DNA of 60,439 nt from Sphingobacteriales bacterium (lineage in GTDB: Bacteria > Bacteroidota > Bacteroidia > UKL13-3), in assembly GCA_021298155.1 (NCBI GenBank), contig JAJTEN010000009.1:1-60439 (forward strand). Reading direction: 5' to 3'. The notes under the pieces are model-generated. The model worked only from the letters and a program-made list of their open reading frames with translations. It was not told the origin of the DNA and did not search any database. Positions 1 to 60,439 of this stretch are shown here, in pieces. How positions within the stretch are numbered: position 1 is the first letter of the stretch; every line of letters begins with the position of its first letter. Both the position numbers and the translations under genes were made by a program.

Positions 1-537
1 GAGCCTTATGAGTCAAAATCATACAACTACTATTTGGCAGATTCTAATAAAGCTAATTTCCCTTATACCAAAATAGATACTTTGGTTTTTGTAAACCAAG
101 ATTGGGATACAGCTATATTGGTAAATTCGGATGGAGTTATTCACTACACAGAAAGAAAAGGAGTAAATGGTGATAATAACCCCGCCTGCCCTAAATGGGA
201 CTACCATTACTATGAAAATATGTATACGAAATTTATAGGAAAAAATAAGAATTTTAATAGAATTGAAGTGCAACTTTTTCCTCAAGAATTTGGTGCTGGA
301 TATGATGACCTTTTATTTACTATAAATGGAAAGATGAATTACCTTCATTACGCAGTTAATTTTTATGCGCAATCAGCACATAGATACCCTTTAACTTTTA
401 GGGGAAAGGAGGTTTTTGGAGTATCTACAACAAATGGAAGTGATCACCTGTTTCCTGGAAATAAAATAATAACATTAAACGGTGAAGGATTAATCGCTTA
501 TTTTATAAACGACACTAATATTTACCTCAAACAATAA
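1..537 (+). CDS. Secreted or lipoprotein-like protein, 5' end cut by window (cassette copy 1)
   Basis: Frame 1 is open from the first base, so the gene begins upstream; 178 residues are visible. A TTG at 34 could be mistaken for a start, but the upstream codons match the paralogue. I do not recognise a named family. It resembles the protein at 59149-59772: both show a Tyr-rich YYL region, then DTLxFV, a DT pair about six residues later, and a YHYY motif at a similar distance. That paralogue has a lipobox, so this one is probably also an exported lipoprotein. It ends 6 bp before the heparinase-like gene, the same order as at the right edge, suggesting a conserved two-gene unit. Function unknown. 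Confidence 0.6.
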   Translation, partial: EPYESKSYNYYLADSNKANFPYTKIDTLVFVNQDWDTAILVNSDGVIHYTERKGVNGDNNPACPKWDYHYYENMYTKFIGKNKNFNRIEVQLFPQEFGAGYDDLLFTINGKMNYLHYAVNFYAQSAHRYPLTFRGKEVFGVSTTNGSDHLFPGNKIITLNGEGLIAYFINDTNIYLKQ

Positions 538-543
538 ATACTT

Positions 544-1632
544 ATGAAACAATTGCTTTTTTTACAAACCATTCTAGTTTTTTTTAGTCAACTTGCTTTT
601 TCTCAAGATTTTTGTGAAAACCAATATTCAGTACCTAGTGAATTATTCAGGGGGAGATATGAAGAACCAGATATGAGACTAGGTCACCCTTATACTATGT
701 TTAATAAAAACTCACCTAATTGGTCGTTAGAATATGCTTTGCAAGGCATTAAAACTAAAATTAAAAGTGGGATTACAATTAATGGTAGAATTTCACTTGA
801 TGAAAAAGGTGAATACGCTGAAATCTACAAGAATTTATATAATTACGCTATGACATCCGAGCCAGCCAAATGTCCTAAAGATAATAAATGTATTCACCCT
901 GCATGGGTTAAAAACAATGCAATAATTTATATTATTGGGTTAAGGTATGAAAGTTATTTAGTAAATAATGAACTTAAAGATACATTTTACTTATTAACAG
1001 AAACTGAACGCAATCAGTTTGCAGAACGAGCAAATAATGGTTTAAAAAACCTAAATCCCGATATTATTTCTTGTTGGGGAGGTGGAGATTGTAAATACAT
1101 CTCCCTCAAAGCATTTGATTTAATACAATATTTGGAGGCGTATGATCTCCTTAAAGGAGGAGGATATATTGGTGATGATAGAAATTCAATTGATTGTTCC
1201 CCAAGGAATAAATTAAGAGAATTTACACGTAATATGTATATTCAATCAGAAGATGTAATTAACTCATTTACAGGTTGGAAGAAAAATCACGGGATTATTT
1301 GTGCGAGCAGTTTGGGCTTGGCCTCTATCGTACTTCAATCTGCAGGAACAGAGCTTAATTACGGAAAATATTTATTGGGCTGGATTGTTGGCAAAGGCAC
1401 AAGTTGGCCAAGACCAAATTACAACCCCCAAAATTGGGATAAAAGAGCCAGAGGTACTCAAGGAGGTTACAGTTTGTTTGGTGGAGAAGATGGTTTAAAT
1501 GATTTATTCTTTAAAGGAAAGCATACTCTGGGATACTTAAATGTGCCACAAACAAACGCTGATGGAACAGCTGGTTATGCAGAGGGGCCTGGGTATTTTA
1601 ACTATGCTTTAGCTGGTTTTTACCCTATGTAA
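544..1632 (+). CDS. N-terminal fragment: signal peptide and heparinase-like alpha/alpha-toroid
   Basis: 362 residues. Residues 1-20 are a Sec signal peptide ending FSQ before the mature Asp-Phe-Cys. The rest looks like the helical toroid of heparinase II/III or alginate-lyase-type polysaccharide lyases: WVKNNAIIYIIGL, AYDLLKG, then a KNHGIICASSLGLASI segment matching the usual NNH-x-x-x-A-A-LGL helix that carries active-site Asn and His. It stops at TAA 1630-1632, just after an apparent single-T loss at 1617-1621; the next frame continues at once with LPYVRARDNW. The partial gene at 59774 shares HPYTMF, WxKNNA and CYDLLK-type motifs. Substrate cannot be predicted; lyase assignment is moderate. 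Confidence 0.6.
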   Translation: MKQLLFLQTILVFFSQLAFSQDFCENQYSVPSELFRGRYEEPDMRLGHPYTMFNKNSPNWSLEYALQGIKTKIKSGITINGRISLDEKGEYAEIYKNLYNYAMTSEPAKCPKDNKCIHPAWVKNNAIIYIIGLRYESYLVNNELKDTFYLLTETERNQFAERANNGLKNLNPDIISCWGGGDCKYISLKAFDLIQYLEAYDLLKGGGYIGDDRNSIDCSPRNKLREFTRNMYIQSEDVINSFTGWKKNHGIICASSLGLASIVLQSAGTELNYGKYLLGWIVGKGTSWPRPNYNPQNWDKRARGTQGGYSLFGGEDGLNDLFFKGKHTLGYLNVPQTNADGTAGYAEGPGYFNYALAGFYPM

Positions 1633-1700
1633 GAGCCAGAGATAATTGGATTTCTAAAACCAATTCTTACCTAGGGCCCAATGAAACCAAATATACCAAT

Positions 1701-2120
1701 ATGTTTAGATGGTATTTACAAATTTTAAATCCAGATGGCACCTTACCTAATTATGATAATTCAACGTATGGAATTGGCAATTTAATGGGCGTTTTGGGTG
1801 AGCCAGAATTTTGTGGTAATTCTGCTTATCTCCCAGTTGGTAATCCTTACGACATGCGGGGCGATTATTTATTGGCAATGGGAGGTGGAAGAGTAGATCA
1901 AATGGAAGTTTATAATAATGCCGCCTCTGGCAATTTGGTTATTAGAAATAAACATAAAAAGGATAATCATTCTATACATTTGCTTTATGAACATGATTTC
2001 GCCGTTGATAAAGCTGCAAATCCAGTAGATAAATCTCATGAAGATTTTGATTTAGGAAGCATAACGAGTTTAAAAATTAATAGTGATGAACTTTTAATTG
2101 ACCCTGGTTACTTCGGTTGA
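1701..2120 (+). CDS. Middle fragment of the heparinase-like protein
   Basis: 139 residues from an internal ATG; the homologous frame really extends back to about 1620, giving LPYVRARDNWISK before this Met. It covers the end of the toroid and the start of the beta-sandwich of a heparinase II/III-like fold, including MRGDYLLAMGGG and LLIDPGYFG. The DPGY strand is typical of this fold and is normally followed by an aromatic-Gly-Asn stretch; here TGA follows Gly and the sequence resumes in frame with GNERFTNKLSDHS. This piece is not expected to be made alone, having no signal peptide and no obvious ribosome binding site. Confidence 0.45.
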   Translation: MFRWYLQILNPDGTLPNYDNSTYGIGNLMGVLGEPEFCGNSAYLPVGNPYDMRGDYLLAMGGGRVDQMEVYNNAASGNLVIRNKHKKDNHSIHLLYEHDFAVDKAANPVDKSHEDFDLGSITSLKINSDELLIDPGYFG

Positions 2121-2186
2121 GGGAACGAAAGATTTACTAACAAACTATCAGACCATAGTTCTGCTACATTCACCCACGTTCATTTC

Positions 2187-5100
2187 TTGCAATCTCCACC
2201 TTTTCCTACATCAAATAAATTATATGAAAATGATTATTTAAAAGACTACAGCATTGAAATGCCTGCATATTTGCCAGTATATGGTGAGTATGAGCCATAT
2301 AAATATACTAGAAATGTAACTTCAATAAATTCAACTGATAATTTATACTATGTGGTAAATGACAAATTAAATACTGATTCTCTAGGTAATATGACAATAC
2401 GTTTTAATGGAACTGGCAATATTGCAGAGGGCACCTGTGAATATTCTGGAAGTACGTTTCGCTGGTTTAACCATTGTGTTCACAAAAAAAAACCAGCAGG
2501 TACTTGGCAATTAATTATTAATACATCGGTTTTAAATGGTTCTAATAACCCACCCATTATTTCAGCAATTACAGACTCATCATTTAGCTCAGAAAATGTT
2601 ACAGCTCATGCTAATACCACAGCCGATAATCACCTAACAATATCAAAAGAGGGTAATACAAATGTAAAAAACACAGGTTATGGCTTTCATACCAAAATGG
2701 TATTATCTCACATTCAGCGAAGGCCACTTTTTCAATCCATTTTGTTTCCTGTAAAATGCGGTGAAAATTTACCCACATTTGACAAAATTGAAACTCCCAA
2801 TTATGTAGCTACAAAAATTACCTTTCAAGTTGATAGAGATACAACCATTGAAAGCAGATTAAAAAATGGAATTGGTGGGTCTGTAACAGACACCGTCTCT
2901 CACTTTCACTTAAACCGTTGGGAAGGAAATATTGCAGATAGTGCGGTTAATCCTTTTAATTTACCTAATCAATCTAATCAAAAATTGTATTTTGATGCAG
3001 GTAAAATATTTTTAAGTCACCATACTTTGGCATATATGGGTCAAGGGTACAAATATTGCCCGCCTAGCTACTCACATTTTAGAAATGCAGATATTACCAA
3101 TGGTAGCTATCTTATTTTTGAAGACACCTTGTTTTTATCAAATATTCCAGTGGATTTTTCTTGGACTATCTCAACCAGGCAAACTTATGCTTGTTCTATA
3201 AAACCACTTACCACGCCAAGTTCAACAGATTCTATTTGTATAAAATTGCCAGATGTGGCAAGGGGCATAGATATGATGGCCATTACCAGCACCGAAGATA
3301 CTTTGCATGGCCGTTACGATTCTCTAAGCAATTTTTTTTATATGGCCATCCCTGCAGAAGCTAAATCTTTTACCATCCAAACCAAACAAACCTGTTCCGA
3401 TTGTTATTTTCCGCCAGTGGGCACACATATAGATACTACTTTTTTAGCAGATGATGGTTTAACACATACCTTGGGTATACCTAAAAATATAAATTTCCCT
3501 CATGGCAATTTAGTAATTAGCAATGGCACTAAAATAAATATGTGCGAGGGTGTTTATTTGCTCAATAGAGACAGCTTAATACTTACAGGCCCTGCTCAAA
3601 CCAAAGGCATGGTAATACCTTCTTGTTATGGCATAGATTCTATTGCACAGGGCAGTAATAATAGTATGTTGGTAGTATCGCAAGCCAGTGCCTTGGTTTT
3701 AAATGCTGGCAGCAAAACTTTTATTAAAAATGGAGCTGCTATTTATGTGAAACAAAATGGTTCGCTTGTTATTAAAGACGGCGCATATGTGCAAATTGGC
3801 GATAGCGGCACAGGCGGCTGGGGCGAAATAATTGTAGAAGCAGGCGGCCACGTGTACATAGAACCCAATGCCCACATAGAATACCGCCGCACCGCTGGCG
3901 ATACCGCCGATAGAAATATTTTTTCTATTGCCACCCAATCAGCTTTTGCGGGCGTGTATTTTATAATGGATTCTATTTTAAAAACTGCCTTTATACTTCC
4001 GCCAGTTATTTATCCTACTCCAATTTGCTCTTTAGATTATGTAAACCCGGTTAAAAACAAAGAATGGGGTTATACCAATTTTGCTAAACCTGTGGCTACT
4101 TTCCAGGCTAGAAAAGATACTTTATGTCCGGGCGAACCTTTATACATAAAACTTAATAGAATTTTAAACGATGCACAAACCCAAATTAAAGTTTGCAGGA
4201 TGGATAGCATGTTACTCAATAACAACAAAGGAGGTGTTTATTGGCAAGACACCTGCATAGAAGATTCTATTTTGGTAGATTTAATTTTACCCGACCCCAC
4301 CTGCATTACGCCACGCATTACACCAGAAGATTTAACTTATTTCTTTAAGCCCAATAGTTTAAATAGGGTAAGCATTTCTGTTATAAACGAATGTGGAATT
4401 ATACACGATACTGTAGCTTATATTTTTGTTTCAGATACCCCCAAAGTAAGGGTATCTGTTCCCGCTATGGCCTGCGAAGGCACAGCATACATGCGGGTGT
4501 TAAACAAACCCCAAGAACCAGTTCGTTATGCATTTGAACTAACAGAGCTTTTAGATTCTAGTAGTTATTATATTGCTACTTATAACCCGGCCAAGGTATA
4601 TTCGTATAACCAAACGGGCATTTTACCCGATACTTTTTACTTTACAGATTATTATTTTAAAGGAGGCAGAAAGTATTTGGCATCTTTAAGTATAATTGGT
4701 GCTTGTGGCAGTTCAGATTTATTTGATACCATTTTTGTGCCTTCTGGTGTGGGTATTAGCCTGAGCAAACCAAAAGTTTATGCCAGTAATATAAACGGTG
4801 CAAGCAGCGTGCAACTTAACGCCCACATTTCTGTAGCAGATAGCTTTAGGTGGGAGCCAACAACCTTTTTAAATAGAACCGATACCACTGTGGTAATAAG
4901 CACGCCAACAGATAGCATAGACTATTGGATTATTGCCAAATACGGAGCCTGCACCGCCACAGATACGGTGCGTATTTTATACAAGCATGTGGCCAATGCA
5001 GGCATAAACGATACCTTGTGCTTTACAGAAGATAGCATTTTATTGGGTAACTCATATGATATGAGCATATTCTTAGGTTGTTTGTATTACATAGGAGGCA

Positions 5101-6065
5101 GCGAGTTTTATAATTTGTATAAAAACTATACACACACAAATCCTGCTTATTTTAGATACTTTACCCATTTTATGATGCATGTAGAAAGAACAAATGAATG
5201 GGCTAATTGTGGGGCCATATTTTTAGATAACTTTAAACACCATGTGTACCGAAGAAAAATAATGAATGAGCCTTGGTTTAAAAACTATTACTTAAACTTT
5301 ATACAAATGACAGACCCCGCTATGGCCTCATTTGATTTGTTTGTGAGTGGTATAAATGGCAATAGTGAACTACAAAGTAACCTGATGGCGCAGGGGGCAT
5401 GGGGCTACTACCAACCTTGCATGGAAAACATGTTTGAAACATATAATGCCATATTGGGTGGCTATTTAGCAGAGGTTTCTTGCAACTGGTCTAAAATAGA
5501 AAACAAGGATAGTACGGTATTCTTTTTAAATTATACCCAACCAGAAAGCAGTACCAATAGCTACCTCTGGAGTTTTGGAGATGGCAGTGCCAACAGCACA
5601 GAAACCAACCCTATGCATACTTTTGCAGCGTTTGATAGTGCCTTTGTAGTTTGTTTAAGTGCCACCAACAAGTGCGGAACTTATACTTATTGTGATACAG
5701 TTAGCGTAGATTCTGCGGGCTTAACTATTACAAATTTTGAGCGTCCGTTAAGCAGCAAAAACCCAAATACCCATCAAGCAAATAGCAGTAAAATTCGCGC
5801 TATCAAAAATGAAGGTATTCAGTTAAGCAATACACCCAATCCGTTTTTAGGTTCAACCCAAATAAATTACCAAATTACCCAAGTTTACCAAAAAGCGCAG
5901 TTAATAGTAACCGATGTAATGGGCAAAACCGTGTACACCCAAAGCATTAACAAACCCATAGATAATATTCAGTTTAACGCCACCCAATTGCCCGCCGGCA
6001 TTTATTATTACAGCATTGTATTGGATAATAACAGCGTAAAAACAAAAATGATGGTGGTATTGTAG
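2187..6065 (+). CDS. C-terminal fragment: lyase sandwich end, beta-rich region, PKD domain, T9SS type A sorting tail
   Basis: 1,292 residues in the same frame as 1701-2120, reopened after the TGA at 2118. Residues 1-400 finish the heparinase-like sandwich and a beta domain. Residues 410-560 are short beta-strand repeats (KNGAAIYVKQNGSLVI and similar) with a beta-helix look. Residues 640-940 contain Ig-like segments, and 950-1110 an aromatic, Met- and Tyr-rich helical stretch I cannot assign. A PKD domain with WSFGDG lies near 1120-1177. Residues 1212-1292 are a T9SS type A sorting domain (NTPNPF, AGIYYYSI, KMMVVL). The intact tail implies export by T9SS, but without the upstream exons-like fragments this piece has no signal peptide. 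No independent start is convincing. Confidence 0.6.
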   Translation: MQSPPFPTSNKLYENDYLKDYSIEMPAYLPVYGEYEPYKYTRNVTSINSTDNLYYVVNDKLNTDSLGNMTIRFNGTGNIAEGTCEYSGSTFRWFNHCVHKKKPAGTWQLIINTSVLNGSNNPPIISAITDSSFSSENVTAHANTTADNHLTISKEGNTNVKNTGYGFHTKMVLSHIQRRPLFQSILFPVKCGENLPTFDKIETPNYVATKITFQVDRDTTIESRLKNGIGGSVTDTVSHFHLNRWEGNIADSAVNPFNLPNQSNQKLYFDAGKIFLSHHTLAYMGQGYKYCPPSYSHFRNADITNGSYLIFEDTLFLSNIPVDFSWTISTRQTYACSIKPLTTPSSTDSICIKLPDVARGIDMMAITSTEDTLHGRYDSLSNFFYMAIPAEAKSFTIQTKQTCSDCYFPPVGTHIDTTFLADDGLTHTLGIPKNINFPHGNLVISNGTKINMCEGVYLLNRDSLILTGPAQTKGMVIPSCYGIDSIAQGSNNSMLVVSQASALVLNAGSKTFIKNGAAIYVKQNGSLVIKDGAYVQIGDSGTGGWGEIIVEAGGHVYIEPNAHIEYRRTAGDTADRNIFSIATQSAFAGVYFIMDSILKTAFILPPVIYPTPICSLDYVNPVKNKEWGYTNFAKPVATFQARKDTLCPGEPLYIKLNRILNDAQTQIKVCRMDSMLLNNNKGGVYWQDTCIEDSILVDLILPDPTCITPRITPEDLTYFFKPNSLNRVSISVINECGIIHDTVAYIFVSDTPKVRVSVPAMACEGTAYMRVLNKPQEPVRYAFELTELLDSSSYYIATYNPAKVYSYNQTGILPDTFYFTDYYFKGGRKYLASLSIIGACGSSDLFDTIFVPSGVGISLSKPKVYASNINGASSVQLNAHISVADSFRWEPTTFLNRTDTTVVISTPTDSIDYWIIAKYGACTATDTVRILYKHVANAGINDTLCFTEDSILLGNSYDMSIFLGCLYYIGGSEFYNLYKNYTHTNPAYFRYFTHFMMHVERTNEWANCGAIFLDNFKHHVYRRKIMNEPWFKNYYLNFIQMTDPAMASFDLFVSGINGNSELQSNLMAQGAWGYYQPCMENMFETYNAILGGYLAEVSCNWSKIENKDSTVFFLNYTQPESSTNSYLWSFGDGSANSTETNPMHTFAAFDSAFVVCLSATNKCGTYTYCDTVSVDSAGLTITNFERPLSSKNPNTHQANSSKIRAIKNEGIQLSNTPNPFLGSTQINYQITQVYQKAQLIVTDVMGKTVYTQSINKPIDNIQFNATQLPAGIYYYSIVLDNNSVKTKMMVVL

Positions 6066-6090
6066 GGGCGGAATATTTTCCGCCCCTACA
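6061..6090. terminator. GC-rich perfect hairpin overlapping the stop codon
   Basis: Perfect 13-bp inverted repeat: arm TGTAGGGGCGGAA at 6061-6073, loop 6074-6077, complementary arm 6078-6090. It includes the TAG stop of the T9SS protein. There is no T-run directly after it, so it may be an mRNA-stabilising 3' hairpin rather than a true intrinsic terminator. Confidence 0.45.
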
Positions 6091-6134
6091 ATATCAATAT
6101 ATAAACCACCCCTCCCTCAATAGAGCCTACAACA

Positions 6135-6171
6135 AAAAAAGGCTGCCTCAATTATTGAAGCAGCCTTTTTT
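6135..6171. terminator. Bidirectional intrinsic terminator
   Basis: A-run 6135-6140, stem GGCTGC 6141-6146 with a weaker inner stem, closing GCAGCC 6160-6165, then T6 at 6166-6171. It lies between convergent genes (T9SS protein on plus, ahcY on minus) and can serve both strands. Confidence 0.75.
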
Positions 6172-6186
6172 AAATTGTTACTCTAT

Positions 6187-6214
6187 GGACTATGGTCCAT
6201 GGTCCATGGACGAT
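6187..6214. repeat. Heptanucleotide tandem repeat (4 units)
   Basis: Four consecutive 7-bp units: GGACTAT, GGTCCAT, GGTCCAT, GGACGAT, directly abutting the ahcY stop codon (6218-6220). A degenerate fifth unit may precede it at 6180-6186. The unit is partly self-complementary (GTCCATGGAC), so RNA could fold. Same period as the arrays at 7734-7789 and about 58990-59165 but a different sequence. Confidence 0.6.
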
Positions 6215-6217
6215 TAA

Positions 6218-7531
6218 CTAGTAACGGTACATTTCCGATTTAAACGGACCAGCAACTTTAACACCAATGTAATCAGCTTGCTCGTTTTCTAACACAGTTA
6301 ATTTAGCACCAATGTGAGCTAAGTGTAAATAGGCAACTTTTTCATCTAGGTGTTTAGGTAATACGTATACTTTATTTTCGTAGTTAGCACTGTTATTCCA
6401 CAACTCAATTTGAGCCAAAGTTTGGTTGGTAAACGAGTTACTCATTACAAAACTTGGGTGGCCCATAGCGCAACCTAGGTTAACTAAACGACCTTCAGCT
6501 AAAACAATGATATCATTTCCTTCAACATTGTAAATATCTACTTGAGGTTTAAGTGTATTTTTGGTTGAACCATAATTGTTGTTTAACCAAGCCATATCAA
6601 TTTCGTTATCGAAGTGACCAATATTACAAACGATAGACTTATCGCGCATGGCTCTGAAATGACGCTCAGTAATAATTTTTAAGTTACCTGTTGCTGTAAC
6701 AAAAATATTTGCACGCTCACAAGCTTCTTCCATGGTTACTACTTCAAAGCCATCCATAGCTGCTTGTAATGCACAAATTGGATCAATTTCTGTTACTAAT
6801 ACACGAGCACCTGCGCCACGTAAAGATTCAGCAGAACCTTTACCTACATCACCATAACCCGCAACAACAGCAACCTTACCAGCCATCATAATATCAGTAG
6901 CTCTACGGATAGCATCTACCAAAGATTCTTTACAACCATATTTGTTATCAAATTTAGATTTAGTAACAGAATCGTTAACGTTAATAGCAGGCATTACTAA
7001 AGTGCCTTTTTTCATGCGCTCATATAAACGGTGCACACCAGTAGTGGTTTCTTCAGATAAACCTTTGATGTCTTTCGTTAACTCAGGGTAACGATCAAAA
7101 ACCATATTGGTTAAATCACCACCGTCGTCTAATATCATATTTAATGGTTGGCCACCTTCAAAGGCAAATAAGGTTTGCTCAATACACCAATCAAATTCTT
7201 CCTCATTCTGACCTTTCCAAGCATAAACCGGAATACCTGCAGCAGCAATAGCAGCAGCAGCGTGATCTTGAGTTGAAAAAATATTACAAGAACTCCAGGT
7301 AACCTCAGCACCTAAATGCTTTAAGGTTTCAATAAGCACGGCAGTTTGAATGGTCATGTGTAAACAACCTGCAATACGAGCTCCTTTTAATGGTTGACTA
7401 GCACCATATTCCGAACGAAGTGCCATTAATCCTGGCATTTCAGCTTCTGCTAAACGAATTTCTTTACGTCCCCATTCTGCTAGGGTGATGTCCTTAACTT
7501 TGTAAGGTAGTGCAGTTTTTGCGTCTGACAT
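6218..7531 (-). CDS. ahcY: Adenosylhomocysteinase
   Basis: Hydrolyses S-adenosyl-L-homocysteine to adenosine and homocysteine, clearing the inhibitory product of SAM-dependent methylation; cytoplasmic, NAD-bound. The 437 residues match the family length and end in the SEMYRY tail expected (canonical ends in YRY). Visible motifs: [15 protein letters not shown] near 57-71, the [11 protein letters not shown] active-site block near 187-197, and the NAD-binding GYGDVGKG near 225-232. I chose ATG at 7531 ([10 protein letters not shown]); a TTG ten codons upstream is possible but overlaps the promoter box. Single gene, convergent with the T9SS protein and sharing its terminator, divergent from the bacilliredoxin gene. 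Confidence 0.96.
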
Positions 7532-7558
7532 ATTTGTATGTTTAAAAATTTTAGTGTG

Positions 7559-7566
7559 CAAATGTA
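7559..7566 (-). promoter_or_regulatory. Putative -7 box for ahcY
   Basis: Minus strand reads TACATTTG followed by C, matching the Bacteroidota -7 consensus TAnnTTTG, about 28 bp before the chosen ATG. No TTG (-33) element is at the ideal spacing, so the call is modest. Confidence 0.4.
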
Positions 7567-7733
7567 GCCTTAACTACCTGATAATAAAAATAAAATTTGG
7601 TCAAACTTTTTAAAGTCATTGATTGTTTTAAGCGTTAAGCCTAAATAAGATAGCTATTGTTTCACAGTATGTGTGGTAAATGCCCGAAATATACTTTAAT
7701 TTCGACCCATAGCGTAAGGTACAACCCTCGCAT

Positions 7734-7789
7734 CTTTTAACACTTAACACTTTAAACTTAACACTTAACACTTAAAACTTAAAACTCAA
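7734..7789. repeat. Heptanucleotide tandem repeat abutting the bacilliredoxin start codon
   Basis: Eight consecutive 7-bp units: CTTTTAA, CACTTAA, CACTTTA, AACTTAA, CACTTAA, CACTTAA, AACTTAA, AACTCAA. The array ends three bases before the ATG at 7793, so it forms the whole proximal 5' UTR. Copy-number change would alter leader length or spacing from any promoter. Confidence 0.75.
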
Positions 7790-7792
7790 AAT

Positions 7793-8215
7793 ATGGCATA
7801 TCCAGAAATGTTAGTTGCTCCAATGAGACAACAGCTAGAAAATGTAGGATTTAAATCCTTAATGAGTGCATCAGAAGTAGAAAATGCATTAAACAGTAAG
7901 AATGGTACACAATTATTGGTTTTCAATTCGGTATGCGGTTGCGCTGCTGGAACTTGCAGGCCAGGCGTAATTCATGCGGTAAATAGTACCGAAAATAAGC
8001 CAACAGAATTGTTAACCGTATTTGCCGGACAAGAGGCTGAGGCGGTTGCAAAAGCAAGAGAATATACGCTTCCATATCCGCCATCTTCTCCATCTATTGC
8101 CTTATTTAAAGACGGAAATTTGGTTCACTTTATCGAACGTCATATGATAGAAGGTAGAAGTGCCGAAATGATTTCACAGAATTTACAAGCAGCTTTTAAC
8201 GAGTTCTGCGTGTAA
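7793..8215 (+). CDS. BrxA/BrxB-family bacilliredoxin-like protein
   Basis: 140 residues, usual for the YphP/YqiW (DUF1094) family, whose members remove bacillithiol from oxidised proteins or act as thiol-disulfide exchangers in the cytoplasm. The CGC motif is at residues 48-50 (FNSVCGCAAGTCRPG), with a third Cys at 55 as in this family. The start MAYPEMLVAPMR is typical. Monocistronic: divergent from ahcY, convergent with the cytochrome-like gene, with a shared terminator at 8221-8248. The 5' leader is a heptamer array. Family assignment is strong; whether this organism makes bacillithiol cannot be told from the window. Confidence 0.9.
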   Translation: MAYPEMLVAPMRQQLENVGFKSLMSASEVENALNSKNGTQLLVFNSVCGCAAGTCRPGVIHAVNSTENKPTELLTVFAGQEAEAVAKAREYTLPYPPSSPSIALFKDGNLVHFIERHMIEGRSAEMISQNLQAAFNEFCV

Positions 8216-8220
8216 ATCAT

Positions 8221-8248
8221 AATTTCCCTTCCAATAGGAGGGGAAATT
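8221..8248. terminator. Hairpin between convergent genes
   Basis: Arm AATTTCCCTTCC 8221-8232, loop AATA, arm 8237-8248 with a single G-T wobble. It overlaps the stop codon of the minus-strand gene at 8247 and lies 5 bp after the bacilliredoxin stop; A/T-rich flanks allow use on both strands. Confidence 0.55.
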
Positions 8249-9611
8249 ATTCTAATGAAATTAACTCATCGCCTTTTTTGTAAGGCACATAGGTGATAAT
8301 TAGTTGGAACATTTCATCTGTGGTTTTCATGCTTCCTTCGCGTTCGGCAATTAATTTGGGTGGATGAAAGGGATTGTTTGGATTTGATGCCCGATTGTCG
8401 AAATCACCTTCTACATATATGGTAGACCCTCGTGGGATTTTAAGCATGGTTTTTGGCATGTAAAAGTATTGCCATCTGAAGTCCCAATTGGGAATTCTAA
8501 TCAAGCGAATGGTGTCGCCACTTGGTTTAATGGCATAGGCCCAAAACCGCTTCCCAATTAAGTGCATATGTGGAACTAAATTTACGATAGAAATATCATT
8601 GGGCACGGTAAATTTGATATGAAAGGTTTTTTGTTCATTGGCAGGAACTACCAATGCTGGCTCAACAGGAGCCAAGCCTAAGGTGCCAATTTGAAACTCT
8701 GACACAGGTCTATTTGGCTCTTTTGTACCATAATAAATTTTGTAATAAGAGGAGTCGGTTTCTTGGATTGGACTCGGGCCAAAATGCATGTCGTTTAAAT
8801 AAAAAGCATTTTTTTTGCCTATTCTAAAACCACCAATTTCGTTTGGATAAAAACTAAATTGAGCACCGGGCAAATAATTAGAAACGCTGGGTGTCATGGG
8901 AGCATAAGTCCCATCATCATTTAATAAACCAAGTTCCTTGTGGATTTCAGTACTTTTGGTTTGGTCTTGGTTTATTATGTATTTCCCTGTGTGTAGATTA
9001 CTTTTTTTAGCCTCACTAAACTGAATAATATGTGTGTTTACATGGTGAACCAAACGCTTGTTTCCTGGCACAAATTCTATGGCTCTAATGATGGTATCTT
9101 TGGGTAATTCGAAGGGTATTTTTACCACCATAAACAAATCCGTATTATTTCCGGGCACCTGTATTGGTTTTGGCATGTATACAATTAGGTCGGGTTTCCC
9201 TTTGTTCCATTTTTTTTCTACTATTTCTGGCTGATCCAAAGCGCTCGTATCACCTGGTAAACAACCTTCTTCAGCCCAACGTTTGATGAGGGAAATTTGC
9301 GTATCTGTTAAATAGGTTTCATTGGCAAAATGACTATAGGATGGATCTGCAGGCCAAGGAGGCATTAACCTATTTTCTGTGACATAAGCTATAAGTTTGG
9401 CTTTAGAGGCAATGTCTTCATAACTCATAAGTGCAAACGGAGCAGCCCCATCTTGGTTGTGACATTTGCTACAATTGGCATAAATAATGGGCGCAATATG
9501 TTCGGCAAACAAAACGGGTTCATTATTGCCAGGAATTTGATTGGTGTTGTTTTGGCAGGCTGTTAGGGCCACAGAAGCCCATATCAATAATTGTTTTAAT
9601 TTATGTAACAT
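8247..9611 (-). CDS. Lipoprotein with cytochrome c motif and PHM/DBM-like copper monooxygenase fold
   Basis: 454 residues. Lipobox LTAC with Cys19 predicts an outer- or periplasm-facing lipoprotein. A heme c site CSKCH (47-51) sits in a short domain with MPPWPAD (83-89). The rest resembles type II ascorbate-dependent copper monooxygenases: HHVNTH (His189, His190), H276 in DMHFGP as the third CuA-type ligand, HMH (348, 350) and TDEM (Met434) as the CuB-type ligands, in the right order. The heme may feed electrons to the copper centres, but substrate and activity are unknown. It overlaps the upstream redoxin gene by 16 bp, so the two are co-expressed. Confidence 0.75.
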   Translation of the reverse strand: MLHKLKQLLIWASVALTACQNNTNQIPGNNEPVLFAEHIAPIIYANCSKCHNQDGAAPFALMSYEDIASKAKLIAYVTENRLMPPWPADPSYSHFANETYLTDTQISLIKRWAEEGCLPGDTSALDQPEIVEKKWNKGKPDLIVYMPKPIQVPGNNTDLFMVVKIPFELPKDTIIRAIEFVPGNKRLVHHVNTHIIQFSEAKKSNLHTGKYIINQDQTKSTEIHKELGLLNDDGTYAPMTPSVSNYLPGAQFSFYPNEIGGFRIGKKNAFYLNDMHFGPSPIQETDSSYYKIYYGTKEPNRPVSEFQIGTLGLAPVEPALVVPANEQKTFHIKFTVPNDISIVNLVPHMHLIGKRFWAYAIKPSGDTIRLIRIPNWDFRWQYFYMPKTMLKIPRGSTIYVEGDFDNRASNPNNPFHPPKLIAEREGSMKTTDEMFQLIITYVPYKKGDELISLE

Positions 9612-10156
9612 CCAATTGCCCTTGTTTTATAGGGTTTAACCATTTGATTAAGGTAAAGTTTTTCTAATACATCTGCCAAATCAAATGCTGTAATTACTTT
9701 TCTTTTTTTGCTCAGTTCAAATGCCCAATTATCAATTCTTCCTTGATAAACCTTTAAGCCATTCTTTGTAAAAACCGCTACCTCTGGTGTAATGCTTGCT
9801 TGAACAAATTTTGCTAAGTCGAAATTTGGGTCGGTGTAAAAATCTAAATCAGTTAATTGATACTTATGTTTGAAAGCTAAAATTTCTTTTTTTGAATAGG
9901 TTTTGCCTGGCACAATCGCATAAAATTTGAAACCTACTTTTTGGTAGGTAGATGCCAGATTTCTGATGGTAAGTGAATAGCTTTGGCAAAGCGGACATTC
10001 AGGTGAAATAAAAAGCACCACAAATCCCTTTTCATGCTTTGCAGATTGAATAACGTATGGCTTTCCATCTAGGTTTGATAGAGAAACCTCCTCAATCCTT
10101 TCCGGACTTGTTTGAATAGAAAAGAAGGATAATAGGATGAACAATAAAATCTGCAT
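9596..10156 (-). CDS. Exported redoxin (thioredoxin-like, SCO1/AhpC-type)
   Basis: 186 residues: signal peptide or anchor at 1-16, then a thioredoxin-like fold with SPECPLC (Cys54 and Cys57) as in redoxins and SCO1-like proteins, and a cis-Pro-like TPEVAVF segment. It ends in a TRAIGC stretch common in copies that sit next to cytochrome/copper-monooxygenase genes. Start: ATG at 10156; a GTG two codons upstream (10162) overlaps the TAAATTTG box at 10162-10169. It overlaps the next gene by 16 bp (translational coupling) and may keep the heme or copper ligands of that protein reduced or help load metal. That role is inferred from the pairing. Confidence 0.75.
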   Translation of the reverse strand: MQILLFILLSFFSIQTSPERIEEVSLSNLDGKPYVIQSAKHEKGFVVLFISPECPLCQSYSLTIRNLASTYQKVGFKFYAIVPGKTYSKKEILAFKHKYQLTDLDFYTDPNFDLAKFVQASITPEVAVFTKNGLKVYQGRIDNWAFELSKKRKVITAFDLADVLEKLYLNQMVKPYKTRAIGCYIN

Positions 10157-10194
10157 AGTCACAAATTTAGGCTTTGTGATTAAATTAGTGGCAT

Positions 10195-10223
10195 AAAAAA
10201 AGCGGGCGAAGCCCGCTTTTTTT
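10195..10223. terminator. Bidirectional terminator at the end of accC
   Basis: A7 at 10195-10201, stem GCGGGC 10202-10207, loop GAA, stem GCCCGC 10211-10216, T7 10217-10223. The perfect arms make it symmetrical. It overlaps the accC stop codon (10222-10224) and ends the fatty-acid cluster on the minus strand. Confidence 0.9.
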
Positions 10224-11568
10224 ATTTGTTAATGTCAAATGTATTCATGAAGGCTGTGGTAAAATTCCCCTTTTTAAATTCTTCATTTTGCATGAGTTTC
10301 ATCGCCAATGGGATGGTGGTTTTTAATCCAGGTCCCTCAATAATGAACTCACCCAATGCTCTTTCCATTTTAATAATCGCTTCTTCTCTGGTTTGTGCCG
10401 TTACAATCATTTTTGCAATCATACTATCGTAATTGCTTGGGATGGTATATCCGGCATAGATGTGCGTATCAACACGCACTCCGTGACCGCCTGGCTTGTG
10501 CAAATAATCTATTCTTCCGGGTGTAGGTCTGAAATTATTATATGGATCTTCGGCATTGATGCGCACCTCAATGGAGTGACGAGATGGATAGTAATTTCTA
10601 CCACTAATAGGAACACCTGCTGCAATTAAAATTTGTTCTTTTACTAAATCAAAATTAATTACTTCTTCTGTTACAGGATGTTCAACTTGAATACGGGTAT
10701 TCATTTCCATGAAATAGAAGTTGCGGTGTTTATCTACCAAGAATTCAATTGTACCTAAACCTTCGTATCCAATGGCGGAAGCACCTGCTATTGCAGCGGC
10801 ACCCATTTTTTCGCGCAATTCATCTGTCATGAATGGAGAAGGACTTTCTTCTACTAATTTCTGATGCCTACGTTGGATAGAGCAATCTCTTTCAGACAGG
10901 TGACAAACTTTTCCATATTGATCACCAGCCAACTGAATTTCTATATGGCGAGGTTCCTCTACATACTTTTCCATGTAGATACCGTCATTACCAAAGGCGG
11001 CTAAAGATTCTTGCTTTGCGCTATCCCAGTTTTTTTCAAACTCTTCATCGGTCCAAATAATGCGCATCCCTCTACCTCCGCCACCTGCGGTTGCTTTTAT
11101 AATTACAGGGTAACCAATTACTTTCGCTAATTCTCTACCTTCATTTGCATCCTTTAGCAAGCCCTCAGAACCGGGTATTACAGGCACGCCTGCTTTTTTC
11201 ATGGTTTCTTTGGCATTAGATTTATCGCCCATTGCGTTAATCATTTCCGGACTAGCGCCAATGAATTTTATGCCATGTTCTCTGCAAACAGCTGAGAACT
11301 TTGCATTTTCCGATAAAAATCCATATCCAGGATGTATGGCATCTGCGTTGGTAATTTCTGCCGCAGCAATAATATTATTAATACTTAAGTAAGATTGAGC
11401 CGATGGTGGAGGTCCAATACACACCGCTTCATCAGCAAATCTAACATGTAAGCTATCTCTATCTGCTGTAGAATAAACGGCAACAGTTTTAATACCCATT
11501 TCACGGGCAGTGCGTATAATTCTTAGCGCTATTTCGCCTCTATTGGCAATGAGAATTTTTTTGAACAT
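10222..11568 (-). CDS. accC: Acetyl-CoA carboxylase, biotin carboxylase subunit
   Basis: Carboxylates biotin on BCCP with ATP and bicarbonate, the first half-reaction of malonyl-CoA formation. The 448 residues are the normal length for a stand-alone biotin carboxylase. Seen: N-terminal [16 protein letters not shown], the ATP-grasp glycine loop [11 protein letters not shown], the [11 protein letters not shown] block, and [14 protein letters not shown] with catalytic and metal-binding residues. It follows accB by 48 bp on the minus strand and ends in a strong terminator, so it is the last gene of the DUF177-rpmF-plsX-fabH-accB-accC cluster. Length and the absence of extra domains favour fatty-acid ACC over propionyl-CoA or pyruvate carboxylase. 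Confidence 0.96.
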
Positions 11569-11616
11569 GTAAATGTAATTAAATAAAATCTAAAGCAATA
11601 CGCTTAAGCACTAATA

Positions 11617-12102
11617 CTACTTTGGTTCAACTAAGAATAAAGCTTGGTCGTATTCAATAGGTGAAGCATTGTCAACCAATATTTTAACAATTTTACCCGA
11701 AACTTCAGATTCAATTTCATTGAATAGTTTCATTGCTTCAACGATACATAATACTTGTCCAACTTTAATTTCGTCTCCAACCTGAACAAACGGTGGTTTA
11801 TCCGGAGATGATGATTTGTAATAAGTACCAATCATTGGAGATTTTATGGTAATTAAATGACTACTTGATTCAGTATGGTGCGATTCTATTTTTTCGGTTT
11901 GAACTGCTGGCGCAACCGGAGCTGGCGCAGCTTGCACAATTGGAGCAGCTTGAACCAAACTTGGGGCAGTTTGATGCACTACCATTGTTTTTTCATCCGT
12001 TTTCTTGATGGCTAACTTAAAATCGCCACGCTCTACTTCAACTTCAGAAACTCCAGATTCTGAAACCAACTTAATGAGTTCTTTAATTTCTTTTAATTCC
12101 AT
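11617..12102 (-). CDS. accB: Biotin carboxyl carrier protein of acetyl-CoA carboxylase
   Basis: 161 residues, typical for AccB. N-terminal helical segment 1-35, an Ala/Pro/Val-rich flexible linker about 45-70, and the biotinyl domain 82-160 with the EAMKL motif, Lys125 being the biotinylation site. It carries carboxybiotin between AccC and the carboxyltransferase. It lies 82 bp downstream of fabH and 48 bp before accC. The fabH-accB gap has a perfect 20-bp palindrome and a possible TAAATTTG box, so accBC may have its own regulated promoter besides read-through. Confidence 0.96.
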   Translation of the reverse strand: MELKEIKELIKLVSESGVSEVEVERGDFKLAIKKTDEKTMVVHQTAPSLVQAAPIVQAAPAPVAPAVQTEKIESHHTESSSHLITIKSPMIGTYYKSSSPDKPPFVQVGDEIKVGQVLCIVEAMKLFNEIESEVSGKIVKILVDNASPIEYDQALFLVEPK

Positions 12103-12124
12103 AAGGATTATTGTTTATTAAAAT

Positions 12125-12132
12125 CAAATTTA
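12125..12132 (-). promoter_or_regulatory. Possible -7 box for accB-accC
   Basis: Minus strand TAAATTTG fits TAnnTTTG, 23 bp before the accB ATG. The best -33-like TTG (12158-12160) is 25 bp away and inside the adjacent palindrome, so the spacing is longer than ideal. Confidence 0.3.
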
Positions 12133-12143
12133 TTCAAAAATAT

Positions 12144-12163
12144 GAATTGGTAATTACCAATTC
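12144..12163. promoter_or_regulatory. Perfect 20-bp palindrome between fabH and accB
   Basis: Half-site GAATTGGTAA (12144-12153) followed at once by its exact reverse complement (12154-12163). It is 41 bp upstream of accB and 21 bp downstream of fabH, next to a putative -7 box. A dimeric regulator operator is the simplest reading. A weak terminator or attenuator hairpin is the alternative, but the zero-base spacer and low GC make a stable RNA hairpin less likely. Confidence 0.45.
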
Positions 12164-12184
12164 TCAAAAAAAGTATAAAATTTA

Positions 12185-13189
12185 TTAATCGGTAGGCGAG
12201 TCGTATGCCCATTTTAAATACATTGCGCCCCAGGTAAATCCACCGCCAAAGGCAGCAAGCACAAGGTTGTCACCTTTTTTTAGTTTTTTCTCCCACTCCC
12301 ATAAACATAGCGGTAAAGTGCCATTGGTCGTATTTCCATAATGATCAATATTAATCATTACCTTTTCTTTATCAAGCCCCATTCTTTCGGCGGTGGCGTC
12401 AATAATTCTCAGATTGGCTTGGTGTGGCACTAACCAAGAGATATCATCTGCCGTTAAATTATTTCTTTCCATTATTTGGGCAGACACATCAGCCATCCCT
12501 TTAACAGCAAATTTAAAAACGCTTTTTCCATCCTGAAATACAAAATGTTCTCTGGCTTCAATCGTTTCATGTGTAGGTGGTTTTAAAGAACCTCCCGCTT
12601 TTTGGTGTAGAAAGTGTCTTCCAGAACCATCTGATTTTAATACCGCATCAATAATACCATTACCTTCTTCATTAGGTTCAAGCAGCACTGCGCCACAGCC
12701 ATCTCCAAAAATAATACAGGTATTACGGTCGGTATAATCAATGATAGACGACATTTTATCTCCACCAATAACTAAAACTTTCTTATATTTCCCAGATTCT
12801 ATGAAGCTACTTGCTGTTTGTAGCGAAAACAAAAAGCCTGAGCACGCCGCCATTAAATCATAAGCAAATGCATTAATAGCGCCAATTTTATCTGCCAAAA
12901 TACAAGCAGAAGAAGGGAAAATGAGGTCGGGGGTTACTGTGGCAAAAATAATTAAGTCAATTTCTTCTGCACTAATACCTCTTTTTTTGAGCAATCCATT
13001 AGCTGCTTCAACGGCCATGTCTGAAGTGGCTAAACTAGGATCCTTTAATATGTGTCTTTCTTTAATACCGGTGCGTGTGGTAATCCATTCATCGCTTGTA
13101 TCTACCAATAGTTCCAAATCTTTATTGGTTAATAAATCTGGTGGTACATAGCCATGAATGGCTGTAATTGCAGCGGTAATTTTCGTCAT
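12185..13189 (-). CDS. fabH: 3-oxoacyl-[ACP] synthase III
   Basis: Condenses acetyl-CoA (or a branched primer) with malonyl-ACP to start fatty-acid synthesis. 334 residues, normal for KAS III. The catalytic triad is visible: Cys116 in AACSGF, His256 in LVPHQAN, Asn286 in DHYGNTTNG. The N-terminal TSDEWITTRTGIKER is typical. It overlaps the end of plsX by one base (ATG at 13189, in the minus direction), a coupling common in bacteria. Bacteroidota often make iso-branched fatty acids, but the primer preference cannot be read here. Confidence 0.96.
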   Translation of the reverse strand: MTKITAAITAIHGYVPPDLLTNKDLELLVDTSDEWITTRTGIKERHILKDPSLATSDMAVEAANGLLKKRGISAEEIDLIIFATVTPDLIFPSSACILADKIGAINAFAYDLMAACSGFLFSLQTASSFIESGKYKKVLVIGGDKMSSIIDYTDRNTCIIFGDGCGAVLLEPNEEGNGIIDAVLKSDGSGRHFLHQKAGGSLKPPTHETIEAREHFVFQDGKSVFKFAVKGMADVSAQIMERNNLTADDISWLVPHQANLRIIDATAERMGLDKEKVMINIDHYGNTTNGTLPLCLWEWEKKLKKGDNLVLAAFGGGFTWGAMYLKWAYDSPTD

Positions 13190-14148
13190 TATTGTGTTGG
13201 TGGAACTAAATTTTGGAAAGCATCATGGATAATTTGAACCAATTTTGAATCAACCACATCTTTGGCTGAAAGGAGCATATTTTTGAATGCTTTTGCATTT
13301 GATATGCCGTGTCCTATGATAACAGGAGCATTTACACCTAAAATAGGTGTGCCTCCAAAATTTTCGTAATTAAAACTTTCTAAATAATCATCTTGAATGC
13401 CTCTTTTGCTAATTGCAAAGTACATCGATTCAAGTGCTTTCAGTACCACATTTCCAGTAAAGCCATCGCATACAATTACGTCAACTTTGCTTGAAATAAT
13501 ATCTCTGCCTTCTACATTACCAATAAAATTAAATTGGTTTGTATCCTCCATAATGTGGTGGGCAGATACGGTAACTAAATTTCCTTTTTCTTTTTCTTCA
13601 CCTATACTCAACAATCCAACCCTTGGGTTAGCAACTTTGTATACATGCTCGAGTAGGAGTGATCCTAGGATTCCAAATTGGTATAAAACATCAGGTTTAC
13701 AATCTGCATTGGCGCCTACATCTAAAAGTAAGCCAACGCCTCCTTTAGCTTTGGGAACCATGGCTGTAACGCATGGGCGAATAACACCTTCAATTGGTTT
13801 TACAGAAAACATGGAACCTACTAACATGGCACCCGTATTACCGGCACTAACAAAAGCATCTAACTGTTTCTTTGCAAGTAAGCCAAATCCGACAGATATA
13901 CTCGAGTCTTTTTTCTGAGAGATTGCTTTAGTTGGGTGTTCTCCCATACCAATCACCTCAGTGGTGTGTACAAAGTCGAAATGATCTAAATTGCCACCTT
14001 GTTCAATAAGATGTTGTTTCGCTAGTTCAGTGTCGCCAATAAGCACAATGCGAGCAGCGTTACCCATTTCTTGCTGCGCAATAATTGCACCAGCAATTGC
14101 TTCTTTTGGAGCATAATCGCCCCCCATGATATCAAAACCAATCTTCAT
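13189..14148 (-). CDS. plsX: Phosphate acyltransferase PlsX
   Basis: Makes acyl-phosphate from acyl-ACP for PlsY-dependent phospholipid synthesis; peripheral membrane enzyme. 319 residues. Visible family features: start MKIGFDIMGGDYAPKEAIAGA, SISVGFGLL and VSAGNTGAMLVGS near 85-115, LLDVGANADCKP near 140, and CDGFTGNVVLK near 230. It sits between rpmF and fabH, the classic order, with a 32-bp gap after rpmF and a 1-bp overlap with fabH. Confidence 0.96.
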   Translation of the reverse strand: MKIGFDIMGGDYAPKEAIAGAIIAQQEMGNAARIVLIGDTELAKQHLIEQGGNLDHFDFVHTTEVIGMGEHPTKAISQKKDSSISVGFGLLAKKQLDAFVSAGNTGAMLVGSMFSVKPIEGVIRPCVTAMVPKAKGGVGLLLDVGANADCKPDVLYQFGILGSLLLEHVYKVANPRVGLLSIGEEKEKGNLVTVSAHHIMEDTNQFNFIGNVEGRDIISSKVDVIVCDGFTGNVVLKALESMYFAISKRGIQDDYLESFNYENFGGTPILGVNAPVIIGHGISNAKAFKNMLLSAKDVVDSKLVQIIHDAFQNLVPPTQ

Positions 14149-14180
14149 TGAGCGGATTTTTTGCTAATTAAAGCAAGTGA

Positions 14181-14366
14181 TTAAATGTCTTTTTGCATCT
14201 CAGGGAAAGCTAACTTACCCTTGTAGTAGCCACCAGCAGTAACACGGTGACGTAAGTGTGTTTCTCCAGATGTTGGATCTACTGAAACAGTTGGATTAGC
14301 ACCTTTGTAATGTGTTCTGCGCTTGTCGCGTCTTGCATTTGAGATTTTGCGTTTTGGATTAGGCAT
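14181..14366 (-). CDS. rpmF: 50S ribosomal protein L32 (zinc-less type)
   Basis: 61 residues starting [22 protein letters not shown], the conserved L32 N-terminus. The usual two CxxC pairs of the zinc ribbon are absent: the region reads [12 protein letters not shown] and [10 protein letters not shown] with no Cys at all. Zinc-independent L32 forms are known, including in Flavobacteria-like lineages, so this is probably functional. It follows the DUF177 gene by 20 bp and precedes plsX, the standard rpmF-plsX-fabH arrangement linking ribosome and lipid synthesis. Confidence 0.94.
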
Positions 14367-14386
14367 TGTATATGTCTCCTTATTTA

Positions 14387-14935
14387 TTAATTTAGTAAAT
14401 TTTTTAATTTATCCCAGCGAGGATCGGCAGCATTTTGCTCCTTTTCATCGGCCGAGTCTTCTATATCTTCTGTTTCAATTTGGTTCAATCTACTCAAAAC
14501 TTCTTGATTACAAGGTTTAGGTTCGGGTAAATTATCACAGTTTTTCTTTTGAGGGAGCGATAGTAACAAGCTTTCATACAGATATTGTTTTAAATCAAAT
14601 TCAATTTCTGTTCTTGCAATGTAAATCAACTCTGAATCATCGAAATTATTGGCTTCACTTAATTTCATAATCAAGCCAAATTTCTCAGATACGGGTAAGT
14701 CAATATCTTCAGCACAAGTATCACAAGCAACTCTCGCAACTCCTTTAAAATCAAACTTTAGGTCGAACATCGACTCTGTTTTGAATAATTTTAAATCAAC
14801 CTCAACTTTGCAATATTCAATGGGTGAGTACTCAAATTCAGTTAAGAATTCTTCATTTAGCATAAATTCAAATTCATTCAAACCCATTTTGAGTTTATTG
14901 AATTCAATGAGGTATGCTTTTGTCTTCGTTCCCAT
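14387..14935 (-). CDS. DUF177/YceD family protein
   Basis: 182 residues. The YceD/DUF177 family is found next to rpmF in most bacteria; in plants and some bacteria its members are linked to 23S rRNA processing or accumulation. Here a CDTC pair in [13 protein letters not shown] sits mid-protein as expected, followed by a [15 protein letters not shown] segment and an acidic C-terminus ending [11 protein letters not shown], the usual family tail. First gene of the fatty-acid cluster, 20 bp before rpmF, with two possible promoters upstream. Molecular role in this organism is not established. Confidence 0.88.
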
Positions 14936-14948
14936 TTTATATAGCCGG

Positions 14949-14956
14949 CAAATATA
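14949..14956 (-). promoter_or_regulatory. Putative -7 box for the DUF177-rpmF-plsX-fabH cluster
   Basis: Minus strand TATATTTG followed by CC is an excellent TAnnTTTG match, 14 bp before the DUF177 ATG. A good -33 element is not seen at the standard spacing, and the leader would be very short. Confidence 0.4.
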
Positions 14957-15040
14957 AGCATTGGGGGTAAAAAACTAAATATTTTTTGAAAATAATTGGA
15001 AATCAATTGGCTAAATTGATTCTTATGCCCAAAAAATGGC

Positions 15041-15072
15041 CAAATGTATGGTGTTTTGAAATTAAAAATCAA
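15041..15072 (-). promoter_or_regulatory. Putative promoter for the DUF177-rpmF cluster inside the 3' end of pdxA
   Basis: On the minus strand a TTG (15070-15072) is followed after 21 bp by TACATTTG (15041-15048), matching the Bacteroidota TTG-N17-23-TAnnTTTG layout. It would give a leader of about 100 nt before DUF177, upstream of the second box at 14949. Confidence 0.4.
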
Positions 15073-16129
15073 TTCTAAATCGCTCTCTTTTCCCAGGGTT
15101 TAATGGGAGTGGATTGCTATTTATTTCTGTAAAATGATTCCTGCGTGCCCAAATATCTATTGCCATAAATAAGGCATTGCGCATAGATTGCTCGCTGGCT
15201 TCATTTTTACCTGCAATGGCATATGCGGTTCCATGATCGGGCGAGGTGCGCACAAAAGGCAACCCTGCCGTTACATTAACCCCAGAATCAAAAGAGGCAT
15301 ATTTAAAAGGCACTAATCCCTGATCGTGGTACATGGCTAAAATACCATCGAAATGCCTGTATTGGTTTGATCCAAAGAAACCATCTGCTGGGTAGGGTCC
15401 AAATACAAATATCTGTTTTTCGTTTTTGGCTTTTTCAATAGCTGGAATAATGATATCCTTTTCCTCCATGCCTAATAGTCCGTTATCTCCCGCATGTGGG
15501 TTCAATCCCAATACAGCGATGCGTGGCTTTGCGATACCAAAATCTTTTTGCAAACTCTCTTTTAATAGAATTATCTTTTTATAGATACCGTCTATACTTA
15601 ATTTGCTTGCTACTTCTTTCACTGGAACATGTCCGGTTGCCAGTGCAAGTTTTAAATCATCTGATGCCAATACCATTAGATGGTCTGAGCCTGCTTGTTG
15701 TGCTAAATATTCTGTATGACCTACAAAAGGTAGTTCGGGTGTATTTACCGTATTTTTATTGAGGGGCGCCGTAACGATGGCATCTATTTTACCAGCAATC
15801 GCATCTTGTGTAGCCATCGCAAGTGCTTTAAAAGCGTATTGGCCGGCTTGGGCAGTAGCTTCCCCCATTTTTATTTCAGTTTCTTCTTCCCAACACACCA
15901 AAATATTCGCTTTTTTGGGATTAACTTGATCTATGTGTTTGATAATATTTAACTGAAACTCATTTAGGTTTAATACCTTCCTCCAGTATGAGATAATTTT
16001 TGGCGATCCATACACCACTGGAATGCAATAATTTAAAATCCGATTATCGTTTAAGGTTTTTATAATTACCTCCACGGCAATGCTGTTCATATCGCCAATG
16101 GTAATGCCTATAATGGGTAATTTATTCAT
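15062..16129 (-). CDS. pdxA: 4-hydroxythreonine-4-phosphate dehydrogenase
   Basis: NAD-dependent, metal-requiring enzyme of the DXP-dependent pyridoxal phosphate pathway; cytoplasmic dimer. 355 residues, slightly longer than E. coli PdxA. Seen: start GITIGDMNSIAVEVIIK, TAPLNKNTVN, the metal His in GHTEYLA, LNPHAGDNGLLG, and YHDQGLVPFK with the other metal His and substrate Lys. The family usually has GDPxGIGPE at the start; here the equivalent is GDMNSIAVE, a moderate deviation seen in Bacteroidota copies. It is 25 bp from the upstream aminopeptidase gene on the same strand, so may be co-transcribed. Confidence 0.95.
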   Translation of the reverse strand: MNKLPIIGITIGDMNSIAVEVIIKTLNDNRILNYCIPVVYGSPKIISYWRKVLNLNEFQLNIIKHIDQVNPKKANILVCWEEETEIKMGEATAQAGQYAFKALAMATQDAIAGKIDAIVTAPLNKNTVNTPELPFVGHTEYLAQQAGSDHLMVLASDDLKLALATGHVPVKEVASKLSIDGIYKKIILLKESLQKDFGIAKPRIAVLGLNPHAGDNGLLGMEEKDIIIPAIEKAKNEKQIFVFGPYPADGFFGSNQYRHFDGILAMYHDQGLVPFKYASFDSGVNVTAGLPFVRTSPDHGTAYAIAGKNEASEQSMRNALFMAIDIWARRNHFTEINSNPLPLNPGKRERFRIDF

Positions 16130-16154
16130 ACGGTATTTTCTCTGTTTGGCAAGT

Positions 16155-17588
16155 TTACTTGCTAAGGTTTTTTACGAAATTGAATAATAATCTAACGCCA
16201 ACACCTGTGCCTTGTTTTCCCCTGTAACTATCTGCTGCATTGAGGTAAGCCGGACCAGCGATGTCAAAATGTAGCCATGGATAATTGGTGAATTTTTCCA
16301 AGAATTTTCCGGCGGTAATGGCACCTCCAATGGGGCCACCAATATTTTTCATATCTGCTAAATCGCTTTTAATGAGTTTTGCATAATCATCCCAAAAAGG
16401 AAATTCTACTAATCTTTCATGTACATGGATTCCTGTTTCTACTATAGCTTTTTTATGTTCATCGTTCGCGGTTCCCATAAAAACTGTTCCGTATGAACCA
16501 ATAGCAGCAGCAGCGGCACCTGTTAGTGTGGCAAAATCTAATACCAAACTTGGTTCATATTTTTTAGCATAGGCTAAGGCGTCGCCTAAAAGCATTCTTC
16601 CCTCGGCGTCTGTATTTAAAACCTCTACGGTTTGCCCGTCGTACATGGTTACTACATCCCCAGGTGTATATGCATTTTCTCCCGGTCTGTTGTCGGTAGC
16701 AGGAATTAATGCAATTAAGTGATAGGGCAATTTTGCTTTGGCAATGGCACACGTTGCAGCGGCAACGGCTGCTCCACCTGCCATGTCACATTTCATCGTA
16801 TCCATTGAATTAGGCGTAGGTTTTAAACTTAAACCACCAGTATCATACACCACGCCTTTGCCCACCAGTACAAGCGGTTTTTTATTTTTAGCTCCCTTTG
16901 GTTTGTATTCCAGAATAGTGAATGTTGGCGGCGTTTTACTACCTTGGTTTACGGCTAATAAGCCGCCCATTTTCAAAGATTCTATTTGCTTCTTGTTTAG
17001 AATTTCACATGACACACCAGATGCAAGGGCTAATGCTTTTATTTCCTTGGCAAAAGTTACAGCTGTTAAATGCGATTGAGGTTCATTTACCCATGTGCGT
17101 GCTGTACATACAGCGTCTACTTGTATTTGTAGGAATTCTAAGTTTGCTTTTTTTACACCTATCACTCCAATTTTTTCTAAGGTATTGGCATGAGATGTAT
17201 CCGATTTGTATTTTAAAAATTGGTAGTTACTCAATGCCATCCCTTCAGCAATGGCCAATGTAAATTCTTCTTTGGCGGTTTGGTTCAGGCAAACACTTTT
17301 ATATTGGTGCGCATTGAGGGCTGTGCAAATTTTATTACCCAAATTGCGGTAGTTTTCTAATTGTTCTGCTTCTGATTTGCTTTTCCAATCTGCGGTAATT
17401 TGAATAAAAGTTAACTGGTTAAACTGATTGAGTAAGATGTAATTTTCTTTAGCAGCTTGTTTTTTCGCTATGTATGCGATCTCTTCTTTGCTTAAATTCC
17501 ACTGTGATAATTCTTTCAAATGGTTTACAACAATGACTTGAGATTGGTCTTTTAAAACTTTTGTTTGGGCTATTATTTGCGTGGTCAT
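16155..17588 (-). CDS. Leucyl aminopeptidase family protein (M17)
   Basis: Cytoplasmic two-metal aminopeptidase removing N-terminal residues from peptides. 477 residues from the ATG at 17588; a TTG nine codons upstream is possible but less likely. The metal ligands are all visible: Lys in LVGKGVVYDTGG with its Asp, Asp in MKCDMAGGAA, and Asp and Glu in NTDAEGRMLLGDAL, the M17 signature, which also carries the catalytic Arg. The N-terminal domain (1-160) is poorly conserved, as is normal. It precedes pdxA by 25 bp. Exact peptide specificity cannot be predicted. Confidence 0.93.
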   Translation of the reverse strand: MTTQIIAQTKVLKDQSQVIVVNHLKELSQWNLSKEEIAYIAKKQAAKENYILLNQFNQLTFIQITADWKSKSEAEQLENYRNLGNKICTALNAHQYKSVCLNQTAKEEFTLAIAEGMALSNYQFLKYKSDTSHANTLEKIGVIGVKKANLEFLQIQVDAVCTARTWVNEPQSHLTAVTFAKEIKALALASGVSCEILNKKQIESLKMGGLLAVNQGSKTPPTFTILEYKPKGAKNKKPLVLVGKGVVYDTGGLSLKPTPNSMDTMKCDMAGGAAVAAATCAIAKAKLPYHLIALIPATDNRPGENAYTPGDVVTMYDGQTVEVLNTDAEGRMLLGDALAYAKKYEPSLVLDFATLTGAAAAAIGSYGTVFMGTANDEHKKAIVETGIHVHERLVEFPFWDDYAKLIKSDLADMKNIGGPIGGAITAGKFLEKFTNYPWLHFDIAGPAYLNAADSYRGKQGTGVGVRLLFNFVKNLSK

Positions 17589-17704
17589 GTACAATAAATT
17601 TTTGTTTTTGGCCAATGTGGCTGTATTAGTGGGGCAATATTAAACTAATAATGTCAAATTAAATAAAACAAAGCGGCTTCACCATTATTATCACTAGGAA
17701 TGCT

Positions 17705-17968
17705 TTATTTCTTTTTTTCTTTTGGCAGTATGCCGTTTTTTTCTTCTGCCTTGATGGCATCGGCTTTGCAATTTTTACAGGCTGTATAGCCGTCTTTTTT
17801 GGCTTGGGACATACTTACACCCTTTTTTCCGGTTTTGGCTAAACTGCAATTTTTTGCATGAAATTTTTTGCCATTATCAGTAACATAAACTGTTTGCGCA
17901 AAACTTTTGGCTGAACCCAAGAAGAATAGAAATAGGCTCAAACAGAAAATTTGAATTAGCTTTTTCAT
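17705..17968 (-). CDS. Small exported Cys-containing protein (possible metal-binding)
   Basis: 87 residues: signal peptide 1-25 (cleavage after SFAQ or near it), then a compact core YVTDNGKKFHAKNCSLAK and DGYTACKNCKAD, then a charged tail. His37, Cys41, Cys64 and Cys67 have the spacing of small Cys4/Cys3His modules resembling the Ada-type zinc fold and of secreted domains written roughly as YHxxxC...SxxxAxxxGYxxCKxC. Metal binding or a structural disulfide is inferred. Monocistronic, 117 bp from the aminopeptidase on the same strand, divergent from rsmA. Function unknown. Confidence 0.75.
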   Translation of the reverse strand: MKKLIQIFCLSLFLFFLGSAKSFAQTVYVTDNGKKFHAKNCSLAKTGKKGVSMSQAKKDGYTACKNCKADAIKAEEKNGILPKEKKK

Positions 17969-18011
17969 AATTTGTTCATTTAGGGATGCTAAAATAAAGA
18001 AGCTTTAAGAA

Positions 18012-18019
18012 TATATTTG
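18012..18019 (+). promoter_or_regulatory. Putative -7 box for rsmA-mgtE
   Basis: TATATTTG followed by C matches TAnnTTTG; about 55 bp before the rsmA ATG. No clear TTG at the ideal -33 spacing. Confidence 0.4.
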
Positions 18020-18074
18020 CAAGAATTTTACAAAAGCTTCAATTTCTCCAATAAAACCTTTCTATTTGCAGATT

Positions 18075-18851
18075 ATGACACAGTTAGTAAGGGCAAAAAA
18101 ATACCTAGGCCAACATTTTTTAACAGACCAGCAAATTGCCGAGAATATTGTTACGGCATTGGTTCAGGTTTTTCCTACGGGAAAGATTTTGGAAGTTGGT
18201 CCAGGCATGGGGGTGCTTACTCAATTTCTGTTACCAACAAAAGGGATTGAAACATGGGCTGCTGAGGTTGACGGAGAATCTGTGAGTTATTTATTGGCAA
18301 ATTATGCTAGTTTAAGTGAGCGTTTATTGCAAGAGAGTTTTTTAGACATAGACTTGAGTCGAAAATTCCCTTCAGGTGTTTCGGTAATTGGTAACTTCCC
18401 TTATAATATTTCGTCACAAATTATATTTCATATTTTAGATCATAGATCGGTTGTGCCATTTATGGTAGGCATGTTTCAGAAGGAAGTGGCAGAACGAATT
18501 GGCGCGCAAAAGGGAGGTAAGGAGTATGGAATTATTTCTGTAATTACGCAAGCCTATTATGAGGTTGAATATTTATTTACTGTTCATGAGCATGTATTTA
18601 ATCCGCCACCAAAAGTTAAGTCGGGCGTGATTCGATTAACTCGTAAAAATCTTAGCCTAGCATGTGATGAAGATGTATTTCGAAAAGTAGTAAAAACAGC
18701 CTTTAACCAACGCAGAAAAAAGCTAAGAAACGCAATCTCTTCATTGGGTTTATCTGATGAATTATTGGGCGATTTTGCCGCTAAACGCGCCGAAGAACTT
18801 TCAGTTTCAGATTTTATAGAAATTACCAATATGTTAAATAGGCAAGTATAA
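18075..18851 (+). CDS. rsmA: 16S rRNA (adenine(1518)-N6/adenine(1519)-N6)-dimethyltransferase
   Basis: Dimethylates two adjacent adenines in helix 45 of 16S rRNA late in 30S assembly, using SAM. 258 residues. Seen: KKYLGQHFLTDQQIAENIV near the start, SAM motif LEVGPGMGVLTQFL near 37-50, catalytic NFPYNISS near 105-112, and a C-terminal helical domain with NQRRKKLRNAI. ATG at 18075 was chosen (MTQLVRAKK); a TTG three codons earlier is less likely. Its stop TAA shares a base with the mgtE ATG, indicating coupled translation. Confidence 0.95.
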   Translation: MTQLVRAKKYLGQHFLTDQQIAENIVTALVQVFPTGKILEVGPGMGVLTQFLLPTKGIETWAAEVDGESVSYLLANYASLSERLLQESFLDIDLSRKFPSGVSVIGNFPYNISSQIIFHILDHRSVVPFMVGMFQKEVAERIGAQKGGKEYGIISVITQAYYEVEYLFTVHEHVFNPPPKVKSGVIRLTRKNLSLACDEDVFRKVVKTAFNQRRKKLRNAISSLGLSDELLGDFAAKRAEELSVSDFIEITNMLNRQV

Positions 18852-20203
18852 TGGAAAAGATACAAGTAGATAATGCATTGCTTAAGCAATTTAAAGCTTG
18901 GTTTCAAGAAGGAAATTTAGCCGAATTACACGCCCAACTTCAGCACATGTATCCTCAAGATATTGCCGCTGTTATTGATAGGTTGAATACAGAGGATGCG
19001 CGTAAGGTAATGAACGCACTAGATAAAGAAGCGGTGGTTAAGGTGCTCGTTGAAACGGATCAAGATGTGCGGGAGCAGTTTTTGTCGGCCTATTCTTCCT
19101 ATGAGATTGCAAACGAGTTCATCGAAAATATGAATAGTGATGACGCTGCTTATATCTTAAATCACTTTCCAAATCACAAAAAGGAAGAAATTATATCTAA
19201 TCTACAAGATATAGAATATGCCAGTAGCTTATTAGAATTGATTAGTTATGAAACCGAAACTGCTGGCAGTTTAATGGCGCTAGAGTTGGTAAAAGCCTAT
19301 CAAGATTGGAGCGTAGCTAAATGTATTGATGAGATTAGAATTCAGGCTGAAAATGTTGAAAGTATATTAGTGGTGTATGTAGTAGATCATTTAGAGCGAC
19401 TACAAGGAATTATTACCCTCAAGAATTTAATTTTGGCTGATCCCAATTCTCAGATACACGATTTATATAATAAAGAAGTAATTTCTGTTTCTACTTCAGC
19501 TCCGGTGGAAGAGGTAGCAAATATTACCAAAAAATACGATTTAATGGTTTTGCCTGTGGTAGACCCGCTCGGAAGATTAGTGGGCCGAATTACCATTGAT
19601 GATGTGGTTGATTTTATTAAAGATGAGGCTGATGAAGATTATCAGCTAATGAGTGGTATTACAGAGGATGTTGACCCAACAGATAAAGTATGGATTCTGT
19701 CGCGTGCGCGTTTACCTTGGTTAATCATTGGCTTATTTGGCGGTATTGCGAGTTCTCGTTTTTTAGCTATCTATGAAGGGCAAATTATGATTCATCCGGA
19801 GATGGCATTTTTTATTCCTATGATTGCAGCTATGGGCGGAAATGTGGGCGTTCAATCTTCTGCTATTGTGGTTCAGGGTATCGCAAATGATACCTTGGGT
19901 ACAAAAAATATCGGACAAAAAATATTAAAGGAATTAAGGGTTGCTTTAATCAATGGAATTATTTGTTCTCTGCTCATTTTATTTTATAATTTAGCTTTTC
20001 AACATTCCTATGAATTGGCTATAACAGTTAGCACTGCGCTATTAGCAGTGATCATTTTTGCATCTGTATTTGGCACATTTATTCCGATGTTATTAAACAA
20101 ATTGAAAATAGATCCAGCTATCGCAACAGGTCCATTCATTACCACAAGTAATGACCTATTGGGTATTATGATTTATTTTAGCATTGGCAGACTACTCTAT
20201 TAG
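18851..20203 (+). CDS. mgtE: Magnesium transporter MgtE
   Basis: 450 residues, standard for MgtE, a Mg2+-gated channel of the inner membrane. Cytosolic N domain of helical repeats (about 1-135), CBS pair (about 140-260), plug helix and five C-terminal membrane helices (about 285-450). The pore segment NVGVQSSAIVVQG and the Mg2+ site region DPAIATGPFITTSND match the family, the last Asp being the usual ion-selectivity residue. It overlaps rsmA by one base. No M-box-like leader is seen. Confidence 0.94.
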   Translation: MEKIQVDNALLKQFKAWFQEGNLAELHAQLQHMYPQDIAAVIDRLNTEDARKVMNALDKEAVVKVLVETDQDVREQFLSAYSSYEIANEFIENMNSDDAAYILNHFPNHKKEEIISNLQDIEYASSLLELISYETETAGSLMALELVKAYQDWSVAKCIDEIRIQAENVESILVVYVVDHLERLQGIITLKNLILADPNSQIHDLYNKEVISVSTSAPVEEVANITKKYDLMVLPVVDPLGRLVGRITIDDVVDFIKDEADEDYQLMSGITEDVDPTDKVWILSRARLPWLIIGLFGGIASSRFLAIYEGQIMIHPEMAFFIPMIAAMGGNVGVQSSAIVVQGIANDTLGTKNIGQKILKELRVALINGIICSLLILFYNLAFQHSYELAITVSTALLAVIIFASVFGTFIPMLLNKLKIDPAIATGPFITTSNDLLGIMIYFSIGRLLY

Positions 20204-20254
20204 TACCGACAAAATGCCCATGCAACCTTCTATCAACTTTTAATTACTAGTATC

Positions 20255-21232
20255 ATGAATGAAGTTTTGAACCCACTGCCAGCAGTTTGGAATGTGCTTG
20301 TTGTTGATGATGTGCACCCAATTCTGACAGATGGTTTGCGTAAACTTGGACATAACGTTCTTTATTTACCAAATTCAAATCGCGCAAACATCATTGCCGA
20401 ATTGCCGAAGCAACATGTATTAGTTATTCGAACCAAAACCTTGGTTGATAAAGAACTATTGGATCATGCCACGCATTTAAAAATTATTGCAAGGGCAGGA
20501 GCAGGCACAGATAATATAGACTTGCAAGAAGCTCAAATAAGAAATATTGTGTGCATCAATGCTGGGGAAGCTAATTCTGATGCGGTAGCAGAACAAAGCC
20601 TCGCCATGTTATTGATGTTATTTGCAAATTTATTCCGTGCAAATGCTCAAGTTAAAGCAGGTATATGGCTACGTGAGGCAAACCGAGGCATTGAATTGGC
20701 TGGAAAAACTGTGGCTATCATTGGTTATGGTAATACAGGTAAAGCGCTTGCTCAAAAATTGTCTGGAATGAATGTAAACGTTTTAGCGTACGATAAATAC
20801 CTATCGAATTACGGAAATGCATTGGTTCAAGAAAGCCATTGGGCAGATATTTTTGAGCAGGCAGATGTGCTTACTTTTCATGTTCCCTTAACTCCCGAAA
20901 CAAAGTATTACTTTAATGAATCTTTGCTATCTCAGTTTAAAAAACCAATCTATCTCTTAAATCTGAGTAGGGGCAAGGTGTTGAACACGAAAGATGTTGT
21001 ACTTGGATTGAAACAGGGAAAAATTTTAGGTGCAGCGCTTGATGTGCTCGAAAATGAACAATTAGAAACAATGACCGAATTAGAGAAAAGCCTCTTTTCA
21101 GAACTTTGTGAAAGTGAGAATGTGATTTTGAGTCCCCATATTGGGGGGTGGACCCAAGAAAGTTACATTAAAATTTCACAGGTTTTATTGGATAAGTTGC
21201 TCACTTTTAAGCAAAAATTAACAAATAATTGA
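20255..21232 (+). CDS. D-isomer-specific 2-hydroxyacid dehydrogenase (phosphoglycerate-dehydrogenase-like)
   Basis: 325 residues. NAD-binding Rossmann loop GYGNTGKAL near 160, substrate-binding RAGAGTDNID near 80, and the catalytic triad Arg in NLSRGKV, Glu in DVLENEQ, His in SPHIGGWT. Such proteins reduce 2-keto acids or oxidise 3-phosphoglycerate. There is no C-terminal ACT domain, so if it is SerA it is the short type. The RAGAGTDNID motif is usual in SerA-like members, but hydroxypyruvate or glyoxylate reductase cannot be excluded. It is 51 bp after mgtE, probably unrelated functionally. Confidence 0.88.
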   Translation: MNEVLNPLPAVWNVLVVDDVHPILTDGLRKLGHNVLYLPNSNRANIIAELPKQHVLVIRTKTLVDKELLDHATHLKIIARAGAGTDNIDLQEAQIRNIVCINAGEANSDAVAEQSLAMLLMLFANLFRANAQVKAGIWLREANRGIELAGKTVAIIGYGNTGKALAQKLSGMNVNVLAYDKYLSNYGNALVQESHWADIFEQADVLTFHVPLTPETKYYFNESLLSQFKKPIYLLNLSRGKVLNTKDVVLGLKQGKILGAALDVLENEQLETMTELEKSLFSELCESENVILSPHIGGWTQESYIKISQVLLDKLLTFKQKLTNN

Positions 21233-21325
21233 TTTTGTATTAAATAGATATTGTTATTTTCATTTTAACTACTTTATTTTACCGCTCTTAAAAAACTTGT
21301 ATTGAAATTGTAAATTATAAGACAT

Positions 21326-24300
21326 ATGAAGAAAATATACATTTTATTGGCCGTTCTTTTTGGTATTCAAATGGCACTCCACGCCCAATCGGGAATGGGT
21401 ACAGTTAGGGGTACCGTTAAAGATGCTAAAACCAAGAAGCCGATGGACTTCGTGAGCATTACCCTCAAGCTTAATGGGGTAACCAAAGCAACTACCATGA
21501 CCGACGACGACGGAGGCTTCGTAATTAAAACCTTACAACCTGGTGAATATGATTTGTATGCTTCTTTTGTTGGTTACAGCAATACAACTATCAAAGGAAT
21601 TACTGTTTCACCTGAGGCAGACCGTTTTGTTCCATTTAGCATGGAGCCATCAGACGGAACTACTTTTAAAGAAGTAATTGTACAGCATAAAAAACAACTG
21701 GTAGATCCAGGTGGTGTGAAAGGTGATGTTAAAACCAATAAAGAAATTTTAGCCTTGGGAACGCGCTCTGTAGAGAAAATAGCCGGTACTACATTAGGTG
21801 TTGAATCAAGAGCAGGTGGTACTCCTATTTTCCGTGGATCTAGACCAGATGGTACAGCGTACTACATAGCTGGTGTGCGCGTGCAAAGTGGTTCTACCAA
21901 TATACCTGCTAACGCGATAGATCAAATTCAGGTAATTACAGGTGGTACTCCGGCCCAGTATGGCGACTTTGTGGGTGGAGCAATTGTAATGACAACCAAA
22001 GCCCCAACCAAAAATGTAACTGGAGGTATCGAGGTTACTTCAGCTTCTCCATTTACAGGATATTTGGATAATAGTCAGTTTAACAATTTTCAAGGTTATT
22101 TATCTGGCCCAATCAAAACCATCAATAAAGGTAGAGGTTCAGAAGAGCGTGTTATCTTAGGATACTTAGTTTCTGGTGCTTTTACATATGGTAGAAGTTT
22201 AGCTTCTGTTGATTTATATCAAGTAAAACCAGATAAATTAAAAGAAATACACGAAAGACCATTGGTGCCTGGTCCAGAAAATTCTTTATACCCAGCTGCT
22301 GAGTTTTTAACCAAAAACGATTTACAAAAAGTAGATGTGCGCCAGAATGTGAATTCTATGTCGGCAGATTTAAACGGAAATTTTAACTTCCAACCAAGTA
22401 CAAATATTAACGTTAAATTAGGATATTTTGGAAGTTATTCACGCGGAAGAAATTGGAATTCATTCCACTCATTATTGAACCCTGAAAATAATGCGTTGCA
22501 AACGAATTATACCATCAGAACGTATTTACAATTTACCCAAAATTTCAAAACGGATAATAAGAATGAAGATGGGACTAAAAAGAAAGCGTCTAACATATCT
22601 AATGCCTATTACAGCGTTCGTTTATCATATGAACGTGGTTATGGAGAGGTAATGGATGCTGAGCATGAGAATAACCTGTTCAACTATGGGTATATTGGTA
22701 AATTTACAACGTATGATGCTCCAAATTATGCCCGCGTAATCAAAGGATTAAACGAAAGACCAGATTCATTCATGACAGATAACGGAATGTTATATTTAAC
22801 AGATTATTACCGTCATGTTGGTTATAGAGATACATCATACACCTTTGATCAAGATCCAAGCATCAATAGAGTGAGGGGTAATTTTACCCGTGCAGTTTAT
22901 GATTATTTCGGACAAAGTATGATGAGAACTGCGGGTAATGTGCGCCAGGTTGGAGGTCTCATCAATGGTGATGGGCCAATAGGTATCTATTCTAATATGT
23001 GGGCTAATGTTGGTGCACAACAAGCAGGTTACGGCAAGAGCATGAATGAAGCCTTTAACTTATATGTTCAAAGTGAGTTTAGTATTGCACCAACCAGCAA
23101 TCCAAAAGCCAAGCATGAAATACAAATTGGTTTAAATGTTGAACAACAATTTAGAAGGAATTATTCCTTAGGAGCTACCAATTTATGGACAATGGCTCGT
23201 TTATATGCTAACAGACAGTTCTCAGGTTTAGATTCTTCATTATATACTTTATCATTCGACCAAAATGGGGTATTTAATGATACGGTGAATTTTAAACGTA
23301 AAATTATAGAATCACAGCAAACTAATTTTGATCGTAATTTCAGAAATAGTTTAATTGCTCGCGGTGCCTTAGATGCTTTCGGAAATAAAATCGATCAATT
23401 CTCAAATATTGATGTGAATTCATACCGCCCTTCAGATTATAGTTTAGATATGTTCTCGGCTAATGAACTATTAAATAATGGAAATAGCATAGTTTCATAT
23501 TCTGGATATGATCACTTGGGAAGAATCGTTAGAAAGCGCCCTAGCTTAAATGATTTCTTAACAGATTCAACAGCTAGGTTATTACCTGCTTATCAGCCAT
23601 TGTATTTTGCTGCATGGGTTCAAGATAAATTCGTATTTAAAGATTTAATTATTCGTGTGGGTGTTCGTTTAGAGCGTTTTGATGCAAACCAACCTGTATT
23701 GAAGGATCCTTATTCAATGGTTCCATTGTACACAGTGGGTGAAGCAAAAAATCTTGGAATTTTAGATGCAGAAAATATCCCAACTACAATTGGCGATAAC
23801 TATGTACCTTATGTTGATAAAGATCCAGGTCAGCAAGATGCAGACATTACTAAGGCGAAATTTGTTGGATATAGAAATGGAAACAATTGGTTTGATAAAA
23901 ATGGTAACCCTATTTCAGATCCGCAAACCATTGCGCGTGACGGAAAAACAAACCGTAACATGCCTTTATTGGCTGATCCAAAAAATCCACAATTGCCAAC
24001 TGCAGCTTCATTCACAGATTATGTTCCAGATTTAAAGGTTTTACCTCGTATTTGGTTCTCGTTCCCAATTTCAACCACTTCTCAATTCTTTGGAACATAT
24101 GATATCTTGACACAAAGACCAAGTGCAAACGTGGGACAAATTGATGATTACTTCTATTTACAGAATCGTTTAAGTGGAGGTGCTATTGCCAATCCAGATT
24201 TGAAAATGGTACAGGTAACGGATTATGAAATTGGTTTCCGTCAGCAAATCGGACAAGATGCTGCTTTGGGTATTATCGCTTCATACCGTGAATATAGAAA

Positions 24301-25102
24301 CCAAATCCAATTGTTCCGTTATGTTCAAGCTTGGCCAAATGATTATTCAACATATGGTAACTTAGACTTCTCAACAGTAAAGAGTATAGGGTTAGAATAC
24401 AATGTGAGAGATTTAGGAAATGTAACCATTACCACCAACTACCAATTGCAATTTGCAGATGGTACAGGTTCAAATGCCAATTCAAGTGCGGCTTTGGTAC
24501 AAGTTGGTTTACCAACCCTTCGTACTATGGTTCCAATGGATTTTGATACACGTCACACCTTTAAAGCTATTTTTGATTACCATTATAAAGAAGGTAAGGA
24601 TTATAACGGACCTATCGTAGATGGTAAAAAGATTTTTGAAAACGCTGGTTTCAACTTTATTTTCACTTCATTCTCAGGCCGTCCATACACACAAGATTTA
24701 CTTCCAACCCCAGGTGGCGTTCAATCTGGTGTAGTGGTAAGGAGTCCGGTAAAAGGAACACCAAATGGAGCTAATTTACCTGCTCAATACAATATTGACT
24801 TAAACATTGACAAAAATTTCATGTTTAAGAAAAAGAAAATTGATGGAACAATGACAGTTTACAGATTGCGTACCTTTATTATGGTTCAAAACCTATTAAA
24901 TACTGCAAACGTAACAAGCGTATTCCGTTATACAGGTTCTGCTTACGACGACGGATTTTTAGCTTCTCCTGTTTCAAGAGAACAAAAAGAGACTGCAACC
25001 AATCAGCAAGCATATGTTGACTTATACAATACAAGAATGGTAAATCCAGATAGGTTCGTATTACCTCGATTAACACGTTTGGGTTTGGCATTATATTTCT
25101 AA
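21326..25102 (+). CDS. TonB-dependent receptor with CarboxypepD_reg-like N-domain
   Basis: 1,258 residues. Signal peptide 1-20 (ending HAQ), a carboxypeptidase-regulatory-like Ig domain about 25-105 (GTVRGTVKDAKTKKPMDFVS, TDDDGGFVIKTLQPGEYDL), a plug about 125-235 (FRGSRPDGTAYYIAGVRV, TGGTPAQYGDFVGG), then a beta-barrel ending in Phe. It takes up large or complexed substrates across the outer membrane using TonB energy. No SusD homologue follows; instead a 1,283-residue exported protein and a PorV-like barrel follow at 29 and 32 bp, so the three probably form one operon. Substrate unknown. Confidence 0.9.
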   Translation: MKKIYILLAVLFGIQMALHAQSGMGTVRGTVKDAKTKKPMDFVSITLKLNGVTKATTMTDDDGGFVIKTLQPGEYDLYASFVGYSNTTIKGITVSPEADRFVPFSMEPSDGTTFKEVIVQHKKQLVDPGGVKGDVKTNKEILALGTRSVEKIAGTTLGVESRAGGTPIFRGSRPDGTAYYIAGVRVQSGSTNIPANAIDQIQVITGGTPAQYGDFVGGAIVMTTKAPTKNVTGGIEVTSASPFTGYLDNSQFNNFQGYLSGPIKTINKGRGSEERVILGYLVSGAFTYGRSLASVDLYQVKPDKLKEIHERPLVPGPENSLYPAAEFLTKNDLQKVDVRQNVNSMSADLNGNFNFQPSTNINVKLGYFGSYSRGRNWNSFHSLLNPENNALQTNYTIRTYLQFTQNFKTDNKNEDGTKKKASNISNAYYSVRLSYERGYGEVMDAEHENNLFNYGYIGKFTTYDAPNYARVIKGLNERPDSFMTDNGMLYLTDYYRHVGYRDTSYTFDQDPSINRVRGNFTRAVYDYFGQSMMRTAGNVRQVGGLINGDGPIGIYSNMWANVGAQQAGYGKSMNEAFNLYVQSEFSIAPTSNPKAKHEIQIGLNVEQQFRRNYSLGATNLWTMARLYANRQFSGLDSSLYTLSFDQNGVFNDTVNFKRKIIESQQTNFDRNFRNSLIARGALDAFGNKIDQFSNIDVNSYRPSDYSLDMFSANELLNNGNSIVSYSGYDHLGRIVRKRPSLNDFLTDSTARLLPAYQPLYFAAWVQDKFVFKDLIIRVGVRLERFDANQPVLKDPYSMVPLYTVGEAKNLGILDAENIPTTIGDNYVPYVDKDPGQQDADITKAKFVGYRNGNNWFDKNGNPISDPQTIARDGKTNRNMPLLADPKNPQLPTAASFTDYVPDLKVLPRIWFSFPISTTSQFFGTYDILTQRPSANVGQIDDYFYLQNRLSGGAIANPDLKMVQVTDYEIGFRQQIGQDAALGIIASYREYRNQIQLFRYVQAWPNDYSTYGNLDFSTVKSIGLEYNVRDLGNVTITTNYQLQFADGTGSNANSSAALVQVGLPTLRTMVPMDFDTRHTFKAIFDYHYKEGKDYNGPIVDGKKIFENAGFNFIFTSFSGRPYTQDLLPTPGGVQSGVVVRSPVKGTPNGANLPAQYNIDLNIDKNFMFKKKKIDGTMTVYRLRTFIMVQNLLNTANVTSVFRYTGSAYDDGFLASPVSREQKETATNQQAYVDLYNTRMVNPDRFVLPRLTRLGLALYF

Positions 25103-25131
25103 GTTTTACGTAACAATAAAAAGAGACTATC

Positions 25132-28100
25132 ATGGAAAAATATACCATAAAATTAATGAAATCAGCAATTCTTGCATTAAGCGTATTTGCCCTTTCAAAT
25201 ACAGTTTTTGCTAAGGAAAATGTGGGAGTATTAAGGAAAAATTCAACGCCAAGTTTAGGTAAAATGGGTGCTGGTTGTGCGGCAGCAACACAGCAAAAAG
25301 ATCTTGATTTAAATAATGTGCGTACTACTATTTTAAATGGTGGTGACGTTTGGTGGAACTTACAAAATGCCAGATATGAAATTCCGCGCGTTGAACCGGG
25401 TCAAACTTCAAAGCATTCTTTATTCTCAGGTGCATTATGGATTGGCGGAATAACGCAAGGTAACTTGCGCATTGCTGCACAAACCTACCGCCAAAGTGGA
25501 AACGATTATTATCCAGGTGCCTTGCAGGTTGATGGATCAGCATCTATTACCGCAGCGCGTTGTAAATTTTATGATCAAATTTGGAAAGTAACACTAGCCG
25601 AGATTGAGGAATTTAGTAATGATGAAACCAAATGGAATGATCCTATTGATGGAATTGCAAACTGGCCAGGTAATGGAAATAGAGGTGAAGGAGTTACAGG
25701 AGAAGCAGAGTTTCTAGCTCCTTTCTTTGATTTTAATAAAGATGGAAAATATGAGCCATCCAATGGTGATTTCCCTTCATTTGAGCAAAATGTATTGAGT
25801 AATATTCCAGATATGATGTTGTATACGATATACAATGACAAAGGAAATATTCACTCAGAAACTGAAGGTTTACCAATTGGATTAGAATTACACACTCAAA
25901 GTTTTGCTTATTCTACCAATGATGAAATTAATAACATGACTTTTTATCGCACTACTATTTATAATAGAAGCACAGAAACGATTGATTCATGTATTTTTGG
26001 TCAGTGGGTAGATGCAGATTTAGGAAACTATTCAGATGATTACGTAGAGTGTGATGTAAAGAGAAATTTAGGTATCTGTTATAATGGTGATGATAACGAT
26101 GAAGGTATCTTGGGTTATGGATTGAATCCACCTTCTGTGGGTGTTAACTTTTTCGAAGGTCCACGTAAAATAGTTGGAACCGACACCACTGAAATTGGGT
26201 TAACTAAATTTATTTATTACAATAACGATTTCTCTGTAACGGGAAATCCTTCGCGCCCAGAACATTATTGGAATTATTTGAATGGTCGTTGGAAAGATGG
26301 ATTGAATATCACCTATGGTGGTAATGGCCGTGGGGGTTCAGATACTGCATCTTTCATGTTTCCGGGTAAAACTGATCCTAGTGGAAGAGCAGATTGGACA
26401 GAACGAATTGCGGGTAATACGCCAGGAGATAGAAGATTTTTACAAACTGCAGGTCCGTTTAGCTTATTACCTGGTTCAAAAAATCAAGTAACAGTTGCAG
26501 TAGTTTGGGCCAGAGCAACTACTGGTGGAGCTACTGGATCATTTAATTTATTGAAAGAGGCTTCTGATAAAGCATATGTTTTATACAAAAACAACTTCAA
26601 TATTGTTGACGGACCAAGAGTACCAGATTTAAGTGTTGTTGAGTTGGATCGTGAATTAATATTAAACATTACTAACTATAAAGTTACAGAGGCCTATCAA
26701 GATTCATCTGCTGGTTTGTGTTCAGAAAAAACCAAATATGCATTCCAAGGGTATCAAATTTTCCAACTTAAGAAAAACTCTACACCTGGAGATTTATATA
26801 ATCAAGACGAAGCGCGATTGGTAGCTCAGTGTGATGTTTTAGACGGTAATGGTTTAATGGTAAACCTAGTAAATGATCCAGATTTAGGTTCAGTGAAAAA
26901 GATTATGGTTGCTGGTGAAGATAAAGGTATCAGACACAGCTTTAGAATTACCAAAGATGCGTTCTCTACCTTATCTGACCCTACATTAGTTAACTTTCAA
27001 AATTATTATTTCATGCTAGTAGCCTATGCTAGTGCAACCAATTGCGCTGTAGATGCTACTCAATATTTATCAGGTAGAAAATCTGTTGATGGTGGATCTA
27101 TTAAAATATGGGGAGGAATTCCACACAAGCCAACCCCAAGATCGCAGGGTACTGAGTTAAATACAAGTTGGGGAGATGGACCAGAAATTATTAGAAATGA
27201 AGGAACTGGAAATAGTGGAAATACGTTGATGTTAACAAAAGAAAGCATTGAGAAAGCCTTATTAGCGCCGTATTATGTTCCAAGTCCGAAATACATGAGA
27301 GGCAAAGGTCCAGTTATTGTTAAAGTGATTGATCCTTTTAAGGTTCCGAGTGCAAATTTCGAATTACGTTTGGTAGATTCTTCTGCCTCAACGAATAAAG
27401 GAGATAGCTTAACAGCCAATCAAACTAAGTGGGTATTAACTAACACAACAAACAACCTATCATATGTTTCTGAAACAAGCATCAAAAACAAAAATGAGCA
27501 ATTGTTCCCAGAATTAGGTTTAAGTATTACCGTATTTCAGGTTGTTGGTCCGGGTAATCCAGACAATTCTACAGACGATGCCAATGGTTATTTATCATCG
27601 AGCAAGGTTTATGCAGATCCAAGTAATGAATGGTTGCCAGGTATCCCTGATGAATTGGCTGCATTAGTTCCATTAAATTGGATCAGAGCGGGTAACACAG
27701 GAACCCCTGGATTTGCTAATCCGTATGAGCATGATTTTGCTGATGGTCCAAGCGGCGGAAAACGCGCAGTAGACCCAAGAAGACAATATAATAAAGTGGT
27801 TGATGGTACATGGGCGCCTTATGCATTGGCAGCCAGAGCCGTTACTCCTCAACCAACATATGGTCCGGCTTGGGCTGCAAGTTCAGGTGGATACTCAACT
27901 GATAATCCATTATCTGATTTGAGGTCGGTATTATTTGTTATTACTGCAGATAAAACAAAATGGACACGTTGTGTAGTTATTGAGGCGGGTGAAAATACTG
28001 CATTAAATATTGGTAATGCGCCAAAAATGACCAGAAGAAAATCTCCTTCTGTAGGTAAAGATGGTAAACCAGATGGCACCGGAAATGGAATGGGATGGTT

Positions 28101-28983
28101 CCCTGGATATGCAATCAATAAAGAAACAGGTGAGCGCTTAAATATTATGTTTGCTGAAGATTCATCATTGCCATTGGAAAATGGAAATGATATGATTTGG
28201 AATCCTACCTCTAATTTGGTTACTGGTTCTGTTGGTGGATTAGATTATAAGTTAGGTGGTAAACATCATATTTATGTGATGGGTACAAAAGCTTTCAGAA
28301 CAACTTCAACTGGTCCGGTTTTATACAGAGGTCCGCGTTATGATGAAGGCGCTAGTTATATGGATTTATTCAATAAAATTGAGAATGGAACAAGTGCTAC
28401 TTTGAACATGCGTTATTTGTATTCACAAGCAATGTGGGTGAGTATGTCATTGGTTTCGCCAAGAACTAAGTTAGGTGACCTAAACACAACAGGAGGTATA
28501 CCATGCGACGTTACCATTAATATTGATGTAAAGCGTCCATATGCTGCTTTAGCTCCAGTTGAAAAAGCCCAAACTAAAAACGACAGTATTCCTTTTTACG
28601 CCTTCTCAACTACTGATTTGGCTCCGGAAATTGGTACTAAAGAGGCAGGTACAACTGCATTAGAAATGGTATCTATTACCCCAAATCCATACTATGCTTA
28701 TGCTGGTTATGAAGATCCAGGTAATCAATTAGACTCGCGTGTAAGGATTATTAATTTGCCAAAGAAATGCGTGGTTTCAATCTATACGCAAGGTGGATTT
28801 TTAGTACGCAGAATCAGAAAAGATGATGATACCCGTACCTTTTTAGAGTGGAACCTTAAGAATGATGCCAATGTGCCTATTTCAAGTGGTGTTTACTTAA
28901 TACATGTGTATGCAGATGGTATTGGTGAAAGGGTAATCAAGTGGTTTGGAATTATGCGTCCGGTTGATTTTGACACATTTTAA
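25132..28983 (+). CDS. Large exported protein with FlgD/T9SS-like C-terminus, PorV-linked
   Basis: 1,283 residues. Signal peptide about 1-28. It contains a WWNLQNARYEIP and FSGALWIGG region, a calcium-loop-like DFNKDGKYEPSNGD near 201-214, and a C-terminal FlgD-like Ig segment (residues about 1180-1283: TPNPYYAYAGY, then WNLKNDANVPISSGVYLIHV). It ends KWFGIMRPVDFDTF rather than the standard T9SS motif, so it may be a surface protein with an atypical signal. I do not recognise an enzymatic domain. It lies between the TonB receptor and the PorV-like gene, implying an outer-membrane complex. Function unknown. Confidence 0.75.
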   Translation: MEKYTIKLMKSAILALSVFALSNTVFAKENVGVLRKNSTPSLGKMGAGCAAATQQKDLDLNNVRTTILNGGDVWWNLQNARYEIPRVEPGQTSKHSLFSGALWIGGITQGNLRIAAQTYRQSGNDYYPGALQVDGSASITAARCKFYDQIWKVTLAEIEEFSNDETKWNDPIDGIANWPGNGNRGEGVTGEAEFLAPFFDFNKDGKYEPSNGDFPSFEQNVLSNIPDMMLYTIYNDKGNIHSETEGLPIGLELHTQSFAYSTNDEINNMTFYRTTIYNRSTETIDSCIFGQWVDADLGNYSDDYVECDVKRNLGICYNGDDNDEGILGYGLNPPSVGVNFFEGPRKIVGTDTTEIGLTKFIYYNNDFSVTGNPSRPEHYWNYLNGRWKDGLNITYGGNGRGGSDTASFMFPGKTDPSGRADWTERIAGNTPGDRRFLQTAGPFSLLPGSKNQVTVAVVWARATTGGATGSFNLLKEASDKAYVLYKNNFNIVDGPRVPDLSVVELDRELILNITNYKVTEAYQDSSAGLCSEKTKYAFQGYQIFQLKKNSTPGDLYNQDEARLVAQCDVLDGNGLMVNLVNDPDLGSVKKIMVAGEDKGIRHSFRITKDAFSTLSDPTLVNFQNYYFMLVAYASATNCAVDATQYLSGRKSVDGGSIKIWGGIPHKPTPRSQGTELNTSWGDGPEIIRNEGTGNSGNTLMLTKESIEKALLAPYYVPSPKYMRGKGPVIVKVIDPFKVPSANFELRLVDSSASTNKGDSLTANQTKWVLTNTTNNLSYVSETSIKNKNEQLFPELGLSITVFQVVGPGNPDNSTDDANGYLSSSKVYADPSNEWLPGIPDELAALVPLNWIRAGNTGTPGFANPYEHDFADGPSGGKRAVDPRRQYNKVVDGTWAPYALAARAVTPQPTYGPAWAASSGGYSTDNPLSDLRSVLFVITADKTKWTRCVVIEAGENTALNIGNAPKMTRRKSPSVGKDGKPDGTGNGMGWFPGYAINKETGERLNIMFAEDSSLPLENGNDMIWNPTSNLVTGSVGGLDYKLGGKHHIYVMGTKAFRTTSTGPVLYRGPRYDEGASYMDLFNKIENGTSATLNMRYLYSQAMWVSMSLVSPRTKLGDLNTTGGIPCDVTINIDVKRPYAALAPVEKAQTKNDSIPFYAFSTTDLAPEIGTKEAGTTALEMVSITPNPYYAYAGYEDPGNQLDSRVRIINLPKKCVVSIYTQGGFLVRRIRKDDDTRTFLEWNLKNDANVPISSGVYLIHVYADGIGERVIKWFGIMRPVDFDTF

Positions 28984-29015
28984 TCCAATTTTTTTAACGA
29001 GTTAATAACAGAAAA

Positions 29016-30146
29016 ATGAATAAAGCTATAGCAAAATTTGGTTTAGTTGGATTGCTTTTGGCCTCTGCAACGGTATTTGCTGGAAATCCAGATCGTTCGG
29101 GTGGAGCAGGAGCTACTCAACTTAATGTTAATCCGTATGCAAGGTCTGCGGGTTATGGTGGTACCAATACAGCCTCAGTAAGGGGTATAGAATCATTTAA
29201 TTTAAATATTGCAGGTTTGGCCTATACCAACAAAACAGATATTGCCTTTTCAAGAATGTCTTTTTTACAAGGTAGTGGTGTTAGTGTAAATAACTTTGGC
29301 TTAGCTCAGGCGCTAGGTGAAGATGGTGATGGTGGCGTTATTGGTTTGGGTTTTTCTTCATGGGATTTTGGTAGTATTCCTATCACTACCTATGATAACC
29401 CTGATGGAACCTTGCCAACGTTTAATCCGCAAGTATTAAATATTGGTGCTTCTTATGCTAAAAAATTCTCGAATAGTATTACTGGCGGATTTCTATTGCG
29501 TTTAATCTCTGAAGGTTTGGCCGATGTTCGTGCCCAAGGAGTTGCTTTCGATTTTGGCGTGCAGTATCAAACCGCGTTGAATGCAAAAAACGAAAAGAAA
29601 AAGATTAAGAAAGAAGATTTTCGTTTAGGTATTTCAATGCGTAATATTGGTCCAGACATGACTTTCCGCGGAGCAGGTTTGTCTTTTAGAGCAATCAATG
29701 CGCAAACGGGTGCCGATCGTAAAGCGTATTTTGCGGCAGATAAATTCAATTTACCAACTTTAGTTAATATTGGTTTAGGTTATGATATGCGTTTGGATCA
29801 AACTCAAGACACCTACTTCCATAGATTAACGGGTTCATTTAATTTTAATTATAATGCATTCCAGTCTAATGTATATGGCTTTGGTGCTGAATACGCATAC
29901 AAGGAATTAGCTATGTTGCGTGTTGCGTATAATGTTTCTGGCGACAAACAATTGTTCTCTAAAAACCAAGAAGACCCGCAATATTTAAATCCCATTTATG
30001 GATTGTGGGCGGGAGCTACTTTCCAGATGCCAATCTCTAAAGGAGGAACCTCAATGGCTATCGATTATGGATATGCGCCAACTAGAATTTTTAACGGTAT
30101 GCACACCATTGGTATTCGCTTAACTGTTGGAGGTAAAAAAGGATAA
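29016..30146 (+). CDS. PorV/PorQ-family outer-membrane protein
   Basis: 376 residues with a signal peptide ending VFAG. The pattern ARSAGYGGTNTASVRGIESFNLNIAGLAY is typical of PorV/PorQ-family barrels, which have the FadL-like fold; PorV serves as a shuttle for T9SS cargo. The rest is repeating beta strands, as expected. It is the third gene of the TonB-receptor operon and ends 27 bp before a strong terminator. Whether it is the canonical PorV or a dedicated paralogue for the preceding gene product is undecided; no porU is nearby, favouring the paralogue. Confidence 0.82.
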   Translation: MNKAIAKFGLVGLLLASATVFAGNPDRSGGAGATQLNVNPYARSAGYGGTNTASVRGIESFNLNIAGLAYTNKTDIAFSRMSFLQGSGVSVNNFGLAQALGEDGDGGVIGLGFSSWDFGSIPITTYDNPDGTLPTFNPQVLNIGASYAKKFSNSITGGFLLRLISEGLADVRAQGVAFDFGVQYQTALNAKNEKKKIKKEDFRLGISMRNIGPDMTFRGAGLSFRAINAQTGADRKAYFAADKFNLPTLVNIGLGYDMRLDQTQDTYFHRLTGSFNFNYNAFQSNVYGFGAEYAYKELAMLRVAYNVSGDKQLFSKNQEDPQYLNPIYGLWAGATFQMPISKGGTSMAIDYGYAPTRIFNGMHTIGIRLTVGGKKG

Positions 30147-30173
30147 TAAAATTTACTATATTTGTTTTTTTAT

Positions 30174-30208
30174 AAAGAAACGTTCCGCCCTGTGCGGAAC
30201 GTTTCTTT
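30174..30208. terminator. Terminator of the TonB receptor operon
   Basis: Perfect 15-bp arms: AAAGAAACGTTCCGC 30174-30188, loop CCTGT, complementary arm 30194-30208, then TTTTAT. Strong intrinsic terminator between the PorV-like gene and greA. Confidence 0.9.
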
Positions 30209-30239
30209 TATTTTTAACACGATAACAAAGATTGAAAAT

Positions 30240-30713
30240 ATGGCTGATATTAATTTTGTAACAAAAGAAGGTTTAGAAAAATTGCAGGCTGAGTTGAGCG
30301 ATTTAAAATATGTTCAGCGTCCGTTTATTACCAAACAAATTGCAGATGCAAGAGATAAAGGAGATTTAAGTGAAAATGCAGAGTACCATGCAGCAAAAGA
30401 AGATCAAGGCCTATTAGAGGCGAAAATTGCAAAGATGGAAGATCTGATAGCCAAATCCAGAATTATCGATGAAAGTAAGCTAAATACAAGCCAGGTGATG
30501 ATGCTAACGAAGGTTCGCGTATTGAATCAAAATACCAAAAAGGAAATTTGGTATACCTTGGTTAACGAGAAAGAAGCAGATTTAAAAACAGGTAAAATAT
30601 CTTTTAAATCGCCAATTGGATTAGGACTGATGAATAAAAAAATTGGAGATGTGTGTGAAGTTAATGTGCCTGCTGGTAAAATTAGCTTAGAGATTTTAGA
30701 AATTACGCTGTAG
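30240..30713 (+). CDS. greA: Transcription elongation factor GreA
   Basis: 157 residues. Rescues backtracked RNA polymerase by stimulating transcript cleavage in the secondary channel. N-terminal coiled coil 1-75 with the acidic tip (residues DLSENAEYHAAKE) and a C-terminal FKBP-like domain with SPIGLGLMNKKIGD. I chose the ATG at 30240 (MADINFVTKEGLEK); the frame opens at 30162 but that part contains the upstream terminator. The HIT gene follows with a 2-bp gap. Confidence 0.95.
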   Translation: MADINFVTKEGLEKLQAELSDLKYVQRPFITKQIADARDKGDLSENAEYHAAKEDQGLLEAKIAKMEDLIAKSRIIDESKLNTSQVMMLTKVRVLNQNTKKEIWYTLVNEKEADLKTGKISFKSPIGLGLMNKKIGDVCEVNVPAGKISLEILEITL

Positions 30714-30715
30714 AG

Positions 30716-31111
30716 ATGTCAAGTATTTTTTCGAGAATTATTTCAGGCGAAATTCCTTGCTATAAAATTGCTGAGAATTCAGATTATCTTGCTTTCTTGG
30801 ATATCAATCCGCTTACTAAAGGGCATACACTTGTTATACCAAAAGTTGAGGTAGATTATATATTTGATTTAGAAGATGAGGTTTATTTGGGCTTACAAGC
30901 CTTTGCTAAAAAGGTGGCATTGGCCATTCAGAAAAGTATCCCTTGTGTGCGCGTAGGCATCTGTGTAATGGGTTTGGAAGTACCTCATGCCCATATTCAT
31001 TTGATTCCTTTTTCTAGCATGGCTGAAATGAATTTTGCAAATCCTAAACTCAAATTAGATGCCAATGAAATGCAAGAGATTTGCGCTGCCATTAAACATG
31101 AATTTAGCTAA
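30716..31111 (+). CDS. HIT family nucleotide-binding protein
   Basis: 131 residues. Histidine triad motif HAHIHLIP at 91-98, with His93 or 95 as the nucleotidyl-transfer residue. Start SSIFSRIISGEIPCYKI is characteristic of the Hint branch, which hydrolyses adenosine phosphoramidates; a substrate here is not shown. Its ATG is 2 bp after the greA stop, so the pair is an operon. Its TAA ends at 31111, directly beside the ruvC stop on the other strand. Confidence 0.92.
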   Translation: MSSIFSRIISGEIPCYKIAENSDYLAFLDINPLTKGHTLVIPKVEVDYIFDLEDEVYLGLQAFAKKVALAIQKSIPCVRVGICVMGLEVPHAHIHLIPFSSMAEMNFANPKLKLDANEMQEICAAIKHEFS

Positions 31112-31726
31112 TTAACTTTTCTTTTTTAATTTGTCTGGATTTTGAGTTACAAAAGCTTCCCAAGAGGATGCTTTTTTTTTGGATGGGATTTTGGAATTAA
31201 CCGTTTTAGTTTTAGTAGTGCTCTGTAACAATTGGTTTTGAGTAAAATGACAATAGGCTGCTGCAAGTCCATCAGTAGCATCATAGTATTGTTTGTCAAA
31301 ATCAAATTTAAGTTGTTTTTGAAGCAAGGCTGCTACTTGCTCTTTGCTCGCATTCCCGTTGCCAGTTACAGCCAATTTTATTTTTTTTGGGGCATATTCA
31401 ATTACCGAAAGCTCTCTGCTCATAGCCGCGGCAATGGCTACCCCTTGAGCCCTGCCAAGTTTTAGCATACTTTGAACATTTTTGCCAAAAAATGGAGCTT
31501 CAATGGCCAATTCATCGGGGTGAAATTCATCTATGAGTCCAACCGTACGCTCAAAGATCTTTTTTAATTTTAATGCATAGTCTTCATATTTATCTAATTT
31601 TAGAACACCTAAGGTTAGTACTTCAGCCTGTTTACCAACAGTATGTATTATTCCATATCCCATAACTGTGGTGCCAGGGTCTATGCCCATAATGATGCGT
31701 TCTTTTAAAGATTTAGCTGTATTCAA
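31112..31726 (-). CDS. ruvC: Crossover junction endodeoxyribonuclease RuvC
   Basis: Resolves Holliday junctions in concert with RuvAB. 204 residues with the RNase H-like acidic residues: Asp16 in GIDPGT, Glu76 in AIEAPFF, Asp149 and Asp152 in YYDATDGLAAAYCH. The Lys-rich C-terminal tail (165-204) is longer than in E. coli. Start: TTG at 31726 (MNTAKSLKERIIMGIDPG) is preferred over ATG 31690 because the KERII strand belongs to the family fold. Convergent with the HIT gene, whose stop codon abuts its own with no spacer and no visible terminator. Confidence 0.93.
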   Translation of the reverse strand: MNTAKSLKERIIMGIDPGTTVMGYGIIHTVGKQAEVLTLGVLKLDKYEDYALKLKKIFERTVGLIDEFHPDELAIEAPFFGKNVQSMLKLGRAQGVAIAAAMSRELSVIEYAPKKIKLAVTGNGNASKEQVAALLQKQLKFDFDKQYYDATDGLAAAYCHFTQNQLLQSTTKTKTVNSKIPSKKKASSWEAFVTQNPDKLKKKS

Positions 31727-31766
31727 AATCCAATTTGGTTTAGGAGCTTTCTATGCCTTATTTTGT

Positions 31767-31797
31767 CAAACATAGTTAATCCATTTAATTGTATCAA
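31767..31797 (-). promoter_or_regulatory. Putative ruvC promoter
   Basis: Minus strand TTG (31795-31797), 20-bp spacer, TATGTTTG (31767-31774): matches the TTG-N17-23-TAnnTTTG layout, about 40 bp before the TTG start. It overlaps the start of the divergent flippase gene. Confidence 0.5.
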
Positions 31798-32733
31798 CCA
31801 TTCACATATAAACCACTTGTTAAAGTTGCAAAAATTATTTTTTTGTTGCTCGTTTCTGCATTTATAATTTATAAGTTGTTTTTTGCTTTTAAGATTAATA
31901 CCCTATTTAAGAACTACGATTTAATCGAGAATTTGGGTTCATGGTATTGTATAATATTGGTCTTCGCATTCATGCTGTTGAATTGGGGATTAGAATCTAT
32001 AAAATGGATGCGCTTAATTACACGTTTTGAAGATATATCATTTCTAACTGCAGTTAAAGCGGTTGTTTCAGGGATAACCTTTAATATTATAACGCCTAAT
32101 CAAATGGGAGATTTTGCGGGTAGGGTTATTCACTTGCAAACCATGAATAAATGGCGCGGCTCATTGGTTACTGTTATAGGCCATTTTGCGCAGATAATCG
32201 TTACGCTCTTTTTCGGACTTTGTGCTTTCGCCTATTTTGGTGAGCGATATCTTGATATAACTTTATGGCTGCCAATCGGGATAGTTGCTATCATGTTGCT
32301 GTTGTATGTGTATTTTCATTTACATCGCATGTATCAACTCATCAAACATTTGCCTTTTATTCATAAAATAGAAATGTATGTGAATGTTTTTGATCGATTT
32401 TCTAGCAGGCAGTTATGGCAAATTTTACTCATTTCATTTGCTAGATATTTAGTGTATGTTAGTCAGTACTACCTCTTGTTGCAATTTTTTAAAGTAGACA
32501 TTGAATTCGTTCCAACTATTGCCTGTATTATTGGTACATTTTGTGTGCAGTCTGTTGTTCCCTCTTTTTTGTTATTGGAGATAGGTGTTAGAGGACTCAG
32601 TGCGTTGGCATTTTTCACTTTATTTAGTGTCAATCAAGAAGGTATTTTGCTGGCTACTTATAGTTTGTGGATGATTAATATTCTGCTACCTGCTTTATTG
32701 GGAATGTACTTTATATATAAGGTGAAATCATGA
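31789..32733 (+). CDS. Lysylphosphatidylglycerol-synthase-TM/flippase-like membrane protein
   Basis: 314 residues, about eight predicted membrane helices. Family hallmarks of the LPG_synthase_TM (DUF2074/UPF0104-like) group: NWGLESIKWMRLI, then TPNQMGDFAGRVIHL, the latter matching the conserved xPxxxGExxR-type loop. Such proteins are putative lipid or glycolipid flippases. Start: TTG at 31789, directly after an in-frame stop, is the first possible codon; no ATG preserves the first helix. It overlaps the following glycosyltransferase gene by 4 bp (ATGA), so a shared glycolipid pathway is inferred. Confidence 0.78.
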   Translation: MYQPFTYKPLVKVAKIIFLLLVSAFIIYKLFFAFKINTLFKNYDLIENLGSWYCIILVFAFMLLNWGLESIKWMRLITRFEDISFLTAVKAVVSGITFNIITPNQMGDFAGRVIHLQTMNKWRGSLVTVIGHFAQIIVTLFFGLCAFAYFGERYLDITLWLPIGIVAIMLLLYVYFHLHRMYQLIKHLPFIHKIEMYVNVFDRFSSRQLWQILLISFARYLVYVSQYYLLLQFFKVDIEFVPTIACIIGTFCVQSVVPSFLLLEIGVRGLSALAFFTLFSVNQEGILLATYSLWMINILLPALLGMYFIYKVKS

Positions 32734-33863
32734 GTAATTGGTTGATAGTTTGTTTGCTGATGTCGGTAGCGTACGCTATGTTAATCCTCATTTATTATGT
32801 GGCTTGGCTATTCATTCCTAAGCGTAAAAAAAACCATGGGCTTGAACCCAAACATGGTTATACTATTTTGGTTCCAGCCAGAAATGAAGCCGCCAACATT
32901 GAGGCCTGTTTGCAATCTATCCTTTTACAACAATATCCTAGCGCGTTAATCGAGCTTATTGTAATTGATGATAATTCTACAGACCAAACGGCAACATTGG
33001 TTCAAGGCATTGCGCAAGATAATCCCCATTTTACCATTCGTTTACTGCAAGCAGAAAAGTTAAAAATTAGTGGTAAAAAGGCATGTATAACAGCGGCAAT
33101 TAAGGAGGCAACATTCAACTATATTTGTTTAACAGATGCAGATTGTACCCGTGAAACTTATTGGTTAAAGGCCATAGATGAATCGGTTCAGACCAAACCC
33201 ACACAAATGGTTTATGCTCCAGTATTTTTTAGTTCTGGCAATTTGTTTGAACAATCACAAGCCCTAGAATTTATGGGTTTAGTTGGAATTGGCGCTGCAG
33301 CCATTCAACTGAAAAATCCAAATATGTGCAGTGCCGCAAATCTAATTTTTAGGAAGGAGGCCTTTTTAACAATTGGTGGTTACGCCGGTAATGAAGATTT
33401 GGCAAGTGGCGATGATGAGTTTTTATTACACAAAATGTTTAAATTTTATCCCAATGAGGTTTATTTCCTGAAAGACGATAGGGCTATTGTAAAAACTTCA
33501 CCTAATGGTTCTTTGCATGAATTAACACAGCAAAGGAGGCGTTGGGTTTCTAAAAGTACAAAATATGAAAATAGGTATATTACCGCTATTTTAGTTGGAG
33601 CTTATCTCTATAATTTTTCAATTTTTTGGAATTTTGTTGCAGGGTTTTTTATAGCCGATTTATGGCCTATTTTTATGGCGCAAATTGTTCTGAAAATGTT
33701 TGCAGAAGGCATGCTTATTTACGCTGTTTTGCGGTTTTTTAAACAGGCTAAATTAATAGGCTTGCTTCCTATAGTAGAGCCATTTCATATAGTATATGTT
33801 TTAATAATAGGCATTTGGGCTAATGTGCAAACATTTACATGGAAAGAAAGGAGTTTGAAATAA
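32730..33863 (+). CDS. Glycosyltransferase family 2, membrane-bound
   Basis: 377 residues. N-terminal helix 5-28, GT2 catalytic domain about 42-275 with VPARNEAANIEAC, LIVIDDNSTDQ, the metal-binding DADC at 136-139, GDDEF at 227-231 as the catalytic acid region, and QQRRRW at 267-272; then three membrane helices to the C-terminus. This is the processive or membrane-anchored GT2 architecture. Coupled by 4-bp overlap to the flippase-like gene, so it may glycosylate a lipid or polymer that the neighbour moves. Donor and acceptor unknown. Confidence 0.88.
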   Translation: MSNWLIVCLLMSVAYAMLILIYYVAWLFIPKRKKNHGLEPKHGYTILVPARNEAANIEACLQSILLQQYPSALIELIVIDDNSTDQTATLVQGIAQDNPHFTIRLLQAEKLKISGKKACITAAIKEATFNYICLTDADCTRETYWLKAIDESVQTKPTQMVYAPVFFSSGNLFEQSQALEFMGLVGIGAAAIQLKNPNMCSAANLIFRKEAFLTIGGYAGNEDLASGDDEFLLHKMFKFYPNEVYFLKDDRAIVKTSPNGSLHELTQQRRRWVSKSTKYENRYITAILVGAYLYNFSIFWNFVAGFFIADLWPIFMAQIVLKMFAEGMLIYAVLRFFKQAKLIGLLPIVEPFHIVYVLIIGIWANVQTFTWKERSLK

Positions 33864-34132
33864 TGTATGATATGGATGAAGTAGAATTTGAGATATTAAA
33901 TGTATTATATTTTGTTGAACCATTTGAAAAAATATTGGAAGAAGTTCCTTATGCAGCCAATATTGTAGCAGATGTTTTGAAAACTTTGATACACAAAAAA
34001 TGGGTGGTTGCAATGAAATGGGATGAGGTACTACAAGATTATAAAAGAAGTTTTATTTATGATTCTGATAACATGCACGCCTATTCGTATTTAGCAACCA
34101 AAGAAGGATTATTGGCGCATAACGGGAGCTAA
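33863..34132 (+). CDS. Small conserved-looking acidic protein, unknown function
   Basis: 89 residues from ATG 33863, which shares its A with the glycosyltransferase TAA and has a good AAAGGAG 9 bp upstream; an ATG 24 bp earlier is possible. No signal peptide or membrane helix. Predicted mostly helical with an acidic N-terminus (MYDMDEVEFEIL) and a central KTLIHKKWVVAMKWDEV segment resembling a winged-helix recognition helix and wing. I do not recognise the family. It sits 3 bp before recO, so it may be co-regulated with it. Confidence 0.6.
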   Translation: MYDMDEVEFEILNVLYFVEPFEKILEEVPYAANIVADVLKTLIHKKWVVAMKWDEVLQDYKRSFIYDSDNMHAYSYLATKEGLLAHNGS

Positions 34133-34135
34133 TAT

Positions 34136-34867
34136 ATGTTAGAAAAATGTAAGGGCATTGTATTGCAAACCATTCCCTATTCAGAAAATAGCTTGGTTTT
34201 AAAATGTTATACAGATGCGTATGGACTTCAAAGTTATATGGTAAATGGTATACGAGGCAAAAGTGCCATTGTTAAACCATCTTATTTGCAAACCCTTACC
34301 TTATTAGATTTAGAAGTATATCACCAACAAAACAAAAATTTACAGCGGATAAAAGAAATAAAATGTTTACCCATTTTACAGTCGCTACACTTTAATCCAT
34401 ATAAACGCACTGTAGTTATGTTTGTTGCCGAATTGTTGGGTAAAATAGTGAGAGAAGAGAGTCAGCCTGACGCCCAATTATTTGCTTTTTTGCACACTGC
34501 AATTCAAATGGCCGATGTTTCAGAGGGAAAATTAGCAAATTTTCCTGCTTATTTTATGGTTCATTTGAGCAAGTACCTTGGATTTTTTCCAAAAGATAAT
34601 TTCAATGAATTAGCATCTGATTTTAGTTTACAAGAGGGTATTTTTATAGCAAATGCGCCCAATACTAAAGATTATTGTAAAGGAGAAATTGCCAAAGAAC
34701 TTTATCAAATTTTAAATCTTACATTAGCCGAGGCGTTAAATGATACCATCCAGTTGAAGTATCGAAAAATTCTTTTAGATAAAATGTTGCGTTATTATCA
34801 ACTTCATTTATTATTGTTTGGGGAGTTAAAGTCGCCTCAAATTTTACATGATGTTTTTGCAGATTGA
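34136..34867 (+). CDS. recO: DNA repair protein RecO
   Basis: 243 residues. N-terminal OB fold (about 1-80) with GIVLQTIPYSENSLVLKCYTD and YMVNGIRGKSA, then a helical C-terminal domain. RecO loads RecA onto SSB-coated DNA with RecR. The zinc-finger Cys cluster of many RecO proteins is not present, as is common in Bacteroidota copies. 3 bp after the small unknown gene, 30 bp before the esterase-like gene. Confidence 0.9.
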   Translation: MLEKCKGIVLQTIPYSENSLVLKCYTDAYGLQSYMVNGIRGKSAIVKPSYLQTLTLLDLEVYHQQNKNLQRIKEIKCLPILQSLHFNPYKRTVVMFVAELLGKIVREESQPDAQLFAFLHTAIQMADVSEGKLANFPAYFMVHLSKYLGFFPKDNFNELASDFSLQEGIFIANAPNTKDYCKGEIAKELYQILNLTLAEALNDTIQLKYRKILLDKMLRYYQLHLLLFGELKSPQILHDVFAD

Positions 34868-34897
34868 TTATTCAATCAAAATAAAAAGTATACCCAT

Positions 34898-35818
34898 ATG
34901 AATTTCCAAATATTACCAATACTAATTGTCGTATTAAATTTACTGTCTAATTGTTTATGGGCTCAAACAGAAATAAAAGATCCGCAAATAACAGGTTCAT
35001 TATGGCGTTATGAAAAGTTGCAAAGTGCATTTGTAGGTTCAAGAAATGTGGATGTTTGGTTGCCTAGCGATTATCAATCTAATGGATCTGTTAAATATGC
35101 TGTACTTTATGTGCATGATGGACAAAATTTATTTTATCCTGGTGTTTCATTTTCAGGAGCCGAATGGGGCTTAGATGAGGTGATGGATAGTTTGAGTAGG
35201 GTAGGACTAATTCGAAAAACAATTGTGGTTGGTATTTGGAATACACCAAAGCGATTATTAGAATATACGCCAGAAAATAAGGTACTTTTTAAAGATTCTA
35301 CCAAAGTTAATCAGGTTAAATGGGACCTAAAGCCAATGGCACTCTCTAACGCCTATTTACAGTTTATCTTCGAAGAACTTAAGCCTATGATCGATTCGCA
35401 ATATGCTACTAAAGCAGATATGAAAAGCACTTTTATGATGGGAGCAAATTTAGGTGGCTTAATTTCGTTAAGTGCTCTATGTAAATACCCAGATCAATTA
35501 AAAGGAATAGCAGGAATTGCCATGCAATGGCCAAGTATTTTTCAAGAAAAAAATGAAGCTGAAGTTCAAGCGTACATAGATTATTATTTGCACTATCTGC
35601 CTAATCCTGCTTTGCATAAAATATATTTTGATGTTGATGGGAGTGCACGTAATGCATGGAATATGCGCCAACAATCCTATATGGATGAGCATTGTTTTGC
35701 CAATGCCTATCATAGCACAAAAAGCTTCCTTAGTTTGGTGTTCGCTGATAACTTAAAACAAGAATCGGAATGGCGCAAAAGATTGGCCATTCCGATTCTA
35801 TTTATACTTAAACCTTAG
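34898..35818 (+). CDS. Exported alpha/beta-hydrolase-fold (esterase D-like) protein lacking catalytic residues
   Basis: 306 residues with a signal peptide ending LWAQ. The fold matches the putative-esterase family (VWLPSDY, AVLYVHDGQNLF, WGLDEVM, then a nucleophile-elbow region and a terminal EWRKRLAIPILFIL). The elbow that is normally GxSxGG reads GANLGG at 182-187, with Asn184 in place of the nucleophile. The C-terminal motif normally HxExxW reads DNLKQESEW, with Asn285 in place of His. An acidic residue, Asp245 or 247, remains. It may be a pseudo-enzyme or binding protein. It is downstream of recO with a 30-bp gap and convergent with the permease. Confidence 0.75.
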   Translation: MNFQILPILIVVLNLLSNCLWAQTEIKDPQITGSLWRYEKLQSAFVGSRNVDVWLPSDYQSNGSVKYAVLYVHDGQNLFYPGVSFSGAEWGLDEVMDSLSRVGLIRKTIVVGIWNTPKRLLEYTPENKVLFKDSTKVNQVKWDLKPMALSNAYLQFIFEELKPMIDSQYATKADMKSTFMMGANLGGLISLSALCKYPDQLKGIAGIAMQWPSIFQEKNEAEVQAYIDYYLHYLPNPALHKIYFDVDGSARNAWNMRQQSYMDEHCFANAYHSTKSFLSLVFADNLKQESEWRKRLAIPILFILKP

Positions 35819-35872
35819 CTATATTTTTGTTGTAAAAGCTACATTTAAATCTGCGCTGAAAATGCATTAAAA

Positions 35873-37459
35873 TTAGCTTTGATTTTCTCTCATTTTTCTG
35901 GCGCTCTTTGCAGAATAACCAAAATAAATAAGTAAACCAAAAACCAACCATAAACTCGCGCTAATAAGCGTTGGAACAGGTAAGCTAACAATCATTGCGC
36001 CACAAACAATCATTCCTAAAATGGGTACTAAAGGAACCAAAGGGGTTTTAAAAGGACGTTCTATATTTGGTTCCTTTTTGCGCATAATAATAATCCCTAG
36101 GCAAACCAATACAAATGCGAAAAGGGTTCCAAAGCTGGTTAAATCTCCTGCAACACTTCCGGGAATAAATGCGGCAAAAGCACCTACAAATATTAATAAG
36201 ATCCAATTGGCTTTATAGGGTGTTTTAAATTTAGGATGTAACTCATTAAATGCTTTCGGTAGAAGTCCGTCTTTACTCATACTAAAAAACACCCTACTTT
36301 GCCCCATTAACATAACTAAAATAACAGATGAAAATCCAGCTAAGATGGCAACTGTTACACTTGTTCCAAGCCATTCATAGCCTTTCATGTAAGTTTGGAT
36401 AGCGTAACTTACTGAAGCTTCTTTGCCTGAGGTTTTAAATTCTTCCCAATTGGCAACACCCGTTAATACGTGTCCAAATAAAACATACAAAATGGTACAA
36501 ATAATGAGTGAACCTAATATACCAATAGGCATATCTTTTTTAGGATTTTTTGCTTCTTGTGCTGCAGTGCTTACCGCATCAAATCCGATAAAGGCAAAAA
36601 ACACAATGGCAGCTCCGCCTAAAACACCACCCCATCCATGCTTAAAGAATCCTTCATGACCTATGGTTCCTTCTGGAATCATAAATGGAACATGGTTTTC
36701 TGGTTTAATAAACTGCCAACCTAGTCCGATAAACAACAATACGATGGCTACTTTAATGAAAACAATAATGGCATTCACACTCGCAGATTCTTGAGTGCCT
36801 TTTATTAACAACAATGTTAGTGCAAATAAAATAATAAGAGCAGGCGCATTAATAAAGCCTCTTGTAACCTCAACAAAACCTTGAACTTTTTCACCAAGGT
36901 GTTCATATATTTCATTGCTTAATAATAACTGTCCATCTTTTACCTGCGAGGCCAAACTTGGGTGAAGTGCGAGCACTTGATCAATATTTTCTTGCCCCAC
37001 AACCCGTTTCATGCTCTCAAAAGGGGAATGACACCATTCATAGGGTATTATTCCACCCAATAAGTTATTTAAATATTCACTCCATGCAATGGCCACAGTT
37101 GCTGCTCCAAGCGCATATTCCATAATAAGTGCCCAACCAATTATCCAGGCCATTAACTCGCCCATGGTAACATATGAATAGGCATAGGCGCTACCCGCAA
37201 TTGGAATCATCGCTGCAAATTCAGCGTAACAAATACCTGCAAAAGCACAACCTACTGCTGCAATAATAAAACTCATCGTAACGGCAGCGCCTGCTGCCTC
37301 TGCAGAAGCTGCAGCGGTTCTAACAAATAAACCAGCACCAATGATGGCACCTACGCCTAGTGCAACTAAATTGAGCGCCGTGAGTGTACGTTTTAATTGC
37401 GAACCATCATGGTGGCGCAATAAATCTTGTAAGGATTTAGTGTAAAAGAAATTCGACAT
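35873..37459 (-). CDS. APC-family amino acid permease
   Basis: 528 residues with 12 or more membrane helices. N-terminal GVGAIIGAGLFVRTAAAS is the substrate-binding unwound helix 1 of APC transporters; IGFDAVSTAAQEAKNPKKDMPIGI in the middle is the family helix 6-loop signature. Most similar by eye to cationic or general amino acid permeases of the YfnA/CAT type, which exchange or symport amino acids at the inner membrane. Monocistronic, with a 10-bp inverted repeat just upstream of the start. Substrate unknown. Confidence 0.9.
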   Translation of the reverse strand: MSNFFYTKSLQDLLRHHDGSQLKRTLTALNLVALGVGAIIGAGLFVRTAAASAEAAGAAVTMSFIIAAVGCAFAGICYAEFAAMIPIAGSAYAYSYVTMGELMAWIIGWALIMEYALGAATVAIAWSEYLNNLLGGIIPYEWCHSPFESMKRVVGQENIDQVLALHPSLASQVKDGQLLLSNEIYEHLGEKVQGFVEVTRGFINAPALIILFALTLLLIKGTQESASVNAIIVFIKVAIVLLFIGLGWQFIKPENHVPFMIPEGTIGHEGFFKHGWGGVLGGAAIVFFAFIGFDAVSTAAQEAKNPKKDMPIGILGSLIICTILYVLFGHVLTGVANWEEFKTSGKEASVSYAIQTYMKGYEWLGTSVTVAILAGFSSVILVMLMGQSRVFFSMSKDGLLPKAFNELHPKFKTPYKANWILLIFVGAFAAFIPGSVAGDLTSFGTLFAFVLVCLGIIIMRKKEPNIERPFKTPLVPLVPILGMIVCGAMIVSLPVPTLISASLWLVFGLLIYFGYSAKSARKMRENQS

Positions 37460-37463
37460 ATAA

Positions 37464-37489
37464 TCTATATATTTTGGGCAATATATAGA
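37464..37489. promoter_or_regulatory. Inverted repeat directly upstream of the permease start
   Basis: Perfect 10-bp arms TCTATATATT (37464-37473) and its complement (37480-37489) around a 6-bp spacer TTGGGC. It begins 4 bp before the start codon at 37459. It could be an operator or an RNA hairpin that hides the start site; AT content is high, so the hairpin is weak. Confidence 0.4.
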
Positions 37490-37531
37490 AAAGATTGAGA
37501 AAGTTAAAAATGCTTTTGCTCAAATAATACG

Positions 37532-39739
37532 CTATTCAACAAAATCTTCTTTTTCTACTTTGTTAGATTCAAAATTAGCACAGTCTAATTCTACAGAAAT
37601 CGGACTTTGCGGAGGCGACCATTCATTTACAATTTGAAATAAATTAGGAACTTTACTTACTTGTTGCATATAGGTGGCCCAAATAGGCATAGCCATTGCC
37701 GAACCTGATCCTAATTCCATTGTTCTAAAATGGATTGCTCTGTCTTCCCAACCAACCCAACAGCCAGAAACTAATGTAGGCGTAATCCCAATGAACCAAC
37801 CATCACTGTAATTCTGTGTAGTCCCCGTCTTACCTCCAACTGCTCCAGGTATCTGGTAGAAATATTTCACTTTCGCGGCCGTTCCATGTGTGGTTACTTT
37901 CTCTAACATCTTACACATAATATAGGCGGTTTGTTCGCTTAAAGCCTCTTCTGTTACAGGTAAGTTTTCATATATTACATTTCCGTTTTTGTCTAATATA
38001 CGTGTTAAATAGTTGGGTTTAATCCAAACACCTTTATTGGCAAAAGCAGAGAATGCACCTACCATTTCGTATACTGAAATATCTGCAGTGCCTAATGCAG
38101 AAGAAGGATAGGGTTCAATTTTAGATTTCACACCCATTTTTTGAGCTAAATCAATGATGTTATTAATACCTCCTTCTCCCAATAGTTTTAATACATTTAA
38201 GCAAACCAAATTCATAGAAAACTGAAGTCCCCTATACATGGTCATTTCTGGTGTTCCAAATTTTTCATCTGCATTACTTGGGTTATAATCTGGGTAACCG
38301 GCGAAGCTTACAGGTTTATTTGGGATCAGTGTACATGGCGAGAACCCATTATCTACAGCAACCGTATAAACAAATGGTTTAAAGGTTGAACCAACTTGTC
38401 TTTTGGCTGTGATGTTTACATGGTCGTATTTGAAATATTTGTAGTTATGTCCGCCTACCCATGCCTTAATTTTACCATTTGTAGGATCCATACTCATAAA
38501 CCCACATTGCATAAAATATTTATAGTATTTTATGCTATCCATTGGAGTCATAACTGTATCAATCTCCCCTCTGGTATAGCTAAACACGCGCATTTTTACT
38601 GGAGTGTTAAATTCCTTTTCTATCTCTGTTTCCGATTTTTTAAGTTCTCTAGCAATGCGGTATCTATCACTTCTTTTCATTCCGCTTGTTAAAACTTCTT
38701 TATAGCTTCCCCATGGTTCTCTTCCCTTCCAATGCGCAAAAAATTTCTTCTGCTGTTCTTTGAGTTGTTGTTCAACTGTTTCCTCAGCAATTTGTTGCAT
38801 GGTAGTATTAATAGTAGTATAAATCTTTAATCCATCTTTGTATAGATTATATCCGTTTTCTTCGCACCATTCGAGTAACTCCATGCGTAAAGTTTCTCTA
38901 AAATAGGTGGCTAATCCTTGGTTATGACTTTCTTCTTGAAACTGTAATTCTATTGGTTCAGATTTTAAGATGGCACAAGAATCATCGCTGATAAAGCCCG
39001 CTTTTGCCATTTGATTCAGCACGGTATTTCTTCTGTTTAAGGAATTAGCTGGGTTTCTTATCGGGCTATACAATGTAGGGGCTTTTAATAGTCCAACCAA
39101 TACTGCTGCTTCCTTTGCATTGAGCTCATAGGGTGTTTTGGCAAAAAATGTTTTAGCAGCACTTCTAATTCCAAAAGAATTGCTTCCAAATTCTACCGTA
39201 TTAAAATACATCGTTAAAATTTCGTCTTTGGTATAACGCTGTTCAATTAGCGCAGCAACTATCCATTCTTGCAGTTTGGTAACAGCTTTGTCTACTATGC
39301 TTCTAAATTTTCTTCTTGGAAATAGGTTTTTTGCAAGTTGTTGTGAAATTGTACTTCCTCCCTGTTTTTTACCCATGAGGTTATAAATCACAATGGTAAA
39401 AATCCGACTATTATCTACACCACTATGCTCGTAAAAACGAATGTCTTCTGTGGCAATAAGTGCATTTATTAATTGCGGACTCAACTCCTCATAACTTGCG
39501 TTGGAACGATTTTGAAGGTAATATTTACCCAATTGCACACCATCTTCTGCGTAAATCTCGCTGGCTAATTGTGTGGTAGGATTTTCTAATTCCTCAATAG
39601 GTGGTAATTGTCCGAACCAACCCATGGAAATTGCCCATACCATTGCAGCAAGGATTAATATTCCTCCGAATGCGCCAATCCAAAGCCATTTTAAAAATTT
39701 CCAATATGGGTTTTTGTAAAAGTACTCGCTAAATTTCAT
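37532..39739 (-). CDS. Penicillin-binding protein 1A-type transglycosylase/transpeptidase
   Basis: 735 residues, a bifunctional class A PBP building peptidoglycan in the periplasm. Membrane helix 18-38; GT51 domain about 55-235 with the catalytic Glu98 in ATEDIRFYEH and GGSTISQQLAKN at 127-138; transpeptidase domain about 410-680 with SxxK at 451-454 (GSTFKPF), SMN at 508-510 and KTGT at 637-640. It starts 4 bp inside the end of the PorW/SprE-like gene (ATGA overlap), so the two are translated together. Confidence 0.94.
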   Translation of the reverse strand: MKFSEYFYKNPYWKFLKWLWIGAFGGILILAAMVWAISMGWFGQLPPIEELENPTTQLASEIYAEDGVQLGKYYLQNRSNASYEELSPQLINALIATEDIRFYEHSGVDNSRIFTIVIYNLMGKKQGGSTISQQLAKNLFPRRKFRSIVDKAVTKLQEWIVAALIEQRYTKDEILTMYFNTVEFGSNSFGIRSAAKTFFAKTPYELNAKEAAVLVGLLKAPTLYSPIRNPANSLNRRNTVLNQMAKAGFISDDSCAILKSEPIELQFQEESHNQGLATYFRETLRMELLEWCEENGYNLYKDGLKIYTTINTTMQQIAEETVEQQLKEQQKKFFAHWKGREPWGSYKEVLTSGMKRSDRYRIARELKKSETEIEKEFNTPVKMRVFSYTRGEIDTVMTPMDSIKYYKYFMQCGFMSMDPTNGKIKAWVGGHNYKYFKYDHVNITAKRQVGSTFKPFVYTVAVDNGFSPCTLIPNKPVSFAGYPDYNPSNADEKFGTPEMTMYRGLQFSMNLVCLNVLKLLGEGGINNIIDLAQKMGVKSKIEPYPSSALGTADISVYEMVGAFSAFANKGVWIKPNYLTRILDKNGNVIYENLPVTEEALSEQTAYIMCKMLEKVTTHGTAAKVKYFYQIPGAVGGKTGTTQNYSDGWFIGITPTLVSGCWVGWEDRAIHFRTMELGSGSAMAMPIWATYMQQVSKVPNLFQIVNEWSPPQSPISVELDCANFESNKVEKEDFVE

Positions 39740-42399
39740 TTTGAAGGTTGTAAGGCTGTAATTTGTTTTTTGAAGAATGTTTCAAATTTCTCAATTTTTT
39801 TATCTTTAAGAACTACTTTAAAATTTTTCGTTGAAATGGCATATTCAATGATAGGTTCAGTTAATTTAAGTTTCTTACTTTTAAATTGAGTTGCTTGGAT
39901 GGTTTTCATATAATCCAAAGTAGTAGTTAAGTTCTTAAACTCTCTTATTGTTATTAACTGAAAACCCTCATTGCTCATTATGGGGTTCACCCTTAAATTT
40001 TGTTCTGATGCATAGGCTTCATTAAAGGTATTGAATGCAGCAAGTATCTCGTTGAGGTCTTGCACCTTTTCTTTAAAAGCAAAAACGAAATAAAAAGGAG
40101 TTTCAGTTTCAAGATCAAATTCTGAGATGTTTTCACCAGGGGCTGAACCCATCATTTGGGCTGTTTTTTCTACTCGGTTTAACACTTTTATAAACTCATC
40201 AGCCTTTGCAGCTACATCTAAACCTTTGTGAGTTGTGCTCACCTCAGTTAGCGCTTTCAAAAAGGCTTCTTTGCTTTGCGTTTTTCCGATGCAATAGGCA
40301 ACTAACAAATCTATTTTTGGCGCCAATGGATTGCCTGGAAATTGTTTTTCTATTTCACTTTTAAAATGTATTGCTTTCAGATAATCTTCTTGTTGGTAGG
40401 CAACAAGCATGTTCTCATAAGCTTTATTTAAAGCGATGTTATTACTTTGTTCAGCAGAGGCCACCACTTTATTTTGTAGCATTAAGCTATATGGATTTTC
40501 TGGATATTTTTGAATTAACTGGTTTTTAGTTTCCTCTGCGAGTCCGTAATTTTTTAAATCTGCATTACACTTGTATAAAAAGTACCAGGCATTTGGTTCG
40601 TATTCGCTATCCGGAAATCTGCTTTGTAGAATGTCGTAATATTTTTTTGATTCGATCGGACTTTTCAAACGATCATAATAAATATTTCCTAGGTTATTTA
40701 AAGAGAGTAACATGCGTTCATTAGACCGTTTTTTTTGAGCGGTGGTAAGCGGAACATCCTTTACCCATTTGTCTTTATTTGCATCACCAGTTAGGTTGTT
40801 AGCTGTTTGTTCTGAACCAATTTCTTTGGGTCCCTCTGCAGCAGTATTTTTATTCTTTTGTTCATTAGTGTCTCTGGCTTCAGGTTCTGTTTCTGGTTTG
40901 GGTTTTTCTTTAGCTGCAATTCTCCAATAATCCTCATTCACTCTTTGTCCCCACTTTTTGTTTGAGAAAAATTCTGCCATTCCTGCATTTAAGAGTGAGG
41001 GATTATAAAAATACCAAGAATTATCGCCCGAACCTGGAAGACTCAACGGTGCCGAACCAAAGGTGTTCTGATTACTAGTTAAGCTTGCATTCAACTTGGC
41101 TTTCTTTTTGGCTTCCTTTTCAGCCAACTCAGCTTGTTTTTTATTTTCACTTATCCAAAAATCTATTTTTCGTTCAAGGGCATCTTTGCTAAGTAAGGCT
41201 AATTTTTGAAGAGAATCTTCTGCCTCATATACCTGTAAATTAGATATCAAATCAGATAGAACCGACTTAGTTTCTTTAATTTGTGCAAATTTTACATCTT
41301 TATCATCCCACACATTTACAGTGCTGTCGTAATAGATTTGGGCGTTTTTAAATTCTTTAATTTCAAAATAAAGTTTCGCCAATTCGTGCAAGCTTAGGGC
41401 CTTTTGAGTCTTGTTTTTGATGCTAAATGCAGATGATTTTTTGAAATCAGCAATGGCATTGGAGTAATTTTTTTGCGCGAGATTTATTTTGCCTAATTCG
41501 TAATAGATTTGATCCAAAAAGTCGATATTTTTTTCATCAGCCGCCATTCGTTTTAGGTTCCGTTTTACCTTATCTACCGAACGCGGGTCGTTTATATCAT
41601 ATATTTTAGTGAGGTTTATGTTTGCATTAAATGCAAAATCATAAGCAGGTACCAATGAAATTACCTTGTTAAAATAATAGCTAGCCTCTCCTTTTCTATC
41701 CGCTTGCAAGCATAGCTGACCCAAAATATAGTAGTATCTAATTTTTTGCTCCTTTTTCAGTTTGCCTGTAACAGCCAATTTTAAATTATCAATGGCAGAT
41801 GAAAATTTTTCTTGTTTGATATTAATGTCGGCTGCCGTTGCATAAATTGTGGCGATATCTTTCTTATTAAAATTCTTTTTTGCGAGTAATAAACCCATAA
41901 TAGACTCGGCTTCGCCCAATTTTTTCAGGCCTACATAGTTTCTGGCAATGAAACAGGTGCTTAAATCTGTAAATGGTCCGTTTTTATATTTACCCAACAC
42001 ATATTGAAAGGTTTCAATAGAGGCAAAGTAATCTTGTTTATAGAACCTGCATTTTCCCATTGCTACATAAGAATCATCTGTAAATGAGCCAATAGTATGC
42101 ATTTGAATAGTTTTAGAAAACTTTTTTATGGCTTCGTCTAACACATTGCCCGCAGCTTTGGCAGATTCTGCATTCCCCAAAGGAAAAACGTCCAATATTT
42201 TTCCAAAATTATTTTGGTGGGCATTTTCCATCTGAAGGATGGCGTCTAATAATTTTTGTTCGCCGTTAAAATAAACATTATAATGCCCTGTAAGGGTATG
42301 GTATTTTCTGTTCAACCACTTGTCTTTGGTTGGATTACAAGATATAACTGCTATAAATGCCAGCCATATGAATGCGCTAATGTATTTGTTTTTGTGCAA
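39736..42399 (-). CDS. porW: PorW/SprE-like TPR lipoprotein of the type IX secretion system
   Basis: 887 residues. Lipobox VISC with Cys21, then the WLNRKYHTLTGHYNVYFNGE segment that matches the N-terminus of SprE/PorW proteins (CSTxxxxxLSRxYHxLTxxYNxxFNG). Multiple TPR-like helical pairs fill residues 90-430 and 590-720; a Lys/Glu-rich coiled-coil follows at 390-440 and a low-complexity region at 500-570. PorW/SprE is needed for T9SS function and gliding in Flavobacterium and Porphyromonas. Start is TTG 42399, no in-frame ATG is available. It overlaps the PBP1A gene by 4 bp. Confidence 0.82.
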   Translation of the reverse strand: MHKNKYISAFIWLAFIAVISCNPTKDKWLNRKYHTLTGHYNVYFNGEQKLLDAILQMENAHQNNFGKILDVFPLGNAESAKAAGNVLDEAIKKFSKTIQMHTIGSFTDDSYVAMGKCRFYKQDYFASIETFQYVLGKYKNGPFTDLSTCFIARNYVGLKKLGEAESIMGLLLAKKNFNKKDIATIYATAADINIKQEKFSSAIDNLKLAVTGKLKKEQKIRYYYILGQLCLQADRKGEASYYFNKVISLVPAYDFAFNANINLTKIYDINDPRSVDKVKRNLKRMAADEKNIDFLDQIYYELGKINLAQKNYSNAIADFKKSSAFSIKNKTQKALSLHELAKLYFEIKEFKNAQIYYDSTVNVWDDKDVKFAQIKETKSVLSDLISNLQVYEAEDSLQKLALLSKDALERKIDFWISENKKQAELAEKEAKKKAKLNASLTSNQNTFGSAPLSLPGSGDNSWYFYNPSLLNAGMAEFFSNKKWGQRVNEDYWRIAAKEKPKPETEPEARDTNEQKNKNTAAEGPKEIGSEQTANNLTGDANKDKWVKDVPLTTAQKKRSNERMLLSLNNLGNIYYDRLKSPIESKKYYDILQSRFPDSEYEPNAWYFLYKCNADLKNYGLAEETKNQLIQKYPENPYSLMLQNKVVASAEQSNNIALNKAYENMLVAYQQEDYLKAIHFKSEIEKQFPGNPLAPKIDLLVAYCIGKTQSKEAFLKALTEVSTTHKGLDVAAKADEFIKVLNRVEKTAQMMGSAPGENISEFDLETETPFYFVFAFKEKVQDLNEILAAFNTFNEAYASEQNLRVNPIMSNEGFQLITIREFKNLTTTLDYMKTIQATQFKSKKLKLTEPIIEYAISTKNFKVVLKDKKIEKFETFFKKQITALQPSK

Positions 42400-42477
42400 T
42401 GCTAAACAGGATTTTCTTATATTTGAAAAATAAAACCTACAATTTTAACCAAAACTTTTTTATTTAGACTATAAGTT

Positions 42478-42852
42478 ATGGATCAACCTAAGAAAAAATT
42501 AATTCATAAACTGCAATATAAGTATAGGTTGGTAATTATCAATGATGAATCTTTTGAAGAAAAATTATCATTTAAGTTAACGCCAATGAATGTTTTTATT
42601 AGTTTAAGCTCTGCTATTGTATTGTTTACTGTTCTCATTGTAACATTGGTTTTTTATACGCCTCTTCGCGAATTTGTTCCCGGCTATACCGATACAAAAA
42701 CCAAACGAAATGTTCAGCAATTATTGTATAAGACAGACTCGCTTGAGCAAGTTTTAAAAGCGAAAGAGTTGTTTTATGCTAACTTCATCAATATTTTGGA
42801 GGGAGGAAATGGAATTTCAGACACTGCTAGTCAGAATCTTCCAACGAAATAA
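42478..42852 (+). CDS. Stand-alone membrane anchor resembling the N-terminus of M23 peptidases
   Basis: 124 residues. Cytosolic KLQYKYRLVIINDESFEEKLSFKLTPMNVF, a membrane helix about 38-60, the periplasmic TPLREFVPGYTDTKTKRNV and a short coiled-coil to 110. This block is the usual N-terminus of Bacteroidota M23 (LytM-type) endopeptidases of about 300 residues, often next to bactofilin. The peptidase domain is missing: only 97 bp separate the stop from the bactofilin gene and none of the three frames continues it. It may be an anchor for bactofilin or for another peptidase. Function inferred only. Confidence 0.7.
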   Translation: MDQPKKKLIHKLQYKYRLVIINDESFEEKLSFKLTPMNVFISLSSAIVLFTVLIVTLVFYTPLREFVPGYTDTKTKRNVQQLLYKTDSLEQVLKAKELFYANFINILEGGNGISDTASQNLPTK

Positions 42853-42900
42853 TTAAGCACTTTTTTTTGGCAGTAAGCTCCTTTTTTTTAAAAACTAATG

Positions 42901-42908
42901 TATATTTG
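42901..42908 (+). promoter_or_regulatory. Putative -7 box for bactofilin
   Basis: TATATTTG matches TAnnTTTG, 41 bp before the bactofilin ATG. The only upstream TTG (42867) is too far for the usual spacing. Confidence 0.35.
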
Positions 42909-42949
42909 TTGAATTAGATTTTTTTATACGATTATTTCAAACCAAGATT

Positions 42950-43402
42950 ATGGCGATTTTTAACCCATCCAAAAATAGCTCTTTTAACCCCCAAGACCTC
43001 AACATTCTCAATGCTGGAACAAAAATTCAAGGTGATTTGAGTTCTGAAGGAGATTTGCGTATTGATGGTGGTGTAAAGGGGAATATCGATATAAAAACTA
43101 AACTAGTTTTAGGCGTTTCATCACAGGTTGATGGGAATATTAAGGCGCAAAATTGTGATATTTCTGGGGTTGTAAACGGCAATATTGAAGTTAGTGAGTT
43201 GCTCACAATCAAGGCTTCAGCTAAAATTAAGGGAGATATTTCTTGTTGTAAATTGATTATTGAATCTGGTGCTATTTTTAATGGTAAAAGTAGCATGGTT
43301 TCAGATTTAAATAGCAGTATCAGCGATTATAAATCGAGTAAATTTGCTAAGCCATTAGAAACCAAAGCACCAGTTGTAAGTGCCGAAAAAGCCAGCATAT
43401 AA
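42950..43402 (+). CDS. Bactofilin (polymer-forming cytoskeletal protein)
   Basis: 150 residues. The beta-helix core is about 25-115: repeats such as GDLRIDGGVKGNIDIKTKLVLG and NGNIEVSELLTI, with flexible ends rich in Ser, Lys and Pro, as in bactofilins that polymerise without nucleotide. These scaffolds often position peptidoglycan enzymes; the M23-anchor gene just upstream fits that role. Its last codons overlap the AtpZ gene by 23 bp in another frame. Confidence 0.9.
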   Translation: MAIFNPSKNSSFNPQDLNILNAGTKIQGDLSSEGDLRIDGGVKGNIDIKTKLVLGVSSQVDGNIKAQNCDISGVVNGNIEVSELLTIKASAKIKGDISCCKLIIESGAIFNGKSSMVSDLNSSISDYKSSKFAKPLETKAPVVSAEKASI

Positions 43403-43586
43403 TTCCTTTCTCAAATACACCAACCAGGCCATTCAAATGATTTTGGTTATGGTTGTGGGGTCAGTAGGAGGTAAATATGCTGATGCATACCTACATACCC
43501 GATTTCCAATCTTTACTTTAATTGGGGTTATTTTTTCTGTTTTTGCCGCTTTATATCTGGCAATTAAAGATTTCCTAAAAAAATAA
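43380..43586 (+). CDS. atpZ: AtpZ/AtpI-like small membrane protein
   Basis: 68 residues, two membrane helices about 17-37 and 43-62: IQMILVMVVGSVGGKYADAYL and FTLIGVIFSVFAALYLAIKDF. This matches AtpZ-type proteins found at the front of F-ATPase operons, thought to help Mg2+ supply or c-ring assembly. GTG start at 43380 lies inside the end of bactofilin with 23 bp overlap. The location just before the ATP synthase genes supports the call. Confidence 0.8.
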   Translation: MPKKPAYNSFLKYTNQAIQMILVMVVGSVGGKYADAYLHTRFPIFTLIGVIFSVFAALYLAIKDFLKK

Positions 43587-43619
43587 TCAATTGATTTTTA
43601 TTTACTCAATATAAACCCC

Positions 43620-43627
43620 TACTTTTG
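43620..43627 (+). promoter_or_regulatory. Putative -7 box for the ATP synthase operon
   Basis: TACTTTTG followed by C matches TAnnTTTG, about 75 bp before the atpI-like ATG. A TTG at 43591-43593 is 26 bp upstream, slightly longer than ideal. Confidence 0.45.
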
Positions 43628-43701
43628 CGGCACCAAAAAAACCTTATTGTTACCATAAAGCAATTTAATTAGCTGGTTAGCAATTGTTTTAAAGCGAAAT
43701 T

Positions 43702-44088
43702 ATGCGAAAACTTAAATTTTTTCCAAGTCTTATTACACTCACGGTAGTGATGGGCTTGTGTATAGTAGGTTTTCAAAACGCGCAAACAAAAATACAGTTG
43801 AGTAATTTGGTTTGGATTGCTTTGGCGTACTACTTTTTTTTAACGCTTGTTACCTACAAGATAATGAATTCTGGTTTTCCAAAAGACAATAAAACATTCA
43901 TAACCAGAATGTATAGCGCCATTGGAATTCGGTTTGTGTTTTCAATTTTCCCATTATTTATATATTTAATTTTCTCACCTGAGCGCGAGTTATCTTTCGC
44001 GGTTGTGTATCTTTTGTTGTATTTCTTTTACACAGCTTTTGAAATTTATTTTCTTGTAGTTAACTTGCGCCCCGATTTAAAGAAATAA
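43702..44088 (+). CDS. AtpI-like membrane protein of the ATP synthase operon
   Basis: 128 residues with four predicted membrane helices (about 8-25, 35-52, 70-90, 96-118) and short charged loops. Sequence similarity to AtpI is not obvious, but its length, topology and place between AtpZ and subunit a fit the poorly conserved AtpI group in Bacteroidota. 8 bp before atpB, so in the operon. Inferred from context. Confidence 0.65.
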   Translation: MRKLKFFPSLITLTVVMGLCIVGFQNAQTKIQLSNLVWIALAYYFFLTLVTYKIMNSGFPKDNKTFITRMYSAIGIRFVFSIFPLFIYLIFSPERELSFAVVYLLLYFFYTAFEIYFLVVNLRPDLKK

Positions 44089-44096
44089 CATTCTTC

Positions 44097-45266
44097 ATGC
44101 AGTACAACAAAAGATATATTTTCCACTATTTAGTACAGGTTTTTATACTTGCAGCCTACCTAGTATTTACATGTTCAACTGTTGTGGCGCAGGATCACGA
44201 AAATCACAATCACCCATCAATAGATTCAACCCACTCTGTTGAGTCAACTAGCCAAACACATGATGCAACTGCTCATGCAAGCGAATCTCACGGTGAAGAA
44301 AAAGTAGACGCAGGTAAATTAATCATGGAACACATTGCAGATGCGCACGATTGGCATATTGCAACAATAGGGCATACTCACATTTCTATTCCACTTCCAA
44401 TAATTATTAAAGACAATGCAGGGATAAAAATATTTTTATCTTCTAAATTTGATCACGGTCACGCTACCTACCAAGGATATAGGTTAGAAGAGGGTAAGCT
44501 GATTGCAGTAAATGAAGACGGTAGCATCAATCAAGAGGCAAATTTTTACGACCTTTCAATTACTAAAAATGTTGCGAGTATGCTCATTTCGGTTATTTTA
44601 TTGTGTTGGATTATGTTTTCAGTAGCTGCTTCATACACTAACAATAAAGGTAAAGCACCAAAAGGATTAGCAAACCTCATTGAAATGGCTATTATATTTA
44701 TCAGAGACGAAGTTGCTAAGCCATCTATAGGGTCAAAATATGCTAAGTTTTTGCCTTATTTATTAACCATCTTCTTCTTTATTTTTATCAATAATCTATT
44801 CGGTTTGATCCCAATTTTCCCAGGCGGAGCAAATGTGACAGGCAACATTGCAATCACTTTGGTTCTGGCAATTTTCACTTTTGTTATTACTAGCATAAAT
44901 GGTAATAAAAGTTACTGGGGACATATATTTATGCCACCTGGAGTACCCAAAGCATTATGGATATTGCTGGTTCCAATTGAAATAATTGGTATGCTCAATA
45001 AGCCAATCGTTTTAATGATTCGTTTATTTGCAAATATTACTGCAGGACATATTATTATTTTAGGGTTTTTTAGTTTAATATTCATTTTCGGCGCCATGAA
45101 CCAAGGATTAGGATTAGGGGTTTCTGTATTGTCTGTGGCCTTTACCGTATTCATGAATTTCTTGGAACTATTAGTTGCCTTTTTACAAGCTTATGTATTT
45201 ACCTTGCTCTCGGCCTTGTATTTTGGTTCAGCCGTTGAAGAGCACCACCACGAAGAACATCATTAA
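44097..45266 (+). CDS. atpB: ATP synthase F0 subunit a
   Basis: 389 residues, longer than E. coli (271) because of an N-terminal extension: signal-like helix 10-30 ending VVAQ, then a His/Glu/Ser-rich stretch 33-68 (DHENHNH and others). The core membrane domain is about 155-380; the essential Arg is about residue 309 in MIRLFANITAGH. The C-terminus is also His-rich (EEHHHEEHH). The extended form is common in Bacteroidota; the His clusters are more pronounced than usual. Role of the His segments unknown. The c subunit gene follows by 36 bp. Confidence 0.95.
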   Translation: MQYNKRYIFHYLVQVFILAAYLVFTCSTVVAQDHENHNHPSIDSTHSVESTSQTHDATAHASESHGEEKVDAGKLIMEHIADAHDWHIATIGHTHISIPLPIIIKDNAGIKIFLSSKFDHGHATYQGYRLEEGKLIAVNEDGSINQEANFYDLSITKNVASMLISVILLCWIMFSVAASYTNNKGKAPKGLANLIEMAIIFIRDEVAKPSIGSKYAKFLPYLLTIFFFIFINNLFGLIPIFPGGANVTGNIAITLVLAIFTFVITSINGNKSYWGHIFMPPGVPKALWILLVPIEIIGMLNKPIVLMIRLFANITAGHIIILGFFSLIFIFGAMNQGLGLGVSVLSVAFTVFMNFLELLVAFLQAYVFTLLSALYFGSAVEEHHHEEHH

Positions 45267-45269
45267 TAA

Positions 45270-45560
<291 letters not shown>

Positions 45561-45570
45561 TCGAAATACA

Positions 45571-45605
45571 AAACAGAATGCAATAGTTGCTATTGCATTC
45601 TGTTT
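45571..45605 (+). promoter_or_regulatory. Intra-operon hairpin between atpE and atpF
   Basis: Perfect 16-bp arms AAACAGAATGCAATAG (45571-45586) and complement (45590-45605) with loop TTG. Only a short T-run (TTT) follows, so partial termination or 3'-end stabilisation of the upstream mRNA is likelier than full termination. It could let atpE mRNA exceed that of atpF onward. Confidence 0.65.
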
Positions 45606-45653
45606 ATCATTGTATTTCCATTATCTCATTAAATCATTAAATAAAAACAAAGC

Positions 45654-46148
45654 ATGGAATTAGTAAAACCTGGTTTAGGGCTAATTTTTTGGATGACCAT
45701 TACGTTTAGTATCGTATTGTTTATCTTATCTAAATTTGCCTGGAAACCAATCTTAAATTCGATAAGGGAGCGGGAAGACTCTATTAATAGTGCATTGAAT
45801 GCTGCTGAAGATGCGCGCAAACAAATGAGCGCATTACAAGCTGATAATGAGAAATTATTAAATCAAGCGCGTGCCGAACGTGAGGTGATGTTAAAGGAAG
45901 CTCAGGAAATGAAAGAACATATCATTGCCCAAGCTAAAAAAACAGCCGATGAAGAGGGACAAAAATTAATAGCTAAAGCAAATGCTTCGATTGAATCAGC
46001 AAAAATAAACGCAATGAATGAGCTAAAAACGCAAGTTGCTGTTTTATCTGTTGATTTAGCCGAGAAGGTATTGCGCAAGAAAATGGAGAACCGTGCTGAG
46101 CAAGAGGCTTTTGTTAATGAGAATTTAAAATCTATTACATTAAACTAA
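45654..46148 (+). CDS. atpF: ATP synthase F0 subunit b
   Basis: 164 residues. Single membrane helix 8-27 (GLIFWMTITFSIVLFILSKF), then a long charged coiled coil (30-150) rich in Glu, Ala and Lys, the peripheral stalk that holds delta. Typical b subunit length. 93 bp after atpE, with the hairpin between; the delta gene begins 1 bp after its stop. Confidence 0.95.
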   Translation: MELVKPGLGLIFWMTITFSIVLFILSKFAWKPILNSIREREDSINSALNAAEDARKQMSALQADNEKLLNQARAEREVMLKEAQEMKEHIIAQAKKTADEEGQKLIAKANASIESAKINAMNELKTQVAVLSVDLAEKVLRKKMENRAEQEAFVNENLKSITLN

Positions 46149-46149
46149 C

Positions 46150-46701
46150 ATGGCTGAACAAAGAGTATCAGGCAGATATGCCAAATCATTAATCGACTTA
46201 GCTGTAGCACAGAATAAACTCGATTTGATTTATGCCGATATGTTGGTTTTTCAAACAACGCTAGATGCAAATCCTGCATTGGTTGTTTTGTTTAAAAGTC
46301 CAATTGTTCAGGGCGACAAAAAACTTGCCGTAGTAAATAAAATTTTCGCTGCTTCATTTAACCCTATTACTATTTCTTTTTTGGAGATTGTAATCCGTAA
46401 GAAACGCGAATATTACCTACCTGATATGGCCACTGCTTTTATTGGCATATATAATGATATCAATAAAATTACTTCAGCTAAAGTTACCACCGCGGTAGCT
46501 GTTAGTGATACGGTAATTAACGAGGTGAAAGCCTTTATTGAAAAACAAACAGGTAAAAAAGTAATCTTAGAGACCGCTGTGAACGCAGATATTATTGGAG
46601 GTTTGGTTATCCAAATGGAAGATAAATTGTACGATTCTAGCATTTCTGGAAAACTTAGAAAAGCAAAACAAGAATTATTAAATACTTACATTTCAAAATA
46701 A
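46150..46701 (+). CDS. atpH: ATP synthase F1 subunit delta
   Basis: 183 residues. N-terminal domain starts RVSGRYAKSLIDLAVAQNK; C-terminal region has the NADIIGGLVIQMEDKLYDSSISGKL signature of delta/OSCP. Links the b stalk to the top of the alpha3beta3 head. One base separates its start from the atpF stop. Confidence 0.95.
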   Translation: MAEQRVSGRYAKSLIDLAVAQNKLDLIYADMLVFQTTLDANPALVVLFKSPIVQGDKKLAVVNKIFAASFNPITISFLEIVIRKKREYYLPDMATAFIGIYNDINKITSAKVTTAVAVSDTVINEVKAFIEKQTGKKVILETAVNADIIGGLVIQMEDKLYDSSISGKLRKAKQELLNTYISK

Positions 46702-46710
46702 CATTTCATT

Positions 46711-48291
46711 ATGGTAGAAATTAGACCAGATGAGGTATCAGCCATCATAAGAGAGCAATTAAGCAATTTTAAGTCTGAGACCGAACTTGAAGAAGTGGGA
46801 ACCGTACTCCAGGTGGGTGATGGTATCGCACGTATCTACGGATTAACCAAAGTTCAGTCGGGCGAGCTGATTGAATTTGCGAATGGCGTACAAGGTATCG
46901 TATTGAACCTTGAAGAAGATAACGTTGGAGCAGTATTATTGGGTTCATCCGATTCAATTATTGAGGGTGACACCGTTAAACGTACCGGTCGTATCGCTTC
47001 TATTAAAGTAGGAGAAGGTATGATGGGTCGCGTAGTTAATACATTGGGTCAGCCTATTGATGGAAAAGGTCCAATCACAGGTGATTTATATGAAATGCCT
47101 TTAGAGCGTAAAGCTCCAGGTGTTATTTATCGTGAGCCGGTGAAAGAACCACTTCAAACGGGTATCAAAGCAATTGATGCGATGATTCCTATTGGTCGTG
47201 GTCAGCGTGAGTTGGTTATTGGCGATCGTCAAACAGGTAAAACAGCTGTTTGTATTGATGCCATTATCAATCAAAAAGAATTTTACGATGCAGGTAAACC
47301 AGTATTCTGTATCTATGTGGCATGTGGACAAAAAGCATCAACGGTAGCACAGGTTGTTAAAACCTTAGAAGAGCGTGGAGCAATGCCCTATACAGTAATC
47401 GTTTCTGCAACTTCATCTGATCCTGCACCAATGCAGTTCTTTGCCCCTATGGCAGGTGCTGCTATTGGAGAATTTATCCGTGATACGGGTAGACCAGCTT
47501 TGGTTGTTTATGATGATTTATCGAAACAAGCAGTAGCATACCGCGAGGTTTCTTTATTGTTACGTCGCCCACCAGGTCGCGAAGCTTATCCAGGAGATGT
47601 ATTTTATTTGCATAGCCGTTTGTTAGAAAGATCTGCAAAGATTAATGGTACAGACAGCATTGCGCAACAAATGAATGATTTGCCGGCTTCTATTAAGCAT
47701 TTAGTAAAAGGTGGAGGCTCATTAACTGCACTTCCGATTATTGAAACACAAGCTGGCGACGTTTCTGCCTATATTCCAACCAATGTAATTTCTATTACAG
47801 ATGGTCAGATTTTCTTGGAAGCTAACTTATTTAACTCAGGTATTCGTCCGGCTATTAACGTAGGTATTTCTGTATCTCGTGTGGGTGGTAATGCCCAAAT
47901 TAAGTCGATGAAAAAAGTAGCGGGTACATTAAAGTTGGATCAAGCTCAATACCGTGAACTAGAGGCTTTCTCTAAATTTGGTTCCGACCTAGATGCGGCA
48001 ACAAAATCTGTTTTAGCAAAAGGTGCTCGTAACGTAGAAATTTTGAAACAAGGACAATTCTCTCCATTGCGTGTGGAACAACAAACGGCTATTATTTATT
48101 TAGGAACCAAAGGCTTATTAACTGCTGTTCCTGTGAATAAAGTACGTGAGTTTGAATCTGAATTCTTGAACTTTTTGGAAAACAAACACAAGGATGTGTT
48201 AGATACCATTAAGAAAGGTGGAATTGGAGATGATGTAACCAGTGTATTGGAAGCAGTTGCAAAAGATTTAAGTGCTAAATACAGCGCATAA
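46711..48291 (+). CDS. atpA: ATP synthase F1 subunit alpha
   Basis: 526 residues. Walker A GDRQTGKT at 171-178, catalytic-interface Arg in the PGREAYPGD region near 290, and the [16 protein letters not shown] segment. Non-catalytic nucleotide-binding subunit. 9 bp after atpH. Confidence 0.97.
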
Positions 48292-48314
48292 TTAAAGGCA
48301 GTTTAAACTAAAAA

Positions 48315-49184
48315 ATGGCTAATTTAAAAGAAGTTCGTATACGTATTGCCTCGGTAAATTCAACGCAGCAAATTACCAAAGCTATGAAGCTGGTAAGTGC
48401 TACTAAGCTGAGAAGAGCGCAAAATGCCATCCAACAAATGAGACCTTATGCTCAAAAGTTGAATGGAATTTTAGCCAACCTAGCAGACTCTATGGATGTT
48501 GATTCGTTAAAGGTATACTTTAATCAGCGTCCAATGAAAAAGGTACTATTGGTGGTTATTACTTCTGATAGAGGTTTGTGTGGTGGCTTTAATGCCAATG
48601 TAATTAAACTGGCAAACAGGTTAATTAAAGAAGATTTTGCTGGCAAAGAGGTAACTATATTGCCTATAGGCAAAAAGGCATTTGAGTTTTTTAGTAAAAC
48701 CAATACACCTGTTATACCAACTTTTAAAGATACCTACCAAAATTTGAATGCAGCATCAGGATTTGCCATTGGAGATTTTGTTTTAAACCAATTTCACCAA
48801 GGTGCATTTGATAAAGTTGAAATTGTATACAATCAATTTAAAAATGCCGCAACTCAAGTATTAGTTAATGAGGCATATTTGCCTATTGCTCCTCAAAATA
48901 TGAGTGGCAAAGCATCTAAGAATGATTTTATTTTTGAACCTAATAAAGTAGAAATTCTTGAAACATTAATTCCAAGAATTTTGAAAACACAGGTTTACAA
49001 AGCATTGTTAGACTCATTTGCTTCAGAACATGGCGCAAGAATGATTGCTATGGACAAAGCAACAGATAATGCAGGTGAATTAATTAAAGCCCTAAAGTTA
49101 GAGTATAACCGCGCTCGCCAAAGCGCCATTACTACTGAGATTTCTGAAATCGTAGGTGGTGCAGCAGCCTTGAGCGGTTCATAA
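48315..49184 (+). CDS. atpG: ATP synthase F1 subunit gamma
   Basis: 289 residues. Terminal coiled-coil helices: MANLKEVRIRIASVNSTQQI with TKAMKLVSATKLRRAQ at the N-terminus and a C-terminal NRARQSAITTEISEIVGGA. SDRGLCGGFNANV is the conserved central motif. The rotor shaft. Last gene of this operon: atpD (beta) and atpC (epsilon) do not follow and are not elsewhere in the window, an arrangement found in many Bacteroidota. Confidence 0.96.
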   Translation: MANLKEVRIRIASVNSTQQITKAMKLVSATKLRRAQNAIQQMRPYAQKLNGILANLADSMDVDSLKVYFNQRPMKKVLLVVITSDRGLCGGFNANVIKLANRLIKEDFAGKEVTILPIGKKAFEFFSKTNTPVIPTFKDTYQNLNAASGFAIGDFVLNQFHQGAFDKVEIVYNQFKNAATQVLVNEAYLPIAPQNMSGKASKNDFIFEPNKVEILETLIPRILKTQVYKALLDSFASEHGARMIAMDKATDNAGELIKALKLEYNRARQSAITTEISEIVGGAAALSGS

Positions 49185-49202
49185 TTTTTAAAAAAATGGT
49201 AG

Positions 49203-49239
49203 AAAAGCCGAATTACAGTATTGTAATTCGGCTTTTTTT
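49203..49239 (+). terminator. Terminator of the ATP synthase operon
   Basis: Perfect 15-bp arms AAAAGCCGAATTACA (49203-49217) and complement (49222-49236) around loop GTAT, then T-run to 49239. Strong intrinsic terminator 19 bp after atpG. Confidence 0.92.
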
Positions 49240-49298
49240 ATGTTCTCTTATTTCATTTTAGTTTTTTAACGCTATTTTCGTAAGCTAATTTATTAAAC

Positions 49299-49733
49299 AT
49301 GTCTAAAGCAGAAATACATACCGCAAAAGGAGTAATGAAGATTGAGTTCTTTGATACAGATGCTCCAAATACTGTTGCCAATTTTTTAAAGTTAGCCAAA
49401 AGTGGCTTTTATGATGGTGTAACTTTTCACCGCGTAATTCCTGATTTTGTGATTCAAGGTGGCGATCCAACTGGTACAGGTGCCGGTGGGCCAGGTTATA
49501 AAATTGATTGTGAGTTAACAGGTGAAAATCAATACCACGATAGAGGTGTTTTATCTATGGCTCATGCCGGTAGAAATACAGGTGGATCGCAATTTTTCAT
49601 TTGTCACAGTCGCAACAATACAGCTCATTTAGATCGCAACCACACTTGTTTTGGTAAAGTATATGAAGGTTTAGATGTGATAGACGACATCCGCCAAGGG
49701 GATGTAATGACCAAAGTGATTGTGATTGAATAG
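49299..49733 (+). CDS. Cyclophilin-type peptidyl-prolyl cis-trans isomerase
   Basis: 144 residues, minimal single-domain cyclophilin without a signal peptide, so cytoplasmic. Family motifs: [19 protein letters not shown] with the catalytic Arg, [10 protein letters not shown], and [12 protein letters not shown]. It catalyses proline isomerisation in protein folding. Monocistronic; 76 bp before serS. Confidence 0.94.
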
Positions 49734-49808
49734 GTATTTGGCCTGTTACTCCTATTTCATTCTTAACATTACCCGCCATTAATAGCATTATCCTTAAATA
49801 ATACATTC

Positions 49809-51080
49809 ATGTTAGCATTACAATACCTTCGCGAAAATACAGAAGAAGCTAAAACCCGCATTAGTAAAAGAAACCCAAAATTTGTGGAAACCATCGATCA
49901 GGTTTTGGCTTTGGATGAAGAAAATAGGAAGGCAAAATCTGAGATGGAGAAAAACCAATCAGAGGCAAATGGATTGGCCAAAAAGATAGGTGATTTAATG
50001 AAGGCAGGGAATCGGGCAGAAGCCGACGAATTAAAGGTTCAAACCGCTCAATTAAAAGAATTAGGTAAAGTATTAGAGGAACGCGCAAAACAATTGGAGC
50101 AAGAATTATTCGATGTTTTAGTAACTCTTCCAAACACACCGCACGAATCTGTACCTAATGGTACTTCTGCGGAAGATAATTATACAGTTTTTCAGCATGG
50201 CGAAATTCCTGCATTGCATGATGCAGCTGTTCCTCATTGGGATTTGATAAAACAATATGATTTAATCGACTTTGAATTAGGTTCAAAAATTAGTGGTGCG
50301 GGCTTTCCTGTTTATAAAGGTAAGGGTGCACGATTACAAAGAGCCATGATTAATTTCTTTTTAGACGAGGCTTTAGCCGCAGGATACCAAGAAATTATGC
50401 CACCATTATTGGTGAATGCAGACAGTGGTTTTGGTACCGGACAATTACCGGATAAAGAAGGACAAATGTACCATGCCAGCGTGGATGATTTGTATTTAAT
50501 TCCAACAGCTGAAGTGCCCATCACAAATATTTACCGTGATGTTATTTTAAAAGAAGAAGATTTGCCTATCAAAAATGTTGGATATACGCCTTGTTTTAGA
50601 AGAGAAGCGGGTGCCTGGGGTGCACATGTTCGTGGGCTGAACCGATTACACCAATTTGATAAAGTAGAGATTGTTCAAATTGCACATCCAAACGATTCAT
50701 ATGCCTTGTTGGATGAAATGGTTATTCATGTGAAGGGATTACTAGAGAAATTAGAATTGCCATACCGAATTTTACATTTATGTGGAGGCGATATGGGTTT
50801 TACATCTGCATTGACCTATGATTTTGAAACCTACAGTGCCGCACAAGGACGTTGGTTGGAGGTAAGTTCTACGTCCAATTTTGAGAGTTTCCAGGCAAAT
50901 AGATTAAAGTGTAGGTTCAAGAATAAAGAAGGTAAAAACCAATTGGTGCATACTTTAAATGGCAGCGCCTTAGCCTTACCAAGAATATTAGCTACCCTAC
51001 TTGAAAATAATCAAACACCTAATGGCATTCGCATCCCTAAAGTATTGGTGCCATATTGTGGGTTTGATATGATTCACTAG
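49809..51080 (+). CDS. serS: Seryl-tRNA synthetase
   Basis: 423 residues, class II synthetase. N-terminal antiparallel coiled-coil arm about 25-110 that grips the tRNA long arm; motif 2 region PCFRREAGAWG, and motif 3 LNGSALALPRILATLLEN. LEVSSTSNFESFQANRLKCR carries the serine-specific residues. Its stop overlaps the lspA stop by 4 bp on the opposite strand. Confidence 0.97.
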   Translation: MLALQYLRENTEEAKTRISKRNPKFVETIDQVLALDEENRKAKSEMEKNQSEANGLAKKIGDLMKAGNRAEADELKVQTAQLKELGKVLEERAKQLEQELFDVLVTLPNTPHESVPNGTSAEDNYTVFQHGEIPALHDAAVPHWDLIKQYDLIDFELGSKISGAGFPVYKGKGARLQRAMINFFLDEALAAGYQEIMPPLLVNADSGFGTGQLPDKEGQMYHASVDDLYLIPTAEVPITNIYRDVILKEEDLPIKNVGYTPCFRREAGAWGAHVRGLNRLHQFDKVEIVQIAHPNDSYALLDEMVIHVKGLLEKLELPYRILHLCGGDMGFTSALTYDFETYSAAQGRWLEVSSTSNFESFQANRLKCRFKNKEGKNQLVHTLNGSALALPRILATLLENNQTPNGIRIPKVLVPYCGFDMIH

Positions 51081-51679
51081 CCTTGAATTTCCTCGTTAAC
51101 TTTATCTTTTAACTCTTCCGCTTCAGTAACCGATTTTTGCATGAATAAAATAATGACAAAGCCTATGCTAATGGCTGCGTCTGCAATATTGAAAACCGGA
51201 CGAAAAAATTCAAAATCTTCGCCTGCCCAAAAAGGAAAATTTTCTGGTATCGTAGTTTGAATGAGCGGAAAATAAAGCATGTCTACTACACGGCCATGAA
51301 ACCAAGAATCATAGCCAAAGTACACGCCATAAAAAATACTATCGATAATATTGCCTAATGCGCCAGAAACAATCATAATCCAACCATATACATATAAAGG
51401 TTTGGTGTCTTTTTTGATTAGGGTATATATATAATAAGCAATAACTGAAACAAAAATAATGCGAAATAGGGTTAAGAAAACTTTGCCCGTTTTACCCCCA
51501 AACTCTAAACCAAAAGCCATTCCATAATTTTCAGTGAAATGTAATTTGAACCAATCACCTAAAACAGCAATTTCTTCACCCAAATAAAAGTGATTTTTAA
51601 TATAGAGTTTGAAGTATTGGTCGACAGCCAAAATAACCAATAATAGGAAAATGGGAAGCGAATATTTTTTTAGGTTCAT
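51077..51679 (-). CDS. lspA: Lipoprotein signal peptidase (signal peptidase II)
   Basis: 200 residues, four membrane helices. Removes signal peptides of lipoproteins after lipid attachment. Aspartyl dyad Asp133 in GRVVDM and Asp167 in FNIADAAI; other conserved motifs are ENYGMAFG and GALGNIIDS. The loop between helices is longer than E. coli LspA, usual in Bacteroidota. It follows the DksA-like gene on the minus strand with the terminator at 51753-51787 between, so it may be transcribed apart. Confidence 0.94.
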   Translation of the reverse strand: MNLKKYSLPIFLLLVILAVDQYFKLYIKNHFYLGEEIAVLGDWFKLHFTENYGMAFGLEFGGKTGKVFLTLFRIIFVSVIAYYIYTLIKKDTKPLYVYGWIMIVSGALGNIIDSIFYGVYFGYDSWFHGRVVDMLYFPLIQTTIPENFPFWAGEDFEFFRPVFNIADAAISIGFVIILFMQKSVTEAEELKDKVNEEIQG

Positions 51680-51752
51680 ACAATAGGATTCTATTGCAAA
51701 TGTAAAAATTGCTATCAGCTTAACAAGTAAAAATTTGTTCGTGGGTAGGCAT

Positions 51753-51787
51753 AAAAAAACCTTCGTTTACTAAACGAAGGTTTTTTT
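51753..51787. terminator. Terminator between the DksA-like gene and lspA
   Basis: Symmetrical inverted repeat: A7 then CCTTCGTTTA (51760-51769), one-base centre, complementary arm and T7 to 51787. Bidirectional. On the minus strand it ends the ileS-DksA transcript before lspA. Confidence 0.88.
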
Positions 51788-51800
51788 ATGTAAGTAATGA

Positions 51801-52526
51801 TTATTTGTATTGCTGCAACTTCGCTTCCATACTCAAGGTAGTGTGCGGAACTGCGCGCAAACGCTCTTTTGAAATGAGCTTACCTGTAACTTTACAAATA
51901 CCATAAGTTTTGTTTTCAATACGGATAAGTGCATTCTCTAAGTTTTCAATAAATTTACGTTGGCGTGCGGCAAGCTGACTCAAATATTCTTTTTCTGAGG
52001 TTGATGCACCATCTTCTAGTTTATTGTATGAATTATCTGTTTCTGAACTGCCATTAATACCTGGGTTCGACATTTGCGCAAGTAGATTGTTCAATTCTTC
52101 CTTAGCCACAGATAGCTTTTTATTGATGAGTTGCTTAAATTCATTTAAATCATCATCACTATATCTTTTACTATCTGTAATAATTGGAGGTAGTTCCTCT
52201 GGTTTTTCCTCGAAAACCGGAGCTTTACTAATTACTTGCTTGGTTTCTACTCTTGCCTCAACTGATTTTTTACTTTTTATCGGTTTAGGAGCTATAGTAG
52301 GTTTAACAGAAACCTTACTTATTTTGCTTTTATTTGGTGTAGCTTTTTTAGGCTCAAGCTTTTTAGCGGCTACTGCTGCTACAGGTGCCTTCTTAGCTAT
52401 TGTTTTAGCTATCGGTTTGCTTATTACTTGAGTGGCTTTTTTAGGTGCTGCTTTTTTTACTGCTGTTTTTACAACTTTTTTAGGCGCTATCTTCTTTACC
52501 ACCTTCTTGGCAGCGGTTTTAACCAC
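51801..52526 (-). CDS. TraR/DksA-family protein domain, downstream (-1) frame of the fused gene
   Basis: 241 residues if started alone at 52526, but the natural product probably begins at 53128. Residues 1-60 continue the Lys/Ala/Val repeats of the upstream frame; about 120-241 are a TraR/DksA domain: YSDDDLNEFKQLINKKL, QLAARQRKFIENLENALIRIE and YGICKVTGKLISKERL with VPHTTLS. DksA-type proteins bind RNA polymerase. Only one Cys (GICKVTGK) replaces the usual four-Cys zinc finger, as in other Bacteroidota copies. It lies between ileS and lspA, a position often seen in this phylum. Start uncertain. Confidence 0.75.
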   Translation of the reverse strand: MVKTAAKKVVKKIAPKKVVKTAVKKAAPKKATQVISKPIAKTIAKKAPVAAVAAKKLEPKKATPNKSKISKVSVKPTIAPKPIKSKKSVEARVETKQVISKAPVFEEKPEELPPIITDSKRYSDDDLNEFKQLINKKLSVAKEELNNLLAQMSNPGINGSSETDNSYNKLEDGASTSEKEYLSQLAARQRKFIENLENALIRIENKTYGICKVTGKLISKERLRAVPHTTLSMEAKLQQYK

Positions 52527-53128
52527 TTTCTTTGGTGTAACTTTTTTGGCGCTACCTTCTTTACCACTTTCTTAGGAGCAGTTTTTACCACTTTCTTTGG
52601 CGTAACTTTTTTAGGTGCTAGCTTTTTTACTGCTTTCTTGGCTATGGTTTTAACCACTTTCTTAGGTGCTACTTTCTTTAGCACTTTTTTAGCTATGGTT
52701 TTCGCCGCTTTCTTAGGCGCTACTTTTTTTACCACTTTTTTAGGTGCTACCTTTTTTATGGTTTTCTTGGTTGCAGTTTTCACCACTTTTTTAGGTGCTA
52801 GCTTTTTTACTGCTTTCTTGGCTGCAGTTTTCACTGCTTTTTTAGGCGCAAGCTTCTTGGGTGCTACTTTTGCAGTTTTTTTGGCAATTGGTTTGCTTAC
52901 TTTTTTAATCGGCTCTTTTTTCTTTGCTACTTTAGCAAGTAGTTTTACCACTTTTTGGCTTGCTACTTTCTTCACAAGCGCTTTTTTAACAGCTGCTTTT
53001 TTACTCACCACTTTGGTTACTTTTTTAGCAACAACTTTTTTAACAGCTGCTTTTTTTGCTGCTACTTTTTTAGGTGCAGCCTTAACTGCTGCCTTTTTTC
53101 CTGTGCTTTTTGTAATTTTCTTAGCCAT
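52496..53128 (-). CDS. Histone-H1-like Lys/Ala-rich repeat protein, upstream frame of the fused gene
   Basis: 210 residues built from degenerate KKVAPKKVVKT-type repeats (Lys, Ala, Val, Pro, Thr), like bacterial histone-H1 homologues that bind DNA. It starts with MAKKITKSTGKKAAV 3 bp after the ileS stop. Its last 16 residues (from LHQRKWLKPL) no longer fit the repeat, because the frame leaves the repeat at the A6 run 52542-52547; a -1 shift there restores APKKVTPKK and runs into the DksA-like domain. A antisense ORF of 235 codons here is a shadow of the low-complexity repeat. Confidence 0.7.
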   Translation of the reverse strand: MAKKITKSTGKKAAVKAAPKKVAAKKAAVKKVVAKKVTKVVSKKAAVKKALVKKVASQKVVKLLAKVAKKKEPIKKVSKPIAKKTAKVAPKKLAPKKAVKTAAKKAVKKLAPKKVVKTATKKTIKKVAPKKVVKKVAPKKAAKTIAKKVLKKVAPKKVVKTIAKKAVKKLAPKKVTPKKVVKTAPKKVVKKVAPKKLHQRKWLKPLPRRW

Positions 53129-53131
53129 GGC

Positions 53132-56100
53132 CTAATTAAATTTTTCGATGTGTACCTTTATCGAAATTTCGTCAATTACCAATTCTGTTTCTTCACTTAG
53201 TGTTGTAACTAGTTGAATATCGTTTGCCAAAATTTCGCTGCAAATATAGGTTTTGAATTGATTAATAGCACTTTTAATGTATGGAACCTCAATTATTTTT
53301 AAATCTATTTTATCTAAAAGGTCGAAACCCCTTTCTTTTCTGAGGTTTTGAATTTTACTAATTAGCTCTCTAGCAATACCTTCCTCAACTAAACGATCAC
53401 TTAAATGAATATCTAAAGCAACTGTTAATGCACCTTCATTGGCTACTTTGTATCCCGCAATTTCTTTTGAAACTATCTCTACATCAGATAAATGCACTTC
53501 TATCATACTGCCTTCAACCTCTATTTGGAGGTTTCCTGCATTTTCTAATGCTACAATTTCATTTTGGGTAAAGGCTGTAATTTTTTCGGCCACAGCTTTC
53601 ATTTTTGAACCCACTTTTTTGCCTAGCGATTTAAAATTAGGTTTTATGGCTTTATCTATGGCTTCAATAAACTTTAATTCTTTTACATTCACCTCAGCTA
53701 AAATGAGCTCTTTTACCAGTTCAATTTCATTTTTAACCCTTGGATCGATAACTGGAATGAGTATACTTTGAAGGGGCTGGCGTACCTTAATATTTTCCTT
53801 TTTTCGAATAGATAATACCAAAGATGAAATCGTTTGTGCATATTCCATTTGTTTTTCAAGCTTACTGTTGATGTAAGCTAAATTGGCTTTCGGAAAATCA
53901 CTTAAATGTACTGATTTTGCCGAATGCCTGTTTGCCACAGTATTTAAATCTTGAAACAATTGGTCTGAATAAAATGGTGCAAACGGACTCATTAACTGGG
54001 CAATTGTTTCTAGGCAGGTATACAAGGTTTGATAAGCCGCCATTTTATCTTTGCTGTATTCGCCTTTCCAAAAGCGTCTTCTGCATAAACGAACATACCA
54101 ATTGCTTAAATTTTCTCCAACAAATTCCTGAATGGCCCTTGCCGCTGGGGTAGGGTCGTAGTTATTCATTTGTTTTTCTACTTTTAATACCAAAGTATTG
54201 AGCAGACTTATTATCCACTGGTCTATTTCTGGCCTTTCTGCTAAAGGTATTTCTTCTTCTGCATAACTAAAATTATCTAAATTAGCATACAAGGCAAAGA
54301 AATTATAGGTATTATAGAGGGTGCCGAAGAATTTTCTTTGGCACTCCGCCACGCCTTCCAAATCAAATTTAAGGTTATCCCAAGGATCGCTATTGCTTAA
54401 TAAATACCAGCGCGTAGCATCGGCTCCAAATTGATCGATGGTTTTAAATGGATCTACCACGTTACCGAGTCGCTTGCTCATTTTGTTCCCAAATTTATCG
54501 AGCACCAACCCGTTGGCAATTACATTTTTATAACTAATACTGTCGAATAACAACACAGATAAAGCATGTAAAGTAAAGAACCAACCACGTGTTTGGTCTA
54601 CTCCCTCAGCAATAAAATCTGCTGGGAAATTATTTTTAAACACCTCTTCATTCTCAAAAGGCCAGTGCCATTGTGCATATGGCATTGCGCCACTATCAAA
54701 CCAAACATCTATTAAATCGGCCTCTCGGTGCATTTTTTCACCTTTTGACGAAACCAACACTACTTGATCTACGTATGGTTTATGCAAGTCTTTTATGTCA
54801 AATCCGGCTGCCATAAAACCAGCTTCTACCGATTGGGCAATTTCGTTTTCAAGTTCTTGGATCGAACCAATACATTTTTCCTCACTGCCATCCTCTGTTC
54901 GCCAAATTGGGAGTGGCGTTCCCCAATATCTGGAACGAGAAAGGTTCCAATCTACTAAGTTTTCTAGCCAATTCCCAAAACGACCAGTACCTGTATGTTC
55001 TGGCTTCCAGTTGATGGTTTTATTTAATTCTACCAAGCGTTCCTTAACCGCAGTTGTTTTAATAAACCAACTTTCTAATGGATAATATAATATTGGCTTA
55101 TCTGTTCGCCAACAATGCGGGTAGGTGTGCTCATACTTCTCAATTTTAAAGGCTTTATTTTCTATCTTAAGCTTTAAAGCAATAAGTTCATCTACACTTA
55201 AATATTTTTCTAATTTAGGAATAATGCCTGCTAATCTTTCTTGCTGTATGCTTAGCTCTATGGCTTTTTCTTCTTCGTTGAGGTAGGCTTCTTTTACAAA
55301 TCTTCCGTTTAAAGGGAAAATAGCATCATTCACCTCATCTACAAATTTACCGCGTTTATCAACCAAGGTAAGCGACCCAATGCCATTTTGTTTGGCCACC
55401 CTAAAATCGTCGGCGCCAAAGCTTGGTGCTATATGCACAATTCCTGTACCGTCTGAAGTAGTCACAAAATCGCCCCCAATTACCCTAAATGCATCGCCAT
55501 TATCTGGCTGTGCAAAAGGCAATAATTGCTGGTATCTTAAACCGCATAGCTCTTTTCCTTTGTACTCTTTAAGTACCTTAAACGGAATTTTTTTATCGCC
55601 TGCTTTATACTCACTCAACTCTAAACCCGCGTTGGCTTCTGGGAAATATTTTCCGCACAAGTCTTTTGCCAACACCACATGTACAGGTAAAAATGTATAA
55701 GGGTTATATGTCTGAACCAACACATAATCAATTTTCTCGCCTACGGCCAAAGCTGTGTTAGAAGGCAATGTCCAAGGAGTGGTTGTCCATGCCAAGAAGT
55801 ATACTTTCTCGTTTTCTACTCCAAAAAACGCTGGGTTTTCACACTCAAATTGCGCTACAAGCGTATTGTCTTTTACGTCTTTGTATGTGCCGGGTTGGTT
55901 CAGCTCGTGGCTACTTAAGCCTGTACCTGCTGCTGGCGAATAGGGTTGTATGGTATAGCCTTTATACAAATATCCTTTATCGTATAGTTTTTTTAAGATA
56001 TTCCAGAGGCTTTCAATGTAATTGGTTTCATAGGTAATGTATGGGTCGCTCAGGTCTACCCAATAACCCATTCTATCTGTGAGTTTATCCCAGATATCGG

Positions 56101-56485
56101 TGTATTTCATTACATCTTTTTTGCAGGCTTCATTGTATTCAGCCACGCTAATTTTTTTGCCAATATCTTCTTTGGTAATACCTAGTGTTTTTTCAACTTG
56201 AAGTTCTACAGGTAATCCGTGGGTATCCCATCCAGCTTTGCGCTTTACTTGAAATCCTTTAAGGGTATTGTATCTGCAAAAAATATCTTTAACTGCGCGT
56301 GCCATTACGTGGTGAATGCCAGGCATCCCGTTTGCACTTGGCGGACCTTCATAAAACACATACGAAGGAGCACCTTCGCGGGCGTTTACGCTTTCCTCGA
56401 ATACCTTATGTTTTTTCCAGTTGGCCAAAACGGCCTCTTCAAAAGCCGGAAAGTCTAATTTTTTATATTCTTTGTACTTATTCAT
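53132..56485 (-). CDS. ileS: Isoleucyl-tRNA synthetase
   Basis: 1,117 residues, class I synthetase. HIGH-type motif in PPSANGMPGIHHVMAR near residue 49-64, with GIHH in place of HIGH as in this lineage's longer eukaryotic-like IleRS type; WDTHGLPVE; KMSKR in GNKMSKRLGN as the second signature. Editing CP1 domain about 200-420. C-terminal anticodon region is the long type, without a final zinc-binding Cys cluster. Followed after 3 bp by the H1-like gene, then lspA: ileS-DksA-lspA order. Confidence 0.97.
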   Translation of the reverse strand: MNKYKEYKKLDFPAFEEAVLANWKKHKVFEESVNAREGAPSYVFYEGPPSANGMPGIHHVMARAVKDIFCRYNTLKGFQVKRKAGWDTHGLPVELQVEKTLGITKEDIGKKISVAEYNEACKKDVMKYTDIWDKLTDRMGYWVDLSDPYITYETNYIESLWNILKKLYDKGYLYKGYTIQPYSPAAGTGLSSHELNQPGTYKDVKDNTLVAQFECENPAFFGVENEKVYFLAWTTTPWTLPSNTALAVGEKIDYVLVQTYNPYTFLPVHVVLAKDLCGKYFPEANAGLELSEYKAGDKKIPFKVLKEYKGKELCGLRYQQLLPFAQPDNGDAFRVIGGDFVTTSDGTGIVHIAPSFGADDFRVAKQNGIGSLTLVDKRGKFVDEVNDAIFPLNGRFVKEAYLNEEEKAIELSIQQERLAGIIPKLEKYLSVDELIALKLKIENKAFKIEKYEHTYPHCWRTDKPILYYPLESWFIKTTAVKERLVELNKTINWKPEHTGTGRFGNWLENLVDWNLSRSRYWGTPLPIWRTEDGSEEKCIGSIQELENEIAQSVEAGFMAAGFDIKDLHKPYVDQVVLVSSKGEKMHREADLIDVWFDSGAMPYAQWHWPFENEEVFKNNFPADFIAEGVDQTRGWFFTLHALSVLLFDSISYKNVIANGLVLDKFGNKMSKRLGNVVDPFKTIDQFGADATRWYLLSNSDPWDNLKFDLEGVAECQRKFFGTLYNTYNFFALYANLDNFSYAEEEIPLAERPEIDQWIISLLNTLVLKVEKQMNNYDPTPAARAIQEFVGENLSNWYVRLCRRRFWKGEYSKDKMAAYQTLYTCLETIAQLMSPFAPFYSDQLFQDLNTVANRHSAKSVHLSDFPKANLAYINSKLEKQMEYAQTISSLVLSIRKKENIKVRQPLQSILIPVIDPRVKNEIELVKELILAEVNVKELKFIEAIDKAIKPNFKSLGKKVGSKMKAVAEKITAFTQNEIVALENAGNLQIEVEGSMIEVHLSDVEIVSKEIAGYKVANEGALTVALDIHLSDRLVEEGIARELISKIQNLRKERGFDLLDKIDLKIIEVPYIKSAINQFKTYICSEILANDIQLVTTLSEETELVIDEISIKVHIEKFN

Positions 56486-56594
56486 CGCTCAAACAATTGG
56501 TTCAGCCCATTAACGGCCTACATTTTTAAAGGTAGCGAAAATAGGTAAAGTAAGAGAGATTTGAAAGGAGTTTAGGCGCTAAAATAATTAATTC

Positions 56595-58949
56595 TTACTC
56601 CTCAATATCTGCTGGTTCAAATTCTACTAAAGTGGTTCCCAATTCTTTTTTGTTGTTGATGTTTTTCTCTAATGATAACAACAAAGAAGGCAGCAATAAG
56701 AGATTCATAAGCATGCCAAAAATTAATGAAATGGAGGTTAAAATGCCCAAGGCTACGGTACCGCCAAAGTTAGATGCTGCAAAAATAATAAAGCCTGCAA
56801 AGAGGGCAATCGCCGTGTAAATAATACTCGGACCAGCTTCTAATAGGCTTTCTGGAATGGCAATTTTCATATCCCAGTTATGTTTTTTAAGCGAGTGTCG
56901 GTATTTGGCCAAATAGTGGATGGTAAAATCTACCACAATGCCATAGGCAATACTAAAAATGATAATAGTGGAAGGTTTAAGTCGAATGTCGAAAAAGCCC
57001 ATGATACCAAAGGTCATGATGAGTGGAATGATATTTGGAACCAAGGAAATAAGCACCATTTTCCAACTAAAGAACAGAAAAGCCATCATGATAGAAATGA
57101 TAACCAAGGCCATTATCATGCTTTGCAATAAGTTATCGATTAGATAATCATTGCCTTTTAAAAAGATGGCACTGGTTCCCGTAATGCGCACATCATATTG
57201 GTTTTTTGGGAAAATAGAATCAATTTTTTGTTGTACTTGTTTAGTCAGCCTTTTCATTTCCACCGATCCAATGTCGGCCATCTGTAAACTGATACGTGCG
57301 GTTCTAAAATCAGTATCGATCATAGAGCTTAATAGGTTATTTTTGCCATCACCTTTAGGTAAATAATTTACCATTTCAGAGATATCTACCACGCTAGGTA
57401 CTACATAATATCGTTCGTCTCCTTGGTGCATGCCCTGGTTGGCAAACTTTATAAAATCTACTACAGAAGTTGGTTTAGAAAGCTCCGGGAATTGCGCTAG
57501 TTCTTTCTGTAACCTGTTCATTTTTTGCAGGGTGGCATAATCTTTCATGCCATCTTTTCTTTTGGTATCGATTTTTATTTCAAAAGGTAAAACGCCTTTT
57601 AAGTGTTTTTCGAAAAACTTTAAATCAACCAAAACCGGATCATTTTCCGGCAAATCATCTACCACATATCCCATGTTTCTTACCTGTAAGGATCCAAATA
57701 CAGAAAGTATCAACAACAAAATGGTAGCTCCATAAATGTAACGGCGTTTGTGGTGAACCAACTCATAGCACTTGTCTAAAATGGCATTTAGGCTTTTGTT
57801 GTTTAAGTGTTTGGTGTGTTTTTGTTTTGGCGGTGGTAAATAACTGTAAACAATTGGGATAAATACAAGGGAAACAATATACACAATAAGGATAACAATT
57901 CCCGAGATAATAGAGAATTGATCTAGCATAGCGCTTCCAGAAAAACTAAATACCACAAATCCAACTGCGGTGGTTGCATTGGTGAGTAATAGGGCTAGGC
58001 CATTTTTGGAAATAAGTCGCAAAATAGCCAGCATTTTATTGCCGTGTTTGGTGAATTCTTGGTGATAAACGTTGAGCAAATAAATGCAATTTTGAACGCC
58101 AATAATCACCATAAGTGGGGGTAAAATACCGGTTAAAATGGTTATTTTATAATTGAATAATGCCAATAAGCCCATAGTGGCAATTACTCCGATTATTACT
58201 ACAATGAGCGAGAAAACAACCGCTGAAATGAAGCGAAAGAATAAAAAGATAAAAATGGCTGTTACCAAAATCGAGAGGTAGGTAAAAATCTTTATCTCTT
58301 CGCTCACTTTAGAGCTCATCATGGTCCTTACATAGGGCAGGCCAGAGAAATGCATTTCGCAAGTATTGGCTGAACCAAAGGCTCTTACTTTTTCCTCAAT
58401 GCCTTTTACGAGTGGAATTCGGTCTTTGCTGTCGAGCTGTTTTTTATTGAGGTTTACGGCTAAAATAACCAAGTTAGCACTTGGATTGTACAATAATCCG
58501 TGATAAAATTTTAAAGATTTGATTACCGCATGGAAAGAATCGAGTTCGAGCTGGGTTTTTGGTTTGCGGGTAAGCAAGGGTTTTGCTTGTAATTTTTCGA
58601 GTGAGTCGTTTCTTTCCAGGTAATAGGCCCTGTTAATAGAAAGCACCTTGTCTACGCCCTCAATGGATTCAATATCATCACATAAATCGTACAGCTTATT
58701 AAAAAAATCGAGTTCAAAGAGTTTTTCACTTTGTGTTCCAATTACCAAAATATTACCATCTTCACCAAAGGTTTCCTTAAACTTAATATATTCAATAAAA
58801 TCTGGGTCGTCTTTTGGCACTACTTTGGCAAAATCGTATGTCATTTGCACCTTGGTAGCAAAATAGCCAAAAAACAAAGTTGTTAGGCCTAGGGCTATCA
58901 AGAGCCAAAAGCGATTCCGAATGCAAAAAGAGCCAAAACGATTCCACAT
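56595..58949 (-). CDS. MMPL/RND-superfamily transporter
   Basis: 784 residues with two halves, each a membrane helix plus a periplasmic loop and a block of helices about 235-410 and 620-780. The halves repeat: GILPPLMVIIGVQNCIYLLN in the first, SIAYGIVVDFTIHYLAKYRH in the second, both with the Asp or Asn residues typical of RND relay helices. Predicted exporter of lipids, hopanoids or similar hydrophobic molecules. I chose ATG 58949 (MWNRFGSFC); the frame opens 34 codons upstream in a repeat-derived Lys/Gln-rich stretch that should not be coding. Substrate unknown. Confidence 0.86.
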   Translation of the reverse strand: MWNRFGSFCIRNRFWLLIALGLTTLFFGYFATKVQMTYDFAKVVPKDDPDFIEYIKFKETFGEDGNILVIGTQSEKLFELDFFNKLYDLCDDIESIEGVDKVLSINRAYYLERNDSLEKLQAKPLLTRKPKTQLELDSFHAVIKSLKFYHGLLYNPSANLVILAVNLNKKQLDSKDRIPLVKGIEEKVRAFGSANTCEMHFSGLPYVRTMMSSKVSEEIKIFTYLSILVTAIFIFLFFRFISAVVFSLIVVIIGVIATMGLLALFNYKITILTGILPPLMVIIGVQNCIYLLNVYHQEFTKHGNKMLAILRLISKNGLALLLTNATTAVGFVVFSFSGSAMLDQFSIISGIVILIVYIVSLVFIPIVYSYLPPPKQKHTKHLNNKSLNAILDKCYELVHHKRRYIYGATILLLILSVFGSLQVRNMGYVVDDLPENDPVLVDLKFFEKHLKGVLPFEIKIDTKRKDGMKDYATLQKMNRLQKELAQFPELSKPTSVVDFIKFANQGMHQGDERYYVVPSVVDISEMVNYLPKGDGKNNLLSSMIDTDFRTARISLQMADIGSVEMKRLTKQVQQKIDSIFPKNQYDVRITGTSAIFLKGNDYLIDNLLQSMIMALVIISIMMAFLFFSWKMVLISLVPNIIPLIMTFGIMGFFDIRLKPSTIIIFSIAYGIVVDFTIHYLAKYRHSLKKHNWDMKIAIPESLLEAGPSIIYTAIALFAGFIIFAASNFGGTVALGILTSISLIFGMLMNLLLLPSLLLSLEKNINNKKELGTTLVEFEPADIEE

Positions 58950-58989
58950 AGACCGCAAAAGTAAGTAAAATTGAATGGAGTTTGGTGTG

Positions 58990-59165
58990 AATTTTTTGCT
59001 GCTGGCTTTTAGCTTTTGGCCTTTAGCCTTTAGCTTTTGCTCCTTCGACATTCGAAATTTAGCGTTCGGTGTTCGGCGTTTTTGGCTTCTAGCTTCTGGC
59101 CACTAGCTTCTGGCTTTTGCTCCTTCGACATTCGAAATTCAGCGTTCGGTGTTCGGCGTTATTGG
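58990..59165. repeat. Degenerate heptanucleotide array with an embedded 48-bp direct repeat
   Basis: Almost the whole spacer falls into 7-bp units such as CTTTTAG, CTTTAGC, CTTCTGG, ACATTCG, GTGTTCG. A 48-bp stretch (59033-59080) recurs at 59113-59160 with one mismatch, 80 bp apart. It supplies the upstream end of the lipoprotein gene at 59149 and overlaps the false N-terminal extension of the MMPL gene. Not CRISPR: there are no unique spacers. Confidence 0.75.
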
Positions 59166-59772
59166 GATTTCGAATTTAGGACTACTTTCTGTATTTATCC
59201 TAGTAAACTTCATATCCTGCAAACCAGACCCAGAACGCATTCCAGATAAGCACATTTATTATTACCTAACAGCCGAGCAACTGGCAAAAACTCCTTACTT
59301 TACTAACCCTGCTTTTGATACCCTAAGCTTTGTAAGCAACCAAAACGATACAGTTGTTTTTGCTAAAACTACAGTGGATAGTGGCTGGTATAGAGAAATA
59401 GATTTTAACCCAGGTGTAGAATTTACAACATACCATTACTACCAACAAATTAGCGCAAACTACCAAACTATAAAAGGGGATGGGAGTTTTGGGGTTAAAA
59501 TTATTAAAAAAAGGCAAAACGGAGTTTTTGAGATTTTCGAATATTTATTCAATGATTTCAAATTTTACGATGGGTTAAACACATTAAATGATAAGTCATA
59601 CTCTAGATATTTAGGTGAAATAAATCTAAGAAATAAAAAATTTACAAATACAATATATTCATTACATAACTACGAAGATAGTACAGCGTTTTGTTACATA
59701 AATTTGGAAAAGGGCGTTTTCTATTTAAACGATAGATTTAAAAATAATACATTATTACTAATCAATGAATAA
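59149..59772 (+). CDS. Lipoprotein paralogous to the gene at 1-537 (cassette copy 2)
   Basis: 207 residues from a GTG at 59149; this GTG belongs to a heptamer unit and no ATG is in frame. Residues 8-23 are a hydrophobic signal, then Cys24 in FISCKPD as a lipobox. The rest has no recognised domain: YYYLTAEQL, FDTLSFVSNQNDTV, YHYYQQI, then a beta-rich KGDGSFGVKIIKKRQNG region and a C-terminal stretch of short beta strands. It aligns with the truncated first gene in the order YYL, DTLxFV, YHYY. It lies 1 bp before the heparinase-like gene, so they are coupled. Partner of the lyase-like protein, role unknown. Confidence 0.65.
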   Translation: MFGVIGISNLGLLSVFILVNFISCKPDPERIPDKHIYYYLTAEQLAKTPYFTNPAFDTLSFVSNQNDTVVFAKTTVDSGWYREIDFNPGVEFTTYHYYQQISANYQTIKGDGSFGVKIIKKRQNGVFEIFEYLFNDFKFYDGLNTLNDKSYSRYLGEINLRNKKFTNTIYSLHNYEDSTAFCYINLEKGVFYLNDRFKNNTLLLINE

Positions 59773-59773
59773 T

Positions 59774-60439
59774 ATGAAACAACTTTTAATCCTTATTACA
59801 ATGACCTATTCAATTGTAGTATTCAGTCAACCATGCACAAATGTTGAAGAATTTAATAGAAAAAAGCATAAGGTTGGTGGCACCTATGGACATCCATATA
59901 CGATGTTTGATAGATATAATGGTATTAGTTTTGTTAGTACAATTAAAAACATTAGAATTACTATTTCTAAAAAGGGGCAAAATAATCAAGTTTACCTCGC
60001 CTACCAACAAGTATTTAACAATGCAGTTGGAGCAATGCCTAAAGACGATGGAATGATGACGGCAGATGGAAACGTTAGCGATTTAGCCTTATGGGCTAAA
60101 AATAACGCATTTGTATTCTTAATAGGTTTAGATGGAGACGGCAAATTCATGGATACCACAGAATATGCGGGTATAACAAGTTTTGCTAAACGAAACGCAT
60201 TTAGAGATAGAGCTTATCACCCTTACGAACATGATACCACCGTAAATGCTTTCCATCATTTAAAAGGAGATATGCCCGGCAAAATAAAAGATTTAAAAAT
60301 AGGCAGCCGCTCGCTCATGCTTTGGCTAACTTGCTACGATCTTTTAAAGGCTGCCTATGAATTACCCGAACTGCGAGATAGCCTTAGAAATCCCTTTGGC
60401 TTTGCCGATGCAGATAGAAATGGTTTAGCATGTACACCA
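59774..60439 (+). CDS. Heparinase-like exported protein, 3' end cut by window (cassette copy 2)
   Basis: 222 residues without a stop, running off the window. Signal peptide ending VVFSQ, then PCTNVEEFN. Shared with copy 1 (544): MKQLL start, signal end FSQ, HPYTMF, WAKNNAFVFLIGL, and CYDLLKAAYEL, all in the same order and spacing. The start of a toroid fold of heparinase II/III-like lyases is likely; the catalytic part would lie beyond the edge. ATG is 1 bp after the lipoprotein stop. This copy shows no disruption in the visible part. Confidence 0.65.
   Translation, partial: MKQLLILITMTYSIVVFSQPCTNVEEFNRKKHKVGGTYGHPYTMFDRYNGISFVSTIKNIRITISKKGQNNQVYLAYQQVFNNAVGAMPKDDGMMTADGNVSDLALWAKNNAFVFLIGLDGDGKFMDTTEYAGITSFAKRNAFRDRAYHPYEHDTTVNAFHHLKGDMPGKIKDLKIGSRSLMLWLTCYDLLKAAYELPELRDSLRNPFGFADADRNGLACTP

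What the first reader, a model, noticed from the sequence alone, without database searches (positions are those of the whole stretch)
58990..59165. Degenerate heptamer array with a 48-bp direct duplication between an MMPL gene and cassette copy 2
The spacer is built from 7-bp units with drifting sequence and has one internal 80-bp-step duplication. Two other spacers (6187-6214 and 7734-7789) have different units but the same 7-bp period. That common period, not shared sequence, suggests a replication or repair process specific to this lineage. It resembles the short tandemly repeated heptamers known from cyanobacteria.
Basis: seen in the sequence. Interest (0 to 1): 0.55.

Follow-up and report, generated by a model that had tools for sequence, protein, structure and literature searches.

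The report
Seven-base repeats at gene ends
The spacer is one copy of a class of short seven-base repeat blocks that, in this group of freshwater bacteria, lie mostly just behind genes; the seven-base period is real and some block families recur in unrelated relatives, but what they do is not yet shown.

Summary
Period 7 is sharply enriched: 16 arrays in 460 kb of this genome and 62 in 800 kb of a congener, where each other period from 4 to 13 gives at most 3 and shuffles give 0-1 at period 7. Units do share sequence: one degenerate family, RGWCYAT, recurs in 22 of 295 class genomes from 8 families. Differences between units pile up in certain columns instead of drifting freely. A MutS gene is present. 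New here: array edges hug stop codons in 3 of 3 genomes tested; in one of them arrays crowd convergent spacers and nearly avoid divergent ones, often as inverted pairs; at two orthologous gene ends the block type differs between relatives. The nearest known kind is the heptameric intergenic repeats of Xanthomonas and Nostoc. Best reading: 7-nt slippage plus recombination between dispersed copies, kept at gene ends as 3' UTR or terminator-like DNA. The focal copy lies in a divergent spacer, an exception.

The parts
59003..59082 (+). module copy 1: B-type heptamer block (RGCYNNN), linker TTTTGCTCCTTCGA, C-type block (TTCGACA...TTCGGTGTTCGGCG)
59083..59162 (+). module copy 2, 89% identical to copy 1
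59003..59037 (+). B-type block of copy 1 (TGGCTTT TAGCTTT TGGCCTT TAGCCTT TAGCTTT)
59038..59082 (+). linker and C-type block of copy 1; a consensus of this core matches 6, 31, 8, 2 and 26 times in 5 of 19 congeneric genomes (G000, G001, G004, G006, G007)
58950..59002 (-). stretch between the probable MMPL start codon and the array; holds a sequence like the Bacteroidota -7 element TAnnTTTG (consensus recalled), seen also before the gene in relatives
56595..58949 (-). MMPL family transporter gene, probable true start 58949
59149..59772 (+). lipoprotein-like ORF p1 (no Pfam match; lipoprotein by eye); 49% identical copy at G000:C49 with an A-type module pair beside it
59774..60439 (+). ORF p2, cut by the contig end (no Pfam match); 79% identical copy at G000:C49
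6185..6211 (-). A-type block (RGWCYAT) at the stop codon of adenosylhomocysteinase; in G004 a block of the same length lies at the same place with few differences
7737..7791 (+). H-type array (TTAACAC/TTAAAAC) ending 1 bp before the start codon of a disulphide isomerase family gene; no array at the G004 site

Best explanation
The array is a two-copy instance of an 80-bp module made of heptamer blocks, dispersed in five of 19 congeneric genomes. It belongs to a wider class of degenerate period-7 intergenic blocks. Shown: the period; the recurring families; the concentration of changes in certain columns; the adjacency to stop codons in three genomes; frequent inverted pairing in one congener; gain, loss and a difference of block type at orthologous sites. 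Inferred: blocks arise and change copy number by strand slippage in steps of 7 nt, and spread and replace one another by recombination between dispersed copies. They are kept at gene ends because there they serve as, or are harmless beside, 3' UTR and bidirectional terminator hairpins, while divergent promoter spacers reject them. The focal copy lies about 54 bp upstream of the MMPL start in a divergent spacer. It is probably a passenger that came with the neighbouring duplicated gene pair p1-p2; no function for it is shown.
For: Period: 62 arrays at period 7 in 800 kb of G004, 16 in 460 kb of G000 and 19 in 360 kb of G014; other periods from 4 to 13 have at most 4; shuffles of G004 and G000 give 0-1 at period 7. 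Position: in G004 arrays lie in 11 of 41 convergent, 23 of 251 tandem and 1 of 90 divergent spacers (convergent against divergent P = 9e-6, convergent against tandem P = 0.003). Array edge within 12 bp of a stop codon, against random placement inside the same spacers: G004 29 of 58 against 19.1 (0 of 1000 draws reach it), G000 7 of 16 against 3.5 (15 of 1000), G014 5 of 18 against 2.0 (9 of 1000). Hairpins: of 24 neighbouring pairs in G004, 15 are inverted only and 3 direct only; about 42% of 55 clusters fold with z below -2, mean -2.5, median -1.1. Constraint: substitutions concentrated by column 0.451 against a null mean of 0.372, null maximum 0.403 in 500 (101 of 121 arrays); one A array 30 of 30 identical between G000 and G004, which align at 80%. 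Turnover, by my reading: of 14 non-coding anchored G000 clusters, G004 has 5 alike in type and nearly in length, 5 changed in length, 1 changed in type, 3 without the array. Dispersal: module core in 5 of 19 genomes. Passenger: the copy of p1-p2 at C49 also has a two-module array, A-type instead of B-type.
Against: The focal array is in a divergent spacer, folds no better than shuffles on the minus strand (z -0.20) and modestly on the plus strand (z -2.0), and no terminator-like site was found there. G004 arrays are clustered along the contig (39 of 62 in the last 160 kb; three of ten 80-kb blocks have none): the gene-end pattern is clear in the first 640 kb (8 of 34 convergent, 9 of 188 tandem, 0 of 74 divergent; stop-adjacent 16 of 22 against 9.3, 0 of 1000) but weak in the dense last 160 kb (13 of 36 against 9.7, 93 of 1000). 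G014 has no inverted pairs (0 of 10) and arrays in 4 of 27 convergent, 6 of 128 tandem and 3 of 39 divergent spacers; G000 in 3 of 24, 4 of 132 and 3 of 55. In G000 arrays also sit near start codons more than chance (7 against 2.5, 0 of 1000). No transcript data exist here. Slippage alone does not explain a difference of block type at one site.
Confidence: 0.4

Rival explanations
1. Neutral polymerase slippage alone: 7 nt is the length the replicative polymerase slips by (the idea of Mrazek and others, 2007, as cited in PMC4679880 and PMC4692102), and arrays survive where nothing important is disturbed.
For: Explains the period and the lack of one fixed sequence; harmonics at 14, 21 and 28 and a 14-bp difference at L005 fit slippage; intergenic bias; clustering along the contig would fit regions of low constraint.
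Against: RGWCYAT recurs in 8 taxonomic families with the same degenerate positions; changes concentrate in columns; A runs seldom exceed four units (2, 3, 4 and 6 units: 9, 10, 12 and 1 runs); block type differs between orthologous gene ends.
Confidence: 0.27
2. Protein-binding arrays: a nucleoid or regulatory protein reads a fixed step of 7 bp, so sequence families differ but the step and certain columns are kept.
For: Column concentration; near-fixed G, C, A, T columns in A arrays (partly built in by the way arrays were assigned); a constant repeat size with variable sequence is known in Bacillus and a protein reader was proposed there (PMC8161180, section 14 read).
Against: No candidate protein was sought or found; several unrelated families of units in one genome; adjacency to stop codons is unusual for a regulator.
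Confidence: 0.17
3. A mobile element (MITE or REP-like) dispersed by a transposase.
For: The linker-C core is dispersed in 5 of 19 genomes, up to 31 matches in one.
Against: No Y1 transposase match in G000 or G006, which both carry modules; no reverse transcriptase match in G000, G004, G006 or G007; the block beside the core is A-type or B-type. Only these two enzyme families were searched, and target duplications were not tested.
Confidence: 0.11
4. A replication or repair defect specific to this lineage (for example loss of mismatch repair).
For: High array density in the genus; no period-7 arrays in small samples of three sister genera.
Against: MutS_V matches in 39 of 41 genomes, G000 among them with an 870-aa open frame; RGWCYAT in 8 families.
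Confidence: 0.05

Closest known systems
Heptameric intergenic repeats GGGAATC (Xanthomonas) and GGGGA(C/T)T (Nostoc), Rehm and others 2015, PMC4692102 (passages, sections 13 and 16 read)
   Same: 7-nt unit while other SSR lengths are not over-represented; intergenic and dispersed; within 0-50 bp of stop codons or overlapping them; under-represented between divergent genes; clear preference for four units; one degenerate column in Nostoc; inverted repeats mentioned; often at the same genes in two species with length and sequence variation
   Different: Those repeats are also placed close upstream of genes on the non-coding strand; here there are no G tracts, so no quadruplex; many unit families per genome; several degenerate columns; inverted arms common in G004; block type differs at orthologous sites
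TAACTGA direct repeats of Beggiatoaceae, cyanobacteria and 5 Bacteroidetes, MacGregor 2015, PMC4679880 (passages, sections 3 and 12 read)
   Same: Intergenic 7-bp direct repeats; other heptamer repeats beside them in Gramella forsetii and A. sublithincola and larger heptamer assemblages in Elizabethkingia; H-type arrays just before start codons, as at 7737-7791
   Different: TAACTGA dimer absent from the window (up to 1 mismatch) and from the 261 loci (exact); arrays here favour stop codons
Long simple sequence repeats, Mrazek and others 2007 (not read; as summarised in PMC4679880 and PMC4692102)
   Different: That survey counted repeats longer than expected by chance; here arrays are short and degenerate
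Cyanobacterial STRR heptamers (recalled; heptanucleotides of Calothrix mentioned in a passage of PMC4692102)
   Same: Tandem 7-mers
   Different: STRR units are near-exact (recalled); sequences not compared by search
Tandem repeats of constant size but variable sequence in Bacillus, Subirana and Messeguer 2021, PMC8161180 (abstract, section 14 read)
   Same: Size kept while sequence varies between families
   Different: 20-21 and 52 nt, not 7

Membership tests
Heptameric intergenic repeats (Rehm 2015 type) | 7-nt tandem unit, enriched over other periods | tested here: met
Heptameric intergenic repeats (Rehm 2015 type) | mostly in non-coding DNA | tested here: met
   25 of 32 arrays
Heptameric intergenic repeats (Rehm 2015 type) | close to or overlapping stop codons, rare in divergent spacers | tested here: met
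   for the class: stop codons in 3 of 3 genomes; divergent rarity clear in G004 only; the focal array itself does not meet it
Heptameric intergenic repeats (Rehm 2015 type) | G tracts able to form quadruplexes | tested here: not met
   sequence of the array; GGGGAYT dimer in the window not above chance
Heptameric intergenic repeats (Rehm 2015 type) | preference for four units | tested here: inconclusive
   A family only: runs of 2, 3, 4 and 6 units number 9, 10, 12 and 1: a ceiling near four, not a sharp preference
TAACTGA repeats | unit TAACTGA | tested here: not met
Cyanobacterial STRR | near-exact heptamer copies (recalled) | tested here: not met
   degenerate units
REP elements with RAYT transposase | Y1 transposase in the genome | tested here: not met
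   0 matches in G000
Intrinsic terminator | G+C-rich stem followed by a T run at the focal array | tested here: not met
   0 found in 58700-59500
Intrinsic terminator | RNA 3' ends at the arrays | not testable with these tools
   no transcript data
Known structured RNA | match to an Rfam family | tested here: not met
   0 matches up to E 1 in 57500-60439

The most novel reading that the evidence does not exclude
Heptamer blocks of a few fixed degenerate families are exchangeable 3'-end cassettes used across the Bacteroidota. A factor, or an enzyme that lays down DNA in 7-nt steps, recognises the step and certain columns, so that an A block can be replaced by a B block at the same stop codon while place and approximate length are kept.
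Probability: 0.13. Interest if true: 0.82.

Novelty: new variant of a known kind. Interest (0 to 1): 0.45.

Why it matters
Heptamers were reported in 2007 as the most abundant class of long simple repeats in most bacterial genomes (as cited in PMC4679880), without an accepted reason. These genomes give dense, alignable material: the same stop codon carrying different block families in near relatives. That makes it possible to separate slippage, selection and replacement site by site, and to test whether the blocks end transcripts.

Tried and rejected
Stop codons in all three frames as the reason for period 7: over 49 distinct units, stops are 0.49 against 0.45 in permuted units on one strand, 0.35 against 0.34 on the other, both strands 0.27 against 0.18 (about 1.7 sd), either strand 0.57 against 0.61. 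Not supported.

Palindromic units in general: not above permuted units. RGWCYAT is palindromic; that is not a general property.

MutS loss, REP/RAYT and a reverse transcriptase in cis: not supported in G000. Focal array as strong hairpin or terminator: not supported. Rfam: nothing.

Limits. Genes were called by a simple ATG-to-stop rule of at least 70 codons, so contexts are approximate. The 58 A arrays were assigned by requiring G, C and AT at their places in at least two units, and units counted only with 5 of 7 matches to RGWCYAT, so the fixedness of those columns is partly built in; one search is free of the motif, but its loci include many fetched because they matched the focal array or RGWCYAT. 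In one search the reversed-pattern control also hit 6 of 295 genomes (G041, G150, G167, G185, G206, G312). In one search, 13 of 29 clusters could not be anchored in the 800 kb of G004, and 2 of the 16 anchored (C4:25266, C51:61802) lie in open reading frames and were dropped. In one search, L108 and L109 were left out for lack of upstream DNA, and L115-L118 were not examined. One search counted a run of N in G083 as a repeat; one search repeats the count without N (2 instead of 3 at period 7). The stretches were chosen on contigs, and several at the very places, known to hold RGWCYAT, so searches are no blind sample of those genomes; two stretches of G167 came back as 213 and 216 bp and were not used. 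Stretches of G004 were chosen for synteny with the window, around hits known, or to fill the contig; together they are 800 of 895 kb of that contig. Four stretches of contig C5 were fetched and not used in counts. G014 contig C49 and contigs of G003 and G022 were known from hits.

Full report
What is there. The spacer at 59003-59162 is two head-to-tail copies of an 80-bp module, 89% identical. Each copy reads as heptamers in one phase: five B-type units (TGGCTTT TAGCTTT ...), a linker TTTTGCTCCTTCGA, then C-type units (TTCGACA, TTCGAAA, TTCAGCG or TTTAGCG, TTCGGTG, TTCGGCG). The two other spacers it named are confirmed.

Is it chance. No. In a 400-kb sample outside the window there are 13 period-7 arrays against 0-1 at each other period from 4 to 13. 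Over 460 kb of G000 (window included) it is 16, over 800 kb of one contig of the congener G004 62, and over 360 kb of G014 19, with harmonics at 14, 21 and 28. Five local shuffles of G000 give 0 and of G004 0-1 at period 7. In one search, 25 of 32 arrays were intergenic. The arrays are not even along G004: 39 of 62 lie in the last 160 kb and three of ten 80-kb blocks have none. In small samples of other genera of the family there were none (G019, G022, G024) or no clear lead of period 7 (G021, 3 arrays), and the congener G003 had 2 in 80 kb, no more than at periods 6 and 10.

Not confined to the lineage and not sequence-free. One degenerate unit, RGWCYAT, three times in a row, occurs in 22 of 295 genomes of the class, 10 of 155 genera, 8 families; the reversed pattern, used as control, occurs in 6 of 295. 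Within the genus it is in 17 of 19. In stretches of genomes from other families period 7 again leads, though those stretches were chosen for carrying RGWCYAT. In 101 of 121 arrays that could be tested, substitutions between units are concentrated in columns (0.451; null mean 0.372, maximum 0.403 of 500). In A arrays the variable columns are R, W and Y (partly built in). Runs of A units of 2, 3, 4 and 6 number 9, 10, 12 and 1. So the units do not simply drift.

The module. The linker-C core is found in 5 of 19 congeneric genomes (G000 6, G001 31, G004 8, G006 2, G007 26 matches). The block in front of the core is often A-type or B-type. At one orthologous gene end G000 has an A block while G004 and G006 have a B block; in G000 and G004 the stop codon lies inside the block (proteins end in WLVSR and WNLAVSR; the G006 frame was read by eye only). 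At a second, L183 of G001 and L197 of G004, the proteins end alike and the shared stop codon TAG opens an A block in one and a B block in the other, with both flanks aligned. The gene pair p1-p2 beside the focal array has a copy at G000:C49 (49% and 79% identical) whose two-module array is of A type.

Turnover. Upstream of MMPL, 2 of 34 related loci examined have period-7 arrays (L080 and L093, each different from the window's); the closest relative, L079 (93% protein identity), has none. Of 29 array clusters in G000, 16 could be anchored in 800 kb of G004; 2 of these lie in reading frames and were dropped. Of the other 14, by my reading, 5 were alike in type and nearly in length (one 30 of 30 identical), 5 changed in length, 1 changed in type and 3 had no array in G004. 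At C4:19716 the differences fall in R, W and Y columns only, or equally one unit was gained and one lost.

Where they sit. In G004, arrays occur in 11 of 41 convergent, 23 of 251 tandem and 1 of 90 divergent spacers (P = 9e-6 for convergent against divergent). With a lower threshold, G000 has 3 of 24, 4 of 132 and 3 of 55, and G014 has 4 of 27, 6 of 128 and 3 of 39, so the divergent rarity is clear only in G004. Against random placement within the same spacers, edges within 12 bp of a stop codon are in excess in all three genomes (29 against 19.1; 7 against 3.5; 5 against 2.0). Split, G004 shows it clearly in the first 640 kb (16 of 22 against 9.3) and weakly in the dense last 160 kb (13 of 36 against 9.7, 93 of 1000 draws reach it). 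Near start codons there is an excess in G000 only (7 against 2.5), two of them H-type arrays directly before start codons, as at 7737-7791. In G004, 15 of 24 neighbouring pairs are inverted and 3 direct; in G000 3 of 7 and 1 of 7; in G014 none of 10. About 42% of 55 clusters in G004 fold with z below -2 (median -1.1). This is the anatomy of extended 3'-end hairpins, but no transcript data were available.

The focal copy. It starts about 54 bp upstream of the probable MMPL start codon (58949), outside the promoter-like TAnnTTTG (consensus recalled) seen in relatives. It is in a divergent spacer, contains no terminator-like site, folds no better than shuffles on one strand and modestly on the other and matches no Rfam family. 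I take it for a passenger that came with p1-p2.

What makes them. A MutS gene is present in 39 of 41 genomes, G000 among them. G000 has no Y1 transposase and no reverse transcriptase match. Slippage in 7-nt steps, proposed earlier, fits the period and a 14-bp difference, but the difference of block type needs recombination between dispersed copies or an unknown process.

Known or new. Papers seen: PMC4692102 (passages, sections 13 and 16), PMC4679880 (passages, sections 3 and 12), PMC8161180 (abstract, section 14), PMC6749651, PMC4060949 and PMC12699852 (passages; the last notes a high density of short tandem repeats in Bacteroidota); Mrazek 2007 not read. Rehm and others describe the same kind: intergenic heptamers near stop codons, rare in divergent spacers, about four units. 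Theirs are G-rich and thought of as quadruplexes; here A arrays without G tracts also seldom exceed four units, so a quadruplex is not needed for short arrays. In the six paper searches that were answered I saw no account of multi-family degenerate heptamers, of a difference of block type at orthologous sites or of heptamer-armed inverted repeats at gene ends in Bacteroidota; only listings and the papers named were looked at, and many journals are not held.

Noticed in passing
window 7737-7791: TTAACAC/TTAAAAC array ends 1 bp before the start codon of a disulphide isomerase family gene, as TAACTGA repeats do in Beggiatoaceae; four further H-type arrays lie within 28 bp before a start codon in G000, G004 or G014, others do not.
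   Followed up: partly
window 59774-60439 and G000:C49:1-501 (L002): The window contig ends inside ORF p2 and contig C49 begins inside a 79% identical copy; the assembly probably broke at this repeat.
   Followed up: partly
G004:C1 640001-800000 (L212-L218, L246): 39 of 62 period-7 arrays of the 800 kb lie in this 160 kb; why this zone is so rich is not known.
   Followed up: partly
L195, L174, L179, L187 (G001): Behind the C block follows another dispersed repeat with GGGGCGTTAGCCCTGAT palindromes.
   Followed up: no
L193, L173, L046: Blocks that read by eye as period 8 (CTTTGTTC CTTAGTTA CTTTGTAG) follow the module at this gene end.
   Followed up: no
L049:153-309 (G000:C51): About 158 bp of heptamer blocks (AGARTCC, GCGAGAA and their complements) arranged as a palindrome by eye; 34 bp at the G004 site.
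   Followed up: partly
window 52473-52855: Tandem repeats of 12-129 bp, probably inside a repetitive coding region.
   Followed up: no
G167: The reversed control pattern, also a palindromic heptamer, has 8 and 9 hits in one genome of another family, which may have its own heptamer family.
   Followed up: no
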